The notes below the pieces were generated by a model, which ran no database searches, was not told where the DNA came from, and saw nothing but the letters and a program-made list of their open reading frames with translations. Position numbers and translations under genes: made by a program. From the NCBI GenBank assembly GCA_017408905.1, contig JAFQTU010000033.1:1-64000 (forward strand): a stretch of DNA of 64,000 nt, written 5' to 3'. The DNA comes from Mailhella sp. (GTDB taxonomy: Bacteria; Desulfobacterota; Desulfovibrionia; Desulfovibrionales; Desulfovibrionaceae). This document shows positions 1 through 64,000 of this stretch, one piece after another; within the stretch, counting starts at the first letter, position 1, and every line of letters begins with the position of its first letter.

Positions 1-353
1 CCATCCGCGCCGCCTCCATGACGCTGGCTATCACCAGCATAAGCGACCCTTCATCCCAGCTCCAGAACTTCGCCAACGGCGAACGCTCCGCCCTGCGGGG
101 CTCTGGCCAGCGCTCCGGCGTCCCTTCGTCCGGCAAGCGCACCAGCATCTCCTCCCCCGGCAAGGAGGACGGCATCGGCTGGTACAGCCTCGACACCGAT
201 GACGACTCTGCCGCCCTGCCCGGCCTCCCTCCCCTGCCCGGCAGCTTCTCCCTCTGCGCGAAGGAACGCTTCTCCTTCTGCGCCCTCCCGCCCGAATCCC
301 ACGGGCATCTCCACTGGTACGCACTCGCACCTCCCTCCTCCGAAAACGTCTAG
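1..353 (+). CDS. 3' end of an unidentified gene (partial)
   Basis: Frame 3 is open from the window edge to a TAG at 351-353 and has the C/G third-position bias of real genes here, so I read it as the C-terminal end (about 116 residues) of a gene starting upstream. The tail is rich in Ser, Gly and Pro, has no visible membrane segment in this part and matches no family I recognise. It does not look like YajC or SecF, the usual neighbours of secD. It ends 82 bases before secD. Because the region is low-complexity, the coding call is only moderately secure. Confidence 0.45.
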   Translation, partial: IRAASMTLAITSISDPSSQLQNFANGERSALRGSGQRSGVPSSGKRTSISSPGKEDGIGWYSLDTDDDSAALPGLPPLPGSFSLCAKERFSFCALPPESHGHLHWYALAPPSSENV

Positions 354-435
354 TCGCGGTTTCTGACCCAGTTCCCTGCTCTTCCGAGCGGTAATCTGGC
401 GTATCGTCTGCACTTCGCTTTCGTGAGGACTCTTC

Positions 436-2049
436 ATGCACAGTCTGCGCTGGCGCACCTGCGTCACGTTGCTGGCGGCATTGCTTTGCGTCGCCTGCGT
501 ATCCGTCAATTTCTTCTCCCTCCCCTCCTTCCTCGAAAAAGCCCTGCCGCGCCCCATCCATCTGGGGCTCGATCTTCGCGGCGGCATACATCTCACACTC
601 GGTGCCGACATCGATCAGGCCGTGTCCCAGTCTTTGGCCCTTATGGGTCAGGATATCCGTTCCAGCGCTAACGATGCGGGAATAAGGACCCGCCTCCTCC
701 GCCATGCCGACGGTCGAACGCTGGAATTCGTGCCGCATAAACATGAGGGAATCGAACAACTCTCCAACCTGCTGCGCGACCGGTTCGGACAGATGGCAGT
801 CGGTTCTGCCGTCTCGTCCGGATCTGGGGAAAAACTCCACGTCACCTTCCACCCCGCCTACGAAAAAGAACTGCGCGAGCGCATCATGGATCAGACCATA
901 CGCACCCTGCGCGGCCGTATCGACGCCTTCGGCGTGGCCGAACCCGATATCCGCCGTCAGGGCGGCGACCAGATCCAGATACAGCTCCCCGGCGTTACCG
1001 ACACCCAGCGCGCCCTCCAGCTCATCGGCCGCACGGCCCAGCTCACCTTCCACCGCGTACGCAAGGACGCCGAACCCGGCATGGTCATGCCCCTCGGCAC
1101 GGCATGGTATCCCTACGTCAACACCGAGAAGCACTGGTCTGCCCCGGGCAGCCGCCCCGACTTCACGGGCGGCCTCGTGCTGGACAAAGCCCCCCTGCTC
1201 TCCGGGCAGGACATAGTGGACGCCCGCCCTGCCTTCGACGAACGCAACCAGGCCTGCGTCTCCATCCAGTTCAGCAGCCGGGGCGCGGACCAGTTCGAAC
1301 GCGTGACCGAAGAACTCATCCATCAGCAGTTCGCCATCGTTCTGGACGGCGTCATCCAGAGCGCTCCCGTCATCCAGCAGAAGATCAGCGGCGGCAAGGC
1401 CAGCATCACCGGCTCGTTCACCACGGAAGAAGCGCAGGACCTTGCCGTGGTGCTCCGCTCCGGCTCGCTTCCCGCCGAAGTCAAGGTGCTGGAAGAACGC
1501 ACCGTAGGCCCTTCCCTTGGTGCCGACTCCATCCGCGCCGGCCTCATCGCCGGTGTGGTGGGCGCTGTGGGCGTCATGCTCATCATGCAGGTCTGCTACG
1601 GTATGAGCGGCCTGCTGGCCAACCTTATGCTCACCTTCACCATAGGCCTGCTCTTTGCCGGCCTTGGCATCTTCGGCGCTACGCTCACCCTTCCGGGCAT
1701 AGCGGGCGTGGTGCTCACCATCGGTATGTCGGTGGACGCCAACGTCCTTGTTTTCGAGCGCATACGCGAAGAGATAGGCCGCCGCCTGCCCATACGCGAG
1801 GCCGTGGCCGCAGGCTTCCGCGAAGCTCGAAGCTCCATCCTCGATGCCAACTTCACCACCCTGCTCACCGCCGCCGTGCTCTACCAGTTCGGCACCGGCC
1901 CCATACGCGGCTTCGCCGTCACGCTGGCGCTGGGCATCCTTGCCTCCATGTTCACGGCTATTTTCGTATCGCACCTCTGCTTCGACTGGTGGATACGCCG
2001 CAACGGCGCCGTGAACTGCGGGCTCACCCCTCATGCCGTGTCGGACTAG
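436..2049 (+). CDS. secD: Protein translocase subunit SecD
   Basis: 537 residues, full length for SecD, an inner-membrane partner of SecYEG that uses the proton gradient to help exported proteins cross. An N-terminal membrane helix (about 8-30) is followed by the LGLDLRGG motif near residue 43. Then comes the large periplasmic domain with a P1-type head (RIDAFGVAEPDIRRQG, near 165), and a C-terminal block of five membrane helices (about 360-530) containing GMSVDANVLVFERIREE, the signature helix of the RND/SecD family. A GAGGA ribosome site precedes the ATG. Oddly, no secF follows: the next gene is a MucR regulator, and the partial gene upstream is not yajC-like. Confidence 0.95.
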   Translation: MHSLRWRTCVTLLAALLCVACVSVNFFSLPSFLEKALPRPIHLGLDLRGGIHLTLGADIDQAVSQSLALMGQDIRSSANDAGIRTRLLRHADGRTLEFVPHKHEGIEQLSNLLRDRFGQMAVGSAVSSGSGEKLHVTFHPAYEKELRERIMDQTIRTLRGRIDAFGVAEPDIRRQGGDQIQIQLPGVTDTQRALQLIGRTAQLTFHRVRKDAEPGMVMPLGTAWYPYVNTEKHWSAPGSRPDFTGGLVLDKAPLLSGQDIVDARPAFDERNQACVSIQFSSRGADQFERVTEELIHQQFAIVLDGVIQSAPVIQQKISGGKASITGSFTTEEAQDLAVVLRSGSLPAEVKVLEERTVGPSLGADSIRAGLIAGVVGAVGVMLIMQVCYGMSGLLANLMLTFTIGLLFAGLGIFGATLTLPGIAGVVLTIGMSVDANVLVFERIREEIGRRLPIREAVAAGFREARSSILDANFTTLLTAAVLYQFGTGPIRGFAVTLALGILASMFTAIFVSHLCFDWWIRRNGAVNCGLTPHAVSD

Positions 2050-2205
2050 CAGAGTCCGGGCGGCCGTGCCGCTCTGCCTGCGGCACATCCCTGGCCGGGC
2101 GGTCCGGCATTCTCTCCTCCGGGCCGCCCCTCACAAAGCACCACATTACCGAACATCATTCCGGCAGGAGCGTTCCTGCCCCATATCCCGCCCAGGAGTA
2201 ACCAC

Positions 2206-2601
2206 ATGGACGATCATCTCAAGCTTGCCATAGAACTTGCCACCGCCCAGGCCTCTGTCCGCGTTATGGAAGAAGAGGAAATGGTGGCCATGATACGCAG
2301 CCTTTCCACCAGCCTGAAGAAAATGACGGACGACAGCCTTGACGTCGACGGCGAAGAATCCCTGACTTCCAGCCCCGCCCGCTCCATCAAGGAAAAGACC
2401 ATCACCTGCCTCGAATGCGGCAAGGTCTTCAAGCTCATCACCAGCAAGCACCTCTCCACGCACGGGCTCGACGCCGAAGCCTACCGCCGCAAGTGGGGCC
2501 TCAAGCCCGATACGCCGCTGGTATGCAAAAGCCTCCAGCGCACCCGCCGCAAGAAGATGAAGGACATGAAGCTCTGGGAAAAGCGCAGAGCCTCCGTGTA
2601 A
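2206..2601 (+). CDS. MucR/Ros family zinc-finger transcriptional regulator
   Basis: 131 residues. The C-terminal half holds the Ros/MucR zinc finger: Cys-x2-Cys, ten residues, then His-x3-His (CLECG...KHLSTH), followed by the family's GLDAEAYRRKWGL segment and a basic tail (RTRRKKMKD). The N-terminal half is acidic and helical, probably for oligomerisation. MucR/Ros proteins bind AT-rich DNA and act as global repressors in alphaproteobacteria; related proteins are common in Desulfovibrio. AGGAG lies 8 bases before the ATG. It is monocistronic, with a strong terminator right behind it. Its targets cannot be read from the window. Confidence 0.9.
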   Translation: MDDHLKLAIELATAQASVRVMEEEEMVAMIRSLSTSLKKMTDDSLDVDGEESLTSSPARSIKEKTITCLECGKVFKLITSKHLSTHGLDAEAYRRKWGLKPDTPLVCKSLQRTRRKKMKDMKLWEKRRASV

Positions 2602-2607
2602 AACGAG

Positions 2608-2636
2608 AAAAGCCCCGGAAACGGGGCTTTCTTTTC
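2608..2636. terminator. Rho-independent terminator after the mucR-like gene
   Basis: AAAGCCCC, a 6-base loop and GGGGCTTT form a clean hairpin followed by CTTTTC on the plus strand. A-rich sequence on the other side means it may also stop the convergent small gene at 2635-2937. Confidence 0.85.
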
Positions 2637-2937
2637 AGGCGCGCACCACCATGATATGGGGGGCGGCGTTCTCGGCAGGGAAAGGGTCCTGCGACGGCGA
2701 AGAGCCGAACAGCCTGCCTGCGGGCAGAAGGGCGGCGCGCTTCTGCAATTCCATGAGCACGGCGCGTTCGTAGCGCCTTGCGGTGGCGGCGCTCCCGCCG
2801 TGGCCTTCTATGGCGGCCGCGGCAAGCTGGGTCTGCTCCCACAGGTTCATGAGTTCACCGTCGGCAAGGAGCTGGACATCGGCCAGCGAGGCGTTTTCCC
2901 CCATTTCGGAAGGCGAGGCAGAAAAAAGCGGTTCCAT
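2635..2937 (-). CDS. Small conserved-looking hypothetical protein
   Basis: 100 residues if the ATG at 2937 is used; AGGGGGA upstream decides this start over the longer open frame to 3051, which would run into proline-rich non-coding sequence. The protein is predicted soluble, helical and acidic in its first half (sequence like EMGENASLADVQLLADGELMN is split by short turns) and has no Cys motif, signal peptide or membrane segment. I do not recognise the family. It converges on the mucR-like gene and shares its terminator region. The 246 bases upstream, to the riboflavin promoter, show no other gene. Confidence 0.6.
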   Translation of the reverse strand: MEPLFSASPSEMGENASLADVQLLADGELMNLWEQTQLAAAAIEGHGGSAATARRYERAVLMELQKRAALLPAGRLFGSSPSQDPFPAENAAPHIMVVRA

Positions 2938-3183
2938 GATTCCCCCTGAAACTGGCGGCGTACGTTCAAGGAAGAAGCCCGGGCTGTTCCGGGCCGTCGG
3001 AGGCGGGCTTCCGCCCTGTCCCTCCCCCCGCAGGGGGCTCCCCGGCGGCACTGCCGGCAGGCCGCCGCAAAATAACGGAAAACCGTTTAGCTTTTTTCGA
3101 GGGAAGAATCAAGCCTGCCAGCTCCCCCGCCGGGAAGGCCGCGCCTAGGGCCTGCAAATCAGCGGGAAAACGCCCTCCGGCCC

Positions 3184-3212
3184 TTGACAGCCGCCCCTTG
3201 TGCATTAACAAT
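3184..3212 (+). promoter_or_regulatory. Sigma-70 promoter of the first FMN riboswitch/ribBA unit
   Basis: TTGACA (3184-3189), a 17-base spacer, and AACAAT (3207-3212) lie immediately upstream of the RFN element, placing the start of transcription at its 5' edge. Confidence 0.7.
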
Positions 3213-3216
3213 ACAT

Positions 3217-3356
3217 CAACTCTCAGGGCGGGGTGCGATTCCCCACCGGCGGTGACCCGCTTCGGCGGGAAGCCCGCGAGCGGCCTCCACGGGGAGCGCC
3301 GCAGACCCGGTGCGACTCCGGGGCCGACGGTCACAGTCCGGACGAAAGAGAATGGT
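3217..3356 (+). promoter_or_regulatory. FMN riboswitch (RFN element), copy 1
   Basis: All conserved RFN blocks are present in order: AGGGCGGGG, CCCCACCGGCGGT, GGGAAGCCCGCGAGC, GCAGACCCGGTG, GGGGCCGACGGT, AGTCCGGA and AAAGAGAA. It binds FMN and shuts off riboflavin genes. It is nearly identical to copy 2 at 37952-38091, but loops L2 and L5, which read TGAAATT and TGAAACT in copy 2, read TGCGATT and TGCGACT here. A short GATGT/ACATC hairpin just before the ribosome site suggests translational control, but I see no clear terminator. Confidence 0.95.
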
Positions 3357-3434
3357 TCCCTGCCTCAGCCCGAGGCCCTTCCTCTCTCCACATTCCTTCT
3401 TGCCCTGATGTCAGACATCTCCGGGGAGCTTGTC

Positions 3435-4667
3435 ATGCGTCAGTCTTCTCTCTGTTCCATAGAACAGGCCATCGACGATATCCGCCACGGCCGTATGCTC
3501 ATCCTTGTGGACGACGAGGATCGCCACTCCGGCGGCCATCTGGTCATTGCCGCCGAACATGTGGACGCCGCCGCCGTGAACTTCATGGCGCGCCACGCCT
3601 GCGGCCTTGTGTGCCTTGCGCTTTCCGCCGAAATGGCCGATGCGCTCAAACTGCCCCTCATGCCCGCCAGCGGCATGAAGCAGAACACGTCCGTCACCGT
3701 TTCCATCGACGCCCGCTCCGGCATCACGAACGGCATCTCCGCCGCCGACCGCGCCGCCACCATACAGGCCGCCGTGGCCGAAGGCGCTGGCCCGGATTCC
3801 GTGGTCACGCCCGGGCACGTCTTCCCCCTGCGCGCCAAGAACGGCGGCGTGCTCACCCGCGCGGGCATTGCGGAAGGCGCGGTGGACCTTGCCTTCTTCG
3901 CCGGTTCCAAGCCTGCCGCCGCCGTATGCGAGATCCTGAAGGAAGACGGCTCCATCGCCCGCATGGACGACCTTGAGGCCTTCGCCGCCGAACACGGCCT
4001 GCACATCGCCGCTATCCGCGACATCATCCGCTGGCACATCCGCTACGGCAAGCTGGCTGTGCGCCGCGTTTCCGAAGCGCGCATGCCCACCAAGTACGGC
4101 ACCTTCCGCATCATAGCCTACGAGAACGACGCCACGCCCGATACCCATGTGGCGCTGGTGAAAGGCGACGTGGACGAAAAGCTCGACCCTTCCCCCGTGC
4201 TGGTGCGTGTGCACAGCGAATGCCTCACCGGAGACGCCTTCGGTTCCCTGCGCTGCGACTGCGGCAACCAGCTTGCCGCCGCCCTCATGCAGATAGAGAA
4301 GGAAGGCCGCGGCGCCCTGCTCTACATGCGTCAGGAGGGGCGCGGCATCGGCCTTGCCAACAAGATCAAGGCCTACGTGCTTCAGGAACAGGGCTACGAC
4401 ACCGTGGAAGCCAACATCAAGCTGGGCTTCGCCCCCGACCTGCGCGATTACGGCGTGGGCGCGCAGATACTCAAGGACCTCGGCATCAGCCGCCTGCGCC
4501 TCATGACCAATAATCCCCGCAAGATAGTGGGCCTTGAAGGCTACGGCATCGAGATAACCGACCGTGTGCCCATCGAGACCGGGCTCTGCGAAGTGAACGA
4601 ATACTACATGCGCACCAAGCAGGAAAAAATGGGGCATATCCTGCACTTCGGCAAAAAGAAGAAATAG
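3435..4667 (+). CDS. ribBA: RibB-RibA fusion; GTP cyclohydrolase II with a degenerate DHBP synthase domain
   Basis: 410 residues from the ATG at 3435 (GGGGAG 7 bases upstream); the longer open frame runs through the riboswitch and is not used. Residues 1-205 are a 3,4-dihydroxy-2-butanone-4-phosphate synthase fold and 206-410 are GTP cyclohydrolase II, with the zinc site C-x10-C-x-C ([15 protein letters not shown]) and the [10 protein letters not shown] loop intact. In the RibB half the usual acidic loop [10 protein letters not shown] reads [10 protein letters not shown], and the RxGHTE motif reads RAGIAE, losing the conserved His. That half is therefore probably inactive or regulatory, while RibA should work. 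An intact stand-alone RibB lies at 38171-38818. Confidence 0.92.
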
Positions 4668-4685
4668 CCCCTCCCGCAAAGACAA

Positions 4686-4722
4686 GAAAGCCGCGGCCGG
4701 AACTCCCGACTGCGGCTTTTCC
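4686..4722 (+). terminator. Terminator after ribBA
   Basis: AAAGCCGC pairs with GCGGCTTT across a 13-base loop and is followed by T-rich sequence. It also faces the convergent DMT transporter gene. Confidence 0.8.
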
Positions 4723-4741
4723 ATACCCTGCGTTCAGGCAC

Positions 4742-5644
4742 TCAGCGCCTGCCGTCCATCTGCGAGAGAAAAAGCCCCGCCAGCGTGAGCACCGCCCCGG
4801 AAGCCGACATCACGGTCAGGCGTTCCCCCAGCACGAGGGCCGCCGCCGCAACGGTTATCGCCGGGACAAGGTAGATGTACAGGCTGGTGCGCACCGTGCC
4901 CAGAGCGCGCACGGCGATGTTCCATGTGGTGAAGCACATGGCCGAGGCGCAGAGCCCGAGGAAGAGCAGGTTGAACACGTTCTCCGGCTTCAGGAAGCGG
5001 CCCGCATCCCAGTGCAGGTCGAAGAGCAGGAGGCAGGGCAGCATGAAGACAAGGCCCCAGCCGAAGGTACAGCGCGTCACCTGAATGATATTACAGCCCC
5101 AGCGGCCCATGATGCGCGTCAGGCAGGCATAGAGCGCCCACACCAGCGCGGCGGCTATGGCAAGGATATCGCCCAGCGGGTCGAGCCGCATCTCGCTCAC
5201 GCCGCTGAAGCTGATGAGGCAGATGCCGCTCATGGCCACGAAAAAGCCCACGTAGAAGAAAAGGCCCAGCTTTTCCTCGCCGCGCAGAACGAAGCGCGCC
5301 ACCAGCGCCGTGAACATGGGCGCGGCGCAGAGGATGACGCTGATATTCGAGGCCAGCGTGTAGCCAAGGGCGATGTTTTCCAGAAGGTAGTAGAGGCAGA
5401 TGCCCGAAAGCCCGGCGGCGGCAAGGACAAGGCGGCGCTTCGGCGTCATGCCGGGCAGGCGGCCCGGTGCGGAAAGGTAAAGCGCGGCAAAGGCCATGGC
5501 GAAGCGCAGGAACAGTATCTCCGCCGCATGGAAATCTTCCAGCAGTATCTTGGTGGAGATGAAGGTCACGCCCCACACGAACACGGTGAACAGCGCGGCG
5601 CTATGGCCCAAAAGCGCGGACGAAGGGAACTGGGGCAGTCTCAT
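4742..5644 (-). CDS. EamA/DMT-family exporter
   Basis: 300 residues with about ten hydrophobic helices arranged as two EamA repeats, the usual size and plan of drug/metabolite exporters (RhaT/YdcZ-like). The first repeat opens with VFVWGVTFISTK and the second with AALVWALYACLTR, both typical first-helix motifs of the family. The substrate cannot be inferred; amino acids or other small metabolites are common. It follows the flavoprotein gene by 56 bases, with a terminator-like hairpin between them. Confidence 0.88.
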   Translation of the reverse strand: MRLPQFPSSALLGHSAALFTVFVWGVTFISTKILLEDFHAAEILFLRFAMAFAALYLSAPGRLPGMTPKRRLVLAAAGLSGICLYYLLENIALGYTLASNISVILCAAPMFTALVARFVLRGEEKLGLFFYVGFFVAMSGICLISFSGVSEMRLDPLGDILAIAAALVWALYACLTRIMGRWGCNIIQVTRCTFGWGLVFMLPCLLLFDLHWDAGRFLKPENVFNLLFLGLCASAMCFTTWNIAVRALGTVRTSLYIYLVPAITVAAAALVLGERLTVMSASGAVLTLAGLFLSQMDGRR

Positions 5645-5667
5645 GGCAGGCTCGGGGCAAAAGCAGG

Positions 5668-5697
5668 CCCCTCTTCCCGTCGGGGAAAAGGGGCTGC
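5668..5697 (-). terminator. Probable terminator after the flavoprotein gene
   Basis: On the minus strand AGCCCCT pairs with AGGGGC(C) around a GC-rich stem and is followed by CTGCTTTTG. The T-run is short, so read-through into the exporter gene is possible. Confidence 0.45.
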
Positions 5698-5700
5698 GGA

Positions 5701-6324
5701 TCAGCGGATGAAGTTGGTCCAGATGCGTTCTTCGGTCTCAGGCATGGGGATGCCTGCGGCCTTGCCCGCTTCGATGCACTTGAGGAGCCACGCCATGTTG
5801 CGGCCGAGCTGGCGCATGGTCTGCATGCCTTCCTCGTCCTGCTTCACTTCGGCGGCATTGCCGCCGTGCACCTGATTCCAGTAGTTGGACGAGACCACGG
5901 GCATATTGTTGATGGTGAAGTACTTGTTGAGCTGGTCGAAGGCCGCGCTTGCGCCGCCGCGGCGGCAGCTCACGATGGCCGCGCCCGGCTTATTGGCCAG
6001 CAGGGCCGAGCCGGAGAAGAACAGCCGGTCGAGGAAGGCCGACATCTGGCCCGACATGGAAGCGTAATAGACCGGCGAACCGAAGACGAAGCCGTCGCTC
6101 TGGGCCGCAAGGGGGAGCACGTCGTTCACGATGTCGTTGCGGAAGCAGAGGCCGCCGTTCTTGCGGCAGGCCCCGCAGGCGATACAGCCGGGGATAGGAT
6201 CTTTGCCCAGATGGATGATCTGCGTGGTGATGCCCTGATTGAGCAGTTCGGACGCCACTTCGGACAGCGCGGTGTAGGTACAGCCGCTGGCATGGGGGCT
6301 GCCGTTGATGAGAAGGACCTTCAT
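5701..6324 (-). CDS. NADPH-dependent FMN reductase / iron-sulfur flavoprotein-like
   Basis: 207 residues from the ATG at 6324 (AGGAGGG ribosome site); a longer frame to 6372 lacks one. It opens with the flavodoxin-like phosphate loop MKVLLINGSPHASGCTYTAL and has the FGSPVYYASMSGQMSAFLDR segment that binds FMN in this family. Cysteines in GCIACGACRKNGGLC resemble the compact cluster of iron-sulfur flavoproteins (Isf), so it may carry a 4Fe-4S cluster, although FMN-reductase-like proteins share this region. Likely a cytosolic redox enzyme for quinones or other acceptors. It lies downstream of grpE behind a terminator. Confidence 0.88.
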   Translation of the reverse strand: MKVLLINGSPHASGCTYTALSEVASELLNQGITTQIIHLGKDPIPGCIACGACRKNGGLCFRNDIVNDVLPLAAQSDGFVFGSPVYYASMSGQMSAFLDRLFFSGSALLANKPGAAIVSCRRGGASAAFDQLNKYFTINNMPVVSSNYWNQVHGGNAAEVKQDEEGMQTMRQLGRNMAWLLKCIEAGKAAGIPMPETEERIWTNFIR

Positions 6325-6340
6325 ACTCCCTCCTTTACAG

Positions 6341-6377
6341 AAGAAAAAGGGAGACTGCCCGGAAAAGGGCATCTCCC
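6341..6377 (-). terminator. Terminator after grpE
   Basis: On the minus strand GGGAGA(T)GCCC pairs with GGGC(AG)TCTCCC around a TTTTCC loop and is followed by TTTTTCTTC: a strong Rho-independent terminator. Confidence 0.85.
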
Positions 6378-6395
6378 ATCGTTGCAGGATGCAAG

Positions 6396-6409
6396 TTCGA
6401 TGCGTCTTA
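6396..6409. repeat. Copy of the 14-bp palindromic motif at the grpE stop
   Basis: TTCGATGCGTCTTA. On the minus strand its last three bases are the TAA stop of grpE. It is nearly identical to the copy at 36111-36124, which also holds a stop codon. Confidence 0.5.
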
Positions 6410-6976
6410 CTTCGAAGCCACGATAACGCGGGCGGGGCGCAGGAGATGCTCGTTGAGGCGGTAGCCCTTCTGCATCACGCGGACGATGCAGCCGGGGGCC
6501 ACGCTCTCGCTGACTTCCTGACCGACGGCCTCATGGTCGTTGGGGTCGAATTCCTGACCGGCTTCGCCCACGGGAACGAGGCCGTGCTTTTTCAGCGCGT
6601 CGAGCAGCATGGTACGGGTCATCTCCACGCCGATCATCATGTTCTGGCATTCGGCGGCCTGAGAACCGTACTGGATGGCAAGGTCGAGGTTGTCAAGCGT
6701 GGGGAGCAGATCGCCCAGCACCTTTTCGGCGGCGTAGCGGGCCTGCTCTTCCTTCTCGCGCTGGACACGCTTCTTGAAGTTGTCCATCTCGGCAAGGGCG
6801 CGCAGTTTCACGGCATTGGCTTCCATAGCCACATTGCAGGAGCCGCAGAGCTTGGTGCGGTATTCCTCGAGGAGCTCTTCCTCGGTCTTTTCCAGCACTT
6901 CGGCTTCGGCCTTTTCTTCCTGCATATCGAGTTCCGCTTCGTTCACGGATTCTTTCTTTTCTTCGTTCTGACTCAT
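6407..6976 (-). CDS. grpE: Nucleotide exchange factor GrpE
   Basis: 189 residues. GrpE is the dimeric co-chaperone that releases ADP from DnaK. The N-terminal third is an acidic, Glu-rich coiled coil (to about 75), followed by the family core ALAEMDNFKKRVQREKEE, LLPTLDNLDLAIQ and the C-terminal beta-domain FDPNDHEAVGQE...VMQKGYRLNEHLLRPARVIVA. An unusual CGSC motif (near residue 44) sits in the coiled coil and could bind metal or form a disulfide. No dnaK, dnaJ or hrcA gene is adjacent, so it is transcribed alone. A GAGG ribosome site precedes the ATG. Confidence 0.95.
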   Translation of the reverse strand: MSQNEEKKESVNEAELDMQEEKAEAEVLEKTEEELLEEYRTKLCGSCNVAMEANAVKLRALAEMDNFKKRVQREKEEQARYAAEKVLGDLLPTLDNLDLAIQYGSQAAECQNMMIGVEMTRTMLLDALKKHGLVPVGEAGQEFDPNDHEAVGQEVSESVAPGCIVRVMQKGYRLNEHLLRPARVIVASK

Positions 6977-7003
6977 GTCATCATCCTCCAGAATGGTACG
7001 CCA

Positions 7004-7032
7004 CAGTTAGGGCCGGAGAGCCCCTCTGTCAA
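7004..7032 (-). promoter_or_regulatory. Predicted grpE promoter
   Basis: On the minus strand TTGACA (7027-7032), a 17-base spacer and TAACTG (7004-7009) lie 28 bases upstream of grpE. This is a housekeeping-type promoter; I see no heat-shock inverted repeat (CIRCE). Confidence 0.65.
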
Positions 7033-7053
7033 GGCGTGGAAGGTAGGGAAAAC

Positions 7054-8007
7054 TCAGCGCCTGCGGGCGAGCACATGAAGCCGGGCCGCCATGGCGTCCA
7101 GCACGAGGAGCGGGCTGACCTGCGCCTGAAGCTGGTCCTGCGCTTCCACGAATATCTCGTCGGCCTGCATGAGGGCGGCTTCGGGAAGGCGGCGGAACAC
7201 CGCACTGAGCATGCCCCCCTCGCGCCCGGCAATGCAGTCGGCCAGCGCCTTCTGCCCTATGAGCACGATATGCTGGGCCTTGGCCGCGTCCATGCCGTTC
7301 CTTTCGGACGTCATGTCCAGCCAGCCGCGCCCTTCGGCCACGAAGCGCCCGAGAGCCTGTTCCCACGGGCGCAGTTCTTCCGGCAGGGGCCGCCCGGCCT
7401 CTGGCCACGGCAAAGTGACCATCCAGCCGCGCGAGACCAGCGTGGGCAGAAGCCTTTCGCGCTGGGGGGCCGTGAACACGAAGCAGGTATCGGGGCAGGG
7501 GTCTTCAAGCACCTTGAGCAGGGAATTGGCCGCTTCGATGCCCAGAGACTGCGCCTCTGCCGCGATGATGACGCGCCAGCGCGCGAAATGGGGCTTTTCG
7601 CCAAGGATGGGGCGCAGGCCGCGCACCTCGTCTATCTTGATGCTCCCCTCCCTGCCGTCCAGCAGGATGAGGTCGGGATGCATATTCACGCCGAGGCGCA
7701 GGCACGAGGAACAGGAAAGACATGGGCCCATAGCCATAGCCTTGGGTTCCATGCCTTCCGGGTCTTCACAGTTGAGGAGTGCGGCCCACCACAGGGCAAG
7801 GGCCACGCGATCCGCCGCCTCGCCGCCTTCGAGGTGAAGGAGCTGGGGCGGGCGGACACGCAGGGCGCGGAGCATGGCGCGGGGCCGCTCCAGCGCGCCT
7901 GACAGCGCAGGGCCGAAGGCGGCACGGGCGTCTTCGATGCCGGGAAGCTGCTCTTCAGCCGCGCTCTTGCGGGCCGGAGCCTTCCTGCCGTCTTTGGCCG
8001 CGGCCAT
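7054..8007 (-). CDS. holB: DNA polymerase III delta' subunit-like clamp-loader protein
   Basis: 317 residues. Delta' is the rigid subunit of the clamp loader that places the sliding clamp on DNA. Seen here: a degenerate nucleotide loop (LEGGEAADR, near 60), a zinc-type cysteine cluster CLSCSSC (near 95) followed by MHPDLILLDG, the family block IKIDEVRGLRPIL, and EAANSLLKVLEDP with FVFTAPQRERLLPTLVSR. The SRC sensor of active clamp-loader ATPases reads SRG, as expected for a non-hydrolysing subunit. It starts 1 base after the purA stop, so the two are surely cotranscribed. Confidence is slightly reduced because delta' and tau share this fold. Confidence 0.88.
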   Translation of the reverse strand: MAAAKDGRKAPARKSAAEEQLPGIEDARAAFGPALSGALERPRAMLRALRVRPPQLLHLEGGEAADRVALALWWAALLNCEDPEGMEPKAMAMGPCLSCSSCLRLGVNMHPDLILLDGREGSIKIDEVRGLRPILGEKPHFARWRVIIAAEAQSLGIEAANSLLKVLEDPCPDTCFVFTAPQRERLLPTLVSRGWMVTLPWPEAGRPLPEELRPWEQALGRFVAEGRGWLDMTSERNGMDAAKAQHIVLIGQKALADCIAGREGGMLSAVFRRLPEAALMQADEIFVEAQDQLQAQVSPLLVLDAMAARLHVLARRR

Positions 8008-8008
8008 A

Positions 8009-9316
<1,308 letters not shown>

Positions 9317-9356
9317 TCAAGGAAAAAACGCTTTCCATTGAACGCACCAAGCCCCA

Positions 9357-9385
9357 TTTATAAAACCCTTTGACAAGGGCGTCAA
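9357..9385 (-). promoter_or_regulatory. Promoter of purA-holB
   Basis: On the minus strand TTGACG (9380-9385), 17 bases and TATAAA (9357-9362). The pair sits inside a longer AAGCCCC/GGGGCTT inverted repeat (about 9350-9400) that also encloses CCCTTT/AAGGG and could be an operator or a terminator for the opposite direction. Confidence 0.7.
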
Positions 9386-9478
9386 TATGCAAAGGGGCTT
9401 CCTTAAAAATAGGCCGGGCCCGGAAACAGGGCAGAAGGCAAGGCGCAGGGACGCCTGCCCTGCCGCAGGCATCACAAG

Positions 9479-9492
9479 TTAGATAAATCTAA
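9479..9492. repeat. 14-bp perfect palindrome at the methyltransferase stop codon
   Basis: TTAGATAAATCTAA, 6+2+6 and perfectly self-complementary. The TAG stop of the methyltransferase gene lies inside it. Related copies are at 6396, 23798, 36111 and 38821. Confidence 0.7.
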
Positions 9493-10643
9493 TCCTTGTC
9501 CAGCTCTTCGAGCGGGGGCATACGGCGCACGGCCCGGCGGCCTGTGCGGGCCGCTCCGGCCTTGCCTTTGGCGGGCGCGGCAGTCTTGGCGGCACTCCTG
9601 CCCGCAGGCGCGGCCTTGCCCTTCGGCTTCGGCACGGAGGGGGCGGGCTTCTCCGCATCCGCCTTCGCCACACCGCGGCGGCGCACCACGACATCGGCCC
9701 TGCCTGCCCCGCCCTGCCCTTCCGTCTTCCCGGCGTCGCTGGCGGCAGATTCCGCATCGGCCCGGGCGGCGAGGCGCACTTCTTCCAGAGCCTCGGCGGC
9801 ATGGACGGCCCCGCGATACCACGAGGCGTCCCTGTCCTTGAAGCGCTCCTTCATGACGTGGACGGCCTCGACGTTCTGATCCACAAGCAGGGCGCTGCGG
9901 CCCAGCTCTGCGGCGGACTCGCCCAGCGTTCCGCTCCCGGCGAAGAAGTCGCAGAGCACGTCGCCGGGCTTCGAGTGCACCTTGACGATGCGGTCGATGA
10001 CGCCGCGCGGCTTCTGCGTGGCGTAGCCGGTCTTTTCGCGGCCGTTGGGGCTGACTATGGTGTGCCACCACACGTCGGTCGGCGTCTTTCCCAGCGCGGC
10101 CTTGTCCGCCCCCACGAGGCCCGGGGCCATGTAGGGGATGCGGTCCATCTCGTCGAAGTTGAAGGTGTAGTGTTCGGGGTCTTTGGCATACCAGAGGATA
10201 TTGTCGTGCTTGGCGGACCAGCGGCAGCGCGAACGGGCCCCGTAGTCGTAGGCCCAGATGATCTCGTTGATAAAGGATTCGCGGCCGAAGATGCCGTCCA
10301 GCATGACTTTGCAGTAGTGTATCTCGCGGTAGTCGAGGTGGAAGAAGAACGAGCCCTGCGGCTTCAGGATGCGGCAGGCTTCCACCATGCGGGGATGCAG
10401 GAAGCCGAGGAAGTCATCGAAGCGGTCGTCGTAGCCCAGCGTCTCGCCCTTGATGGTGCGATAGACATAGCCCTTGAAGCCCACGCGGTCGCCGCTGTCG
10501 TCGCGCACCGTGGATATCTTGGTGCGCTGCTGCACTCTGCCGGTGTTGAAGGGCGGGTCGATATAGATCAGATCCACACATTCGTCCGGCAGGCCGCGCA
10601 GAACGGCAAGGTTGTCGGCATGGCATACGGCTATCTTGGGCAT
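9489..10643 (-). CDS. Orphan beta-class DNA methyltransferase with a histone-H1-like tail
   Basis: 384 residues. The catalytic motif IV (DPPFNTG, near 30) comes first and the S-adenosylmethionine motif (FFAGSGTLGE, near 235) comes late, the order of beta-class amino-methyltransferases that make N6-methyladenine or N4-methylcytosine. TQKP near 207 is the usual pre-motif I segment. From about residue 285 the sequence becomes a Lys/Ala/Pro/Arg-rich low-complexity tail (KPKGKAAPAG, AKTAAPAKGKAG, RTGRRAVRR) resembling histone H1 or AlgP repeats, probably a non-specific DNA-binding extension. No restriction endonuclease is adjacent, so it is probably an epigenetic or solitary enzyme. Recognition sequence unknown. 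Confidence 0.92.
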   Translation of the reverse strand: MPKIAVCHADNLAVLRGLPDECVDLIYIDPPFNTGRVQQRTKISTVRDDSGDRVGFKGYVYRTIKGETLGYDDRFDDFLGFLHPRMVEACRILKPQGSFFFHLDYREIHYCKVMLDGIFGRESFINEIIWAYDYGARSRCRWSAKHDNILWYAKDPEHYTFNFDEMDRIPYMAPGLVGADKAALGKTPTDVWWHTIVSPNGREKTGYATQKPRGVIDRIVKVHSKPGDVLCDFFAGSGTLGESAAELGRSALLVDQNVEAVHVMKERFKDRDASWYRGAVHAAEALEEVRLAARADAESAASDAGKTEGQGGAGRADVVVRRRGVAKADAEKPAPSVPKPKGKAAPAGRSAAKTAAPAKGKAGAARTGRRAVRRMPPLEELDKD

Positions 10644-10747
10644 GGTTCTCCTCTGCCGCCTGCGAAAGACGGCGGGGCGATATTAAACGTTTCCGCACGT
10701 CAAGGCAAGCAAAGAGCGCCTGTTTTGCGAAAAGCCAGCGCAGGGCA

Positions 10748-10786
10748 AAGAAAAAGGCCCGCTCCGGCATACGGGGCAGGCCTTTC
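10748..10786 (-). terminator. Terminator of the acc operon
   Basis: On the minus strand AAAGGCCTG and CGGGCCTTT form a hairpin with inner CCCCG/CCGG pairing, followed by TTTTTC. It lies 16 bases past the last gene of the operon. Confidence 0.8.
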
Positions 10787-10801
10787 GTTCTGCTTTTCTG
10801 T

Positions 10802-11170
10802 CTATTTCAATTCCAGCAGTTCGCGCGGGGCTTCCTTTTCCAGTTCGAAAAGGGCTTCTTCCAGCGCATCGCTCAGGGCGTTGGCGCGGCGCGGATCCCA
10901 GTCGGCAAGGGCTTTGCGCATATCCTCAAGGATGGCGGCCACCTTCTTCACGCCGGGAAGAAGGGCGCGCTTCACGTCGTCGGGCAGATCGCTGAAGCGC
11001 AGGGCATCGGGCAAGTATCCGGCAAGCTCGGTCACGCCGCGCTTCATGCCAGCCGGGCCCCACTGGTCGAGCTGGGACCAGACCAAGGCGCAGAGCTTCG
11101 GCCAAGCCTGAAGCACCTCGTCCTCGTCGTAGGTCCATGCGCTCACGCGTATCTGAAGTATGCGGCCCAC
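10802..11170 (-). CDS. Hypothetical protein, last gene of the carboxylase operon
   Basis: 122 residues, soluble and mostly helical. It begins MGRILQIRVSAWTYDEDEV and has an aromatic first third (WPKLCALVWSQLDQW) and a charged C-terminal helix. I do not recognise it. It starts 3 bases after the stop of the carrier-like gene, so it is part of the accC-accAD-carrier transcript. Its job is probably connected with the carboxylase complex (assembly or regulation), but that rests on position alone. Confidence 0.75.
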   Translation of the reverse strand: MGRILQIRVSAWTYDEDEVLQAWPKLCALVWSQLDQWGPAGMKRGVTELAGYLPDALRFSDLPDDVKRALLPGVKKVAAILEDMRKALADWDPRRANALSDALEEALFELEKEAPRELLELK

Positions 11171-11173
11171 AGG

Positions 11174-11824
11174 CTATTCCCCTTCCACCCATTCGCTCTG
11201 CACGCGGGCCACCACGTCTTCCACAGCGGACTGCTGATCGGGCGGGCAGACCACGATGAGCGGAGCACCGGCGTCCACGTTCTTCTGCTGGTCGAAGTAC
11301 ACGTCATAGATGATGCCCGTGGGGCCGGAATAGCAGAGCGGCACTTCGCGCTTCATGCGGGAGACGATGAACAGCTCCATGCCGTCGTGGATGGTCACGG
11401 TACGGCAGCCCAGCATCTTGACCTTGGTGTCGATATCGGGCGTGAAGTAGTACTTGGCGCGCTCGGGGGCGCAGAAGGCGTAGAGGCTTTCCTTGAGCAG
11501 GCGGCTCACCACTTCCTGACGGGTCAGGTAATGGCGGATGACGCCCAGCGGCGTGCCGGATTCCACGAACGTCCCGTCCAGCTCGCGATAGACCTTCTGC
11601 ATCACGCCGCGCTCATTGGCCAGCACCTTGCGGGGGTTCTTCTCGCGGGTGATAGTGGCGATATGCGTTCCGGGAATCTCCTTCCACATACCGGTGAAGC
11701 CGTGCACCTTGGCCCCTTCGGCGATATCGGTGAAGGTGATGACGCCGGAATGGGGGGCGCAGACCTCTTTTTCGGTATAGGGCTCGGCCTTGAGGGCTTC
11801 CAGAACTTCGGCGATGTCTCTCAT
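11174..11824 (-). CDS. Biotin/lipoyl carrier-like protein of the carboxylase operon
   Basis: 216 residues from the ATG at 11824, chosen because AGGGGA lies 4 bases upstream; the long open frame to 12511 only shadows accAD. Residues 137-195 align with a biotinyl domain: a DGMELFIVSRMKRE turn, then the second half GPTGIIYDVYFDQQKNVDAGAPLIVV. The expected biotinyl lysine is K158, in MKR rather than the canonical MKM. Residues 70-98 (ERGVMQKVY...ESGTPLGVI) look like another biotinyl half-domain. I infer it is the carrier (BCCP role) for the adjacent carboxylase and carboxyltransferase. It is only distantly similar to classical AccB. Confidence 0.7.
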   Translation of the reverse strand: MRDIAEVLEALKAEPYTEKEVCAPHSGVITFTDIAEGAKVHGFTGMWKEIPGTHIATITREKNPRKVLANERGVMQKVYRELDGTFVESGTPLGVIRHYLTRQEVVSRLLKESLYAFCAPERAKYYFTPDIDTKVKMLGCRTVTIHDGMELFIVSRMKREVPLCYSGPTGIIYDVYFDQQKNVDAGAPLIVVCPPDQQSAVEDVVARVQSEWVEGE

Positions 11825-11832
11825 GCTTTCCC

Positions 11833-14073
11833 CTAGCGGTAGTAAAGGTTGCGGCCGCCCATGGTCTCGAGGGCCTGACGGAGATTCACGCGCACATCGC
11901 GGCGGTCCCACACACCCTGAATATGGCCGCGCGAAAGGGCCTTGTAGCAGTTGTGGTGGTCGGGGGCGATGTCGATGCCCGTGGTGTTCTTGATGACGCC
12001 CGGGCCTGCGAAGCCGATATCGGAAGAGCGGATGGCGAACTGGTAGAAGGCGCATCCGAGGAAGGAGGCCACAGGGCCGCCGTAGGACTTGGTATCGTAC
12101 AGCACCAGATAGAGGCCGCCCGCTTCGATGTAGCGGCGCACGGCCACGGTACAGCGCGGCATCTGGATGACGCCGTGCGTGCCTTCCTGAATGCGGATAC
12201 CTGCCGTGCCGTGGCAGTACACGATGAACGGATAGCGCTTGCGGCGCGCACGGTCGGCGGCGGCCACGAACTTGGAGCCTTCGGCCACGCCCACGGAGCC
12301 GCCTCGGAAAGAGCCGACAAGGATGGCCACCACGCACTGCACACCGTCGATGCGGGCCTCGAAGGTGATGCAGCCGCTCTTGAGGCCGGTCTTCTGCTTG
12401 GCGTCGGCTATCTTGGCGTCGAAGTCCGGGAAGTTCAGGGGGTTGCCCGCCTCGACTTCCGTATTGAACTCGTAAAGAGAGCCTTCGTCGAAGCAGTTGT
12501 TCATCACCCACTGGTATTCCATGGGGAAATGATGGCCGCAGGTGGAGCAGACGCCGGCGAACTCGTCATAGAGGTCGGGCGCCCACATATCCATACAGCC
12601 GCGCTGGGCCGAATAGGGGCAGGAGACGGCGCGGTCCTCCCGGGCCTTCTTGCTCACCCAGTTCCAGCCGGAGCGGCTGTTCTCGTCCCAGTCCGAGAGG
12701 GTGGTAAGCTCTTCCTCGGACGTGACGGCGACTTCCTCGGTCTTGCCCCTGAGCTTGTTCCAGGGCTTGAGCACGCGGATCTTGAACATCTCCCATTCGG
12801 AGCGCACTTCCTCGACCACGTTGCCGAAGGTGCGGCGGTTGCGCTGGTAGAGGTCGTAGATGAGGCGGTTGTAGATCTCCCACCACTGTTCCGACCATGC
12901 GTCGCCAAGGCGGCCCATGACGGAGCGGGTATTGCGCACTTCGCCGTACGAGGCCTTGATGAACTTGTTCTGGCGCATCTCCACAAGGCGCTGACGGGCC
13001 GCACGGGAGAGCTTCCAGCTCACGAAGAACTCGTCGAGGTTCAGCTCGCGGTCGCGCAGGCGGCGCAGCATGGCGGCGCGCAGGGGGGCAAGGCCGCGGG
13101 CCTTGAGCACCACTTCGTCCGTAGCGCGCAGGACTTCCTGACGCACGGTGCGGAAGAACTCGTAGTGATACGGGCGCGCACCGAGAACGGGTTCCTGAAT
13201 GATCTTGTCCACATAGCCGAACTTCAGGTTGTCTTCGGCGGTAAGGTGCAGGTCGCGGGCACAGCGTTCCACAAGGTCGGCGGAAGCACGAGCTCCGCCG
13301 CGCAGGCGGCCTTCGATGGCGGCCGCGCCTTCGGGCGAGATGACGGAGTAATAGCCGTGCGAGAGCATGAGGCGGCGGTCGGCCAGAGAAATGGCCTCGG
13401 CACCGCCGGAGCCGCCTTCGGAGAACACGGCGATGAGCGGCACGGTGAGGCCTGCCATCTCATAGATGTTCTTGGCTATCTGCTGGGCCGCACCGGGGTA
13501 ATCCTCCAAGGGGTAGCCGCCGGGCGTGAACACGTAGGCATGGATGGGGATGCCTTCGGTCTCGGCCACGCCCATGTAGTGCTTGGCCTTGGCATTGCCC
13601 CAGGGCTTGGCGGAACCGCCGTTGCGGAATTCCTCGCCGTGGCCCTTTTCATGGCCGATGACGAGCACGGGCTGGTGATAGACATCGCCGTTGCGCTTGC
13701 GGGTGATGTAGGCGCGGGCAATGACCATAGCCGGGTCGTTGGTATGTTCGCCCTGTCCGCCTATCTCGGTGTAGTTGTCGTAAACGTTTTCAAGGATATC
13801 GCGCAGGCAGACGCGCTGGGGGTGGCGCACGATGCGCACCTTGTCCATGGGGGTGAGCTTGTCTTCAAGCCTGCATTCGGTGCGGAAGAACAGGTCTTCC
13901 AGCGCGGCAAGGCCTGCCTGCACCTCGGCCGCAGCGCAGTCGGGGAAGCGCTCGCGGGCGGCGGCAAGGCCGTTCTCCAGTTCGGAGATGTCTTCGGCGT
14001 GTTTGCCCGGGAAGATGTCCTTGATATAATTCAGTCGATCAGCAAGCTGATGGAGCTGTTTTTCCCATTCCAT
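11833..14073 (-). CDS. accDA: AccA-AccD fused acetyl-CoA carboxylase carboxyltransferase
   Basis: 746 residues. The N-terminal half (to about 370) is AccA-like: MDKVRIVRHPQRVCLRDILENV, RKRNGDVYHQPVLVIGHEKGH and the FSEGGSGGAEAISLADRRLMLSHGYYSVISPEGAAAI region, split here by normal spacing. The C-terminal half is AccD-like, beginning with the four-cysteine zinc finger (CPYS...GC...CSTC, about 483-515) and ending with the crotonase-fold core (VGVAEGSKFVAAADRA, CHGTAGIRIQEG). The fusion would carry both halves of the CoA carboxyltransferase site. The gene lies between accC and the carrier-like gene (8-base and 33-base gaps). Substrate is taken as acetyl-CoA, but propionyl-CoA is possible. Confidence 0.88.
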   Translation of the reverse strand: MEWEKQLHQLADRLNYIKDIFPGKHAEDISELENGLAAARERFPDCAAAEVQAGLAALEDLFFRTECRLEDKLTPMDKVRIVRHPQRVCLRDILENVYDNYTEIGGQGEHTNDPAMVIARAYITRKRNGDVYHQPVLVIGHEKGHGEEFRNGGSAKPWGNAKAKHYMGVAETEGIPIHAYVFTPGGYPLEDYPGAAQQIAKNIYEMAGLTVPLIAVFSEGGSGGAEAISLADRRLMLSHGYYSVISPEGAAAIEGRLRGGARASADLVERCARDLHLTAEDNLKFGYVDKIIQEPVLGARPYHYEFFRTVRQEVLRATDEVVLKARGLAPLRAAMLRRLRDRELNLDEFFVSWKLSRAARQRLVEMRQNKFIKASYGEVRNTRSVMGRLGDAWSEQWWEIYNRLIYDLYQRNRRTFGNVVEEVRSEWEMFKIRVLKPWNKLRGKTEEVAVTSEEELTTLSDWDENSRSGWNWVSKKAREDRAVSCPYSAQRGCMDMWAPDLYDEFAGVCSTCGHHFPMEYQWVMNNCFDEGSLYEFNTEVEAGNPLNFPDFDAKIADAKQKTGLKSGCITFEARIDGVQCVVAILVGSFRGGSVGVAEGSKFVAAADRARRKRYPFIVYCHGTAGIRIQEGTHGVIQMPRCTVAVRRYIEAGGLYLVLYDTKSYGGPVASFLGCAFYQFAIRSSDIGFAGPGVIKNTTGIDIAPDHHNCYKALSRGHIQGVWDRRDVRVNLRQALETMGGRNLYYR

Positions 14074-14106
14074 ACAAAGATTCCCTTTCCTGAAAAGAGC
14101 AGGAAA

Positions 14107-15528
14107 CTAGAAACGCAGCATACGCTCCGTCTTTTTCTTCAGAAATTCCACGTTCGACTTCAAGGGTTCGCCCTTGCCGTTATGGCCTTCAAGGACGAGG
14201 TGCTCGAGGAAGTCGAGGCCGTTGGCGCTGACTTCGGCCAGATCCCTGCCCCAGATGATGCCGAGGGCGAGGTTCGGGTCGAATTCCGTGGGGATGGTGT
14301 ACGGCTTTTCCGGAGAAGCGGAAGGCACATGGGTATGCAGGCGGCACCAGTCGCGCTCTTCCCACTGGAAGCGGTCGATATCGCCCACCCACGGGGCGAA
14401 GCCGCTGTCCGGGTCTTCGGCGATGATGCGGTATTCCACACCCACGCCGTGGAAGGTGATGTCGTCCTGCGTGTAGCCCAGAGCGTCGCCGAGGCCGGTG
14501 CGTATCTGTTCTGCGATAAGGTCCACCTCCTGCCCCTTCACGCGGCTGATGGCCGCGGAAACGCCGTTCTCCACCTGGATGCGGGTATTCACTTCCATAA
14601 GGAAGGGGTGGCCGTCGCGGGTAACGATCCATTCCCACGTGCCCACGCTGTCGTAGCCGACCTTGCGCGCCATGTTCAGGGAATGCTGGGTTATCTCGTC
14701 GAGCACGGCGGCGGCATCGAAGCCGTATTCGATGGAAGACGGGTCGAAGCCGGGGGCCACTTCAAGGCGCTTCTGGCGGCCGGTGGACTGGATGGAGCAG
14801 TTGCGGGTTCCGAAATGCACGGGGTTGCGGCCGGAACGGTCGGAAAGCACCTGCACTTCGAGGTGGTTGAAGTCGGTCACGCGCTGTTCGATAAGCACGC
14901 CTTCGTCCTTGAACTGGCGCATGGCGTAGTTGCGGATGCGGCGATAGACCTGGCGGAAGGTGTCGATATCGTACACTTCCTCAATACCCATACCGCCGCC
15001 GCCAGCCGAAGCCTTAACCAGAACGAGGGGGCGGGCAATGCCCTGCTGGAGCTGGTATTCGAACAGGGTGCGGGCCACCTTTTCGGCTTCCAGCTCATCG
15101 TAGATGGGCCTGTCGGAACCGGGAACGGTGGGAACGCCGATGCTGCGGGCAAGGCGCTTGGTATTGATCTTGTCGCCAAGGTCACGGATGACGCGCCACG
15201 AGGGGCCGATGAACACAAGGGAGCGTTCACGTTCCGTAACGCGGCGGGCGAAGCGGAAGTCTTCGGCAAAGAAGCCGTAGCCGGGGTGCACGGCGGTAGC
15301 GCCGGCCTCGTCGGCAATGCAGAGCAGTTCGTTGGCGTCGTGATACGAAGATATGCGGTACAGGCTTTTTTCGCCGCCAAGCTCGCGCGCAAGGGCGACA
15401 TGGCCGGAGCTCACGTCTTCGGCGGTGTACACGCTTACGAATTCGAGGCCCAGCTTCTTACATGCCTGCATTATGCGGACTGCGATCTCGCCGCGGTTCG
15501 CAATGAGCACTTTATGTTTTCTATTCAC
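14107..15528 (-). CDS. accC: Biotin carboxylase subunit
   Basis: 473 residues, normal for AccC, which carboxylates biotin using ATP and bicarbonate. It opens with the family motif KVLIANRGEIAVRIMQA, has HPGYGFFAEDFRFA, the glycine-rich loop KASAGGGGMGI (ATP-grasp), the EVNTRIQVENGVSAAIS active-site block and the C-terminal lobe. It heads the operon accC-accAD-carrier-unknown. A perfect TATAAT promoter lies about 210 bases upstream, leaving a long leader. Compared with E. coli AccC there are insertions in the last 100 residues (AEDPDSGFAPWVGDIDRFQW region), seen also in propionyl-CoA-type enzymes. Confidence 0.92.
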   Translation of the reverse strand: MNRKHKVLIANRGEIAVRIMQACKKLGLEFVSVYTAEDVSSGHVALARELGGEKSLYRISSYHDANELLCIADEAGATAVHPGYGFFAEDFRFARRVTERERSLVFIGPSWRVIRDLGDKINTKRLARSIGVPTVPGSDRPIYDELEAEKVARTLFEYQLQQGIARPLVLVKASAGGGGMGIEEVYDIDTFRQVYRRIRNYAMRQFKDEGVLIEQRVTDFNHLEVQVLSDRSGRNPVHFGTRNCSIQSTGRQKRLEVAPGFDPSSIEYGFDAAAVLDEITQHSLNMARKVGYDSVGTWEWIVTRDGHPFLMEVNTRIQVENGVSAAISRVKGQEVDLIAEQIRTGLGDALGYTQDDITFHGVGVEYRIIAEDPDSGFAPWVGDIDRFQWEERDWCRLHTHVPSASPEKPYTIPTEFDPNLALGIIWGRDLAEVSANGLDFLEHLVLEGHNGKGEPLKSNVEFLKKKTERMLRF

Positions 15529-15736
15529 GCCATTTTCCTTTGTAGCATAGGGAAAAGGCTCACTGAAGAGCGATTCGTAAAAGGGACAGGGCGATCCTCT
15601 CCTCCCGCCTTGTCCGGACTAAACGCATGGCGGCCCTGGAAGCCGCAAAGCCGCATGCTTTGAGATACGGAGCATGGACTTTTTTTGAGCATCCCGGTTC
15701 GCTGGGCCGGGATGTTTGCACACACAAGCGAGGCGC
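15529..15736 (-). promoter_or_regulatory. Long 5' leader of the acc operon
   Basis: About 200 bases between the predicted start site and the accC ATG, with no gene. It holds a strong hairpin CATCCCGG/CCGGGATG (about 15688-15712) followed, in the direction of accC, by an A-run rather than a T-run. I recognise no known riboswitch. The length suggests leader control of fatty-acid synthesis. Confidence 0.4.
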
Positions 15737-15764
15737 ATTATACCTTACTGGCAGAAATTAGCAA
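15737..15764 (-). promoter_or_regulatory. Promoter of the acc operon
   Basis: On the minus strand TTGCTA (15759-15764), 16 bases and a perfect TATAAT (15737-15742). Confidence 0.75.
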
Positions 15765-15938
15765 GCCCCACATTTTTTCTGCAAAAAACACGGTATTTTA
15801 TTTGCGGATAGTTGCATAACGGCAAAGCCCCGGGCACCGTTCGGCAGAGCCTTTCCCGGCAGTTCCGGCAGGATAGCGCCATGCCGGGCCGGGCCTTGCG
15901 CACGCCCTGCCCCGCCGCCGGAAGCGCCTTACCGCATC

Positions 15939-15967
15939 TTGCAATATCTCATTATTTTATTTACTAT
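15939..15967 (+). promoter_or_regulatory. Promoter of typA
   Basis: TTGCAA (15939-15944), a 17-base AT-rich spacer and TACTAT (15962-15967), about 87 bases upstream of the typA ATG. Between this and the acc promoter (15765-15938) I see no gene. Confidence 0.7.
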
Positions 15968-16053
15968 TCGAAGTTCACCAAGATTTTACGCGCCTCGCTC
16001 GATATGCCGGGCCCCGCGCCTTTTCATTCGCATAGTTTCAGAAGGAACAGAAT

Positions 16054-17889
16054 ATGGGTTCCATCGCCCGCAACGAGTCTCTTCGCAATATCGCCATCAT
16101 AGCCCACGTTGACCACGGCAAGACCACGCTGGTCAACGCCCTTTTCAAGCAGAGCGGCATGTTCCGCGCCGACCAGGAAGTGGACGACCGCATCATGGAC
16201 AGCATGGAGCTGGAACGCGAACGCGGCATCACCATCTCCGCCAAGAACTGCTCCGTGAAGTGGAAGGACGTGCGCATCAACATCCTCGACACCCCCGGCC
16301 ACGCCGACTTCGGCGGCGAAGTGGAACGCGCCCTCTCCATGGTGGACGGCGTCATCCTGCTGGTGGACGCCTCCGAAGGCCCCCTTCCCCAGACCCGCTT
16401 CGTGCTGCGCAAGGCCCTTGGCCTTGAACTGCCCGTCATCGTGGTGCTGAACAAGATCGACCGCAAGGACGCCCGCCCCGACGAAGTGCTCAACGAAGTC
16501 TATGACCTGTTCATCGACCTCGATGCCAACGAGAACCAGCTCGAATTCCCTGTGCTCTACGCCATCGGCCGCGATTCCGTGGCCATGAACGGCATCAACG
16601 ACGAGCGCAAGGACATGGCCCCCCTGTTCGACGCCATCCTCAAGTACATCCCCGCCCCCACCTACGACGAGGAAGAACCCTTCCACATGCTCGTGGCCGA
16701 CCTCGACTACTCCGACTACCTCGGCCGCCTGGCCGTGGGCCGCATCCGCAACGGCCACGCCCACACCAAGGACGCCCTCGTCTGCATCGGCGAAGACGAA
16801 AAGCCCCGCCCCCTGCGCGCCACCCGCTTCCAGGTCTATGACGGCCGCAGCATGGTGGACGTGGACGAAGTGCACCCCGGCGACATCGTGGTGATGGCTG
16901 GCCTTGAAGACGTGACCATCGGCGATACCGTGTGCACCGCCGCCGCCCCCTATCCCCTGCCCCGCATCAAGGTGGACGACCCCACCGTGTCCATGCGCTT
17001 CGGCATCAACACTTCTCCCCTCGCCGGCCGCGAAGGCAAGATAGTGCAGGCCCGCAAGATACGCGAACGCCTTGACCGCGAAGCCCTGCGCAACGTGTCC
17101 ATCCGTGTGGAAGACACCGAAGACCGCGACGCCTTCCTCGTCAAGGGCCGCGGCGAATTCCAGATGGCCATCATCGTGGAAACCATGCGCCGCGAAGGCT
17201 TCGAGCTCACCGTGGGCCGCCCCGAAGTCATCTTCAAGGACATCGACGGCGAACGCTGCGAACCCATCGAAGACGTGACCATCGACTGCGACGAAATCTA
17301 CATGGGCATCGTCACCGAAAAGCTGAACTTCCGCAAGGGCCGCATGACCAACTGCGTCAACAGCGGTACGGGCCGCGTGCGCCTTCAGTTCTCCGTGCCT
17401 TCCCGCGGCCTCATCGGCTACCGCGACGAATTCCTTACCGACACCAAGGGCACGGGCATCATGAACTCCAATTTCAGCGGCTACGAACCCTTCCGCGGCG
17501 AGTTCCTCACCCGCCTGACCGGCTCCCTCATCGCCGACCGCGCAGGTTCCGCCGTGGCCTACGCCCTGTACAACCTCGAACCCCGCGGCAAGCTCTTCGT
17601 GGTTCCCGGCGACCCGGTCTATGAAGGCATGATCGTGGGCGAACACAGCCGCGACAACGACATCGACGTCAACGCCACCAAGGAAAAGAAGCTCACCAAC
17701 CTGCGCGCTTCCGGCCACGACGAGAACATCCAGCTCACCCCGGTGCGCCCCTTCTCGCTGGAACAGTGCCTGAACTTCATGCGCGAAGACGAAGTGCTGG
17801 AAGTCACCCCGCAGTCCCTGCGCCTGCGCAAGGCCGTGCTCTCCGGCGTGGAACGCTTCCGCATGGGCGGCAGCCGCAAGCGCGTGTAA
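16054..17889 (+). CDS. typA: Ribosome-associated GTPase TypA/BipA
   Basis: 611 residues, standard length. TypA is a translational GTPase related to EF-G that helps ribosome assembly and stress or cold growth. G motifs are intact: [10 protein letters not shown] (P-loop, near 18), [21 protein letters not shown] (switch II region, given in pieces), NKIDRKD, and SVAMNG as the G5 region. The RGITISAKN switch I and the C-terminal TypA-specific domain ([32 protein letters not shown]) are complete. GAAGGAA lies 7 bases before the ATG. It is monocistronic between a recognisable promoter and a strong terminator. Confidence 0.97.
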
Positions 17890-17918
17890 TACGCCCCGGC
17901 TTCGCTTTCTGAACACCA

Positions 17919-17948
17919 CGGGCCGCCTTCGGGCGGCCTTTTTCTTTC
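17919..17948 (+). terminator. Terminator after typA
   Basis: GGGCCGCC-TTC-GGGCGGCC followed by TTTTTC: a strong intrinsic terminator. Confidence 0.9.
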
Positions 17949-18000
17949 CCTTCCGCCCCTGAGAGGGGCATCCCCCTCGCCGCACCGCGCACAGGGCAGG

Positions 18001-18030
18001 AAAAAAGGCCCCTCCGAAGAAGGGCCTTTT
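18001..18030 (-). terminator. Terminator after the HD-GYP gene
   Basis: On the minus strand AAAAGGCCC pairs with GGGCC(TTTTTT) around a CTTCTTCGGAG loop, ending in a six-T run. Confidence 0.85.
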
Positions 18031-18050
18031 GCGTATCCTTTACAGGCGGA

Positions 18051-20123
18051 TTATGCCTTCATGGCCTTCAAACCTTCCGCGGTTTCCAGCACGGCAGCGA
18101 GCTGTTCCACCACGGACTGATCGAAGCGGGCCGGATTCCTCAGCTCGTCCAGCGCGTCCTCCACGCTTTTGCCTTCGCGGTAGGAACGTGCGCTCACCAT
18201 GGCGCAGAAGGCGTTGAGCACGGCAAGGACGCGAGCCTCGGGCAGGATAGCGTCGCCCTTCAGGCCGCAGGGATAGCCGGAGCCGTCAGGGTTCTCATAC
18301 ATCTCATGCAGGGCGCGGGCGATGGGCAGGTCGAAGTCGATGTTCTCCAGAAGGCCTGCCGCGTGTTCGGGAGCTTTGCGCACTTCGGCCAGTTCTTCCG
18401 GCGTGAGCCTGCCGCTCTTGGTGAGCAGGTCGCGCGGGATGAACAGCCTGCCTATCTGCGAGAGCTGGGCCCCCATGACCACGGTGTTCCGGCTGTCTTC
18501 CGAAAGTTCCATGCGCTGGGCCAGCAGTTCGCCAAGGGCGGCCATGCGCTTCGAATGGCCGTGCAGATACGGGTCGGCACTGGCCTCGACCCGGGTGAAG
18601 GCCTCGATAAGGCCCTTCTGCTGCTGGCGCTGGCGTTCACTGCGGCGGCGGAATTCGGTGATGTCCTTCAGCGTGACCACGGAACCGCGCAGGCTTCCGC
18701 GCAGGCTGTTCTCCTCGGCATCGAGGAAGGGGAACAGTGACACGCGGAACAGGCGCTTTTCGCCGCCCTGCTCCAGCCACAGTTCCATGCCGTCTTCCTT
18801 GAGCCCGATGGCCGTCTGGCGGATGCGCTCGAGCAGCTGGGAAGCGGCGTCCGCAGGCAGGAACTCGAACAGCGACTGGTCGCGCATCTCTTCTTCACGG
18901 CTTCCCGCAATGGCGGCAAAGGCGCGGTTGCAGACGTGGATATGGCCCTTCACATCGGCCATGAACAGGCCTACGTCCAGCGAGATGTTCACGCTGTCCA
19001 GCAGTTCCTTCTGGCGGGAAACGGTCTGGTGGAGCTGTTTGAGTTCCGCGACCACGGCCCTCTGCTGGCGCCCCACGCCTATCCACCACACGAGCAGGCT
19101 GAACAGCAGGAAGGCCAGCCAGCCGAGGAAGGCCGCGATATAGACCGGGCGGGCGGCCTGGAACATCCGCTGTTCCAGCACGGAGGCGGGCATTTCCAGA
19201 ACCACGGCGCCTGCCCCGTTGCCCAGGGCATAGGAAGCGGAGTACACGACATCGCGCCCGAACACCGATTCGCGCAGGGCAAGGGGAAGCGTGCCGTTCA
19301 GCCTGTCCAGTTCGCTGGAAAGCGCAGGGGCCACAGGCTTGGGCTGGGGAGCGCCCACGGTCTCCCATGCGGCGTCCGCACGGGCCGCGCCGCGCTGGAG
19401 GAAGGCGGCGGAGGCAAGCTCTTCGGGCTTGGGCCGCGCCGAGAACTGCGTGAGTTCGGCAAGCACGGGGCGCGACGCCATGAACACGGCCACGCGGCTG
19501 TCCGGGGCGTCCAGTCCGTATATGGGCTCGAAGGCGTCCAGCATAAGGCCGCCGGTGCAGGCGCGCACGGGAAGCATCTCCGGCCTGCCGCTCTTCATGA
19601 CGCGGGCCGCCGCTTCGCGCTGGAGGGCGCTGAGGGCGCTGGGCACGCTCTGCGAGGAAAGCAGGGTGTGGCCGGACCCGTTGAGGATGCGGGCATCCGA
19701 GAAGCCGTACTGCTCCGCGTATTCCTTGAGCAGGCGGCGAATGTGCGGCACGCCTTCGGCAAGCCCCGCCTCGGCGGCGTTCTGTTCCTGCGCGCCTGAT
19801 TCGGCAAGCCCGCTGATGCGCGAAGCCGCAGCGCCGTCCAGCCCGTACAGGTCGCCGGCAAAGAGGCGGTAGGTTTCGGAATCGCTGATGCGGAGCCGCA
19901 TTTCCTTCAGTTCGTCCTGCCAGTGACCCACGGCGGCGGCTGTCCCTTCCAGCCACGCATACGCCGACGACTGGCAGTCTTCAAGCACGGCCTGCTCCTT
20001 GAACTCCACGCGGACCGAACCTACGTACGCGGCCAGAAGCGCCGAGGCCACGGCAAGGCCGAGACCGGCGAACATGGCCGGACGGCGGGAAATGCCCCAG
20101 CTTACGTCATCTTTCTGTTCCAT
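18051..20123 (-). CDS. Membrane sensor with periplasmic domain, PAS and degenerate HD-GYP; candidate LapD analogue
   Basis: About 690 residues. I place the start at the ATG at 20123, since AGGGAGA sits 6 bases upstream of it but touches the ATG at 20129. Order: membrane helix 1 (about 12-36), a periplasmic Cache-like sensor (40-320), helix 2 (326-350), PAS (about 370-480), HD-GYP (490-690). The HD-GYP is degraded: the HD metal pair reads LSQIG instead of LHDIG, the HH pair reads LHE, and the ADVFDA segment reads LNAFCA, while HxxxG and PDGSGYP survive. It is therefore probably a c-di-GMP receptor, not a phosphodiesterase. It overlaps the LapG gene by 17 bases, the position LapD occupies elsewhere. 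Confidence 0.82.
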   Translation of the reverse strand: MEQKDDVSWGISRRPAMFAGLGLAVASALLAAYVGSVRVEFKEQAVLEDCQSSAYAWLEGTAAAVGHWQDELKEMRLRISDSETYRLFAGDLYGLDGAAASRISGLAESGAQEQNAAEAGLAEGVPHIRRLLKEYAEQYGFSDARILNGSGHTLLSSQSVPSALSALQREAAARVMKSGRPEMLPVRACTGGLMLDAFEPIYGLDAPDSRVAVFMASRPVLAELTQFSARPKPEELASAAFLQRGAARADAAWETVGAPQPKPVAPALSSELDRLNGTLPLALRESVFGRDVVYSASYALGNGAGAVVLEMPASVLEQRMFQAARPVYIAAFLGWLAFLLFSLLVWWIGVGRQQRAVVAELKQLHQTVSRQKELLDSVNISLDVGLFMADVKGHIHVCNRAFAAIAGSREEEMRDQSLFEFLPADAASQLLERIRQTAIGLKEDGMELWLEQGGEKRLFRVSLFPFLDAEENSLRGSLRGSVVTLKDITEFRRRSERQRQQQKGLIEAFTRVEASADPYLHGHSKRMAALGELLAQRMELSEDSRNTVVMGAQLSQIGRLFIPRDLLTKSGRLTPEELAEVRKAPEHAAGLLENIDFDLPIARALHEMYENPDGSGYPCGLKGDAILPEARVLAVLNAFCAMVSARSYREGKSVEDALDELRNPARFDQSVVEQLAAVLETAEGLKAMKA

Positions 20124-20856
20124 GTCCATTCTCCCTAGCTTTGCCCTCCTTCAAGGGCTTTGCCTTCACATGCATCCAGCGGCCGTTCTCGTTCACCGAG
20201 AAATGCGGCCGGTAGTTGCGCACCCTCCGCATGGGGCGCACCTGCTCGCTCAGGTTGTCGAGGATATGCACCTGCCGGCCCTCGTACACGGCCAGCACGG
20301 CATGGGCTATGTTGCGGATGGTTTCGCGCACTACCACGATGCGCATATCCTCGGCAGGCACGCCGAGTTCGCGCAGGGTAAAATATTTGGCGATGCAGTA
20401 ATCCTCGCAGTCGCCGGAGCGGCTGAGGAATTCCGCCGGGGCCGCCCAGTAGTCTTCCTTCCCCCACACTTCCCTGTCGGGGCGGTAGGGCCACGTGTTC
20501 CAGAAGCGGTTCACCACGTCGAGCATCTCAATGAACGGCCTGCCCTGCACCCTGGCCTTCAGCTCCTTCCATGTGGTGGAACGGCTGAGGCGCTTCCCCT
20601 CCTCGAAAATAGGGGATTCGGCGTTGCGCTTGAGCACGCCGAGCCAGTTCTGCTGCTTCTTCAGGGAAAGGCGGAAATCCACCGTACCGAAGAGCCGGGG
20701 CTTCGCAGGCAGGGCGGGCTGGCCCTTCCCCGAGGCAGGCGGAGCGCCCCCCTGCTCTGCCGCAAGGACGGGCCCCACGGTCAGCACCCCGAGCAGAAGC
20801 GCCGCCGCAAACAGCGTGCGCCGCATCGAATGCTGTACGTCGTGCCCGGCTTCCAT
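20107..20856 (-). CDS. lapG: LapG-type periplasmic cysteine protease
   Basis: 249 residues. This is the transglutaminase-like cysteine peptidase family (BTLCP/DUF920) that clips large RTX adhesins from the cell surface. A signal peptide (about residues 11-33, RTLFAAALLLGVLTVGP) sends it to the periplasm. The catalytic triad is readable as Cys150 (SGDCEDYCIAKYF), His185 (IAHAVLAVYEG) and Asp200 (VHILDNLS). KEDYWAAPAEF just before the Cys matches the calcium-binding acidic pair of LapG. It has its own promoter upstream and overlaps the HD-GYP gene. No LapA-type adhesin is visible in the window. Confidence 0.9.
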   Translation of the reverse strand: MEAGHDVQHSMRRTLFAAALLLGVLTVGPVLAAEQGGAPPASGKGQPALPAKPRLFGTVDFRLSLKKQQNWLGVLKRNAESPIFEEGKRLSRSTTWKELKARVQGRPFIEMLDVVNRFWNTWPYRPDREVWGKEDYWAAPAEFLSRSGDCEDYCIAKYFTLRELGVPAEDMRIVVVRETIRNIAHAVLAVYEGRQVHILDNLSEQVRPMRRVRNYRPHFSVNENGRWMHVKAKPLKEGKARENGHGTER

Positions 20857-20888
20857 GAACAGAGGCGCCTCCCTGAAGATTTCCTGTC

Positions 20889-20917
20889 AGGATAGCGTGT
20901 TGCCGCGGGGCTGTAAA
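20889..20917 (-). promoter_or_regulatory. Promoter of lapG-HD-GYP
   Basis: On the minus strand TTTACA (20912-20917), a 17-base spacer and TATCCT (20889-20894), about 33 bases from the lapG ATG. It separates this pair from the tolC transcript, which ends at the terminator next to it. Confidence 0.72.
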
Positions 20918-20981
20918 CTGGAGAATGCCCCCGCAGGCAGTGCCTTGCCCGGCCGCCTTGCCACGGTACGGGGCAGGTATG

Positions 20982-21014
20982 GAAAAACGGGCGCAGTCGA
21001 TGACCACGCCCGTT
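20982..21014 (-). terminator. Terminator after tolC
   Basis: On the minus strand AACGGGCG pairs with CGCCCGTT around a 13-base loop and is followed by TTTTCC. Confidence 0.82.
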
Positions 21015-21033
21015 CCTTCATGTCAGAGGATTG

Positions 21034-22422
21034 TTACCACTGAGGCCCGCGTTCCTTGTCCAGCGGCTCATGGTCGTTGGGCGTGACCTTGAGGATCTCG
21101 GTCTTGATGCCGAAGCTGGAAATGAGTTCGCCGGTAAGGGCCTTCATGCGGTAGGCCGCGATGAGGGCGTTGCTGTTGGCGGTGCAGGCCTGAGAGGAGG
21201 AGTTGAAGAGCTCGTTCTCGGCGTCGAGCACGTCGAGCAGGGAGCGCTGGCCCAGAACGAACTGCTCCTGATAGGCGTCGCGGGTGGCAAGGTTGTATTC
21301 GACGGCCTCGTTATAGAAGGCGAGCTGTTCCTGCGCGGTCTTGAGCTGGGTCCAGCTTTCCTCCACCGAGAGCTTCAGGCTGTCCATGAAGTCGTACATG
21401 GTCTGGCGGGCCTGACGGATGCGGGCGGCCGCGGCCTTGTTCTCGTTGGTGGTGACGCGGGAGTTGAAGAGGTTCCAGCGTACCACGGCGGCAACGCCGA
21501 ATTCAGAGGTGAACAGTTCGCGCTTGGCATCGCGGTCGGAATAGGAGGGGCCGGCCTCGATGTCGATGGTGGGGCTGTAGCCAGCCTTCACCTGCTGCTT
21601 CACGGCGCGGGCGGCCTGCACGTCTTCCTTGTAGGCGGCCATCTTGGGGTTGCCTTCGCGGGCCTTTTCCAGCACCTGCGCACTGCTTTCGTACATATCG
21701 GCAGGCATGGCCACGGGGGCCAGCGTCACGCCGACAAGGCTGTGGTCGGTAAGGCGGGTATAGGTGTCCTCACCGATGCGCAGGAAGGCTTCGGCCTCGG
21801 AAAGAGCGGACTTGGCGCGGGCAAGGCGGCTCTGCGCCTGCGAAACGTCGGCCATAGTATCCACGCCGCGTTCGACGCGCTGGCGGGCCTTTTCGAGGAT
21901 GTCTTCATGGGCGCGCACGTTTTCCTTGGCCAGCTCGAATATCTCGGCGCGGCGCAGAACGTCCACATGGGCGATGATGGCATCGAGGGCGAGGGTGGTG
22001 GCGTTGTCGAACACGCGGTGGTCAAGGGAGCGGTAGGTGGCTTCCGCCTCGCGCACGCGGCCCTGCGTGCGGAACCCGTCCCACAGGGGCTGGGTTATGA
22101 TGAGGGACGCGGAGGAATACGGGGAAGAGCCGTCGTAACCGTAGCTGCGGGTGGTGCTGTTGTCGAGGTAGCCGAAGCCGCCACGGGCCACGATGTCAAC
22201 ACGGGGGCCCCACGCGCCCTTGGCGGCGTCGATCTGATGGCCCACGGCGGAACGGTTTTCCTGCAGGGCCTTCAGCGAATGGTTGTTCCGCATCATGGCT
22301 TCGATGGATTCCTCCACAGGGATGGGGCAATCCTTGCCGGGATACCAGCCGTAGCCGAAAGCCGGGGAGGATATGAGGGCGCAAAGGCCCATGCCGATAA
22401 GGAGCTTGTTGACGTGTTTCAT
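21034..22422 (-). CDS. TolC-family outer-membrane channel
   Basis: 462 residues with a signal peptide (about 1-23, ending SPAFGYG). Two repeats of long helices carry the TolC/OEP pattern: EESIEAMMRNNHSLKALQ near the start, SLIITQPLWDGFRTQGRV after the first strand, and VEYNLATRDAYQEQFVLGQRSL/LLDVLDAENELF near the end. It forms the outer-membrane exit of type I secretion or efflux systems. Given lapG and the HD-GYP gene downstream, I infer it serves an adhesin exporter (LapE role), but an efflux role cannot be excluded. It follows the glycosyltransferase gene by 38 bases; GGAGGA precedes the ATG. Confidence 0.92.
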   Translation of the reverse strand: MKHVNKLLIGMGLCALISSPAFGYGWYPGKDCPIPVEESIEAMMRNNHSLKALQENRSAVGHQIDAAKGAWGPRVDIVARGGFGYLDNSTTRSYGYDGSSPYSSASLIITQPLWDGFRTQGRVREAEATYRSLDHRVFDNATTLALDAIIAHVDVLRRAEIFELAKENVRAHEDILEKARQRVERGVDTMADVSQAQSRLARAKSALSEAEAFLRIGEDTYTRLTDHSLVGVTLAPVAMPADMYESSAQVLEKAREGNPKMAAYKEDVQAARAVKQQVKAGYSPTIDIEAGPSYSDRDAKRELFTSEFGVAAVVRWNLFNSRVTTNENKAAAARIRQARQTMYDFMDSLKLSVEESWTQLKTAQEQLAFYNEAVEYNLATRDAYQEQFVLGQRSLLDVLDAENELFNSSSQACTANSNALIAAYRMKALTGELISSFGIKTEILKVTPNDHEPLDKERGPQW

Positions 22423-22460
22423 ATTCTTCCTCCTTGCAGTTCAGGAGTTTCTAAACGGGT

Positions 22461-23624
22461 TCAAAAGGTATGTTCCGCACAGAGGGCCTTCAGCTCTTCC
22501 ATGTGGGAGGGCAGGCGCCTTTTGTGGGAATAGCGTTCCACCACATTGGCCCGGAGCTCCTTCTTCAAGGAGCTTCCGTTCCGTATGATATCCAGATGGC
22601 GGCATATGCGGTGCAGGCCGCTTTCCGCCGAATCCGGCGGCAGTTCCAGCATGGCCGGGGCGAACGGCCCTGCGTCCTGCCCGGGCTGGGCGGGAGAGGC
22701 CACGGACGCCCCGCAGCTCAGCGCTTCCAGCGCTTCGGGCTGGATGACGCCGCCTGCGGAAAGGCAGGCTTCCGGCAGGACGAACAGCGCCGAGGCCGCC
22801 AGCATATCGCGCCAGCCCTCAAGGGAGCTGTAGCCCTGCACGGCAAGGCGCTTCTGCCAGCTTTCGGGGAGACGCCCGGCCAGATCTGCCGAGGCCGCCT
22901 TCAGTTCGGGCGTAGCACAATTCAGGAGCACTGTACACTGCGGGCGATGCGCCAGCAGGCCCAGCGCCAGTTCCCACACGGCGCGCGGGCCAAGCGTTCC
23001 TTCGCCGCACAGCGGGCGGACATCCATGGATATCAGCTCGCCGCCGCACGGGAAAACGCGCCCGGCGCAGGGGAAGGGCTTTGCCGCTTCCGGCGAGAAA
23101 AATTCGGTGTCGATAAAGGCCGGGAGCACGCTGGCGAAGCGCGCCATGAGCGGCGGAAGGCCCTTCCGGCAGGTTTCGGAAAACGCGAACACCGCATGGC
23201 AGTGGGCCAGCGCGGAAAAGCGGAGCATGGCGGCCTGCTCCCCTTCCCCCGGTGCGGCGGCCTGCGGACTGCCTGCGGGCAGTTCCGGGCTGTCGGCATA
23301 GCCGAAGAGCCTTGCCCCCGGGAAGGCGCGGTGAAGCCAGAGCGGAATGGCGGACGAGGCGGAAAACAGCGCGATATCGGGGGAAAGCCCGGCATCCCTC
23401 AGGGTGAGGAAGGCCGAATAGGCCTGCGCGGCCGCCGTAACGGTGCGCTTGAGCGGGGAAGATTCCCTTACGGGCTTGAGCAGGACGCGGCGGACGCCGG
23501 GAATGGCGAAATCGCGCCTTCCGTAATGCGAGGCGAACAGCACTTCGTTCCCCTGCGCGGCAAAGGCGGAAGCCAGAACGTCGAAGCGCCCCGGAAAGCT
23601 GTCGCTGCAAAAGAGAACTCTCAT
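22461..23624 (-). CDS. Glycosyltransferase-like protein (GT-B / family 4 type)
   Basis: 387 residues from the ATG at 23624 (GGGGA upstream); the longer frame to 23792 has no ribosome site. It opens MRVLFCSDSFPGRFDVLASA, like GT-B enzymes, with N-terminal acceptor and C-terminal donor Rossmann domains. The donor-side block reads YSSLEGWRDMLAASALFVLPEACLSAGGVIQPEALEALSCGASVAS, the GT4 signature region (E-x7-E), seen here as GVIQPEALEAL. Soluble, probably cytosolic. It is likely transcribed with tolC and may glycosylate an exported surface protein or polysaccharide; this is inference from position. Confidence 0.8.
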   Translation of the reverse strand: MRVLFCSDSFPGRFDVLASAFAAQGNEVLFASHYGRRDFAIPGVRRVLLKPVRESSPLKRTVTAAAQAYSAFLTLRDAGLSPDIALFSASSAIPLWLHRAFPGARLFGYADSPELPAGSPQAAAPGEGEQAAMLRFSALAHCHAVFAFSETCRKGLPPLMARFASVLPAFIDTEFFSPEAAKPFPCAGRVFPCGGELISMDVRPLCGEGTLGPRAVWELALGLLAHRPQCTVLLNCATPELKAASADLAGRLPESWQKRLAVQGYSSLEGWRDMLAASALFVLPEACLSAGGVIQPEALEALSCGASVASPAQPGQDAGPFAPAMLELPPDSAESGLHRICRHLDIIRNGSSLKKELRANVVERYSHKRRLPSHMEELKALCAEHTF

Positions 23625-23797
23625 CTGTTTCCCCAGTGAAAACCGCTGAAGTGAACTTCGGGAGAGCGGGGAGTTCCACCACCGAAGCAGGAATCTGTTG
23701 TATTTAGTCTGCCCCATGTCATAGTAAAAGGCAAGGAAAAGAGCAAAGGCCGCCGCCCTGCCGGACTTCGGCCTTTCCAGAGGATTTTCCATTTTTA

Positions 23798-23811
23798 TTA
23801 GACGAATCTAA
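23798..23811. repeat. 14-bp near-palindrome at the mrdA stop
   Basis: TTAGACGAATCTAA, with the TAG stop of mrdA inside it. Read on the minus strand it continues GGATTAGATT, identical for 10 bases to the copy at the methyltransferase stop (9479). Confidence 0.6.
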
Positions 23812-25619
23812 TCCTTTTCCTTCCCTTCCTCTGCGGGAGGCGGGAAGAGGATGTCGTACACGGCCTTGGTCACAGGGCCGGCCACAGCGCCGCCGCCCCC
23901 GCCGTGCTCGATCATGGTCACCACCACCACGCGCCTGCCGTCCTTCTCGCCCCACGAGCCTATCCACGCATGGTCGCGCTGGCGGAACTCCATTTCGGCG
24001 GCCTTCAGGCGGCGCGCGCCCTGCATCCTGATCTTGACCACCTGCGCCGTGCCGGTCTTGCCGCCTATCTTCATGTCCTTGCGCTTCAGCACCTTGGCCG
24101 TAGCGCCTGCGCCTTCCACGGTCTGCACCATAGCCTTCCGTATCCATGCAAGGCTTCTGGCGGAAATGGGCGTGCGCCCCAGCACCTCGCGCGGCGCGTC
24201 GTCGATGAGCTGGGGCTTGAGCAGTTCGCCGCCATTCACCAGCGACGAGAGGAACACCGCCGTCTGCAAAGGCGTGACCAGCACATGCCCCTGCCCGATG
24301 GAGGCGTTCACGGTATCGCCCATCTGCCACGCTTCGCCGAAGCGGCGCTTCTTCCACGCGCGGGAGGGCACGAGGCCCGTGGTCTCGTAGGGAAGGTCGA
24401 TGCCGGTCTGCTGGCCGTAGCCGCAGGCGCGGGCGAAGGGCTCCATCGTGTTGATGCCCAGCTTCACGGCCATGCTGTAGTAGTACACGTCGCAGGACCA
24501 GACAAGCGAATCCTTCATGTCCACCATGCCGTGCCCGCCGCCGCGCCAGCACCGGAACACATGGTTGCCCAGCTTGTACCAGCCGGGGCAGAAGACTTCC
24601 TCGTCCGGGGAAATGCCGTTTTCGAGCAGCATGCCCGCCATCATGAGCTTCCATACCGAACCCGGGGGGTAGGCGCTCTGGATGGCGCGGTTCTGCAAGG
24701 GGAAGCGCGGGTCGTCGCGCAGGGCGTTCCAGTCCCGGGCGGAAAGCCCGCCGATGAAAATATTGTTGTCGTAGGCCGGGCGCGTGACCAGCGCCAGCAG
24801 TTTTCCGCTGTCCGGGTCCATGACCACCACCGAGCCGGAATAATCGCCCATCGCCTCCATGACGGCATGCTGGAGGCGCGCGTCGATGGACAGCGTGACG
24901 TTCTGCCCCATGTGCGACGATTCCAGAAGCGAGCGGCTCAGGGGGCGGCCCAGCACGTCCACCTCAAGGCGGTACAGGCCTTTCTGGCCGCGCAGGCGCT
25001 TGTCGAGGAAGCTCTCCAGTCCCAGCCGCCCCACCATGTCGCCCAGCGAGAGTTCGGAGTCGGCGGCAAGCTCCTTCTCACTGGCTTCGGCCACATAGCC
25101 GAGGATGTGGGAGAAGGCCTCGCCCTCCGGGTAATTGCGGCGGGAATGGGTGACGACGCGGAGGCCCGGCCATTTGTAGAGTTCGGATTCGATGGGCGCG
25201 ACCTGCTCGAAAGGCATATCCGTGAGCACGAGGATAGGGTCGAAACTGCGGCCCTTGCTCCTGTCCTGCTCGTAGCGGGAGCGCAGCCTGTCCAGCGGAA
25301 CGCCGGTCCACGCGCTCACCTGCGCAAGGGCGGCGCCGATGTCCGGGCAGTATTCGCGCACGATGGCAAGGCCGTAGGCCGTGCGGTTCTCAGCGATGAG
25401 GCGGCCGGAAGCATCGTATATCTCCCCTCGAGGGGCATAGATGCGCTCGTGCCGCAGGCGGTTCTCCTGCGCCATGCGCACGTATTCCGCGCCCCGGTGT
25501 ATCTGCAAATACCAGAAGCGGGCGCAGAACAGCGAAAACAGCAGGACTATGCAGACCTGAAGCAGGAAGAGGCCGCTTTTCGGCGGCTGGTATTCGTCGC
25601 TGCCGTTCTCAAGCTTCAT
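23808..25619 (-). CDS. mrdA: Penicillin-binding protein 2 (elongation transpeptidase)
   Basis: 603 residues, normal for PBP2, the rod-system peptidoglycan transpeptidase. One membrane helix (about 17-37) precedes the pedestal domain (PRGEIYDASGRLIAENRTAYGL), then the transpeptidase domain: the active-site serine in PPGSVWKLMMA (near 320), SCD as the SxN-type motif (WSCDVYYYS, near 380), and KTG in IGGKTGTAQVVK (near 520). Last gene of mreB-mreC-mreD-mrdA, overlapping mreD by 11 bases. The usual rodA gene does not follow. A 14-bp palindrome covers its stop codon. Confidence 0.95.
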   Translation of the reverse strand: MKLENGSDEYQPPKSGLFLLQVCIVLLFSLFCARFWYLQIHRGAEYVRMAQENRLRHERIYAPRGEIYDASGRLIAENRTAYGLAIVREYCPDIGAALAQVSAWTGVPLDRLRSRYEQDRSKGRSFDPILVLTDMPFEQVAPIESELYKWPGLRVVTHSRRNYPEGEAFSHILGYVAEASEKELAADSELSLGDMVGRLGLESFLDKRLRGQKGLYRLEVDVLGRPLSRSLLESSHMGQNVTLSIDARLQHAVMEAMGDYSGSVVVMDPDSGKLLALVTRPAYDNNIFIGGLSARDWNALRDDPRFPLQNRAIQSAYPPGSVWKLMMAGMLLENGISPDEEVFCPGWYKLGNHVFRCWRGGGHGMVDMKDSLVWSCDVYYYSMAVKLGINTMEPFARACGYGQQTGIDLPYETTGLVPSRAWKKRRFGEAWQMGDTVNASIGQGHVLVTPLQTAVFLSSLVNGGELLKPQLIDDAPREVLGRTPISARSLAWIRKAMVQTVEGAGATAKVLKRKDMKIGGKTGTAQVVKIRMQGARRLKAAEMEFRQRDHAWIGSWGEKDGRRVVVVTMIEHGGGGGAVAGPVTKAVYDILFPPPAEEGKEKD

Positions 25620-26070
25620 GCTTCACCCCCCGGCGCAGGGCGGAAGCCGCCGCCCAGATGAAGGGCGTGAGCAGGGCCTGCAGGAAACATTCGTCCAGAA
25701 GAAGGGCAGGCTCCCACGGGATATCCTGGAGCGTGGACAGGAAGCCGAAGATGACATAGCGCACGCCCGAAAGCAGGGCGGACAGCAGGAAAATGAAAAG
25801 GAAGCTCCGCCCCTGAAAAAGACTGCACGCCGCATAGAAGGCCGCCGCCGTCACCGCGTACCAGAGCAGCGTGCCGCCGAAGAACATGCTCCCCATGCCC
25901 TCCTGCGCCATAGTGAAGGCCGCACCGAGGAGCAGGGTCTGGAAAAGGCGGCGTTCCTGCAGGGCAAGGATGAAGCCCGGCAGGAGGAAGTCCAGCCCGG
26001 GAAGCGCGGCCTGCATGGAAATGGCCGCAAAGGCGTAGATCAGCCACCAGCAGGCATTGCCCCAGCTCAT
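25609..26070 (-). CDS. mreD: Rod shape-determining protein MreD
   Basis: 153 residues with five predicted membrane helices, the MreD plan; the family is poorly conserved, so position matters: it starts in a 4-base overlap with mreC and overlaps mrdA by 11 bases. It links MreC to the elongation synthases in the inner membrane. DFLLPGFILALQE and LLSGVRYVIFGFLST are in the usual places. Confidence 0.85.
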   Translation of the reverse strand: MSWGNACWWLIYAFAAISMQAALPGLDFLLPGFILALQERRLFQTLLLGAAFTMAQEGMGSMFFGGTLLWYAVTAAAFYAACSLFQGRSFLFIFLLSALLSGVRYVIFGFLSTLQDIPWEPALLLDECFLQALLTPFIWAAASALRRGVKHEA

Positions 26071-27089
26071 CGGCCGCTCCGCACGTCAGGGGCCTGCGCC
26101 GCCCCGTTCCCGCCCTGTTCCGCCGGGCCGCCCTTCTCCAGCGAAGGGGCGCGGCGCGTATAGACGGCATCGGAACCCGGGGCTATGGCACCGGCCGGGC
26201 GCTGGAGAAGGAAGACTTCCTCCAGCATGGGAAGGTCCGCCAGAGGTTCGGCCTGAATCTCCAGAAGCGAAGAGCCGGAACGAGAAGAGCCGCCACGGGA
26301 CACCGCCGTGACACGGGCCACGGGTATGCCCTTGGGATAGACCGAATCCACGCCCGAGGTGACGAGCAGTTCGCCCACGCGCACCGGGGCGTTCTGCCGC
26401 ACGAAAAGAAGTTCAAGGGGATGCCCGGGGCCGCCGCCCGCAAGTATGCCCTGCACGCGGCCTTCGGAGGTGAGCACGGAAACGCGCGATCCGGTATCGG
26501 TGAGCAGGAGCACCACGGACGTGCCCGGCCCGGCCTTGAGCACGCGGCCCACCACGCCCTGCCACGAGGTCACGGGAGTTCCCGCCGCCGCCCCGCTCAG
26601 GTAGCCGCTGGAAAGCATGATGGTATCCAGCGCCGCATTGGGGCCCATGCGCCGGGCCAGCACGCGGGAAGCCGCCGCAGGCCACGCCATAGGGTAGTCC
26701 AGATGCAGCATGCGCCGCAGGCGGGCCAGCTCGGCAAGGTCTTCGGAAGAGGCGGCAAGGCGCATCTCAAGTTCCTGCACGCGGCGCTCGAGGGCGTCGT
26801 TGCGCTGCTTCACCCCGCGCAGGGCCACGTAGTTTTCCCAGAAGCCCGTGACGGAGCTTTCCACGGCGTCGAGCCCGCGCATCACCCCGCCGGTGAACTC
26901 CAGCCCCACGCTGGCGCACAGCCTGTCCCAATGCCCGGTGCGCTGGTTCCACGTATAGACGCCGAGGAACAGCATGAGCGAACAGGCGATGAGGATGGCA
27001 AGGCGGCGATGCAGCAAGGCAGGCTCCGGCTTTCTTTGCGGCGTTCTTGGCGGGAAGCGCGTCTTCCCGTTATGCGGGAAAGTCCGCAC
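26067..27089 (-). CDS. mreC: Cell shape-determining protein MreC
   Basis: 340 residues. A short cytoplasmic start, one membrane helix (about 30-48), a coiled coil (about 85-125, LRGVKQRNDALERRVQELEMRLA) and the periplasmic beta domains (GVVGRVLKAGPGTSVVLLLTD, SGVDSVYPKGIPVARV) match MreC, which recruits the rod peptidoglycan machinery. The C-terminal 40 residues are a low-complexity Gly/Ala/Pro extension. Second gene of the cluster, 58 bases after mreB. Confidence 0.93.
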   Translation of the reverse strand: MRTFPHNGKTRFPPRTPQRKPEPALLHRRLAILIACSLMLFLGVYTWNQRTGHWDRLCASVGLEFTGGVMRGLDAVESSVTGFWENYVALRGVKQRNDALERRVQELEMRLAASSEDLAELARLRRMLHLDYPMAWPAAASRVLARRMGPNAALDTIMLSSGYLSGAAAGTPVTSWQGVVGRVLKAGPGTSVVLLLTDTGSRVSVLTSEGRVQGILAGGGPGHPLELLFVRQNAPVRVGELLVTSGVDSVYPKGIPVARVTAVSRGGSSRSGSSLLEIQAEPLADLPMLEEVFLLQRPAGAIAPGSDAVYTRRAPSLEKGGPAEQGGNGAAQAPDVRSGR

Positions 27090-27147
27090 AGCCCCGTAAA
27101 GCAGGGCGGCGCGGACTTCACACGGGTTCAGAATGGTTCACGGCCGG

Positions 27148-28260
<1,113 letters not shown>

Positions 28261-28261
28261 C

Positions 28262-29203
28262 ATGAAAAACGCCAAGCGCTACCGCACGCTGGATAGCTGG
28301 CTCCGTTCCCGGCATGGGGAAAAAGTCCAGAAAATACCGCTGGATGCCGGTTCAGGCTGCCCGAACAGGGATGGCACGCTGGGTTCGGGCGGCTGTACTT
28401 TCTGCAACGCCGCCGGTTCAGGCCCGGGCCGCCCCTGCGAAAGCTTCCGCCAGCAGTGGGAATACTGGCGCGCCCGCCTTGCCCGCTCCCCCCGCACACG
28501 GAACGTGAAACGCTACCTCGGCTATATCCAGTCCTTCACCAACACCTACGGCCCAGCCTCGCGCCTTGCCGCCCTGCTGGGCGAACTGGAAGGCCTTCCC
28601 GGGCTTGCCGGGGCCTGCGTGGGAACGCGCCCGGACTGCGTGGACGAAGAGAAGATGGCGCTCATGGCCGCCGTGCCGTGGCCGGAATTCTGGCTGGAAC
28701 TGGGCGTGCAGTCCTGCCGGGACGACACCCTTGCCCGCATCAATCGCGGCCACAGCGCTTCCGATGCGGAAAAGGCCGTGCGCCTTGCCGCCGCCTATGG
28801 AGTGAAGACCTGCGTACACCTCATGGCCGGACTGCCCGGCGAAAGCGGGGAAGACTTCCTCGATACCGTGCGCTGGACGGCCTCCCTGCCCGTTCAGGGC
28901 GTGAAACTGCACAATCTCTACGTTCCGCAGGGCACGGCGCTGGAGCGGGAATGGAAAAACGGCGGCTACCGCCCGATGGAGCAGGAAGAGTATGTGGAAC
29001 TTGCGGCCCGTGCGCTCACGCTCCTGCCCTCTTCCGTGGTCATGCACCGCATCACGGCCGACCCCGCCCCCGGAGAGCTGGTCGCGCCGGGCTGGGCTAT
29101 GGACAAGGGCATCACCGTCATGCACATCGACAGGCTGATGGCCTATAACGACTGGTGGCAGGGCAAGGACTGCGACGCGAAGGACGCCGATCCCTTCTTA
29201 TAG
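28262..29203 (+). CDS. Radical SAM protein, YhcC/TIGR01212 family
   Basis: 313 residues. The iron-sulfur site is the expanded CPNRDGTLGSGGCTFC (C-x13-C-x2-C) near residue 33, characteristic of the YhcC/TIGR01212 family and not the usual C-x3-C-x2-C. Other family marks are YIQSFTNTYGP, VGTRPDCVDEEK, ELGVQS and HLMAGLPGE. Its reaction is not established; the family is related to Elp3-type enzymes. It starts 73 bases from mreB on the other strand. Only a weak ribosome site is visible. Confidence 0.9.
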   Translation: MKNAKRYRTLDSWLRSRHGEKVQKIPLDAGSGCPNRDGTLGSGGCTFCNAAGSGPGRPCESFRQQWEYWRARLARSPRTRNVKRYLGYIQSFTNTYGPASRLAALLGELEGLPGLAGACVGTRPDCVDEEKMALMAAVPWPEFWLELGVQSCRDDTLARINRGHSASDAEKAVRLAAAYGVKTCVHLMAGLPGESGEDFLDTVRWTASLPVQGVKLHNLYVPQGTALEREWKNGGYRPMEQEEYVELAARALTLLPSSVVMHRITADPAPGELVAPGWAMDKGITVMHIDRLMAYNDWWQGKDCDAKDADPFL

Positions 29204-29220
29204 GATGGAAGAACGGGGAA

Positions 29221-30408
29221 TTATTCCGCCCCGCCCTCTTCCGCCTTTTTCTGGTGGCAGGCTTCGGGCCCGGCGTTCGCGGCGCGTTCCGGCGTGAACT
29301 TGGGCAGGCGGCTGATGGCCTCGCACTGCATGGAGCGCAGGCGCTTGCCGGACTGCTCGCCACGGTTCCGCCATTCCTCGGGCAGGTGCACCTTGAGCAT
29401 GGCCGCCATGTCGCGTTCGGCCATAGGTTCCCAGTCCCATCCGCCGTCCGCTCCGGCAAGCAGCCAGAAATCATGGCCGAGGTGGGCCTCCCGCAGTTTG
29501 CAGAGCATATCGCGCCGCGTGCCGGAACGCAAAGAACCGTACATTCCGCCCTTCATGTGGAGCACCGTGCCCACCACGCCCGCACGAATCCAGCGCGAAG
29601 GCAGGCAGAGGCGCTGGCCCAGTTCCTTCACCAGCTCCACGCCCTTGGTCTCGTGCCCGTAGTGATGGGGCAGGATGGCCTCTTCGGTGCGTATCTTGCC
29701 AAGGTCGTGGCAGAGGCCCATCCACACGGCCAGCGGATGCCCGGCACAGCGGTCCATGACTTCGAAGGTATGCTCGAGCACGGAATTGTCGTGCCACGGG
29801 AGCGGCCCTGCCGGGATGTCGGCGGCGGGAGCGAGCTCTTCGAACCACGGGCGCAGGCAGTCCGCCTCGTGGAGCACACGGAAGAAGCGCGAAGGGACGG
29901 GGGCGGCAAAGGCGCGCATCACCTCGCGCCCCACGCGTTCGCGCGGCAGTTCGCCAAGGGCCTTGCCGCAGCACTTCGCAAAGGCGCGCATGGTGTCCAT
30001 GGTTTCGGGGGCGATGGAGAAATCCGGCATTTCGGCGGCAAAGCGCGCCAGACGGAAGACGCGGAGCGGGTCGCGCACAAGGGCCTCGTCGGAAGCAAGG
30101 CGGAGCACCCTGCCCTTCATGTCCTCGATGAAGCGGGGGTGGCAGACGAAGCGCCCCTCGGCATCGAAGCCGGAAGCGTTGATGGTCAGGTCGCGGGCGA
30201 GCATATCGTTTTCGGGGCTCTCTTCCAGCGCGGTGAATTCCGAAGCCCCGACCAGCCAGATGTCCAGCCCGTTCCCCGTATTGCGCGCATCGGGGAAGCA
30301 CTGTAAAAACGATTCAGCGCCCCCACCGAACGAGATGTCCACATCATGCACCGGGCGCCCCGCCAACAGGTCGCGCACCGCGCCGCCTACCACATACCAG
30401 TCTGCCAT
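29221..30408 (-). CDS. cca: tRNA nucleotidyltransferase / poly(A) polymerase family with HD domain
   Basis: 395 residues from the ATG at 30408 (AAGGA 7 bases upstream). The N-terminal nucleotidyltransferase head has YVVGGAVRDLLAG and the acidic catalytic pair HDVDISF, then ARDLTINASGFD and the RDPLRVFRLARFAAE neck. A C-terminal HD phosphohydrolase domain reads WMGLCHDLGK. This bacterial class-II plan adds or repairs the CCA end of tRNAs. Its start codon overlaps that of birA by 2 bases on the opposite strand, leaving no room for a promoter between them. It converges on the radical SAM gene. Confidence 0.9.
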   Translation of the reverse strand: MADWYVVGGAVRDLLAGRPVHDVDISFGGGAESFLQCFPDARNTGNGLDIWLVGASEFTALEESPENDMLARDLTINASGFDAEGRFVCHPRFIEDMKGRVLRLASDEALVRDPLRVFRLARFAAEMPDFSIAPETMDTMRAFAKCCGKALGELPRERVGREVMRAFAAPVPSRFFRVLHEADCLRPWFEELAPAADIPAGPLPWHDNSVLEHTFEVMDRCAGHPLAVWMGLCHDLGKIRTEEAILPHHYGHETKGVELVKELGQRLCLPSRWIRAGVVGTVLHMKGGMYGSLRSGTRRDMLCKLREAHLGHDFWLLAGADGGWDWEPMAERDMAAMLKVHLPEEWRNRGEQSGKRLRSMQCEAISRLPKFTPERAANAGPEACHQKKAEEGGAE

Positions 30409-31453
30409 GAACCATCCTTCTGTTCTACGTCTGCTCCACACGGGGCTCTGCACCGCTTCCGGCACAGGCCTTGCCGCGCCCTTCGGGCTGGAAGGGCTTT
30501 ACGCCTCGCCTCTCGCCCCCTCCCCGAACTTCGACGAGTCTAACTGGTCCCTGCATCAGGAAGGGGGGCTTTCGTGGCTCGAATGCGCTGTTCCGGGCCT
30601 GCCCGCGCCAGTGTACATGACAGGGGCCGCCAGCTCAAGCCTCGATATCGCCAGCGCCCTCCACGAACGCGGGCTCCTCCCGGAATGGGCCTCGGTGCTC
30701 TGCCTTTCCCAGAGCGCCGGGCGCGGGCAGATGCGCCGGGCATGGGCCTCCCCGGAGGGCAATATCTACGCGGCGCTCCGCCTGCCGGATTCCGGCCCCT
30801 TCGCCACCTTTGCCGCCGCCCCGGCCATCGGCGGCCTGATGGCCGAAGCCCTGCACTGCGAAGGCTTCCCCGTCCTGCTCAAGTGGCCGAACGACCTTCT
30901 CCAGCCTGCGGAAGGCATGGCTGAGGGCCTGCTCCCGGGCCGGGACGAGTGCCGCAAGGTGGGCGGCATCCTCCTTGAAGAGCGGCGCGGCGCGCTCGTC
31001 GCGGGCATAGGCCTCAACATAGCCAGCGCGCCCGATTCTTCAACCCTACGTGATAACTACGCTTTTTCCGCTGGTATTATCCACTCGCCCCAAAAAGCGG
31101 CGCAAAATCGCATAAACTGTGAAAAAGCCAACAAATCCAGCGCTTCCGAAATGATTTTTCCCCTGTGGAAACGTCTTGTCGAGCGCATTTTTTCTTGCTA
31201 TGCCTATTCTTCCGACCCTGCCTTATGGTGGCCCGCTCTGGCCGAAAAATACCTGGCCTTCCGCGGCTGCCGCGTCTTCCTGGCCGATGCCTGCCCCGAA
31301 GACGACACTATGGCAAGAGTCCCTTGTGAGGGCATAGTCGACGGCGTGACCCCTTCCGGCGCGCTTCGCCTCAGATCAGAACACGGAATGGAAAGCTATC
31401 TCGGAGGTTCCCTGCTCCCAAGGCAGGGCAAGCCCCCTTTCAGCGGAGAATAA
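30407..31453 (+). CDS. birA: Biotin-protein ligase
   Basis: 348 residues from ATG 30407. The ligase core is complete: SQSAGRGQMRRAWASPEGNIY (biotinyl-AMP loop, with QMRR where RRGR is usual, near 105), KWPNDLL, KVGGILLEERRG and GIGLNI. There is no N-terminal winged helix, so it cannot be a BirA-type repressor; an N-terminal 70-residue domain of unknown origin precedes the core. The start has no good ribosome site and overlaps the cca start. A visibly AT-rich stretch (about 31030-31210) sits between core and C-terminal domain. It ends 3 bases before pyc, whose product it should biotinylate. Confidence 0.9.
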   Translation: MNHPSVLRLLHTGLCTASGTGLAAPFGLEGLYASPLAPSPNFDESNWSLHQEGGLSWLECAVPGLPAPVYMTGAASSSLDIASALHERGLLPEWASVLCLSQSAGRGQMRRAWASPEGNIYAALRLPDSGPFATFAAAPAIGGLMAEALHCEGFPVLLKWPNDLLQPAEGMAEGLLPGRDECRKVGGILLEERRGALVAGIGLNIASAPDSSTLRDNYAFSAGIIHSPQKAAQNRINCEKANKSSASEMIFPLWKRLVERIFSCYAYSSDPALWWPALAEKYLAFRGCRVFLADACPEDDTMARVPCEGIVDGVTPSGALRLRSEHGMESYLGGSLLPRQGKPPFSGE

Positions 31454-31456
31454 ACG

Positions 31457-34400
31457 ATGTCTGCTAAGACCATGGAACAGGTACAGGCCGAGCTCAGGGG
31501 CAAAGCCATACTCGTAGCCAACCGCGGCATCCCGGCGCGCCGTATCTGCCGCGCCATTCGTGAGCGTTTCGGTGCCGTGGCCGTGATGACCGCCACCGAC
31601 GTGGACAAGACCTCCCCTGCGGCCTCCGCCGCTCAGGAGCTCATGCTTCTCGGCCCCACCCCCAGCGCCTACCTCGACCTCGACCTTATCATCAGCAAGG
31701 CCAAGGCCCGCGGCATCGTGGGCATCCATCCCGGCTGGGGCTTCGCCTCTGAAGACGACAGCTTCCCCCGCAAGTGCGAAGAATCCAGCATCAACTTCAT
31801 CGGCTCCACCTGCGAGTCCATGAACCTGCTCGGCAACAAGGTACAGGCCCGCAACCTTGCCATGCGCCTTGGCGTGCCCGTTGTTCCCGGCTCCGAAGGC
31901 GCCGTGGACATCGAGGGCGCGCGCGATATCATCAAGAAGATCGGCCTTCCCGTCATGCTCAAGGCCGAAGGCGGCGGCGGTGGCCGCGGCATCTTCGTCA
32001 TCCGCACCATGCAGGAACTCGAAGACGCCTTCGTGAAGGCCTCCACGCTGGCCGAAGCCTCCTTCGGCAACCCCCGCCTCTTCGTGGAGCGCTACCTCGA
32101 GAACGTGCGCCACATCGAGATTCAGGTCATCGCCGACAAGTACGGCAACGTCTTCGCCTTCGACGAACGCGACTGCACCGTTCAGCGCAACCATCAGAAG
32201 CTGGTGGAGATCACCCCCTCCCCCTGGCCCCGCATGACTGTGGAGCTGCGCGAACAGCTTAAGGCATACGCCCGCAAGCTGGTCAAGGCCGTGAACTACC
32301 ACTCCCTTGCCACGGTGGAATTCCTCGTCACCCGCGACGGCACGCCCTACATGATCGAAGTGAACACCCGCCTGCAGGTGGAACACGGCATCACCGAAGC
32401 CCGCTACGGCATCGACCTTGTGGAAGCGCAGATAGCCATCGCCTTCGGTGCGGAACTGCCCTTCAACGAAGAGAACACCCAGCCGCAGAACTGGGCCATG
32501 CAGGTGCGCATCAACTGCGAAGACCCGCAGAACGGCTTCACCCCCAACTGCGGCCGTGTGGACCGCTACGTCTCCCCCGGCGGCCCCGGCATCCGTCTGG
32601 ACTCCAACCTCTGCGCCGGCTACGACTTCCCCTCCAACTACGATTCCGCCGGCTCCCTGCTCATCGCCTTCGGCCGCAGCTGGGAACGCATCCTCGGCAT
32701 CATGGACCGCGCGCTGGAGGAATACACCATCTCCGGCATCAAGACGACCCTGCCCTTCTATCGCCACATCCTTGAGAACGAAGAATTCCGCAAGGCCGAC
32801 TTCGACACCAACTTCGTGGCCAACACCGCCGAGCTCTTCAACTACGAAGACCTTGCCCCCGAAGGCGAACGCCTGAGCCGCCTTGTGGCCGAGATTTCCG
32901 CCAAGGGCTACAACCCCTATGTGAACCTCGGCAAGTACCGCACCGTGGATACCCCGCGCCTGCCGGAATTCAACCCCGTGCTCCCGCACATCTCCGGTTC
33001 GGACCGCTACGCCCCCAGCCCCTACCCCCATCGCCGCACCGAACTGCTCGAGTTCCTGCGCGATTCCAAGGCTGTGCACTTCACGGACACCACCACCCGC
33101 GACATGACGCAGTCCAATACCGGCAACCGCTTCCGCCTTGCCGAAGACGCCCTCATCGGCCCGTATCTGGACTCCTGCAACTTCTTCTCCATGGAGAACG
33201 ACGGCGGCGCACACTTCCATGTGGCCATGATGGCCAACATGACCTACCCCTTTGCCGAGGCGCAGGCATGGAACCGCTTCGCCCCCAAAACGCTGAAGCA
33301 GCTCCTTGTGCGCTCCACCAACGTGCTCGGCTACGCGCCCCAGCCCCGCAACGTGATGAACATCACCGGCGAAATGATCTGCGACAATTACCAGATCATC
33401 CGCTGCTTCGACTTCCTCAACGATATGCGCAATATGCGCCCGCTGGCCGAAGTCGCCCTCTCGCGTGACGACGTGGTCTTCGAACCCGCCCTGTCCATCT
33501 CCGTGGCCAAGGGCTTCGACGTCGACCACTACCTCGACGTCACCGCCGCCACGCTGGACATGGTGGGCAAGATAGCGGGCTGCACGCAGAAGGACGCCTC
33601 GCGCCTGATCATCCTCGGCCTGAAGGACATGGCCGGCGTGTGCTCGCCCACCTTCATCACCAAGCTGGTCTCCGCCCTCAAGAAGCGCTGGCCCGATCTG
33701 GTCCTGCACTTCCACCGCCACGCCACCGACGGCCTCTTCGTGCCTTCGGCCGGTGCGGCCGCCAAGGCAGGCGCGCAGATCATCGACACCGGCCTCGGTG
33801 CCGCCGTGCGCACCTATGGTCAGGGCGACCTGCTCGCCACCGTGGCCTACATGGAGAACGAGCTGGGCCTCAAGACCATTATCAACAAGGATATGGTCCA
33901 GCAGGCCAACTTCGTGCTGAAGCAGATCATGCCCTTCTACGACCGCTACTGCTCGCCCTACTTCCAGGGCACGGACTATTCCGTGGTTTCGCACTGCATG
34001 CCCGGCGGCGCTACCTCGTCGTCTCAGGAAGGCGCCATGAAGCAGGGCTATATCCAGCTTCTGCCCTACATGCTGCGCTTCCTTGCCGCCATCCGCCAGA
34101 TCGTGCGCTACCACGACGTAACGCCCGGCTCCCAGATCACCTGGAACACCGCCTTCCTCGCCATCACCAACGCCTACAAGCGCAGTGGCGAAAAGGGCGT
34201 GCAGCAGCTCCTCAAGATTGCCGAGACCGTGGCCGTCACCCCTGAAGAGCAGATGGACGACGACCTCAAGATCCAGCGCCTTGAAATCTACCGCGACTGC
34301 AACGACGCCTTCCGCAACCTCCTGCTCGGCAAGTTCGGCAAGCTGCCCCTCGGCTGGCCCGAAGACTGGGTGTACGAAAGCGCCTTCGGCCCCGATATGT

Positions 34401-35158
34401 ACCGCAACGCCCTTTCCAGCCGCACCGAGGATTCCCCCCTCGACCAGCTCAAGGACGTGGACATCGCTAAGGAAGCCAAGGCCTGCGCCGACATCCTGAA
34501 GCATACTCCCACGCAGGAAGAGCTGGTGATGTACCTGAACCACCCCGGCGACGCCGTGAAGACCATCCAGTTCGTGAAGAAGTACGGCGACCCGAACCGC
34601 CTGCCCCTGCACGTGTGGTTCGAAGGCCTGAAGCCCGGTCAGGAACTGCAGTTCACCGACTCCAGCCGCAAGCCGCATAAGATGACCATCTTCCGCGTCA
34701 GCCCCGTGACCGACCACGGCACGGTGAACGTGCGCTACACCTTCGACTCCACCGTCATGCTTCAGGAAGTCAAGGTGGCCGAAGGCCATGCCCAGCAGAC
34801 CGACACCGCTATGGCCGACGGCAACAACCCCTACCACATCGGCGCGCCCTCCAACGGCGACCTGTGGGTGGTGCACGTGAAGCCCGGCGACATCGTGAAG
34901 GCGGGCGAGGAAGTGTTCAACATCTCCATCATGAAGCAGGAAAAGGCCGTGTACGCCCCCTGCGACGGCATCGTGAAGCGCGTGCTCAAGAGCGCCGACT
35001 ACCAGACTACCCGCAAGATGACCCCCGTGCGCGAAGGCGAACTCATCATCGAGCTCGGCCCGTGCCCGATGGTCTGCTCCAACCCCGAATGCGGCAAGGC
35101 CCTGCCTTCCGCCGCCATGAACTTCTGCCCGTGGTGCGGCAGCCCCATCGAGAAGTAA
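31457..35158 (+). CDS. pyc: Pyruvate carboxylase with C-terminal zinc ribbon
   Basis: 1233 residues. It makes oxaloacetate from pyruvate and bicarbonate. Order: biotin carboxylase (about 15-480: VANRGIPARRICRA, the GGGGGRGIF loop, EVNTRLQVEHGITEA), carboxyltransferase TIM barrel (about 530-840, opening TDTTTRDMTQSNTGNRFR), allosteric region, biotinyl domain (about 1120-1190). The biotinyl lysine is K1160 in IMKQ rather than MKM. After the biotinyl domain comes an extra four-cysteine ribbon, CSNPEC...CPWC (about 1204-1228), not part of classical Pyc. AGCGGAGA precedes the ATG, 3 bases after birA. Confidence 0.94.
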   Translation: MSAKTMEQVQAELRGKAILVANRGIPARRICRAIRERFGAVAVMTATDVDKTSPAASAAQELMLLGPTPSAYLDLDLIISKAKARGIVGIHPGWGFASEDDSFPRKCEESSINFIGSTCESMNLLGNKVQARNLAMRLGVPVVPGSEGAVDIEGARDIIKKIGLPVMLKAEGGGGGRGIFVIRTMQELEDAFVKASTLAEASFGNPRLFVERYLENVRHIEIQVIADKYGNVFAFDERDCTVQRNHQKLVEITPSPWPRMTVELREQLKAYARKLVKAVNYHSLATVEFLVTRDGTPYMIEVNTRLQVEHGITEARYGIDLVEAQIAIAFGAELPFNEENTQPQNWAMQVRINCEDPQNGFTPNCGRVDRYVSPGGPGIRLDSNLCAGYDFPSNYDSAGSLLIAFGRSWERILGIMDRALEEYTISGIKTTLPFYRHILENEEFRKADFDTNFVANTAELFNYEDLAPEGERLSRLVAEISAKGYNPYVNLGKYRTVDTPRLPEFNPVLPHISGSDRYAPSPYPHRRTELLEFLRDSKAVHFTDTTTRDMTQSNTGNRFRLAEDALIGPYLDSCNFFSMENDGGAHFHVAMMANMTYPFAEAQAWNRFAPKTLKQLLVRSTNVLGYAPQPRNVMNITGEMICDNYQIIRCFDFLNDMRNMRPLAEVALSRDDVVFEPALSISVAKGFDVDHYLDVTAATLDMVGKIAGCTQKDASRLIILGLKDMAGVCSPTFITKLVSALKKRWPDLVLHFHRHATDGLFVPSAGAAAKAGAQIIDTGLGAAVRTYGQGDLLATVAYMENELGLKTIINKDMVQQANFVLKQIMPFYDRYCSPYFQGTDYSVVSHCMPGGATSSSQEGAMKQGYIQLLPYMLRFLAAIRQIVRYHDVTPGSQITWNTAFLAITNAYKRSGEKGVQQLLKIAETVAVTPEEQMDDDLKIQRLEIYRDCNDAFRNLLLGKFGKLPLGWPEDWVYESAFGPDMYRNALSSRTEDSPLDQLKDVDIAKEAKACADILKHTPTQEELVMYLNHPGDAVKTIQFVKKYGDPNRLPLHVWFEGLKPGQELQFTDSSRKPHKMTIFRVSPVTDHGTVNVRYTFDSTVMLQEVKVAEGHAQQTDTAMADGNNPYHIGAPSNGDLWVVHVKPGDIVKAGEEVFNISIMKQEKAVYAPCDGIVKRVLKSADYQTTRKMTPVREGELIIELGPCPMVCSNPECGKALPSAAMNFCPWCGSPIEK

Positions 35159-35205
35159 TGGCCTGACCATAGCAAAATCCGGAGGGCCGCCCCTCCGGGC
35201 AAACG

Positions 35206-35250
35206 AAGAACGTGCCGAGTCCGATATTCCGGGCTTGGCACGTTCTTTGT
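35206..35250 (+). terminator. Terminator after pyc
   Basis: AAGAACGTGCC(G)AG pairs with CT(T)GGCACGTTCTT around a 14-base loop and is followed by TTGT. A second, GC-rich stem (CCGGAGG/CCTCCGG, 35180-35198) precedes it. Confidence 0.85.
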
Positions 35251-35367
35251 CATGCAGGGCTAAAAAGTTTTTGATATCATCCTGATACTGGCTTGGCCCG
35301 CCTTCGGTGCGGCGCTTTCCTGCGGCATTCCTCGTCAGGCGGAAACGCCGCGCCCGCCCGAAACGCC

Positions 35368-35414
35368 AAACGCGACCCCTGCCGCCTTCCAGCGGCAGAG
35401 ATCGCGTTTTCGTA
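35368..35414. terminator. Terminator downstream of the bacterioferritin gene
   Basis: AACGCGA and TCGCGTT flank an inner CTGCCGC/GCGGCAG stem, with TTTT after the plus-strand stem and TTT after the minus-strand stem. It lies 28 bases past the bacterioferritin stop and probably works on the minus strand. Confidence 0.65.
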
Positions 35415-35441
35415 TCTGCGAGGCCGAAACGGCCGTCTCTG

Positions 35442-35975
35442 TTAGTTCGCGCCCTGATTCAGCACAAAGCCCTTGCTGGCGCCGCCGGTAGAGGCGGACG
35501 TGCCTGCGATCTTGGACAGGTAGGTGTCGCCAAGGGTCTCGATATGGCCGCTCACGTTGTCGAAGTAGTTCATGTGGGCCTGCTCTTCCTCGATGATCGT
35601 GTCGAAGAGCTTGGCGGTGAGGATGTCGCCGTTTTCAGCGCATTCCTTGCGGAGCATGTTGTACACGTAGATGGTGTCGTCTTCGGCGGTGGCGTCGGAC
35701 GTGAAAATGGTCTGCACGTCCTGGCCCTTGACCACCTTGGCGGCAAGTTCGCTGGTAGGTTCGCCGCCCAGTTCCTTGATGCGTTCGGCGAACATTTCGC
35801 AGTGGCGCATCTCGTCGATGGCGATGAGCTTCATGTTCATGGCCAGTTCGCCATAATCCTTGTCGTCAAGGTTATAGTGCTGGTTCATGTACTGGTGGAT
35901 GGCATGGAGTTCCATGCTTCTGGCTTTGTTGAGGGCGGCTATGACATTGACCTTGCGTTCTTCACGAGAGACCAT
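35442..35975 (-). CDS. bfr: Bacterioferritin
   Basis: 177 residues forming a four-helix bundle that stores iron in a 24-mer. Ferroxidase ligands are visible: Glu in ARSMELHAIHQYM, Glu-x2-His in the DEMRH block, a further Glu in DDTIYVYN, and Glu-x2-His in EEEQAHMNYFD. The Met of DEMRH corresponds to the haem-binding Met of bacterioferritin, which in Desulfovibrio desulfuricans carries iron-coproporphyrin III, as I recall. The last 25 residues are a Gly/Ser tail. AGGAGGA lies upstream of the ATG. Monocistronic. Confidence 0.9.
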   Translation of the reverse strand: MVSREERKVNVIAALNKARSMELHAIHQYMNQHYNLDDKDYGELAMNMKLIAIDEMRHCEMFAERIKELGGEPTSELAAKVVKGQDVQTIFTSDATAEDDTIYVYNMLRKECAENGDILTAKLFDTIIEEEQAHMNYFDNVSGHIETLGDTYLSKIAGTSASTGGASKGFVLNQGAN

Positions 35976-36004
35976 AGGGGAATCCTCCTTGTTTACTTGG
36001 CGAA

Positions 36005-36033
36005 ATGATACGACAAATCACCAGACAAGTCCA
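36005..36033 (-). promoter_or_regulatory. Probable bfr promoter
   Basis: On the minus strand TGGACT (36028-36033), 17 bases and TATCAT (36005-36010), about 30 bases from the bfr ATG. Confidence 0.5.
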
Positions 36034-36065
36034 TTGGAGAATCGGTATTCCCCCCTCCCCCATGC

Positions 36066-36101
36066 GAAAAGCCCCGCCTCCCAAGAGGGAAACGGGGCTT
36101 C
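36066..36101 (-). terminator. Terminator after tyrS-ThiS-like
   Basis: AAGCCCCG pairs with CGGGGCTT around CCTCCC/GAGGGA; on the minus strand it ends in TTTT. Confidence 0.8.
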
Positions 36102-36110
36102 GTTCGTAAG

Positions 36111-36124
36111 TTAGATGCGTCTTA
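36111..36124. repeat. Copy of the 14-bp motif at the ThiS-like stop
   Basis: TTAGATGCGTCTTA. The TAA stop of the minus-strand gene is its last three bases; the flanking AACTTAC is shared with the grpE copy's AACTTGC. Confidence 0.55.
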
Positions 36125-36481
36125 CCCGCTGGACATCACCTTGCGCACAAGGATGCGCTGATTCGGGTAGAGCGGCGTGTCGGGCGTGAGCAGGGTGTCG
36201 CCGCAGGCCACGATGGCCGTGGCCTTGCGCAGGCCGAGGGTATCGAGCAGGCGCTCCACGTTCTTGGCCTTGTGGCGCGGCACGTCCAGTTCCTGCTCTT
36301 CGGGCTGGAACAGCACGTGCACCACCTTCACGGGCCACGGCTGGCCGGGTTCGGGCTGGGGGCCGTCCTTGAGCTTGGAGCGGCCTTCGGGCGTCATCAG
36401 CTCGGGGTCGCGGTAGGGGCAGCGGCCGGGGCAGCGGTCGGCGGCACAGCGGCCAAAGGGTTCGGGCTTGATATCCTTCAT
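36122..36481 (-). CDS. Beta-grasp (ThiS/MoaD-like) sulfur-carrier-type protein with Cys-rich head
   Basis: 119 residues. The first third holds three cysteines (CAADRCPGRC), which could bind zinc or an iron-sulfur cluster. The rest (about 50-119) reads like a ubiquitin-like ThiS/MoaD fold: PVKVVHVLFQPEEQELDV, VERLLDTLGLRKATAIVACG, TPLYPNQRILVRKVMSSG. The C-terminus is Ser-Gly rather than the Gly-Gly used for thiocarboxylation, so sulfur carriage is uncertain. It starts 1 base after the tyrS stop, so it shares the tyrS transcript; a link to tRNA thiolation is attractive but unproven. Confidence 0.75.
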   Translation of the reverse strand: MKDIKPEPFGRCAADRCPGRCPYRDPELMTPEGRSKLKDGPQPEPGQPWPVKVVHVLFQPEEQELDVPRHKAKNVERLLDTLGLRKATAIVACGDTLLTPDTPLYPNQRILVRKVMSSG

Positions 36482-36482
36482 G

Positions 36483-37679
36483 CTATTTCACGGTAAGGAC
36501 CACGAAGCCCTTCTTGCCGTACTTCAGGGTGTATTCGCCAGCGGGGAGCGGAGTGAAGCCGTCCATGTGCTTTTCGCCGTTCACCTTCAGCGAACCGGCC
36601 GCGATCTTGCGCTTGGCTTCGCCGCGGGAAGGCACAAGGCCGGTGGCGGCCAGCACAGCCACGGGGCAGGAGTTCTCGCCCTCTTCGATGGAATAGGTGA
36701 TGGCGTCTTCGGGGATGCCGCCCTTCTTGAACACGTTGTTGAAGCCTTCGCGCGCGGCAAGGGCGGCTTCGTCGCCGTGGTAGCGGGCCACGATCTCCAT
36801 GGCCAGCTCTTCCTTCACCAGCTTGGGATGCAGGGAACCGGCCAGAACGCGGGCCTTCATGTCGGCGATTTCGTCCAGCGATTTCACGGAGATGAGTTCG
36901 TACCACATCCACATGAGCTCGTCGGAGATGCTCATGGCCTTGCCGAACTGGTCGGCGGGGGCTTCGGCAACGCCGATGTAGTTGCCGTAGGACTTGGACA
37001 TCTTCTGCTCACCGTCGAGGCCCACGAGGAGCGGCATGGTGAGGGCGCACTGGGGTTCGAGGCCGTAATGGCTCTGCAGGGTGCGGCCCATGAGCAGGTT
37101 GAAGATCTGGTCGGTGCCGCCCATTTCCACGTCGGCCTTGAGGGCCACGGAGTCGTAGCCCTGAAGCAGGGGGTACATGAATTCGTGCAGGGAGATGGGC
37201 GAATTTTCGCGGTAGCGCTTGGCGAAGTCGTCGCGTTCCATCATGCGGGCCACGGTGGTGTTGGACATGAGGCGCAGGAAGTCTCCGGGCGTGAACGCGC
37301 CGCACCATTCGGAGTTGAAGGCCACGTTGGTCTTGGCGGGGTCGAGAATCTTGAACACCTGTTCCTTATAGGTTTCGGCGTTCTTGTTCACCTGTTCCTC
37401 GGTGAGCGGGGGGCGCGTCTTGGATTTGCCGGTAGGGTCGCCGATGCGGCCGGTGAAGTCGCCGATGAGGAAGGTGACGTTGTGGCCCAGCTCCTGGAAC
37501 TGGCGCATCTTGTGGATGACCACGGTGTGGCCGAGGTGCAGGTCGGGGGCGGTGGGGTCGAAGCCGACCTTGATGTTCAGGGGCTTGTCGCGGGCGAGCT
37601 TCTTGCGAAGGTCTTCTTCGCTCACAAGGTCCACGATACCGCGGCGGATGATCTTTACCTGTTCGTCGATGCTCATCAT
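36483..37679 (-). CDS. tyrS: Tyrosyl-tRNA synthetase
   Basis: 398 residues from the ATG at 37679, preceded by CAGGAGA; the frame upstream to 37796 is proline/arginine-rich and not used. Class I synthetase marks: [20 protein letters not shown] (HIGH as HLGH), [31 protein letters not shown], and a C-terminal S4 RNA-binding domain ([20 protein letters not shown]). This is the bacterial TyrRZ-like form. Followed without a gap by the ThiS-like gene. Confidence 0.95.
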
Positions 37680-37916
37680 CGGTCTATCTCCTGCCGGGGC
37701 TTCCGGCTCTTTTTTGGGGGAAGGCGCGCTGTCCGTGCGCCCTTGCCGCCAGCGTGGCGGAACGCCGCCAAATGCCCGAAGGCGTGCGGCAAACAAGTAT
37801 TCTCTCAGGGAAGCGCGGGCTTGTCAATGCGTGAAAAGGCGGAGACGGCTGGGCCGGAAGAGGGGGCGCAATCCGCTGTGCCCTCCCCTCTTTGCCGCTT
37901 CCCCGTTTTCTTCCTC

Positions 37917-37944
37917 TTGACATGGCTTCTAAACATATTAAAAA
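37917..37944 (+). promoter_or_regulatory. Promoter of the second FMN riboswitch/ribB unit
   Basis: TTGACA (37917-37922), 16 bases and TAAAAA (37939-37944) directly before the RFN element. The -10 box is weak. Confidence 0.55.
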
Positions 37945-37951
37945 GGGTGAA

Positions 37952-38091
37952 GATTTCTCAGGGCGGGGTGAAATTCCCCACCGGCGGTGACCCGCTTCGG
38001 CGGGAAGCCCGCGAGCGGCCTCCACGGGGAGTTCGCAGACCCGGTGAAACTCCGGGGCCGACGGTCATAGTCCGGAAGAAAGAGAACGGTC
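37952..38091 (+). promoter_or_regulatory. FMN riboswitch (RFN element), copy 2
   Basis: Same conserved blocks as copy 1 at 3217-3356, with only about ten differences over the shared 137 bases. This copy has the consensus loops TGAAATT (L2) and TGAAACT (L5). A GCCCCG-CCGGGGC-type hairpin follows (about 38096-38110), a possible attenuator or ribosome-site sequestering arm. Confidence 0.95.
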
Positions 38092-38170
38092 TTCTGCCCC
38101 GCCGGGGCACTTCTCCTCTCTCACAGCGCTTTTCTGCCGCCCTGATGCCGGGATTCCACAAGGAGTTTTC

Positions 38171-38818
38171 ATGCATCAGCTTTCCATACTCGACTCTTTC
38201 GGCTCTGCCCGCGAACGCGCCGAAGCCGCCATCGCCGCCATCAAAGCCGGTCAGGGCGTCCTTATCGTGGACGATGAGGACCGCGAGAACGAAGGCGACC
38301 TCATCTACGCCGCCGAAACCATCACGCCTCAGCAGATGGCCCTGCTCATCCGCGAATGCAGCGGCATCGTATGCCTCTGCCTCACTGATGAAAAGGCCGA
38401 CGCCCTTCAGCTCGAGCCTATGGTGAAGAACAACACCAACAAGAACGGCACGGCCTTCACCGTGACCATCGAAGCCGCCCGTGGCGTGACCACCGGCGTT
38501 TCCGCCAGCGACCGCGTGACCACCATTCGCGCCGCCGTTGCGCCCGACGCCAAGCCCGAAGACCTGAACCGCCCCGGCCACATCTTCCCCCTGCGCGCCC
38601 GCCCCGGCGGTGTGCTCGAACGCCGCGGCCATACCGAAGTCACCTGCGACCTCGCCCGCCTTGCCGGGCTCACCCCCGCAGGCGTGCTCTGCGAACTCAC
38701 CAATGAAGACGGCACTATGGCCCGCCTGCCCGAAGTCGCCGCCTTTGCCCGCAAGCACGGCATGCCGCTTGCCACCGTGGAAGATATTGTGAAGTATCGG
38801 ATGGAAGAAGGTAAATAA
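38171..38818 (+). CDS. ribB: 3,4-dihydroxy-2-butanone-4-phosphate synthase
   Basis: 215 residues, RibB alone, converting ribulose 5-phosphate to the four-carbon precursor of riboflavin. All the residues lost in the fused copy are kept: [11 protein letters not shown] (near 35), [41 protein letters not shown] and [19 protein letters not shown] lies 7 bases before the ATG. It should supply the DHBP synthase activity for the pathway. Monocistronic, ending in a terminator. Confidence 0.96.
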
Positions 38819-38820
38819 AG

Positions 38821-38834
38821 TTAGACCAGTCTGA
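38821..38834. repeat. Copy of the 14-bp motif after ribB
   Basis: TTAGACCAGTCTGA, beginning 3 bases after the ribB stop and followed by TTTTTT, so this copy could also act as a weak terminator. Confidence 0.5.
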
Positions 38835-38843
38835 TTTTTTACA

Positions 38844-38879
38844 CAAAAGGCCGCCGGATGACGGGCGGCCTTTCCTTTT
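38844..38879 (+). terminator. Terminator after ribB
   Basis: AAAGGCCGCC pairs with GGCGGCCTTT around an 8-base loop and is followed by CCTTTT. Confidence 0.88.
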
Positions 38880-39044
38880 AAAGAAAACGGCAGGAGCAGA
38901 AGCCCTTCGGGGAAATGTCCTGCCACTCGTGCACGCCTTCTGTTCTCGCTTAACCATTCCTGCTGAGGGGAAAACCCGGGAAAGAGGAACAGCAAAAGAC
39001 CTCGTAGGAAAATTTCACAAGAATCTTGCAAAACCTTTCCGCTT

Positions 39045-39086
39045 TGTGACTCAAATCACAGTCAGAGGGCAAAAGTAGGTTATGCT
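39045..39086 (+). promoter_or_regulatory. CRP/FNR-type class II promoter of nrfHA
   Basis: TGTGACTCAAATCACA (39045-39060) is a perfect TGTGA-N6-TCACA site, the consensus of CRP-family regulators; HcpR-like regulators in Desulfovibrio use a very similar site. A -10-like TATGCT lies at 39081-39086, so the centre of the site falls about 41 bases before the expected start, the geometry of a class II activated promoter with no -35 needed. The 165 bases before it (38880-39044) show no gene. Confidence 0.75.
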
Positions 39087-39125
39087 TCAGTAAACTATTT
39101 GTTCCGGAATCCAAAGGAGGAGACG

Positions 39126-39584
39126 ATGGCAACATCCAAAAAAAGTCCCCTGAAGATGCTGGCCGTGGGAACTGCGCTGGGAGCGGCGCTGGTTTTAGCG
39201 GCGGCGGCCGGAATGCAGTTCACTGATGCGCGGCCCTTCTGTTCTTCGTGCCACGTCATGCACGAGGCCGCCCTCACTCATAGCCAGTCGCCCCATGCCG
39301 ATCTGGCCTGCAACGAATGTCATGCGCCGCATAACCTGCTGAGCAAGATCCCGTTCAAGGCCAAGGAAGGCATCCGCGACTTCATTGGCAACGTGAAGGG
39401 CAAGGAAGCCCCCCTCGCGGCCAACCTCGAGACCCGCGACGTTGTTCAGGCCAACTGCATATCCTGCCACAGAGTCACCAATCAGGACGTCATGATGGCG
39501 AAGCCCTACTGCGTGGACTGCCACCGCGGTATGGCTCATCAGAAGAAAACACCTGTCAGCTTCAGGGAGGCGGCGGATGAATAA
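39126..39584 (+). CDS. nrfH: Cytochrome c nitrite reductase small subunit NrfH
   Basis: 152 residues, the membrane-anchored quinol dehydrogenase that feeds NrfA. One N-terminal anchor helix (about 9-29) is followed by four haem motifs: CSSCH, CNECH, CISCH and CVDCH. The Met in SSCHVM is the unusual first-haem ligand of NrfH. AAGGAGGAG precedes the ATG at 39126. It overlaps nrfA by 8 bases. Confidence 0.96.
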   Translation: MATSKKSPLKMLAVGTALGAALVLAAAAGMQFTDARPFCSSCHVMHEAALTHSQSPHADLACNECHAPHNLLSKIPFKAKEGIRDFIGNVKGKEAPLAANLETRDVVQANCISCHRVTNQDVMMAKPYCVDCHRGMAHQKKTPVSFREAADE

Positions 39585-41106
39585 GACCACAATGCTCATG
39601 ATGGGCGCGGCCCTCGTCTGCGCCATGGCCAGTACCGGCTGCCAGGACGAATACGAAGTCAAAACTCCCACCTACAAGACCGGCCAGCCTACCGATACCC
39701 TTTCTGCGGCGCCTTTCGAAAAGGTGTTCCCCCTGCAGTACGCTTCCTACCGCCAGAACGACGAGTCTTCCGTGATGACGGAATACAAGGGCTCCGTGGC
39801 CTTCCAGAAGCACAGCGACGACCCGCTGCCCAAGGGTTTTGCCAAGAACCAGCCCTACCTCAAGAACCTGTGGCTGGGCTATCCCTTCTCCTATGAATAC
39901 AACGAGGCGCGCGGCCATACCTACGCCGTGCACGACATCCTCGAGATCGACCGCATCAACCGCTACCATCCTGAAGGCAAGGGCAATATGCCCACTACCT
40001 GCTGGAACTGCAAGACCCCGAACATTTCCCAGTGGGTGAAGGAAGGCGGCGACAAGGTGTGGAGCAAGGACTTCAACGAGTACCGCCAGAAGGTGGACCC
40101 GATGAACGAAAGCATCTCCTGCGCCACCTGCCACGACACCGCCAACATGGAACTGAAGCTCTACTCCATCCCGCTTCAGGACTGGCTCAAGCGTTCTGGC
40201 AAGGACTGGGCCACCATTTCCCGCAACGAAAAGCGCGCCCTCGTCTGCGCCCAGTGCCATGTAGAATACTACTTCCAGCATAAGGACCACGGCCCGGCGG
40301 CCAAGCCCGTGTTCCCGTGGGACAACGGCTTCGATCCTGAAGAGATCTACGCCTACTACAACACCAAGGGCGCCAAGGGCGGCCAGTTCGTGGACTTCAA
40401 GCACGCCGCTTCCGGTGTGAACATCCTCAAGGCCCAGCATCCTGAATACGAATTCTGGCAGGACGGCACTCACGGCGCCGCCGGCGTTTCCTGCGCCGAC
40501 TGCCACATGGAATACAAGAAGCAGGACGGCAAGAAGGTCTCCAGCCACTGGTGGACTTCTCCCCTCAAGGATCCTGACCTCACTGCCTGCCGCACCTGCC
40601 ACAGCGACAAGACCGCCGACTTCCTGAAGAGCCGCGTGCTCGATACGCAGGAAAAGACCTACCGCCAGCTCCTGAAGGCCCAGGAAAACAGCGTGCGCGC
40701 CCATGAAGCCGTGCGCCTTGCCAACGCCTACACCGGCGAAAAGAACGCCAACTTCGAAGCCCTTATGGCCGAAGCCCGCGAAATGGTGCGCAAGGGCCAG
40801 TTCTTCTGGGATCTGGTCTCCGCCGAAAACAGCGTCGGCTTCCACAACCCCACCAAGGCCCTCGACACGCTCATGAGCTCTTCCGAGTACAGCCTGAAGG
40901 CCGTGGACCTCGCCAAGCAGGCCACCAACTACGCCATCGCCCCCGCTCTTGAAGGCGACATCAAGGATATCGTTCCTCCCATCAAGGAACACAGCCGCAA
41001 GCTGCAGCAGAGCGCCGAACACCTTGCCAGCCACACCTGGCTCGGCTACCTGCCCAAGCTCCCCGAAGCCGACAAGGTCTGGGAAGGCAACAAGCGCGTG
41101 AAGTAA
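39577..41106 (+). CDS. nrfA: Pentaheme nitrite reductase NrfA
   Basis: 509 residues; reduces nitrite to ammonia with six electrons, protecting the cell and allowing nitrite respiration. The active-site haem is bound by CWNCK (TTCWNCKTPN, near 147), and four normal haem sites follow: CATCH, CAQCH, CADCH and CRTCH. The N-terminus has a lipobox (MASTGC, cleavage before Cys22), so it is probably a lipoprotein attached at the membrane next to NrfH. Starts in the end of nrfH; a terminator lies 50 bases past its stop. Confidence 0.97.
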   Translation: MNKTTMLMMGAALVCAMASTGCQDEYEVKTPTYKTGQPTDTLSAAPFEKVFPLQYASYRQNDESSVMTEYKGSVAFQKHSDDPLPKGFAKNQPYLKNLWLGYPFSYEYNEARGHTYAVHDILEIDRINRYHPEGKGNMPTTCWNCKTPNISQWVKEGGDKVWSKDFNEYRQKVDPMNESISCATCHDTANMELKLYSIPLQDWLKRSGKDWATISRNEKRALVCAQCHVEYYFQHKDHGPAAKPVFPWDNGFDPEEIYAYYNTKGAKGGQFVDFKHAASGVNILKAQHPEYEFWQDGTHGAAGVSCADCHMEYKKQDGKKVSSHWWTSPLKDPDLTACRTCHSDKTADFLKSRVLDTQEKTYRQLLKAQENSVRAHEAVRLANAYTGEKNANFEALMAEAREMVRKGQFFWDLVSAENSVGFHNPTKALDTLMSSSEYSLKAVDLAKQATNYAIAPALEGDIKDIVPPIKEHSRKLQQSAEHLASHTWLGYLPKLPEADKVWEGNKRVK

Positions 41107-41155
41107 GAAGTGCAGGCGGAGGACAAGCCCGTCCCCGCTTCAAACATCATGAACC

Positions 41156-41188
41156 GAAGCCCCGTCAGTTATGCTGGCGGGGCTTTCT
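41156..41188 (+). terminator. Terminator after nrfHA
   Basis: AAGCCCCG pairs with CGGGGCTT around a TCAGTTATGCTGG loop and is followed by TCT. Confidence 0.82.
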
Positions 41189-41211
41189 GGTGATGTATGC
41201 CGAGAAAAGAG

Positions 41212-41240
41212 TTGCAGTCTCGGCTCTATGCCGCTAGGCT
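41212..41240 (+). promoter_or_regulatory. Promoter of the GT2 gene
   Basis: TTGCAG (41212-41217), 17 bases and TAGGCT (41235-41240), 26 bases before the ATG. Confidence 0.55.
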
Positions 41241-41266
41241 GAACAAAACCTTTTTGTGGAGTTCCC

Positions 41267-42256
41267 ATGACGCCGCTCATTTCCGTTATCATTCCGGTCT
41301 ATAATGTTGAGAAATACATTGAGGAGTGCCTCGACAGTGTGCTCTCTCAGGATTTTTCTGACTTCGAGGTCATCTGTGTGGATGACTGCGGGAACGATGC
41401 GAGCATGCCTATTGTAGAGCGTTACGCCGCAGGAGATGAAAGGATCAGAATAATCCGGCACGACAGGAACCGAGGGCTTGCCCCTGCCCGAAACAGCGGC
41501 ATGTCTGTCGCCTGCGGAAAATACATCCTTTTCCTCGACTCGGATGACTGCCTTCCCGAAGGGGCATTGCGCCATATGCATGACGCCATGCAGAAAGGGG
41601 GAGCAGATATCGTGGTAGGACGCTTCCAGGCTTTCCCAGACGAGGAAGACCCGGAGCTCATAAAGGCATCCAATGCCTTGAATCGCCGTTTTTCCGCCCT
41701 TACAGCCAGAGATATCCCGGTGACGCTGGAAAATTTCCAGAAGGAACTGAAAACTATCTATGCTGTGGCATGGGGCATGATGCATAGAACGGAATTCCTG
41801 AAAAAGAACGAGATAGCCTTCCCCGACTCCCATGTGTACCATGAAGATATCTGCTTCTTCCTTCAGTGCTTTGCTGCTCTGCCTGTGATACGCTGTATCG
41901 AAGCCCCTGTAACGCGATACCGTATGCGCAAGAATTCCATAACGAACAGCAGGAATCGCAGGCAGGCCATCAAAAGGAAGCGCGACATACGTATTTCCAT
42001 GCAGCAGGGCTTCGACCGTATCATCCGCCACCACGGCGAAGAGAAGGGCGGGCATATCGTCGAGCTCATCAAGGGGCATCCTTCCTATCGCCGCCTGCTG
42101 GAAAAGCGTTACCTCGGCGGGCTTTTTGTCAAGAAGTGGATAGGCACGGACAGAGTGTTCAAGCTCTGCGGGGTAAGCGTATACCGCGAGCTCTACAACG
42201 AGGACAACACCGTAGAACAAAGGATATTCGGTATTCCCTTCCGCCGTATCGGCTGA
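41267..42256 (+). CDS. Family 2 glycosyltransferase
   Basis: 329 residues. Residues 1-110 are the GT-A fold donor domain: SVIIPVYNVEKYIEECLDSV, the DD pair in VDDCGND, RGLAPARNSGM and the metal-binding DSDD near 90. The C-terminal 200 residues are variable and basic (NRRQAIKRKRDIRI). It probably decorates a surface polysaccharide or protein; no other polysaccharide gene is close. The gene is visibly less GC-rich than its neighbours, with more A/T third positions, and is boxed in by its own promoter and terminators, suggesting acquisition by transfer. Confidence 0.9.
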   Translation: MTPLISVIIPVYNVEKYIEECLDSVLSQDFSDFEVICVDDCGNDASMPIVERYAAGDERIRIIRHDRNRGLAPARNSGMSVACGKYILFLDSDDCLPEGALRHMHDAMQKGGADIVVGRFQAFPDEEDPELIKASNALNRRFSALTARDIPVTLENFQKELKTIYAVAWGMMHRTEFLKKNEIAFPDSHVYHEDICFFLQCFAALPVIRCIEAPVTRYRMRKNSITNSRNRRQAIKRKRDIRISMQQGFDRIIRHHGEEKGGHIVELIKGHPSYRRLLEKRYLGGLFVKKWIGTDRVFKLCGVSVYRELYNEDNTVEQRIFGIPFRRIG

Positions 42257-42299
42257 TATCCCTTGAAGTTCCCCTTGAAAATCCCCTGTATTAACGCAA

Positions 42300-42332
42300 G
42301 AATGCCTCGTTGACCGCGAGGCATTTCTTTTC
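42300..42332 (+). terminator. Terminator after the GT2 gene
   Basis: ATGCCTCG pairs with CGAGGCAT around TTGACCG and is followed by TTCTTTTC. Confidence 0.82.
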
Positions 42333-42452
42333 TGAACGCCCCATGCTGAGGCGCGGCGAGCGGATGCTGGCGTCCGGGAAGTCGCGGCTCAGAAATGAGG
42401 GGGTTCGGGGGAAATCATTTCCCCCGAAAAAACTCTCCCATCTCTCTCCGCC

Positions 42453-44531
42453 ATGTCCGAATCCATCTTCCAGCTCCATTCCTCCTTTGTTCCCACGGGC
42501 GACCAGCCTGCCGCCATCGACGAGCTGGTCTCGAATCTCGATGCCGGCATCCGCGATCAGGTCCTGCTCGGCGTCACGGGTTCGGGCAAGACCTTCACCA
42601 TGGCCAACGTCATCGCGCGCACCAACCGCCCGGCGCTCATCCTTGCGCATAACAAGACACTGGCCGCCCAGCTTTACGGCGAGTTCCGCGCCCTGTTCCC
42701 CAAGAACGCCGTGGAGTATTTCGTCAGCTATTACGACTACTACCAGCCCGAAGCCTACGTGCCTTCCTCGGACACCTACATCGAGAAGGACTCGGCCATC
42801 AACGACAATATCGACAAGCTGCGCCATGCCGCCACGCACGCCCTGCTCACGCGGCGCGACGTGATCATCGTGGCGTCGGTGTCCTGCATCTACGGCCTCG
42901 GCTCGCCGGAGTATTACGCACGGCTCATCATCCCGGTGGAGGAAGGGCAGGCCGTCTCCATGGAGAGCGTCATCGGCCGCCTCGTGGACATCCAGTACAC
43001 GCGCAACGACTACGACTTCCATCGCGGCACGTTCCGCGTGCGCGGCGACGTGCTGGAGATCATCCCGGCCTACGAAGACGAGAAAGCCCTGCACATCGAA
43101 TTCTTCGGCGACGAGATAGACGCCATCCGCGAGATTGACCCGCTTACCGGCGAGGTGCTGGGCCGCGTTCCCAAGACCGTCATCTACCCGGCCAGCCATT
43201 ACGTTTCGGACCGCGACAACCTCATCCGCGCCATGAGCGATATCCGCGACGAACTGCGCGAACGCCTCATAGAGTTCAACGCGTCTAACAAACTGCTGGA
43301 AGCCCAGCGCCTTGAACAGCGCACCCAGCTCGACCTTGAGATGATGGAAGAGCTCGGCTACTGTAACGGCATCGAAAACTATTCCCGCCACCTCGACGGA
43401 CGCGTGCAGGGCCAGCCCCCCGCCACGCTTCTGGACTATTTTCCCAAGGATTTCCTGCTCTTCGTGGACGAATCGCACATGAGCATCCCGCAGGTAGGGG
43501 CCATGTTCAAGGGCGACCGTTCCCGCAAGAACACCCTTGTGGACTACGGCTTCCGCCTGCCCTCGGCGCTGGACAACCGCCCCCTGCAGTTTGCGGAATT
43601 TGAGGAGCGCATCGGCCAGAGCATTTTCGTTTCGGCCACGCCGGGCCGCTGGGAGCTGGACCGCTCCGCCGGGCTCGTGGTGGAGCAGGTCATCCGGCCC
43701 ACCGGGCTTGTCGATCCTCCTGTGGAGATACGCCCGGTCAAGGGCCAGATGGACGACCTGCTTGGCGAGTGCAAGGCCCGCGCGGCCCGGGGCGAGCGCG
43801 TGCTCGTCACCACGCTGACCAAGCGCATGGCCGAGGACCTCACCGAGTACTTCAACGACATGGGCGTTTCCTCGCGCTACCTGCATTCGGATATCGACAC
43901 GCTCGAGCGCATCGCCATCATCAAGGCCCTGCGCGCCAAGGAATTCGACGTGCTCGTGGGCATCAACCTTCTGCGCGAAGGCCTCGACATCCCGGAAGTC
44001 TCGCTCGTGGCCATACTCGATGCGGACAAGGAAGGCTTCCTGCGTTCCACCGGCGCGCTCATCCAGACCTTCGGCCGCGCGGCCCGCAATGCCGAGGGGC
44101 GCGTCATCCTGTACGCCGACCGCGTGACCGCCTCCATGAAAGCCGCCATGGACGAGACCGAACGCCGCCGCGCCAAACAGCTCGCCTACAACGAGGAGCG
44201 CGGCATCGTTCCCAAGACTATCCTGAAATCTCTGGAAAATCCGCTGGACAATCTTTACGGGAAGGACGAAGAAGGAAAGACCAAGCGCGGCAAGAGCAAG
44301 GCCGACGCCCGGGCCGACCGGGGCAAGGGACGTGGAAAGAAAAAGGAAGCCGCGCCGGAAGCTCCTACGCCGCAGAACCCGGCCGACATCGCCAAGCTCA
44401 TTTCCGAACTGGAAAAGGCCATGCGCGCCGCCGCCAAACAGCTCGAATTCGAGCAGGCCGCCGAATACCGCGACAGGATAAAGGTTTTGAAGTCGAAGCT
44501 CTACCTTAGTGGAGAAGAAAATCTTCCTTGA
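42453..44531 (+). CDS. uvrB: Excinuclease ABC subunit B
   Basis: 692 residues, the damage-verifying helicase of nucleotide excision repair. It has [14 protein letters not shown] (Walker A, near 40), the beta-hairpin [16 protein letters not shown] as the DEAD-type box (near 335), [16 protein letters not shown] and QTFGRAARN helicase motifs, and a C-terminal UVR domain ([29 protein letters not shown], in two pieces) for UvrC. A lysine-rich linker (about 615-640) precedes the UVR. The start at ATG 42453 lacks a strong ribosome site but gives the standard N-terminus. Confidence 0.97.
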
Positions 44532-44770
44532 CCCCGCCGGAGGCGCCGCCGCAAAGCGGCGGTTTGAGCGCCGACCCCCCGCCGACTGGAAGTCGGCATG
44601 GAGGTGGGCGAGGCGCGGTCTGACTGTCACGCGGAGCGGCGGTGAGGGAGCGCAAGCTCACGAACCGAGCCGCTTACGGCCTACGCCCGAAGGACTCTTC
44701 GGCTGACTGGAAGTCAGCCTGACTTTAGCGGAAAACCGGCAGGTTTTCCAAGACAACATAAGCAATTGCT
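44532..44770 (+). repeat. Hairpin-rich spacer between uvrB and azlC
   Basis: This 239-base stretch has no convincing gene but several stems: CGCCGCC/GGCGGCG (44544-44562), GCCGACT-GGA-AGTCGGC (44581-44597), AGCGGC...GCCGCT enclosing GTGAG/CTCAC (about 44634-44674), GGCTGACT-GGA-AGTCAGCC (44701-44719) and GAAAACC/GGTTTTC (44731-44749). Two of the stems share the ACT-GGA-AGT core, so they look like copies of one element. Could be a REP-like repeat, a structured RNA or processing signals. Confidence 0.5.
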
Positions 44771-45520
44771 ATGGATCATAAGAAGAATTTTCTCAGCGGG
44801 ATGCACGACGGCATCCCCATTGCGCTGGGCTATTTTGCGGTGTCGTTCACGCTGGGCATAGCCTGCCGCAATATCGGCCTGAGCGCCGTGGAATCCACGG
44901 TGATGAGCCTGACCAACCTCACCTCGGCGGGCGAGTTCGCGGCCCTGAACATCATCGTGGCTGGGGCGGGCTACTGGGAAATGGCTCTTTCCCAGCTTGT
45001 CATCAACCTGCGCTATATGCTGATGTCGGCCTCTCTTTCGCAGAAGCTCGCACCGGATACGCCGCTGTATCACCGGCTCATGGTGGGCTATGGCGTGACG
45101 GACGAGATATTCGGCATTTCCATCAACGTGCCGGGCAGGCTCGACCCCTTCTATACCTATGGCGCGGTAGCCATAGCGTCCCCGGCGTGGGCGCTGGGAA
45201 CCTGCCTTGGCGTAGTGCTGGGCAACGTACTTCCGGCGCGCATCGTGGTGGCGCTCAGTGTGGCGCTTTACGGTATGTTCCTTGCTATCATCATCCCCCC
45301 GGCCAAGAAGGACAAGATTCTTGCCCTGCTGGTACTGGTCTCTATGGCGGCAAGCTGGGCCTTCCCCCTTGTGCCGTTCTTCGCGGGCATTTCCGGCGGC
45401 ATGAAGATCATCATCCTTACGGTGGCTATTTCCGCCATAGCCGCCGTGCTCTTCCCCGTGCACGAGGAAAAGGGCGAAGCCGCAAAGCCCGAAGACAGCG
45501 CGGAGGCCTGCCATGAGTGA
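44771..45520 (+). CDS. azlC: AzlC-family branched-chain amino acid exporter, large subunit
   Basis: 249 residues with about seven membrane helices. Family marks are GIPIALGYFAVSFTLGI, NLRYMLMSASLSQKL and VTDEIFGIS. With AzlD it forms an exporter of branched-chain amino acids. Overlaps azlD by 8 bases. A charged C-terminal tail extends past the last helix. Confidence 0.93.
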   Translation: MDHKKNFLSGMHDGIPIALGYFAVSFTLGIACRNIGLSAVESTVMSLTNLTSAGEFAALNIIVAGAGYWEMALSQLVINLRYMLMSASLSQKLAPDTPLYHRLMVGYGVTDEIFGISINVPGRLDPFYTYGAVAIASPAWALGTCLGVVLGNVLPARIVVALSVALYGMFLAIIIPPAKKDKILALLVLVSMAASWAFPLVPFFAGISGGMKIIILTVAISAIAAVLFPVHEEKGEAAKPEDSAEACHE

Positions 45521-45818
45521 GACCTATATCTACATCGCCGTCATGGCGCTGGTCACGTACCTCATCCGCGTCCTGCCGCTTACGCTCATCCGCCGCGAGA
45601 TCAAGAACGTGACCCTGCGCTCCTTCCTCTACTACGTGCCCTACGTCACCCTTTCGGTCATGACCTTCCCTGCCATGATGCAGTCCACAGGTTCGGAGTG
45701 GTCGGGCCTTGCCGCGTTCCTCGCCGCCGTGGCCCTTGCGTGGCGCGGCTTCAGCCTGTTCAGCGTGGCCGTTGCCGCCTGCGTACTGGTGTTCGTGATA
45801 GAGCTGGTGATCTGTTAG
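45513..45818 (+). CDS. azlD: AzlD-family small subunit
   Basis: 101 residues with four hydrophobic segments, the usual AzlD size; VTYLIRVLPLTLIRREIKN near the start is characteristic. Partner of AzlC. An imperfect hairpin just after the stop (about 45826-45861) may end the transcript, but it has no T-run. Confidence 0.92.
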   Translation: MSETYIYIAVMALVTYLIRVLPLTLIRREIKNVTLRSFLYYVPYVTLSVMTFPAMMQSTGSEWSGLAAFLAAVALAWRGFSLFSVAVAACVLVFVIELVIC

Positions 45819-46020
45819 GCACTGCCAAAGGCGGGAAAGGAAGGCCTTCCCCTGCCCTTTGAACACGCGGATACCATCCGCAACGTATCGCAATCATACC
45901 ATAACGCCGACCGGGAACGGCCTTTCCGGCCTGAATGCCGGCTGGCCTTTTCCGGCTTCCCAGCGCCATGCGCTGAGGAGGCCCCTGCCCTCGTGCCCCG
46001 GCTTTTGCTGGCGTACTTTG

Positions 46021-46049
46021 TTGACATTTGCGCCTTTATGAACTTAAAT
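46021..46049 (+). promoter_or_regulatory. Promoter of the large PHP-like gene
   Basis: TTGACA (46021-46026), 17 bases and TTAAAT (46044-46049), in a locally AT-rich stretch 66 bases before the ATG. Confidence 0.65.
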
Positions 46050-46115
46050 GTAACAATTACTTAATATTTCAAAAACGCCCCCTTTTTTCGTCCTCACTTT
46101 CCGCAGGTGCCCGCT

Positions 46116-49100
46116 ATGGCTGAAATGCTCTACTTCGACAGGCAGGATCGAGAACTCCTGAAAATGATCAATAATATCATTGACAACGGGCCTTCTTCCG
46201 ATCTTGAGCACAAGATATTCAAAACCAGCCTCCATCCGCACGGCATACTCAACCTCACCACCACGCACGAGTATCGCATGGCGCAGGCTGTCATCAACCT
46301 TCTTGGCAGTCTGAACAAGGCCGGTTCCGCCGAAGACCGCCTTGCCGCCCTGCGCACCCTGCACGACGAAGTGCTCCACAGCGCCCAGACCACCTTCCGC
46401 TATAATACGGGCCGCGTCCTCATCCAGATCATGAAGTCCATCATCCGCTCGCGGCATGATGAATTCGCCCAGCTCAAGCTCATCCACAACTTCCGCAAGG
46501 CCGCTTCGGGCAATCCCCGCATCGTGCGCGAATTCCTCAACAAGCATCACCTCATCGAGATGCCCGAGGAGTGGAACCAGCTCACCATGGACCACCATGT
46601 CCACGACGCCAACACCAAGGGCCGCAAAAGCGCCACGCACCTCATCATGGATGCGTGGGTCAAGGGCATACGCCACCTTACCGTGGTCTATTACAACTAC
46701 GTGGAAATGGCCGCCGCGCGGGAGCTCATGCACGCCGCCGAGATCATGGGCCTTACGGTGCGCGTGGGCTTCGAACTGCGCGCCGCCTTCCGCGGCCGCT
46801 ACGTGAATTTCATCTGGACGCCGCGCGGCTTCTCCGACACGGAGGAATTCCTCGAGTTCCTCACCAAGCCCGCCCTTGAAGCCTTCTTTGCCGAAAGCCG
46901 CAAGGTCTCGCTCTGGGTGCAGAAGCATGTCATGTCCACGCTGGAACTATGGAACAGCAAGCACGCCCCGAAGCTTGCCGAAGAGTACGGCATCGACGTT
47001 CCCCCGCTCGATGCCGAAGCCTTCCGCGCCTTTGTGGGCAACGGCCAGCCCTCCCTCCTGCATCTGGCGGAATTCGCCCACAAGAGCATACTGCCGCACC
47101 TGCAGGCTAGGATACATCTTCTGGAAGGCGAATATGCCGAAAGCAGCAGTGAAGAAGACAAGGCCCGCCTTCAGGCGCTCATCGAAGGTACGGACGCCCT
47201 CACGCCTACCTTCATCCACGATACGTGGCTGAGCCCGGAATGCAACCCTGAACTGCCCTCGCCCGCCGTACCCTGCTCCGACGATGCCTGCGACGACCGC
47301 CCGGAACTGCTCCGCCTTTCCGTGACCCAGCTTCTGGAACGCCTGCACAGCATCCGAAGCGGCTACCGCATCACCCTCCAGCTTGCCGGGCTTACCGTGG
47401 AAGACGTGCTGGAGATAGTCTGGGACGGGCAGGGCATCGTCACGCACCTCGAGATCTTCAACGTCAAGGAATGGCACGACGGCAAGCTCGAACATATCAA
47501 GGAAATCAACGAATTGCAGGTGGCCATCAACCGGGGCGACGTCATGCACCTCAAGAGTATGCTGAGGGCCATGCTGGAAAGGCTGGACGGGGACGACCGA
47601 GAATCCGAAGAGCGCCGCGCCAAGATAAAGTACATCCTGCGCCATATCCCGGCCCTGCAGTCCCTGTACCGCTACGCGCCCCTGCACAGCCACTTCGGCA
47701 CAGATTCCACCAGCCACCTCGGCAACCGCTACGGCATGGGCCTTGCCGTGCCCGAAACCCTGCCCCGCACCGCCCGCAAGCGCCTTTCCGGCAACAAGTA
47801 CATCAGCCCGGTCACTCTGCCCCTGCGCGCCCGCCTCGCCTACAACGAGGAGTTCAAGGAACACGGCAAACCCTCTTCGTTCCGCGACTGGGTGCGCCAG
47901 ACCCTTGGCGTGATAACCTACGGCATGCGCCGCAAGCCGGAATGGACGCTCCTGTATGAAGACGTGCACGTTCAGGACGCGGGCAATATCATCACGATGG
48001 GCGGCATCACGGTAGCCCAGAGCAACGGCCTCGCCGCCGAGGAAGAGCAGGCCCCAAAACCGGCCGAGAAGCAGAAGCCCGGCAGGGCCTATCTGAACAC
48101 CACGGTCTCCAACATCCTCAAGGTCATGGTGGGCTTCATCCCCGCCCTGCTCACCTTCCTGAACACGCAGGAATGGTGGGTGCTGGCGTGGTTCGGTGCG
48201 CCCATCTGGTTCGGCATCACCGGCGTGCGCAACGTCATACAGTCGGTCATTGCGGGCGGCGGCATACGCAAGAATATGCTGTTGAGCTGGAAGAGCTTCG
48301 TGAGCTGGTCGCGCGTATGCGATTCGCTCATGTACACAGGCATATCGGTCATCCTTCTGGAAGGCCTGACCCGAAACCTGCTTCTGAGCAAGGTGCTGGG
48401 CCTTACGGTCGAGAACTATCCCCTGCTGGTCTTCTCCATCATCGCGCTGGCCAACGGTATCTACATCTCGTCGCACAACATCTACCGAGGTTTCCCCAAG
48501 ACAGCCGTCGTGGGCAATTTCTTCCGCAGTGTGCTGGCCATCCCCGTGGCTATGGTCTATAACAAGGCGCTGTACCTTGCGCTCCCGCTGGTCATCAGCA
48601 TGCCGCCGGAACAGATACTCATCCCGGCGGCGGCCATTGTCTCGAAGTTCGCGTCCGACACTGTGGCGGGCGTCATCGAATCCGTGGCCGACAGGCGCAA
48701 CAACTACCGCCTGCGCAAATGGGACTACAGGACGAAACTGCGCCATATGTTCGACTGCTTCACCCGCCTCGAACTGGCCTTCCCCGACAAGGATATGCTG
48801 GTTCTGCTTGCCCAGCCCCGCGAATTCGCCCGCCTTACGGAAAAAGACGCCAAGGCCCTGCAGGTGGAAAGCTTCATCACGGCGCTCGACCTCATGTACT
48901 TCTGGTACTACCAGCCCTGCGCCCAGCAGACGCTGCACGCTACCCTGCGTGAAATGACCCGCGAAGAACGCACCGTCCTCGCCCGCTTCCAGAGCATACT
49001 GCTGAACGTGCAGGAAGTCTGCCAGCTCTTCGTGGACGGCATGCTGGGGGCCAACTTCTCCCGGGCGCTGTCCTTCTACCTTGACAACCACGAAGACTAC

Positions 49101-49154
49101 ATCAACACCATCGCCGGGCACTGTTCCCGCTTCGATGAGAAGAAACACGGATAA
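46116..49154 (+). CDS. Large membrane protein with a PHP-like N-terminal domain, function unknown
   Basis: 1012 residues from ATG 46116 (AGGTG 6 bases before); a GTG 9 bases upstream has no ribosome site. Around residues 158-225, MDHHVHDANTKG followed by GIRHLTVVYYNYVEMAAARE and GLTVRVGFEL resembles a PHP metal-hydrolase domain (D-x-H-x-H...G-x-x-x-x-x-TDH...GxE), but the TDH segment reads VYYNY, so the active site looks incomplete. The middle is helical and charged. Residues about 665-860 hold some six membrane helices, and the last 150 residues are cytoplasmic and helical. I do not recognise the whole protein. It has its own promoter and terminator. Confidence 0.85.
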   Translation: MAEMLYFDRQDRELLKMINNIIDNGPSSDLEHKIFKTSLHPHGILNLTTTHEYRMAQAVINLLGSLNKAGSAEDRLAALRTLHDEVLHSAQTTFRYNTGRVLIQIMKSIIRSRHDEFAQLKLIHNFRKAASGNPRIVREFLNKHHLIEMPEEWNQLTMDHHVHDANTKGRKSATHLIMDAWVKGIRHLTVVYYNYVEMAAARELMHAAEIMGLTVRVGFELRAAFRGRYVNFIWTPRGFSDTEEFLEFLTKPALEAFFAESRKVSLWVQKHVMSTLELWNSKHAPKLAEEYGIDVPPLDAEAFRAFVGNGQPSLLHLAEFAHKSILPHLQARIHLLEGEYAESSSEEDKARLQALIEGTDALTPTFIHDTWLSPECNPELPSPAVPCSDDACDDRPELLRLSVTQLLERLHSIRSGYRITLQLAGLTVEDVLEIVWDGQGIVTHLEIFNVKEWHDGKLEHIKEINELQVAINRGDVMHLKSMLRAMLERLDGDDRESEERRAKIKYILRHIPALQSLYRYAPLHSHFGTDSTSHLGNRYGMGLAVPETLPRTARKRLSGNKYISPVTLPLRARLAYNEEFKEHGKPSSFRDWVRQTLGVITYGMRRKPEWTLLYEDVHVQDAGNIITMGGITVAQSNGLAAEEEQAPKPAEKQKPGRAYLNTTVSNILKVMVGFIPALLTFLNTQEWWVLAWFGAPIWFGITGVRNVIQSVIAGGGIRKNMLLSWKSFVSWSRVCDSLMYTGISVILLEGLTRNLLLSKVLGLTVENYPLLVFSIIALANGIYISSHNIYRGFPKTAVVGNFFRSVLAIPVAMVYNKALYLALPLVISMPPEQILIPAAAIVSKFASDTVAGVIESVADRRNNYRLRKWDYRTKLRHMFDCFTRLELAFPDKDMLVLLAQPREFARLTEKDAKALQVESFITALDLMYFWYYQPCAQQTLHATLREMTREERTVLARFQSILLNVQEVCQLFVDGMLGANFSRALSFYLDNHEDYINTIAGHCSRFDEKKHG

Positions 49155-49171
49155 CCCCGCCAAAGAGCAGA

Positions 49172-49211
49172 CAAAAAGGGCTTCCTGATACCTGTCAGGA
49201 AGCCCTTTTGT
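49172..49211. terminator. Bidirectional terminator between convergent genes
   Basis: AAAAAGGGCTTCCTG pairs perfectly with CAGGAAGCCCTTTT around an ATACCTGT loop, with A-run and T-run on either side. Confidence 0.92.
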
Positions 49212-49287
49212 CTGGGGTAAAATGAACGGGGAAAGCCCCACGAACGCTACGGCAATTGCGCTCCCGGCACAGAGCGCCGGAAGCCCG

Positions 49288-50892
49288 CTACGCCTCGTAA
49301 ACCCTGCGCCCGCCGCAGTACGTCGCGCAGACCTTGATGTCGCGTATGCTCATGGGGTCGCTTTCCTCGATGCACCTGTCCAGCACGACAAAGTCGGCAA
49401 ATCCGCCGGGGGACAGCCTGCCGAGGAGCCCTTCCCCGCCACAGCAAAGCGCCGCATAGCGGGTATAGGCAAGAACGGCTTCGTGGGCGCTGATGCGCTG
49501 TTCCGGCCCAAGGACCTCGCCGCCAGAGGTGACGCGGTTGACTGCGGCAGACATGCTTTCCAGAGCCGAAGGGGGCAAGACGGGCGTATCCACATGCAGG
49601 GAAAACGGCATCCCCAGCGCCACGGCAGAACCGCAGGGGTCGATACGGGCGGCCCGCTCCGGGCCGAGGAACAGGTTCTTATGCCTGTCGCCCCAGACTT
49701 CCACATGGCGGGCGAAAAACGTGGGGATGACGCCGCAGGCCTTCATGCGGCGCAGGTGCTCTTCCGTCACGGTCTGCGCATGGACGACCATGTGGGGCGG
49801 CCTGTGCCCGGGGTATCGCTCCACAGCCTTTTCAAAGGCACGGACAACGACCTCGGCCGCGCGGTCGCCATTGGTATGGATGGCCACCTGAATATTTTTC
49901 GCATGGTAGCGCATCACCTGTTCGCTCAGCTCCTCGGGCGTACAGAGCATACAGCCGAACTCGCCCGGGCGCGTATGATAGCCTTCCTCAAGCGCCGCCG
50001 TGAAGCCCTGAATGGAGCCGTCGATAAAGAGCTTGACCCCGCCGAAACGCAGCCAGTCGGAACCGAGGTCGCGCATCCCCGCTTCCAAAACCTTGTCCAT
50101 CTCGGCAGGAAGGAGCTGGAGACAGCCGCGGATAGCCATCTGGCCGCGCCGCGTCAGCTCCATATAGGCCTGCATGAATTCGCGCGGGCCGCCAGCCGCC
50201 CCCACGCCGCCGTCTATGAACGTGGTGAAGCCCTTGGAGGCATAGCAGTGCATGGCCTGCCGCATATGTTCCATGACCTGTTCCGGCGAAGGCTGGGGCA
50301 GGCTTTCGATGGCCTTGAAAAAGGCGTTTTCAAGAAGCAGGCCGGTGGGTATGCCGCTGGCATCCAGCACCACTTCTCCGCTGGGGATGTCCGCCTTGCC
50401 GTCGAAGCCCAGCAGTTCAAGGGCGCGGCTGTTGAAGCTTCCCATGTGCAGGGAGGTGTGGGCGACCATGACGGGCCTGTGGGTACTGACGGAATCCAGA
50501 TCCTCGCGGGTGAGATGCCGCGTATCGGGAAGGCCGGTATCGTCGTAGCCATAGCCCAGTATCCAGCCTTCGGGGTTCTTCCCGGCCCAGGCCCGCAGGG
50601 CTTCGAGCACGCCTGCGATACTGCCGCAGGCCGTGCCGCACAGCGCCCAGTTCACCATATTGCTGAACAGGGAAAGGTGGCTGTGCGTGTCGATGAAGCC
50701 GGGGTACACCACCGCGCCGCCCAGATCGACAAGCTCATGCGCGGCGCTCCCTATGCTGGCCAGCACCTCTTCGCGGCTGCCAAGGCACTCGATACGCCCG
50801 CCCATCACGCACAGGCATTCGACCTCGGGCCTGTTCCCATCAAGTGTGATGAAACGCGCCCCGGCGTAGATGGTTCTTTTCTCTTCAAGCAT
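49288..50892 (-). CDS. Amidohydrolase, YtcJ-like (amidohydrolase family 3)
   Basis: 534 residues, normal for the family. The metal-binding HxH is in FIDTHSHLSLF (near 70); other family segments are GWILGYGYDD, GGVKLFIDGSIQG (the Lys-bearing strand), IHTNGDRAAE, VVHAQTVTEE and, near the C-terminus, GRLSPGGFADFVVLDR. Such enzymes hydrolyse amides or formamides; the substrate is unknown. No signal peptide, so cytosolic. It stands alone between a terminator and the spacer at 50893. Confidence 0.9.
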   Translation of the reverse strand: MLEEKRTIYAGARFITLDGNRPEVECLCVMGGRIECLGSREEVLASIGSAAHELVDLGGAVVYPGFIDTHSHLSLFSNMVNWALCGTACGSIAGVLEALRAWAGKNPEGWILGYGYDDTGLPDTRHLTREDLDSVSTHRPVMVAHTSLHMGSFNSRALELLGFDGKADIPSGEVVLDASGIPTGLLLENAFFKAIESLPQPSPEQVMEHMRQAMHCYASKGFTTFIDGGVGAAGGPREFMQAYMELTRRGQMAIRGCLQLLPAEMDKVLEAGMRDLGSDWLRFGGVKLFIDGSIQGFTAALEEGYHTRPGEFGCMLCTPEELSEQVMRYHAKNIQVAIHTNGDRAAEVVVRAFEKAVERYPGHRPPHMVVHAQTVTEEHLRRMKACGVIPTFFARHVEVWGDRHKNLFLGPERAARIDPCGSAVALGMPFSLHVDTPVLPPSALESMSAAVNRVTSGGEVLGPEQRISAHEAVLAYTRYAALCCGGEGLLGRLSPGGFADFVVLDRCIEESDPMSIRDIKVCATYCGGRRVYEA

Positions 50893-51197
50893 GAGCCCTT
50901 GCTCCTTAAAACTCGGCGCACAAGGCCGCTCTGCCGCCAGCTTGGCTGGAAACGAAGGCAGGAAACAGCCCGGCGCTGACAGAAAACCCCACCTGCGGAA
51001 AAGGCCCGCTGGAATAGGATGGGCGGAGTTTTCTTATAACGAGAGTAGCTACAAATAGGCCCGCTTGTCAAAAATATTTTTGGGGGCTTCCCCGTCCGCC
51101 AAGCCCCTTGCCTTCCGCTCCATACGCACGGCAGCGGCGCAGGCCCTTCAGGGAAAGGCCAGAAAAAGCGTGAAGAAGCCGACTTCCCTGCTCCAAA
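50893..51197. other. Spacer without a gene
   Basis: I see no coding sequence. An AT-rich stretch (about 51030-51085) has TTGACA on the minus strand at 51067-51072, a candidate -35 for the amidohydrolase, but no well-spaced -10. Confidence 0.5.
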
Positions 51198-51240
51198 CAG
51201 ACAGAAGTCCGCGTACGGCGACACGGACTTCTGTTTCTCT
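51198..51240 (-). terminator. Terminator of the molybdopterin oxidoreductase operon
   Basis: On the minus strand AGAAGTCCG pairs with CGGACTTCT around a 13-base spacer and is followed by GTCTGTTTGG. Longer flanking complementarity (ACAGA/TCTGT) extends the stem. Confidence 0.7.
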
Positions 51241-51274
51241 GTCTGGGGGGGGATATCGCAGGGCAGGCGGGGCG

Positions 51275-51994
51275 TCAGTCTGCCGCGCCGTCCTGCCTGT
51301 CGAGGCCGAGCTTCCTGTACCACAGCGGGTTATGCACCTTGGCGAAAGCCTTGGGCACGAAGCCCGTGAACATGGAGCGCAGGGCCGGGCCTTCGCCGGG
51401 CGCAAGGGCCGCCATGTAGATGTGGATGGGCAGGACTATGGCCATGAGCCCGGCACAGAGGAAATGCACGAACAGGCACCATTGCAGGAGCTCTTCCGTA
51501 CCAGCGTCGCCCGCCATGTGCACCATGAGTATGCCCGTGACCGCAAGGCCGAGGCTGGAAAGCACGGCGGCCACGGCGGCCAGCTTCTGCCCGGCATTGT
51601 AGAAGCTCTGGGCCGGGAGTTCGGTCTCCATGCCCATCTTGCGCATGGCCTTTTCACCGATGGTCAGGCGCAGGCCCTTGCGCATGCACCACACCATGTC
51701 GGAAGCGGGATGCAGGTCGGTGATTTCCTTGAGGAAGGGAAGAGCCTCCCCCTTGAAGCGGAACAGCAGATAGACGGTGTAGAGCATCACCCACACGCCG
51801 CCCACGATGACGTGCGCGTTGAGCAGGCGGTACGGGCCGCCCACAAGGCCGTTCCAGAAGTCCACCCAGCCCTGACTGACGGGCTGCATATACGGATTGT
51901 CGAGAAGGGCGAAGCCGGTGAACAGCAGGAAGAGCCAGCACAGGGCGTTGCTCCAGTGCATGAAGATAGCGGAGCGGGAATGGCGGCGTATCAT
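51275..51994 (-). CDS. Cytochrome b subunit, FdnI/PhsC-like
   Basis: 239 residues with four membrane helices. The first His sits in AIFMHWSNALCWLFLLFTGF, and further helix His residues in NAHVIVGGVWVML and FVHFLCAGLMAIVLPIHIYM would bind two b haems. QSFYNAGQKLAAVAAVLSSL matches the formate dehydrogenase-N gamma family. It passes electrons between the quinone pool and the Fe-S subunit. It starts in a 4-base overlap with the Fe-S gene; GGAGG lies 6 bases before the ATG. Confidence 0.88.
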   Translation of the reverse strand: MIRRHSRSAIFMHWSNALCWLFLLFTGFALLDNPYMQPVSQGWVDFWNGLVGGPYRLLNAHVIVGGVWVMLYTVYLLFRFKGEALPFLKEITDLHPASDMVWCMRKGLRLTIGEKAMRKMGMETELPAQSFYNAGQKLAAVAAVLSSLGLAVTGILMVHMAGDAGTEELLQWCLFVHFLCAGLMAIVLPIHIYMAALAPGEGPALRSMFTGFVPKAFAKVHNPLWYRKLGLDRQDGAAD

Positions 51995-52731
51995 GCGTTG
52001 CCTCCTTTGTCCTGATGCTCGTCGGTATGGCCGTGCTCACGGTCGGAAGGCAGGACGAGCTGCTTGAAGAACACGCCGATGACGCCGGCAAGGGCCGCTC
52101 CGGCCGTCCACTTCACGCCGGTGGACGCGTATTCCATAAGCTTGATAGGCGTGGGACTGTCCACCGCCTGCGGCCAGTCCGTAGGCGTGGTGGCGTCCAG
52201 ATAGGTGAGCGTGGGCCGGGTGTCGCAGTCCTTGGCGGCCACATAGACCTTCTTGCGGGAAGCGAGGATCTTCGCCACGTCGCTGTCCGGGTCGTCGGCA
52301 TCGCCGAACACACGGCAGTGCGTGGTACACACGGCCACGCAGGCCGGGATCTGGCCGGGGGCGGAGTGTTCGCGGCAGTAGTCGCATTTATCCGCCGTGC
52401 CGGTAACGTCGTTCTTGAAGCGCGCGCCGTAGGGGCAGGCCTTGATGCAGGAACCGCAGCCGATACAGCGGTCCTTGTCCACTTCCACTGCCCCGTCCGG
52501 GCCTTTGTAGGTAGCGCCGGTGGGGCAGGCGAACACGCATACGGGGTGGTCGCAGTGCATGCACGCCCCGGGCTGGACGCTCACGCCGCTCTTGCGGCTT
52601 TCGTCGTCGATCTCCCTCACCCAGTTGCGGCTTTTGCCGCCCGGTACCTTGTTCCTCTGCTGGCAGGCCACGATGCAGGCCTTGCAGTTGATGCATCTGC
52701 CGGAATCTATCGCCATAACATAGCGGGACAC
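51991..52731 (-). CDS. Four-cluster ferredoxin-type electron transfer subunit with membrane anchor
   Basis: 246 residues from a GTG start at 52731, chosen because GGAGG lies 5 bases before it and because it gives the usual MSRYVMAIDSGRC N-terminus. Four 4Fe-4S sites are visible: CINCKACIVAC, CMHCDHPVCVFAC, CIGCGSCIKAC and CDYC...C...C, as in PsrB/PhsB/FdnH. A single C-terminal membrane helix (about 205-225, TAGAALAGVIGVFFK) resembles FdnH and HybA and would anchor it. It bridges the molybdopterin subunit and the cytochrome b. Confidence 0.93.
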   Translation of the reverse strand: MSRYVMAIDSGRCINCKACIVACQQRNKVPGGKSRNWVREIDDESRKSGVSVQPGACMHCDHPVCVFACPTGATYKGPDGAVEVDKDRCIGCGSCIKACPYGARFKNDVTGTADKCDYCREHSAPGQIPACVAVCTTHCRVFGDADDPDSDVAKILASRKKVYVAAKDCDTRPTLTYLDATTPTDWPQAVDSPTPIKLMEYASTGVKWTAGAALAGVIGVFFKQLVLPSDREHGHTDEHQDKGGNA

Positions 52732-52787
52732 GAGAACCTCCAGAGAAATTGCTTGCTTGGATGCGCCTTCCGTCAGGCGGAGGCGGC

Positions 52788-54947
52788 TCAGGCCTTGACC
52801 AGCCTGCATCCCACGCCGTTGTGCTGGCAGGAGATGCGGTCCCAGCTATTGGGCACGATGCTGTTCACGGGCTCGCTGCGATTGGCGTCGAGCGGGGTAT
52901 CGGGGCAGAAATGCGAGGGCGTGAACACCGTGCCGGGAAGCACGCGGCTGGTGACTTCCGCCACGGCTTCCAGCCTTCCGGTCGGCGTTTCGAGGAAAAC
53001 GCGGTCGCCGTCCTTCACGCCGCACTGCTTCGCGGTCTCGGGGTGCACGCTCACCACGCGGCCGCGCGAGAACTGGGCCAGAGAAGGCGCGTAGTTGGTG
53101 AGCGTGTGCTGCCAGTGCCACACCACCTTGCCCTGCGTGAAGACGAGCGGGAATTCCGGCTTCGAGCCCTTGGCGTAGGGGCTGCCCTTGGGAGGCGTCC
53201 ATGTGATGCGGCCGAAAACGCGGTCCTTCACCACCATAGTACCGTCGGCCGTGCCCAGCTTTCCTTCGCGGAAGGTACAGCCGAGCAGTTCCGGGCCGTT
53301 CTCTTCGTAGATGGGCCACACGAGGCCGTCAGGCGAGGCCGCCACGCGCTTGCGGGAAAGGCCCTTCCACGAGGGCACTATCTCGCAGAACTTGTCGTAC
53401 ATGGCTTCCGGGCTGTCGAAGTAGGGGTACTTCTCGCCGAAGAGCGCCTTGCCCACGTCGCCGTAGAATTTCCATGCAGGTACGCAGGAGCCGGGGGCTT
53501 CCACTATCTTGTCGCGCCACACCGCTTCCTTCTCGTTGCCGTAGCCCGAGCCGGAGCTTTCCGGGCCGAAGGTCATGGGCACGAAAAGGTGCGAGACCTC
53601 GGCTTCCGGCGTCATGAAGAAGCCGCAGTGCACCACGAAGGGCACTTTCTGGATGGACTTGCGAACGCCGTTGGCATCGGGGTAGCGGCGGTAGGAGGAG
53701 TTGAGGAAAAGGATGTCGAGGCGCTTCTTGTCCATGGCAAGGCGCAGGCGGCGGAAGTTCATCTTGGCGGCCTTCACATGGCCTGCCATGGCTTCCACGA
53801 ATTCATGTTCGCCGCCGGGCTTGCCGCTGTGCATGGTGAGCACGCCGCGCCCTTCGCCTATCATGTTGCCGGTGATGCCCTGAAGCAGGATGATGCCGCG
53901 CACCGTGGGGATGCCGTTGGTGTAGCGGCACACCGAACCGCCGAACCACACGATGGTGCGGTCGCTGGCGGCGATGGCGCGGGCGAAGCCTTCCAGCTCC
54001 GCAGGGGCGATGCCGGTGAGCTCCTGCACCTTTTCGGGCGTGTAGGCAGAAGCGTCTTCGCGCAGAAGGTCGAGTTCAGGCACGAGCTCGCGGGCCTTTT
54101 CCTCGTCGAGGAGCTGGTTCTCAAGCAGGAAGCGGATGACGCCGAGCACGAGGGCGCCGTCGGTGCCGGGCTTGGGGCGGAGCTGGATATCGGCCCAGTC
54201 GCTGGTGCGGGTGCGGCGCGGATCGACATAGAGTATCTTCGCGCCCTTTTCCTTCGCCATGGGGAGCCAGCGGGAATAGGCGGGGTAGAGCTCGCAGAGG
54301 TTGGCGCCCCAGAGCAGGATGACCTTGGCCTTGGTGAGCTGGTCCACCGTGGTGGTGGGATTGCTCGTGCCGGACATGAGGTTCAGCATATTGGCGGCGG
54401 TGCTCACGCAGGTCTCGCCCGGGGGCATGGTGTGCACACAGCCTGCCATTCCAAGGGTGATGAGCGCGGCCATTTCGCTTTCGCGGCAGTCCCAGAGGGG
54501 CATGAGCATACCCATGCGGTCGCCTGCCTTTTCACCGTGCTTGTCCAGCGTTTCGCGCATCTTCTGCGCGGTGAGGGCCACGGCCTCGGCGTAGCTGATG
54601 CGCTTCCACGAACCATCGGCCTGCTTGAGCATGGGCTCGGTGAGGCGGTGCGGGCTGTCCATGAGTTCCACGATGGAAAGGCCCTTGGGGCACATGGAGC
54701 CGCCGGTCCAGCGGTTGCCCTTGTCGCCGATGATCTGCTGTATCTTCCCGCCGCGCACTTCGGCGTGGTAGGTGCAGCGCACCTGGCAGAAGGGGCAGTA
54801 GCCCTTCACGTAAGTGGCGGGGCCAAGGTCGGGCCCGGGCTTCTGCCCCATAGCCTGCGCCTTGCCGGGCAGGGATGCGGCCGCGCCGCCGACTGCGAGG
54901 GCGGCACTGAGTTTGAGGAAATTTCTACGGGAATAGCTGTCGGGCAT
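52788..54947 (-). CDS. TAT-exported molybdopterin oxidoreductase, catalytic subunit (Psr/Phs-like)
   Basis: 719 residues from ATG 54947, giving the twin-arginine leader SYSRRNFLKLSAALAVGG; upstream sequence in frame lacks a ribosome site. The 4Fe-4S site is CPFCQVRC...CPKG (near 50-85). GETCVSTAANM (near 180) probably carries the molybdenum-ligating Cys, as in polysulfide/thiosulfate reductases, so it is not a selenocysteine formate dehydrogenase. The C-terminal dinucleotide-binding domain (FTQGKVVWHWQHTLTN) is complete. Substrate could be thiosulfate, polysulfide, tetrathionate or another oxyanion. First gene of the three-gene operon; periplasmic. Confidence 0.9.
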   Translation of the reverse strand: MPDSYSRRNFLKLSAALAVGGAAASLPGKAQAMGQKPGPDLGPATYVKGYCPFCQVRCTYHAEVRGGKIQQIIGDKGNRWTGGSMCPKGLSIVELMDSPHRLTEPMLKQADGSWKRISYAEAVALTAQKMRETLDKHGEKAGDRMGMLMPLWDCRESEMAALITLGMAGCVHTMPPGETCVSTAANMLNLMSGTSNPTTTVDQLTKAKVILLWGANLCELYPAYSRWLPMAKEKGAKILYVDPRRTRTSDWADIQLRPKPGTDGALVLGVIRFLLENQLLDEEKARELVPELDLLREDASAYTPEKVQELTGIAPAELEGFARAIAASDRTIVWFGGSVCRYTNGIPTVRGIILLQGITGNMIGEGRGVLTMHSGKPGGEHEFVEAMAGHVKAAKMNFRRLRLAMDKKRLDILFLNSSYRRYPDANGVRKSIQKVPFVVHCGFFMTPEAEVSHLFVPMTFGPESSGSGYGNEKEAVWRDKIVEAPGSCVPAWKFYGDVGKALFGEKYPYFDSPEAMYDKFCEIVPSWKGLSRKRVAASPDGLVWPIYEENGPELLGCTFREGKLGTADGTMVVKDRVFGRITWTPPKGSPYAKGSKPEFPLVFTQGKVVWHWQHTLTNYAPSLAQFSRGRVVSVHPETAKQCGVKDGDRVFLETPTGRLEAVAEVTSRVLPGTVFTPSHFCPDTPLDANRSEPVNSIVPNSWDRISCQHNGVGCRLVKA

Positions 54948-55086
54948 GGCGTACCTGCCTTTGGGCCGGAGCGTGGCCTTGTTGGGAAAAGGGCTTTCGC
55001 CTGGAACGTGCATGAAAGGGAAAGCCGGAACGCTCCGGCTTTCTGCCGAACCAGCCACGCGGGGTGGGAAGCTCGGCGGGGAAGGA

Positions 55087-55121
55087 TAAAAAAGGCACGG
55101 AGCCCGCAGAAGCCCCGTGCC
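55087..55121 (-). terminator. Terminator after the TGA-containing gene
   Basis: On the minus strand GGCACGG pairs with CCGTGCC around a GC-rich loop and is followed by TTTTTT. Confidence 0.85.
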
Positions 55122-55130
55122 AGATCGATG

Positions 55131-56615
55131 CTATTTGAACACGTCCTTGCCGCGCAGGTGTTCATCGTACATCTTGCCGTACCAGCGGCTGATGAAGTGA
55201 ACAGTGGAGCGGCAGGCCTTGCCTATGACAAGGTCGATGTTCTTGCCCTCGGCGCGAGTAGCGAGGTTGCCAGTCTTGGCCTTAGCGGTCTCGACATGCC
55301 AAGCCTTCACAGTCTTGCCGTCAAACTCATCGATAACGATCTTGAAGTGGTTGTCCGGACCAACAAACACGTTGTTGGCTCCGCCATCGAGGACGATCTC
55401 TTCCTTATTGGCGATCATGACCTCGTGCGGATAGGTGCAGGTTGCTCAGGTCTCGGGGCGTGCGAGGAAACGGCTATCGGTAAACCAGTCCGAACCGTTC
55501 TGCACGAGCTTGACGTCAGTGTAGGCAACCAGATCCACCTTGCCTTCCTTGAAGGGATTGCCGGGGCGGATGTTGAGGTGGACAAGGGTCTTGCCGTCCT
55601 TGGAGACGACGTAGCACTTGTCGCGCTCGACCATGGACTGGAGGAGCCACTTGGCATTCTTGGAATCGATGTAGAGCTTCTTGGTGGTGACGGCGCCAGA
55701 CTTTTCGGTGATGGCGACTTCCACGCTGTCCTTGCCGATGTTCTTCACTGCCACCTTGGCATCGCCCACGCTGAAGGCCGCGCCGCTGGCGTAGGAACCG
55801 TAAACGGGTTCGGAAGTGGAAACATAGAGGTCAGTGCAGCTGTCGGTGCCGAATTCGCGCACATACACGTTGTTCTTGTCGTCGATCTTATCCACGACAA
55901 CGTAGCTGCGGCCCACAGTGGCCACGTTGTTGCCGTAGTCGAAACGGGAGAGGTTGTTCTCCTCGTTGGGGACGACATGACCGGCAGGCTGATTGGAACC
56001 CTTCACCAGAGAGCCGTCGGAAGCATCGTTGGTGATGCTGGCACCGACGTGCACAGGGAAGGAAGCGCCGTAGTAGTTGCCGGTGGTCTTCACGATCTTG
56101 AAGTTGGCTTCCTTGCCGTCGGCCAGGCCGTAGGTGGACCAGCCTTCAACGTACATGAGCTGCCAGCCGCGGGACTTGTCCGCATTGCTGGTGATAACGT
56201 CGCCTTCCTTCATGACCACGTCGCGCACCACGTCGCGCACGTAGCGGTCGACGATCACGCGGTAGGTCTTGCCGGCGAGGGTGATGGGCTCGTTGTCGAA
56301 GGGATACCAGTTGCTGGAACGCGACGTGGTGTAAAGGCCTTCGGAAGGAATGATGATCTTGCCGTCTTTGATGTAGCTCTGACGGATAACGACACCGTCG
56401 TTAATGGTGCGCACAGTGCCAAGCGCGGTCTTTTCAACACGATTGTTGACAAGGCCGATGAGCTTGGCGACCACGGCAGCATTATTAGCCGGAGATTTCA
56501 TCGCGGCACTGCCTTCGACAGGCGCGACACCGGCCAGAGCCACTCCGTTCAGACTGGCGGCGAGCAGCAGAGCAAGAGACAGCTTGCCGACGGTCTTGAG
56601 AGTACCCTTGGTCAT
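55131..56615 (-). CDS. Secreted protein with an in-frame TGA: candidate selenoprotein (Sec-x-x-Cys)
   Basis: Read through the TGA at 55446-55448, this is one 494-residue protein. A signal peptide (about 1-28, LSLALLLAASLNGVALA) sends it out of the cytoplasm; the body is beta-rich with no known domain I can name. The TGA falls at residue 390 in ...RPET-(TGA)-ATCTYPHEV, giving Sec-Ala-Thr-Cys, a redox-type UxxC. The frame then stays open for 104 codons with no other stop, ending just before a terminator. Stems near the TGA could form a SECIS (see findings), but none is a clear match. The alternative is a nonsense mutation of a CxxC gene. GAGGAG precedes the ATG at 56615. Confidence 0.7.
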
Positions 56616-56748
56616 AATGACTCCTCGGTTTTATTGATGTTCCGCCCCGGAAAAGCTGCTATGCGGCGGTTCTGCGCCCGTGCGCATGGTACTTCACCGG
56701 GGGGCTCAGGCTTCCCCATGAAGCCCCGGAACGGTAAGTCGGAAAGGG

Positions 56749-57045
56749 TTAGCAGTTGCAGTCGAAGCTGGCCACGCCTTCGATCTGGAACTTTTCGTTG
56801 ATCTGCTTGATCTTGGCGTCGTCGATGCCTTCGATCTCCTTCAGATCTTCGTACTTGGTGAAGTCGCCCACGTTTTCGCGGAATTCCACGATCTTGGCGG
56901 CGAGTTCAGGGCCGATGTTGGGGTCGGCGGAAAGTTCGGACAGCGTGGCGGTGTTCAGATTGGCCTTTTCGGCGGCCATGGCAGTGCCGGAGAAGGTGAG
57001 GACGACAGCGATGGCCGCGCAGGCGAGAAGGGTCTTGAGATTCAT
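56749..57045 (-). CDS. Secreted ComEA-like helix-hairpin-helix protein
   Basis: 98 residues. A signal peptide (about 1-24) precedes a single ComEA-type HhH pair: ANLNTATLSELSADPNIGPELAAKIVEFRE, read in pieces, then DLKEIEGIDDAKIKQI. Such domains bind DNA in competence systems, but no comEC or pilus gene is nearby. It ends SFDCNC, an unusual two-cysteine C-terminus. It has its own promoter and lies 133 bases before the TGA-containing gene, with which it may be cotranscribed. Confidence 0.88.
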   Translation of the reverse strand: MNLKTLLACAAIAVVLTFSGTAMAAEKANLNTATLSELSADPNIGPELAAKIVEFRENVGDFTKYEDLKEIEGIDDAKIKQINEKFQIEGVASFDCNC

Positions 57046-57096
57046 AGCCGTACTCCTTGGGGGAACGAAAGTTAAAAAAGTAACACGCTCTTGTTC

Positions 57097-57125
57097 TAAA
57101 TAGTACGAACTGCGCCTTTTGTAAA
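57097..57125 (-). promoter_or_regulatory. Promoter of the ComEA-like gene
   Basis: On the minus strand TTTACA (57120-57125), 17 bases and TATTTA (57097-57102). Confidence 0.7.
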
Positions 57126-57267
57126 ATTAAATGTAGCGCATAGCGGAAAGAGTTCTGCCGCATGGGAACAGGGCCATGCCTTGCATAATTCCCCTTCCTC
57201 TTATAAGCGATGGGTATGGCGGCAGCCCAATGCCGCAGGAGGTGAAGCAGAAGAAAAAGGCACAGGC

Positions 57268-57429
57268 GATGCAGATGCTCACATCGTGATGTGAAGGGAA
57301 ACCGGTGAGAAACCGGTACGGACCCGCCGCCGTGATCGGGGACGAACTCCGCAGGACGCCATTGTTCCGAAAGGGATGAGAAGGCGCGGAGCAAGGAAGA
57401 TCCGAAAGTCGGAAGACCGGCACTGCATC
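57268..57429 (+). promoter_or_regulatory. Cobalamin riboswitch
   Basis: The B12-box region is readable: GGGAAACCGGTGAGAAACC, GTACGGACCCGCCGCCGTGA and GAAAGTCGGAAGACCGGC, in the order and spacing of the cobalamin (AdoCbl-type) aptamer. The closing helix P1 is GATGCAG (57268-57274) with CTGCATC (57423-57429). It should repress the downstream B12-uptake operon when the vitamin is plentiful. A weak promoter candidate is TTGCAT/TATAAG at 57181-57207 (15-base spacer). Confidence 0.92.
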
Positions 57430-57530
57430 AGGCATACGAACAGGGAAGAGCCCACGCGCTGTTATGCGTTCCCAAAACGGGCCGCCCCTGCCGGGATGCC
57501 TCCCACAGTATTCATCAACGGGGAACTTTG

Positions 57531-59387
57531 ATGAGGAAACTTTTCAGTATCGCCGCCCTGTGCGGCCTGTTCGCTCATGCGCCCGCCCTTGCCGCCGATA
57601 TGCGCATGGACGACATTGTTATTTCAGCGAACAAGATCGAGAGCTCCGCTTCCGAAGCGGCTTCCAGCGTGAGCGTCATCACGGCGGAAGACATGGAAGC
57701 CCGGCAGAGCCGTACCCTCATGGACGCCCTGAAGGCAGAGCCCGGCGTCTTCATGGGCAATGCGCAGGGCCCGGCAGGCGTGAACACCCTTATGATACGC
57801 GGCTCCAAGTCCCGCTACACCCAGCTTCGTTTCAACGGCATCCCCCTGCGCGAAGCCGGGGCCATAGAAGGCAATTACGACGCCCTCCTCGGTTCGCTCC
57901 AGCTTGCCCCCGGCTCTGTCAGCCGTATCGAGGTGCTCAAGGGGGCGCAGGGCTCTCTCTACGGCAGCAGTGCGGCAGGCGGCGTGGTCAGCATCTATTC
58001 CGGCGGCAGGTGGGATTCCGGCTTCAGCGCCTCGCTCGACCTGAGCGGCGGCAGTTATGGCACGTTCACGGCTTCCGGCCGGATAGCCAGCGGCGATGAC
58101 CGATATTATGTCGATTTCGTTCCGATGTTCACCCGTTCCGACGGGCATGAACGCCTATGGTATGAGCAGGGCGGCTTCATCCTTGGGGCAGGCCTGCGCC
58201 TTTCGGAAAAGACCAGCCTCGAGCTGACCTCCCTTGCTATGTCGTTCGAAGGCGCTTCCTTCGACGCGCCGTTCTACTCCGGCGGCCAATGGTCGAAGCT
58301 CGTGCGCTATGGCGACGACAAGAAGACCAGCGGCCATGTGATGCTGCACGGCCTGACCCTGACCCATGAGGCCAGCGACATATGGACCGTTCAGGGCCGC
58401 GCCGCGCTGACAAGGTCGGAGCGCCGCTACCGCCACTACGGCACGGAATATCTGGGCGACACCGCCTATCTGGAACTGCTCAACACCCTCAAGCCTCTGG
58501 AAAACCTGACCTTCATCGCCGGTACTGAATACGAGGCCCAGCAGATGGAGCTGGAATCGTACGGCGTGAAGGCGCAGGAGCAGAACGCCGGGGCTTTTTC
58601 CGCCTACGCCAAGGGGATACTTTCCTTCCTCGGCAGAAAGCTCGTCTTGAGTGCCGGGGGGCGCTTCAGCAAGCATGAGGACTTCGAGAGCAAGGCTACG
58701 TGGGATGCGGGGCTTTCCTATGCCTTCGATACGGGAACGCGACTCTTCGGCAACGTGGCCACGGGCTTCTATGCGCCTTCGCTCTATCAGCGCTATGGCG
58801 ACGGGAGCTGGGTGAAGGGCAGTCCCGCCCTCGAACCCGAAAGCTCCGTCAGCTATGAACTCGGTGTGGAACAGGCGCTGTGGGACGACAGGCTCGTGCT
58901 GAACGCGGCCGTATTCACCACGGAATACGAAGATCAGGTGGCCTACGATATCGCCCGCCAGGCCTACTATAACGCCGACGAGGCCAAGGTGCGCGGCTTC
59001 GAGCTGGGGTTCAGCGTCCAGCCCGGAGAACTGATGCGCATCGATCTCGGCTGGACCCACGTCTCGGCCAAGCAGAAAACAGCGGGCGGAACATGGGAGC
59101 ACAGCTTCCAGATGCCGGACGACAGGCTCACAGGCACGGTCTGCCTTTTCCCGATGGACAGGCTGAAGCTCTCCCTCACGGGGCGCTGGGAAGACAAACG
59201 GAAAGACGCCGACGGCACTGTCATGGACGATGCCTTCTTCACGCTGGATGCGGCGGCTTCGTACGAAGTCAGCGACCATATGCAGGTGTACGCCAAGGTC
59301 AGCAATCTTCTGGATGAGGACTATGCCGTCTATGGCTGGGATATGCCCGGCATCCATGCTGTGGCCGGTGTGCGCTTCACCTTCTGA
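57531..59387 (+). CDS. btuB: TonB-dependent vitamin B12 receptor
   Basis: 618 residues, the size of BtuB. Signal peptide (1-22), then a TonB-box-like DDIVISANKI, plug domain (SVSVITAEDMEARQSRTLMD, VNTLMIRGSKSRYTQLRFNG, IEVLKGAQGSLYGSSAAGGV), then the 22-strand barrel ending in the Phe-terminal signature VRFTF. The riboswitch assigns cobalamin as cargo. ATG 57531 is preferred to the TTG 3 bases upstream; GGGGAA lies 7 bases before it. First gene of btuB-btuF-tonB-exbB-exbD. Confidence 0.94.
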   Translation: MRKLFSIAALCGLFAHAPALAADMRMDDIVISANKIESSASEAASSVSVITAEDMEARQSRTLMDALKAEPGVFMGNAQGPAGVNTLMIRGSKSRYTQLRFNGIPLREAGAIEGNYDALLGSLQLAPGSVSRIEVLKGAQGSLYGSSAAGGVVSIYSGGRWDSGFSASLDLSGGSYGTFTASGRIASGDDRYYVDFVPMFTRSDGHERLWYEQGGFILGAGLRLSEKTSLELTSLAMSFEGASFDAPFYSGGQWSKLVRYGDDKKTSGHVMLHGLTLTHEASDIWTVQGRAALTRSERRYRHYGTEYLGDTAYLELLNTLKPLENLTFIAGTEYEAQQMELESYGVKAQEQNAGAFSAYAKGILSFLGRKLVLSAGGRFSKHEDFESKATWDAGLSYAFDTGTRLFGNVATGFYAPSLYQRYGDGSWVKGSPALEPESSVSYELGVEQALWDDRLVLNAAVFTTEYEDQVAYDIARQAYYNADEAKVRGFELGFSVQPGELMRIDLGWTHVSAKQKTAGGTWEHSFQMPDDRLTGTVCLFPMDRLKLSLTGRWEDKRKDADGTVMDDAFFTLDAAASYEVSDHMQVYAKVSNLLDEDYAVYGWDMPGIHAVAGVRFTF

Positions 59388-59401
59388 GAGCCCGGGGTGA
59401 T

Positions 59402-60331
59402 GTGGTGAAATGCTTTTCCTGCCTTTTCCGGGCCGTTCTGTTCGCCCTTTTCCTTGCCCTGCCCGGGCTGGCCTCTGCCGCGCCCGAAGCAGGCCACGAA
59501 CTGAGGCTCATCGCCCTCGGCGCTCCCGCCGTGGAGATGGTCTGCGCCCTCGGGCTGGAACACAGGCTGGCCGCCCGCTCCTCGTGGGACAGCTTCCCCC
59601 CTTCCATCCAAGGCCTGCCCGATATCGGCACGCCCTACCAGCCCAGCCTCGAACGCATCCTCAGCCTGAAGCCCGACCTCATCCTTCTGGACAGCCGCCT
59701 CGGCACATTGCCGGAGCAGATGAGGGCCTGCGACGTCGAAGTCCTGCCCGTGAACGCCTATAACCCTGCGGAAGTCGTCCCTGCCGTCGAAGCCCTTGCC
59801 AAGCGCCTTGGGGTGGAGCGGCGTGGGGACGAGCTGGCCGCTGAACTGCGCGCCCTGCGCGATTTCGTGCGGGAAAGGCTGACAGGCCTTCCTGAACAGG
59901 AACGCAAAGGCGGCTTCATGCTCACGAGCGCCGCCGACCTGTTCTGCGTCGCCCCGGAAAGCGGCTGTACCCTGCTGGAGGAGGCCGGGGCGCGGAATCT
60001 GGCGGCAGGCAGGGGAAGCCCCTTCCCCCTGCTCTCGCTGGAGAGCCTCGCCGCCTCGAAGCCCGACTTCCTTCTCGTGCCGACAAAGGCGGGGCAGACA
60101 GTACGGCAGAAGGCGGCCTTGGAGCGGCGCATCCGTTCCGTGCTCCCGGAAACGTGCCGTGCCATCGCCTTGGAGGAAGGGCATACCTTCGGCCTGCGCT
60201 CCTTCCTTGGGATGCTTGAGCTTGCCGCAGAACTTTATCCCGCCCGGATAACGCCGGAAGAGGTCCAGTGGCGGAAGCGCGCCTTTCTCGAAGCCTTCTT
60301 TCCTTCCGCCATGCAGGAGGGAAGGCCATGA
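59402..60331 (+). CDS. btuF: Periplasmic cobalamin-binding protein, BtuF-like
   Basis: 309 residues from a GTG start 14 bases after btuB (a second GTG 3 bases on is as likely). Signal peptide to about 26 (LFLALPGLASAAPEA), then the helical-backbone binding fold: RLIALGAPAVEMVCALGLE, LPDIGTPYQPSLERILSLKPDLILLD. It would hand B12 to an inner-membrane BtuCD importer, which is not in the window. Its stop overlaps the tonB start (ATGA). Confidence 0.85.
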   Translation: MVKCFSCLFRAVLFALFLALPGLASAAPEAGHELRLIALGAPAVEMVCALGLEHRLAARSSWDSFPPSIQGLPDIGTPYQPSLERILSLKPDLILLDSRLGTLPEQMRACDVEVLPVNAYNPAEVVPAVEALAKRLGVERRGDELAAELRALRDFVRERLTGLPEQERKGGFMLTSAADLFCVAPESGCTLLEEAGARNLAAGRGSPFPLLSLESLAASKPDFLLVPTKAGQTVRQKAALERRIRSVLPETCRAIALEEGHTFGLRSFLGMLELAAELYPARITPEEVQWRKRAFLEAFFPSAMQEGRP

Positions 60332-61083
60332 TACCCTTCCGATACTTCGTTGCCGTTTCCGTGGCGGCGCACGCCCTGCTTCTGGGGGTGAAGGACTTCG
60401 GCTGGCGGCAGGAGGCCGCCCTGCGCTTTGCCCCGCCGGAGAGCACGGTGGCCGTCCGCTTTGCCGAAGTCACGCCCCCGCCCCTTGGAAGCGCGGAGGA
60501 AAAGGCCGCCCCGGCAGAACAGACGCCCACGCCGGAAGCCGCGTCAGCCCTGCCCGTGGAAGCGCCGAAAGCTCCGCCCGTCCCTGCCACGGAAGAAAAA
60601 ACGGCGGCAGAGCGGCCCGCCACCCCGGCGAAGAAGGCAACGGCCTTCCCGAAGAAAACGGAAGCGCCGCGAAAAAAGCCCTCTCCTTCCCCGAAGGCGA
60701 AACCCGCACCTCCCCCGCCTACGGAGGGAGCAACGGAAGAACCGCGTTCCGCCCGCCAGCCTGTGCCGCCCTCCCCGCCGACACCTGAGCCGAAAAAGGA
60801 ACTCGTGCTCGGCCACAGCGGCGCCCCTTCCTACGCGCGTTTCATCCCGCCGGACTACCCTGAGCGGGCGCGAAGGAGAAACCTAGAGGGCAAGGTCCTT
60901 CTGCGTGTGCTTATCAGTGCGGAGGGCCGGGCCAAGGCCGTCGAAGTGCTCGAATCTTCCCATCCCGAATTCACGCTGGCGGCCCGGGCATCGGCCCGCC
61001 GTTCCCGCTATGTCCCCATGAAGCGCCTCGGCCAGCCCGAGGAAGCCTGGGTGCTCATCCCCTTCCATTTCAAATTGAGGTGA
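60328..61083 (+). CDS. tonB: TonB energy-transducing protein
   Basis: 251 residues from ATG 60328 (AGGAGG 6 bases before, ATGA overlap with btuF). One N-terminal anchor helix (about 4-22), a long Pro/Lys/Ala-rich periplasmic span (about 60-160), and the C-terminal TonB fold (YARFIPPDYPERARRRNLEGKV, LLRVLISAEGRAKAVEVLESS). Dedicated partner for BtuB, co-regulated by the riboswitch. Confidence 0.92.
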   Translation: MIPFRYFVAVSVAAHALLLGVKDFGWRQEAALRFAPPESTVAVRFAEVTPPPLGSAEEKAAPAEQTPTPEAASALPVEAPKAPPVPATEEKTAAERPATPAKKATAFPKKTEAPRKKPSPSPKAKPAPPPPTEGATEEPRSARQPVPPSPPTPEPKKELVLGHSGAPSYARFIPPDYPERARRRNLEGKVLLRVLISAEGRAKAVEVLESSHPEFTLAARASARRSRYVPMKRLGQPEEAWVLIPFHFKLR

Positions 61084-61085
61084 AT

Positions 61086-61496
61086 ATGTACGAACTGTTC
61101 TGCAAAGGCGGCGTGGTGATGTGGCCCCTGCTGGGGCTTTCCATCCTGGCCTCCGCACTGGCGATGTACCATTTCTACCTGACCGCACAGCCCCAGAAGC
61201 AGGAGCTTCAGCCTGTTCTTTTCGAAAAGATACAGCGCGGCATAGACAATATCTTCCTCATCGGCTCCATCGCGCCGCTTTTCGGCCTTCTGGGCACGGT
61301 ACTCGGCATCATCGACTGCTTTTCTGCACTTTCGGCAGGCAGGCCCGACCAGCAGAACCTGTCTTCCGGGCTTTCCGAAGCCCTGCTCACCACGGCGGCG
61401 GGCCTCATCCTTTCCATACCCTGCCAGATAGCCGGGCATCTGCTCCAGCAGAGGCTGGACAAAAGCATGGCGCAATGCCGCCGCACCGGGGAATGA
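61086..61496 (+). CDS. exbB: ExbB-type proton channel subunit (TonB system)
   Basis: 136 residues, a short MotA/TolQ/ExbB protein with three membrane helices; IAPLFGLLGTVLGIIDCFSA and GLSEALLTTAAGLILSIP are the family's conserved channel segments. GAGGTG precedes ATG 61086, which overlaps the tonB end region. With ExbD it powers TonB. Shorter than classical ExbB (about 240), typical of the TonB-cluster form. Confidence 0.9.
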   Translation: MYELFCKGGVVMWPLLGLSILASALAMYHFYLTAQPQKQELQPVLFEKIQRGIDNIFLIGSIAPLFGLLGTVLGIIDCFSALSAGRPDQQNLSSGLSEALLTTAAGLILSIPCQIAGHLLQQRLDKSMAQCRRTGE

Positions 61497-61497
61497 C

Positions 61498-61881
61498 ATG
61501 GCAAAGCGCTTCACCTACGGCGTCAATATCGCGCCGCTCATCGACGTGGTGTTCATCCTGCTGGCCTTCATGTTCCTGTATTCGCGCCTCGATACGGCCG
61601 AGAGCATGGAAGTCGCCCTGCCGCAGGCCGAGGGAGAAGCCGCCGAGGCCGCTTCCCCTGCCGTGCTGTCCATCAGGAAGGACGGGGCCTTCTTCTGGGG
61701 CAGGGAAGCCCTCACGGAAAAGGAACTGAAGCAGAGGATACAGATCCTTGGCAAGTCCAGCCCCCTCATCGTACAGACGGACAGGGAAGCCCCGGCGGAA
61801 GGTCTGGTCAAGGTCATGTCCATGCTGGCCAAGGCCGGTATCGAAGCCGCCAGCATCAAGGTAGCCTTGCCTGACAGGTAA
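61498..61881 (+). CDS. exbD: ExbD-type subunit (TonB system)
   Basis: 127 residues with one N-terminal helix carrying the essential Asp in NIAPLIDVVFILLAFMFLYS and a periplasmic domain (PLIVQTDREAPAEGLVKVMS). Starts 1 base after exbB. Last gene of the B12-uptake operon. Confidence 0.92.
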   Translation: MAKRFTYGVNIAPLIDVVFILLAFMFLYSRLDTAESMEVALPQAEGEAAEAASPAVLSIRKDGAFFWGREALTEKELKQRIQILGKSSPLIVQTDREAPAEGLVKVMSMLAKAGIEAASIKVALPDR

Positions 61882-61978
61882 GGGGATTCGCTCCAATCCG
61901 CCCGCGCATGGCAAGCGCTCGTTCCTCCCCTGCCAGCGCAAGCGCCCGCACAGATTTTGACAAAAACACCGCACCGCG

Positions 61979-62020
61979 CCTATCATCATCGAGCCTGTCA
62001 TCATCGAGCCTATCATCGGG
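61979..62020. repeat. 15-bp tandem repeat
   Basis: CCTATCATCATCGAG is repeated 2.8 times with one or two changes (CCTGTCATCATCGAG, then CCTATCATCGGG), ending 22 bases before the TauE-like gene. Replication slippage or binding sites are both possible. Confidence 0.75.
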
Positions 62021-62042
62021 CTGATATTTCGGAGGGGTACCT

Positions 62043-62783
62043 ATGTTCGACCTGAGCCTTCTTGAATGGACCGGGGTGGCGGCGGCCGTGTTCGCGGCCA
62101 GTGTGGTGCGCGGCATCGCGGGTTTCGGCTTCTCGCTCATCGTGACGGTACTGCTCACGCTTTTTCTCCCGCCTGCCGTGGTCATCCCGGCGGTGCTTCT
62201 GTGGGAAATCGCCGCCAGCATCGGCCATCTGCCCTTCGTGTACCGCGAGGTGGACTGGAAGTCGCTGGGCTGGCTGACCACGGGTATGCTCCTCGGTACG
62301 CCTCTGGGAGTATGGATGCTCACCTGCCTGCCGCCCGGCCCCATGTGCGCGGTCATCAACGGCACTGTCATCGTATTCGCGCTCATGCTCCTCCGCGGAG
62401 CCCAGCCGAGCCGCTCCCCCAGCCGCCTCGAAACGGCCCTCATCGGCATGAGCGGCGGCGTCATCAACGGGGCTTCGGCCAACGGCGGCCCGCCCGTCAT
62501 CCTTTTCTTCCTTTCCAGCCCTGCCGGGGCTTCCGTGGGGCGCGCCTCGCTCATCGCCTATTTCCTGATGACGGACACATGGGCCTCGCTGTTCTGCTGG
62601 CAGAACGGCCTGTTCACCGTAAACACATGGCTCTTCGCCGGGGCTATGCTCCCGGTGCTCACCCTCGGCGTCATGCTGGGAAGCCGCTTCTTCCGTGGGC
62701 TGGACGAGGCCCGATTCAAGAAAATCGTACTCGTGCTCCTGCTGGCCGTAGCCGGGGCAGGCCTCCTCAGGGCGCTGTTCTAA
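62043..62783 (+). CDS. TauE/SafE-family (sulfite/organosulfonate) membrane exporter
   Basis: 246 residues with about eight helices in two repeats; VRGIAGFGFSLIVTVLL and SGGVINGASANGGPPVILFF are the family's paired motifs. Homologues export sulfite, taurine derivatives or sulfoacetate, sensible in a sulfur-metabolising bacterium, but the substrate is not shown. GGAGGGG lies upstream. Confidence 0.92.
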   Translation: MFDLSLLEWTGVAAAVFAASVVRGIAGFGFSLIVTVLLTLFLPPAVVIPAVLLWEIAASIGHLPFVYREVDWKSLGWLTTGMLLGTPLGVWMLTCLPPGPMCAVINGTVIVFALMLLRGAQPSRSPSRLETALIGMSGGVINGASANGGPPVILFFLSSPAGASVGRASLIAYFLMTDTWASLFCWQNGLFTVNTWLFAGAMLPVLTLGVMLGSRFFRGLDEARFKKIVLVLLLAVAGAGLLRALF

Positions 62784-62802
62784 GCCGCCTTCTTTAAAAG
62801 AT

Positions 62803-62834
62803 AAAGACCCCGGCCATAGCGGTCGGGGTCTTGT
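62803..62834 (+). terminator. Terminator after the TauE-like gene
   Basis: AAGACCCCG pairs with CGGGGTCTT around a GCCATAGCGGT loop. It also faces the convergent small gene at 62851. Confidence 0.8.
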
Positions 62835-62850
62835 GTTCTGCGGAAGGCGC

Positions 62851-63075
62851 TTACTGCTGCTTCTGGAGCAGGCCGGCTTCGGTGAGCTTTTCGGCAAGCT
62901 GCTGCATAGCGCCGAGCATAGCGAGGAAGCCCTGAGGCGTAAGGACGAGCTGAGCGTTCTCTTCCTGCACGGGTTCAGCGCCCTGCTTGCCCTGAAGGAT
63001 AAAGGTATCCAGGCGGATATTGCCGTTGATAAGATGCACCTGGCTCACGCCGTCGATAAAGGTCACAGACTTCAT
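62851..63075 (-). CDS. Small hypothetical protein
   Basis: 74 residues from ATG 63075 (AGGAGA upstream decides against the longer frame). It reads MKSVTFIDGVSQVHLINGN with a beta-rich start, then a helical glutamine/leucine tail ending AGLLQKQQ. Soluble, no Cys. Unrecognised; small cytosolic proteins of this type are common in Desulfovibrio. Confidence 0.7.
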   Translation of the reverse strand: MKSVTFIDGVSQVHLINGNIRLDTFILQGKQGAEPVQEENAQLVLTPQGFLAMLGAMQQLAEKLTEAGLLQKQQ

Positions 63076-63167
63076 AACATTCTCCTGAGCACGACCTGCC
63101 TGAGGCGAAGCCGTTCGTATTTTCGGGAAAGATAAGGGCTTTCCCCTGCGTGCGCAAGCCATGCGGC

Positions 63168-63935
63168 CTAGAAAAATTCGTTCTCGCGGCGTTCTTTCAG
63201 CTTTTCCGAGAACATGGCGGCAAAGTCCCTATAGGCGGGCACATCCATGTTCTTGGCCCCCACCGGGCAGATGCGGATACAGCGGAAGCAGGAAAGGCAG
63301 TTCCCGGCCACGGTGCGGCAATCTTCCGCAATGGCCTGCATGGGGCAGGAGCGCACGCAGAGCCCGCAGGACACGCAGGCCTCGGACGTGAGCGGGCGGA
63401 AGCGGCCTCCCATGATGCCGTCACGGTACGGGCGATTGCCGGGGATGGCCGGGGCAGCGCCCTCACGCAGGGCAGCTTCGGCGGCAAAGGCGCGGCAGGC
63501 GGCAAGGTCGTCGGCATCCGGGCGCGTGACCTGTATCTCGCCATAGGTATGGCGGCCGATGAGCGCCGCCCCGCCCTTCACGGCGAAGCCCTGGGCGGCG
63601 GCCATGTCGGCCAGTTCGAGAAGCGCGTCCTCATAATGCCGGTTGCCGTAGGAGACGGCCACAAGGCACGGCGTCCCCCGGCCTTTGAAGCTCGCGAGGC
63701 GATCCTTCACCGCAAGGGGCAGGCGCCCGGCATAGACGGGCATACCGAAGAGCGCGAAATCCTCCGGCCCGAACTCGCGGGGAGCAGGCGCAGGCTCGCA
63801 GGTGACGTCCACGGCTTCCACCTCAAGGGGCGCACCTCCCGCGCCAAGGGCGGCGGCCACACCTTCGGCCATAGCCAGCAGGTTCTTCTTCGTGTTCCCG
63901 GTGGCGGAAAAGAACATAGCGTAAACTTTGCTCAC
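63168..63935 (-). CDS. Flavodoxin-ferredoxin fusion (EFR1-like)
   Basis: 255 residues. Residues 1-165 are a flavodoxin-like domain (SATGNTKKNLLAMAEG phosphate loop, FGMPVYAGRLP, SYGNRHYEDAL); residues 180-240 hold two 4Fe-4S motifs, CVSCGLCVRSCP and CLSCFRCIRICP. Such fusions are soluble electron carriers or enzymes of the EFR1 type; the redox partner is unknown. The 65 bases after its start, to the window end, hold no other gene. No ribosome site is strong. Confidence 0.9.
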   Translation of the reverse strand: MSKVYAMFFSATGNTKKNLLAMAEGVAAALGAGGAPLEVEAVDVTCEPAPAPREFGPEDFALFGMPVYAGRLPLAVKDRLASFKGRGTPCLVAVSYGNRHYEDALLELADMAAAQGFAVKGGAALIGRHTYGEIQVTRPDADDLAACRAFAAEAALREGAAPAIPGNRPYRDGIMGGRFRPLTSEACVSCGLCVRSCPMQAIAEDCRTVAGNCLSCFRCIRICPVGAKNMDVPAYRDFAAMFSEKLKERRENEFF

Positions 63936-64000
63936 AGCACTACTCCTAATGGGGCTTTCTCTTGGTGTACCCCCAATGCAGAAAAAAGCAAACGCCCCGG

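Follow-up and report, generated by a model that had tools for sequence, protein, structure and literature searches.

Layout of the locus

We analyzed a 64,000-nucleotide stretch of genomic DNA from a Mailhella species (hereafter termed the window). A frame on its minus strand (55131–56615) starts at ATG 56615, preceded by CCGAGGAG with a GAGGAG site, and runs for 389 sense codons to a TGA at 55446–55448. This TGA is the only interruption of the frame, which continues for 104 sense codons to a TAG (55131–55133) and is followed by a terminator-like hairpin of 12 pairs and T6 (55094–55121, minus strand). Translated with TGA as selenocysteine (Sec, U), and in line with our family alignments, the gene would encode a 494-residue selenoprotein with Sec at position 390, in the motif R-P-E-T-U-A-T-C. 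Frame layout, coordinates and terminator are as described in the original prediction, which had proposed a secreted selenoprotein from the letters of the window alone, and the translation likewise contains the U-A-T-C context and the signal-peptide-like N terminus. Six of the eight neighboring genes checked end in TGA, which is thus an ordinary stop codon in the Mailhella genome.

Two conserved neighbors, assigned by Pfam matches and synteny, lie on the same strand: a gene for a small exported HhH (ComEA-like; PF12836) protein ending in C-N-C (56749–57045), and one for the catalytic subunit of a Tat-type molybdopterin oxidoreductase (52788–54947). A 4Fe-4S electron-transfer subunit (51991–52809; Pfam, synteny) and a cytochrome b561-type membrane subunit (51275–51994; PF01292, synteny) are encoded next to the latter, again on the minus strand. 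The plus strand opposite the selenoprotein and molybdoenzyme genes contains an open frame of 1350 codons (52749–56801). The homologues likewise have long antisense frames, and this one probably results from codon bias, as TTA, CTA, and TCA codons are few. Farther along the plus strand we located a cobalamin riboswitch (57257–57439; Rfam RF00174, 89.5 bits), 3′ of which genes for a BtuB-like TonB-dependent receptor, a periplasmic binding protein and a TonB-like protein (57528–61083) follow; together they probably form a vitamin B12 uptake locus.

Conservation of the TGA codon and the protein family

We searched for homologues in relatives, in the order and in a sample of the phylum, and identified 26 homologous genes that retain the same TGA; they come from 23 genomes of the phylum. 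These comprise clade A, to which the window gene belongs (11 genes; RPETUATC/ASC), clade B (5 genes; RPDTUASC), clade C (3 genes), clade D from a distant family (4 genes; RPDTUSTC), clade E from a Desulfomicrobium-type genus (2 genes, L071 and L089; IPETUATC) and one relative of the large forms described below (G428, 1 gene; UPQC). Genome G062 carries a member of the family. The 25 other genes that share the TGA of the window gene also conserve the codons downstream of it, so the read-through frame noted in the original prediction does not reflect chance. Homologues do not end at the TGA but run on past it, and Cys is the only sense codon seen at this site in relatives.

Cys-containing homologues from the same phylum belong to the same protein family and carry Cys in place of Sec, without a TGA. 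Two of them consist of a single unit (L025 with TGT and L037 with TGC; RPEICAEC) and share 46–48% sequence identity with the window protein. Five of the larger forms of ∼1000 residues (L073, L083, and L131–L133) differ in that they are tandem duplications with the CxxC motif in the second unit, where it reads RPDVCGHC. In L073 and L083, the CxxC has been kept in the second unit and apparently lost from the first.

Ten gene pairs analyzed by the Nei-Gojobori method gave dN/dS values of ∼0.07–0.30 for the downstream 104 codons, indicative of purifying selection; the downstream values are lower than or similar to the upstream ones in eight of the ten pairs and slightly higher in two. The genome of the window encodes tRNA-Sec (selC, above cut-off), selA, selB, and selD, the complete set whose presence had been named as a check on the prediction. 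Its selD gene contains an in-frame TGA of its own, as does fdhA (formate dehydrogenase α); both are already known as selenoprotein genes. We detected selA in all 28 further genomes tested, among them those with only Cys forms; selA is therefore consistent with Sec but does not tell genomes with the Sec form apart from those with the Cys form. A conserved TGA, Cys homologues and low downstream dN/dS together make up the usual comparative case for a selenoprotein gene, here at the level of sequence, and the TGA at 55446–55448 is almost certainly read as Sec in a UxxC motif. In two relatives (G008 and G010), metagenome-assembled contigs break within ∼20 bases of the Sec-TGA (L020 and L015), perhaps due to paralogues with near-identical DNA at this position.

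The window protein matched none of the Pfam and NCBIfam models, not even weakly, and the homologues scanned returned only sub-threshold noise. No match was found among PDB sequences. An AlphaFold model computed from 21 sequences (pLDDT 86, pTM 0.85) is mostly β with a final helix; the region after Sec is confidently folded, and a single fold spans the Sec site. Foldseek returned no credible relative in the PDB (the listed matches have TM-scores ≤0.15). Taking the missing profile matches, the mostly β model and the lack of a PDB fold match together, the protein is not of the thioredoxin fold, as far as can be told.

A 2026 review tabulates 119 prokaryotic selenoprotein families and subfamilies (PMC13188914). 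None of them fits the window protein, with those lacking an NCBIfam or Pfam model compared by description only (PMC13188914). UxxC-containing families include thioredoxin, DsbA/DsbG-like and thiol:disulfide interchange proteins, GrdB and others (PMC13188914). The window family resembles these in having Sec in a UxxC motif and homologues with CxxC, and is probably redox active, but we found no sequence or fold relation to them, and its members are large, mostly β and exported. A recent predictor had a Desulfomicrobium orale genome in its test set and listed no new selenoprotein for it (PMC12013277), and our literature search on selenocysteine in Mailhella returned nothing. The window gene thus appears to define a new, previously undescribed family of exported selenoproteins in a gut-type relative of sulfate reducers.

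Gene neighborhood and possible function

The molybdopterin oxidoreductase, 4Fe-4S subunit and cytochrome b561 genes are found beside the selenoprotein gene in clade A (where some contigs end before all neighboring genes appear), next to two of the three clade C genes and in both clade E genomes. Gene order around this set varies, and the small exported HhH protein is usually alongside. Among the tandem Cys forms, L148 has HhH, Fe-S, and molybdoenzyme genes nearby, and L110 a molybdoenzyme gene. The set is not adjacent to the clade B, clade D, and single-unit Cys genes, and the functional link is hence not universal. The oxidoreductase itself scores below every NCBIfam cut-off, with the best partial scores coming from formate dehydrogenase, nitrate reductase and thiosulfate reductase models. 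All 11 HhH proteins examined beside members of the family have C-x-C at the C terminus, suggesting that this tail is conserved for redox chemistry or metal binding.

We tentatively propose that the selenoprotein could act as a periplasmic thiol/selenol redox protein together with the molybdopterin oxidoreductase and the CxC-tailed HhH protein, for example by reducing or loading the CxC tail. It is also conceivable, if somewhat doubtful, that the family has a structural or surface role, in which the Sec/Cys pairs would form a stabilizing bond or bind metal and take no part in molybdoenzyme redox chemistry. Many family members stand alone, and the mostly β model has neither a thioredoxin fold nor any fold match, as might be expected for such a role; yet purely structural roles rarely keep Sec, UxxC and W-H-x-E are invariant in the family, and co-localization with the molybdoenzyme operon and the CxC-tailed protein recurs in several clades. 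Whatever its role, the family adds an unusual type to the selenoproteins, large, exported and mostly β, with no thioredoxin fold and recurring near a respiratory-type molybdoenzyme.

Conserved RNA hairpins downstream of the UGA

In the bSECIS model of Zhang and Gladyshev, a stem of 4–16 bp with a stability of ≤ −7.5 kcal/mol carries a loop of 3–9 nt with a G in its first two positions, and the apical loop lies 16–37 nt from the UGA (PMC13188914). A scan of the window gene by these rules found no hairpin in range, and the +15 to +42 region is at the level of the null (z 0.3); a canonical-position hairpin (z ∼0) was accordingly rejected. Control scans in the same genome recovered canonical hairpins in selD (loop AGUUG, 19 nt) and fdhA (loop GGUC, 18 nt). 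The original prediction had suggested a SECIS formed by pairing of GACC(U) with AGGUC. We rejected this pairing for lack of conservation: the pairing exists only in the window gene and one relative, and others have AAGUC or AGAUC instead. The published type of hairpin is thus missing from the range downstream of the TGA, and a different one, located farther away, is conserved.

This hairpin, which we term P2 (55359–55379, minus strand), has the sequence GCCAACAA-CGUGU-UUGUUGGU and is a candidate SelB-binding SECIS. Its apical loop (55367–55371, minus strand) is found 74 nt after the UGA in the window. A near-invariant CCARCAACGUGUUUGYUGG is present in all 22 readable genes of clades A–D, with the loop 71–74 nt after the UGA; the loop is CGUGU in all genes but one (CGUGC). 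Proteins of different clades are mostly 34–47% identical. Over the five P2 codons, synonymous identity between the clades is complete (393/393 comparisons), compared with 54% elsewhere in the gene. This is the highest value of 272 windows compared along the gene, and TTT, GTT, and GCT are kept despite being minority codons. One P2 pair changes from A-U to G-C in 7 of 16 sequences, with two amino acids changing together (NNVFVGP to SNVFAGP). Both states occur within more than one clade, and the change has therefore probably arisen repeatedly; covariation is limited to this one pair, the never-varying pairs giving no information on pairing. The single-unit Cys homologues lack P2, as well as the stem P1 described below.

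P2 resembles a canonical bSECIS in that it is a stable hairpin in the coding region after the UGA, with a stem of 7–8 bp, a G in the first two positions of its CGUGU loop and, in the window, a stability of −12.5 kcal/mol, below the −7.5 limit. It differs in the position of its loop, which at 74 nt lies outside the 16–37 nt spacing and about twice as far from the UGA as this model permits, and in having a conserved spacer stem in between, and we thus regard it as a variant and not as a canonical member. Given the expected 16–37 nt (PMC13188914), the distance from the UGA in itself counts against a SECIS role for P2.

The intervening stem, P1 (55380–55431, minus strand), extends from +18 to +69 relative to the U of the UGA and is closed by UCCGC/GCGGA in the window. 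A P1 stem forms in all 20 distinct displaced-type sequences, in each case closing adjacent to P2. The closing sequences vary by clade (UCCGC/GCGGA, GCUG/CAGC, UUUAUCC/GGAUAAG, and CAUCGAGG/CCUCGAUG), with compensatory changes among the clades. P1 is more stable than a synonymous-codon resampling null (z −1.3 to −4.3; a modest −1.5 and −2.1 in two computations for the window gene), and the same stretch in the Cys genes has z ∼0 against this null. RNAalifold run on the family alignment recovered P2 but missed P1, as the pairing register of the latter differs from clade to clade. A covariance model of the P1-P2 region, searched in the genus, returned essentially this selenoprotein family alone plus a few weak outliers; inspection of two outlier loci revealed no convincing recoding site. 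Rfam has no match to the P1-P2 region.

These features suggest how the UGA may be decoded. After the UGA, a linker of ∼12–17 nt would remain unpaired, about the length under the ribosome, which covers ∼11 nt of mRNA (PMC4513850). The spacer stem P1, of variable sequence, would then take 40–50 nt out of the path, and the adjoining, near-invariant P2 would serve as the SelB-binding hairpin. With P1 folded, the path from the UGA to the P2 loop shortens to ∼20–25 nt, inside the canonical range, so that P2 would be presented at an effective spacing like that of a canonical SECIS. From geometry and conservation we infer ordinary SelB-dependent decoding, with P2 brought back into range by P1. A displaced, bipartite SECIS of this kind is probable; the conservation and structure of the RNA were computed here, and SelB binding by P2 and the spacer role of P1 are what they point to.

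It is unlikely that Sec is inserted with SelB recruited by P1 or by a weak structure adjacent to the UGA, P2 being kept for another RNA-level reason such as pausing. P1 does start where a canonical SECIS would, and its hairpin formally satisfies the spacing and loop rule in some genes of clades C and D, but its loop sequence and register vary between clades, whereas the P2 loop is nearly invariant and contains a G-U, as do the loops of selD and fdhA from the same genome; the window gene, moreover, has no qualifying canonical hairpin. For the displaced bipartite SECIS and the protein taken jointly, a 494-residue exported selenoprotein of a new family with a P1-P2 element appears very probable from the sequences compared. 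That the TGA is a true stop, yielding a 389-residue protein followed by a separate gene or remnant of 104 codons, is exceedingly improbable even though genes of this genome do normally stop at TGA and ATG 55418 opens a 95-codon frame, since 26 genes have the same TGA, Cys homologues read through in frame, dN/dS is low on both sides and one folded model spans the site.

Other members of the family have a different arrangement. The clade E genes share the family, the TGA and the U-A-T-C motif but have no P2; instead, they contain a canonical SECIS at +15 to +42 (loop AGGU, 22 nt, bulged U, z ∼ −3). The G428 gene likewise has a canonical hairpin (loop GGUCU, 21 nt). We consider it likely that there is a second bacterial SECIS architecture, in which a SelB hairpin >70 nt away is returned by a spacer stem, and that lineages of this family have switched among displaced SECIS, canonical SECIS, and Cys. 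This suggests that the distance rule for bacterial selenoproteins is really about three-dimensional spacing, in which case genes would escape searches limited to 16–37 nt. Since the SECIS type switches within a single family, the question of geometry can be tested directly. The single-unit proteins may have started out with the displaced SECIS, which would later have been replaced by a canonical SECIS in clade E and by Cys. In our family tree, where the branch order among clades A–E and the Cys groups is not fully resolved, clade E, with its canonical SECIS, and the clade of single-unit Cys genes group with A and C, and the displaced type is also found in B and D.
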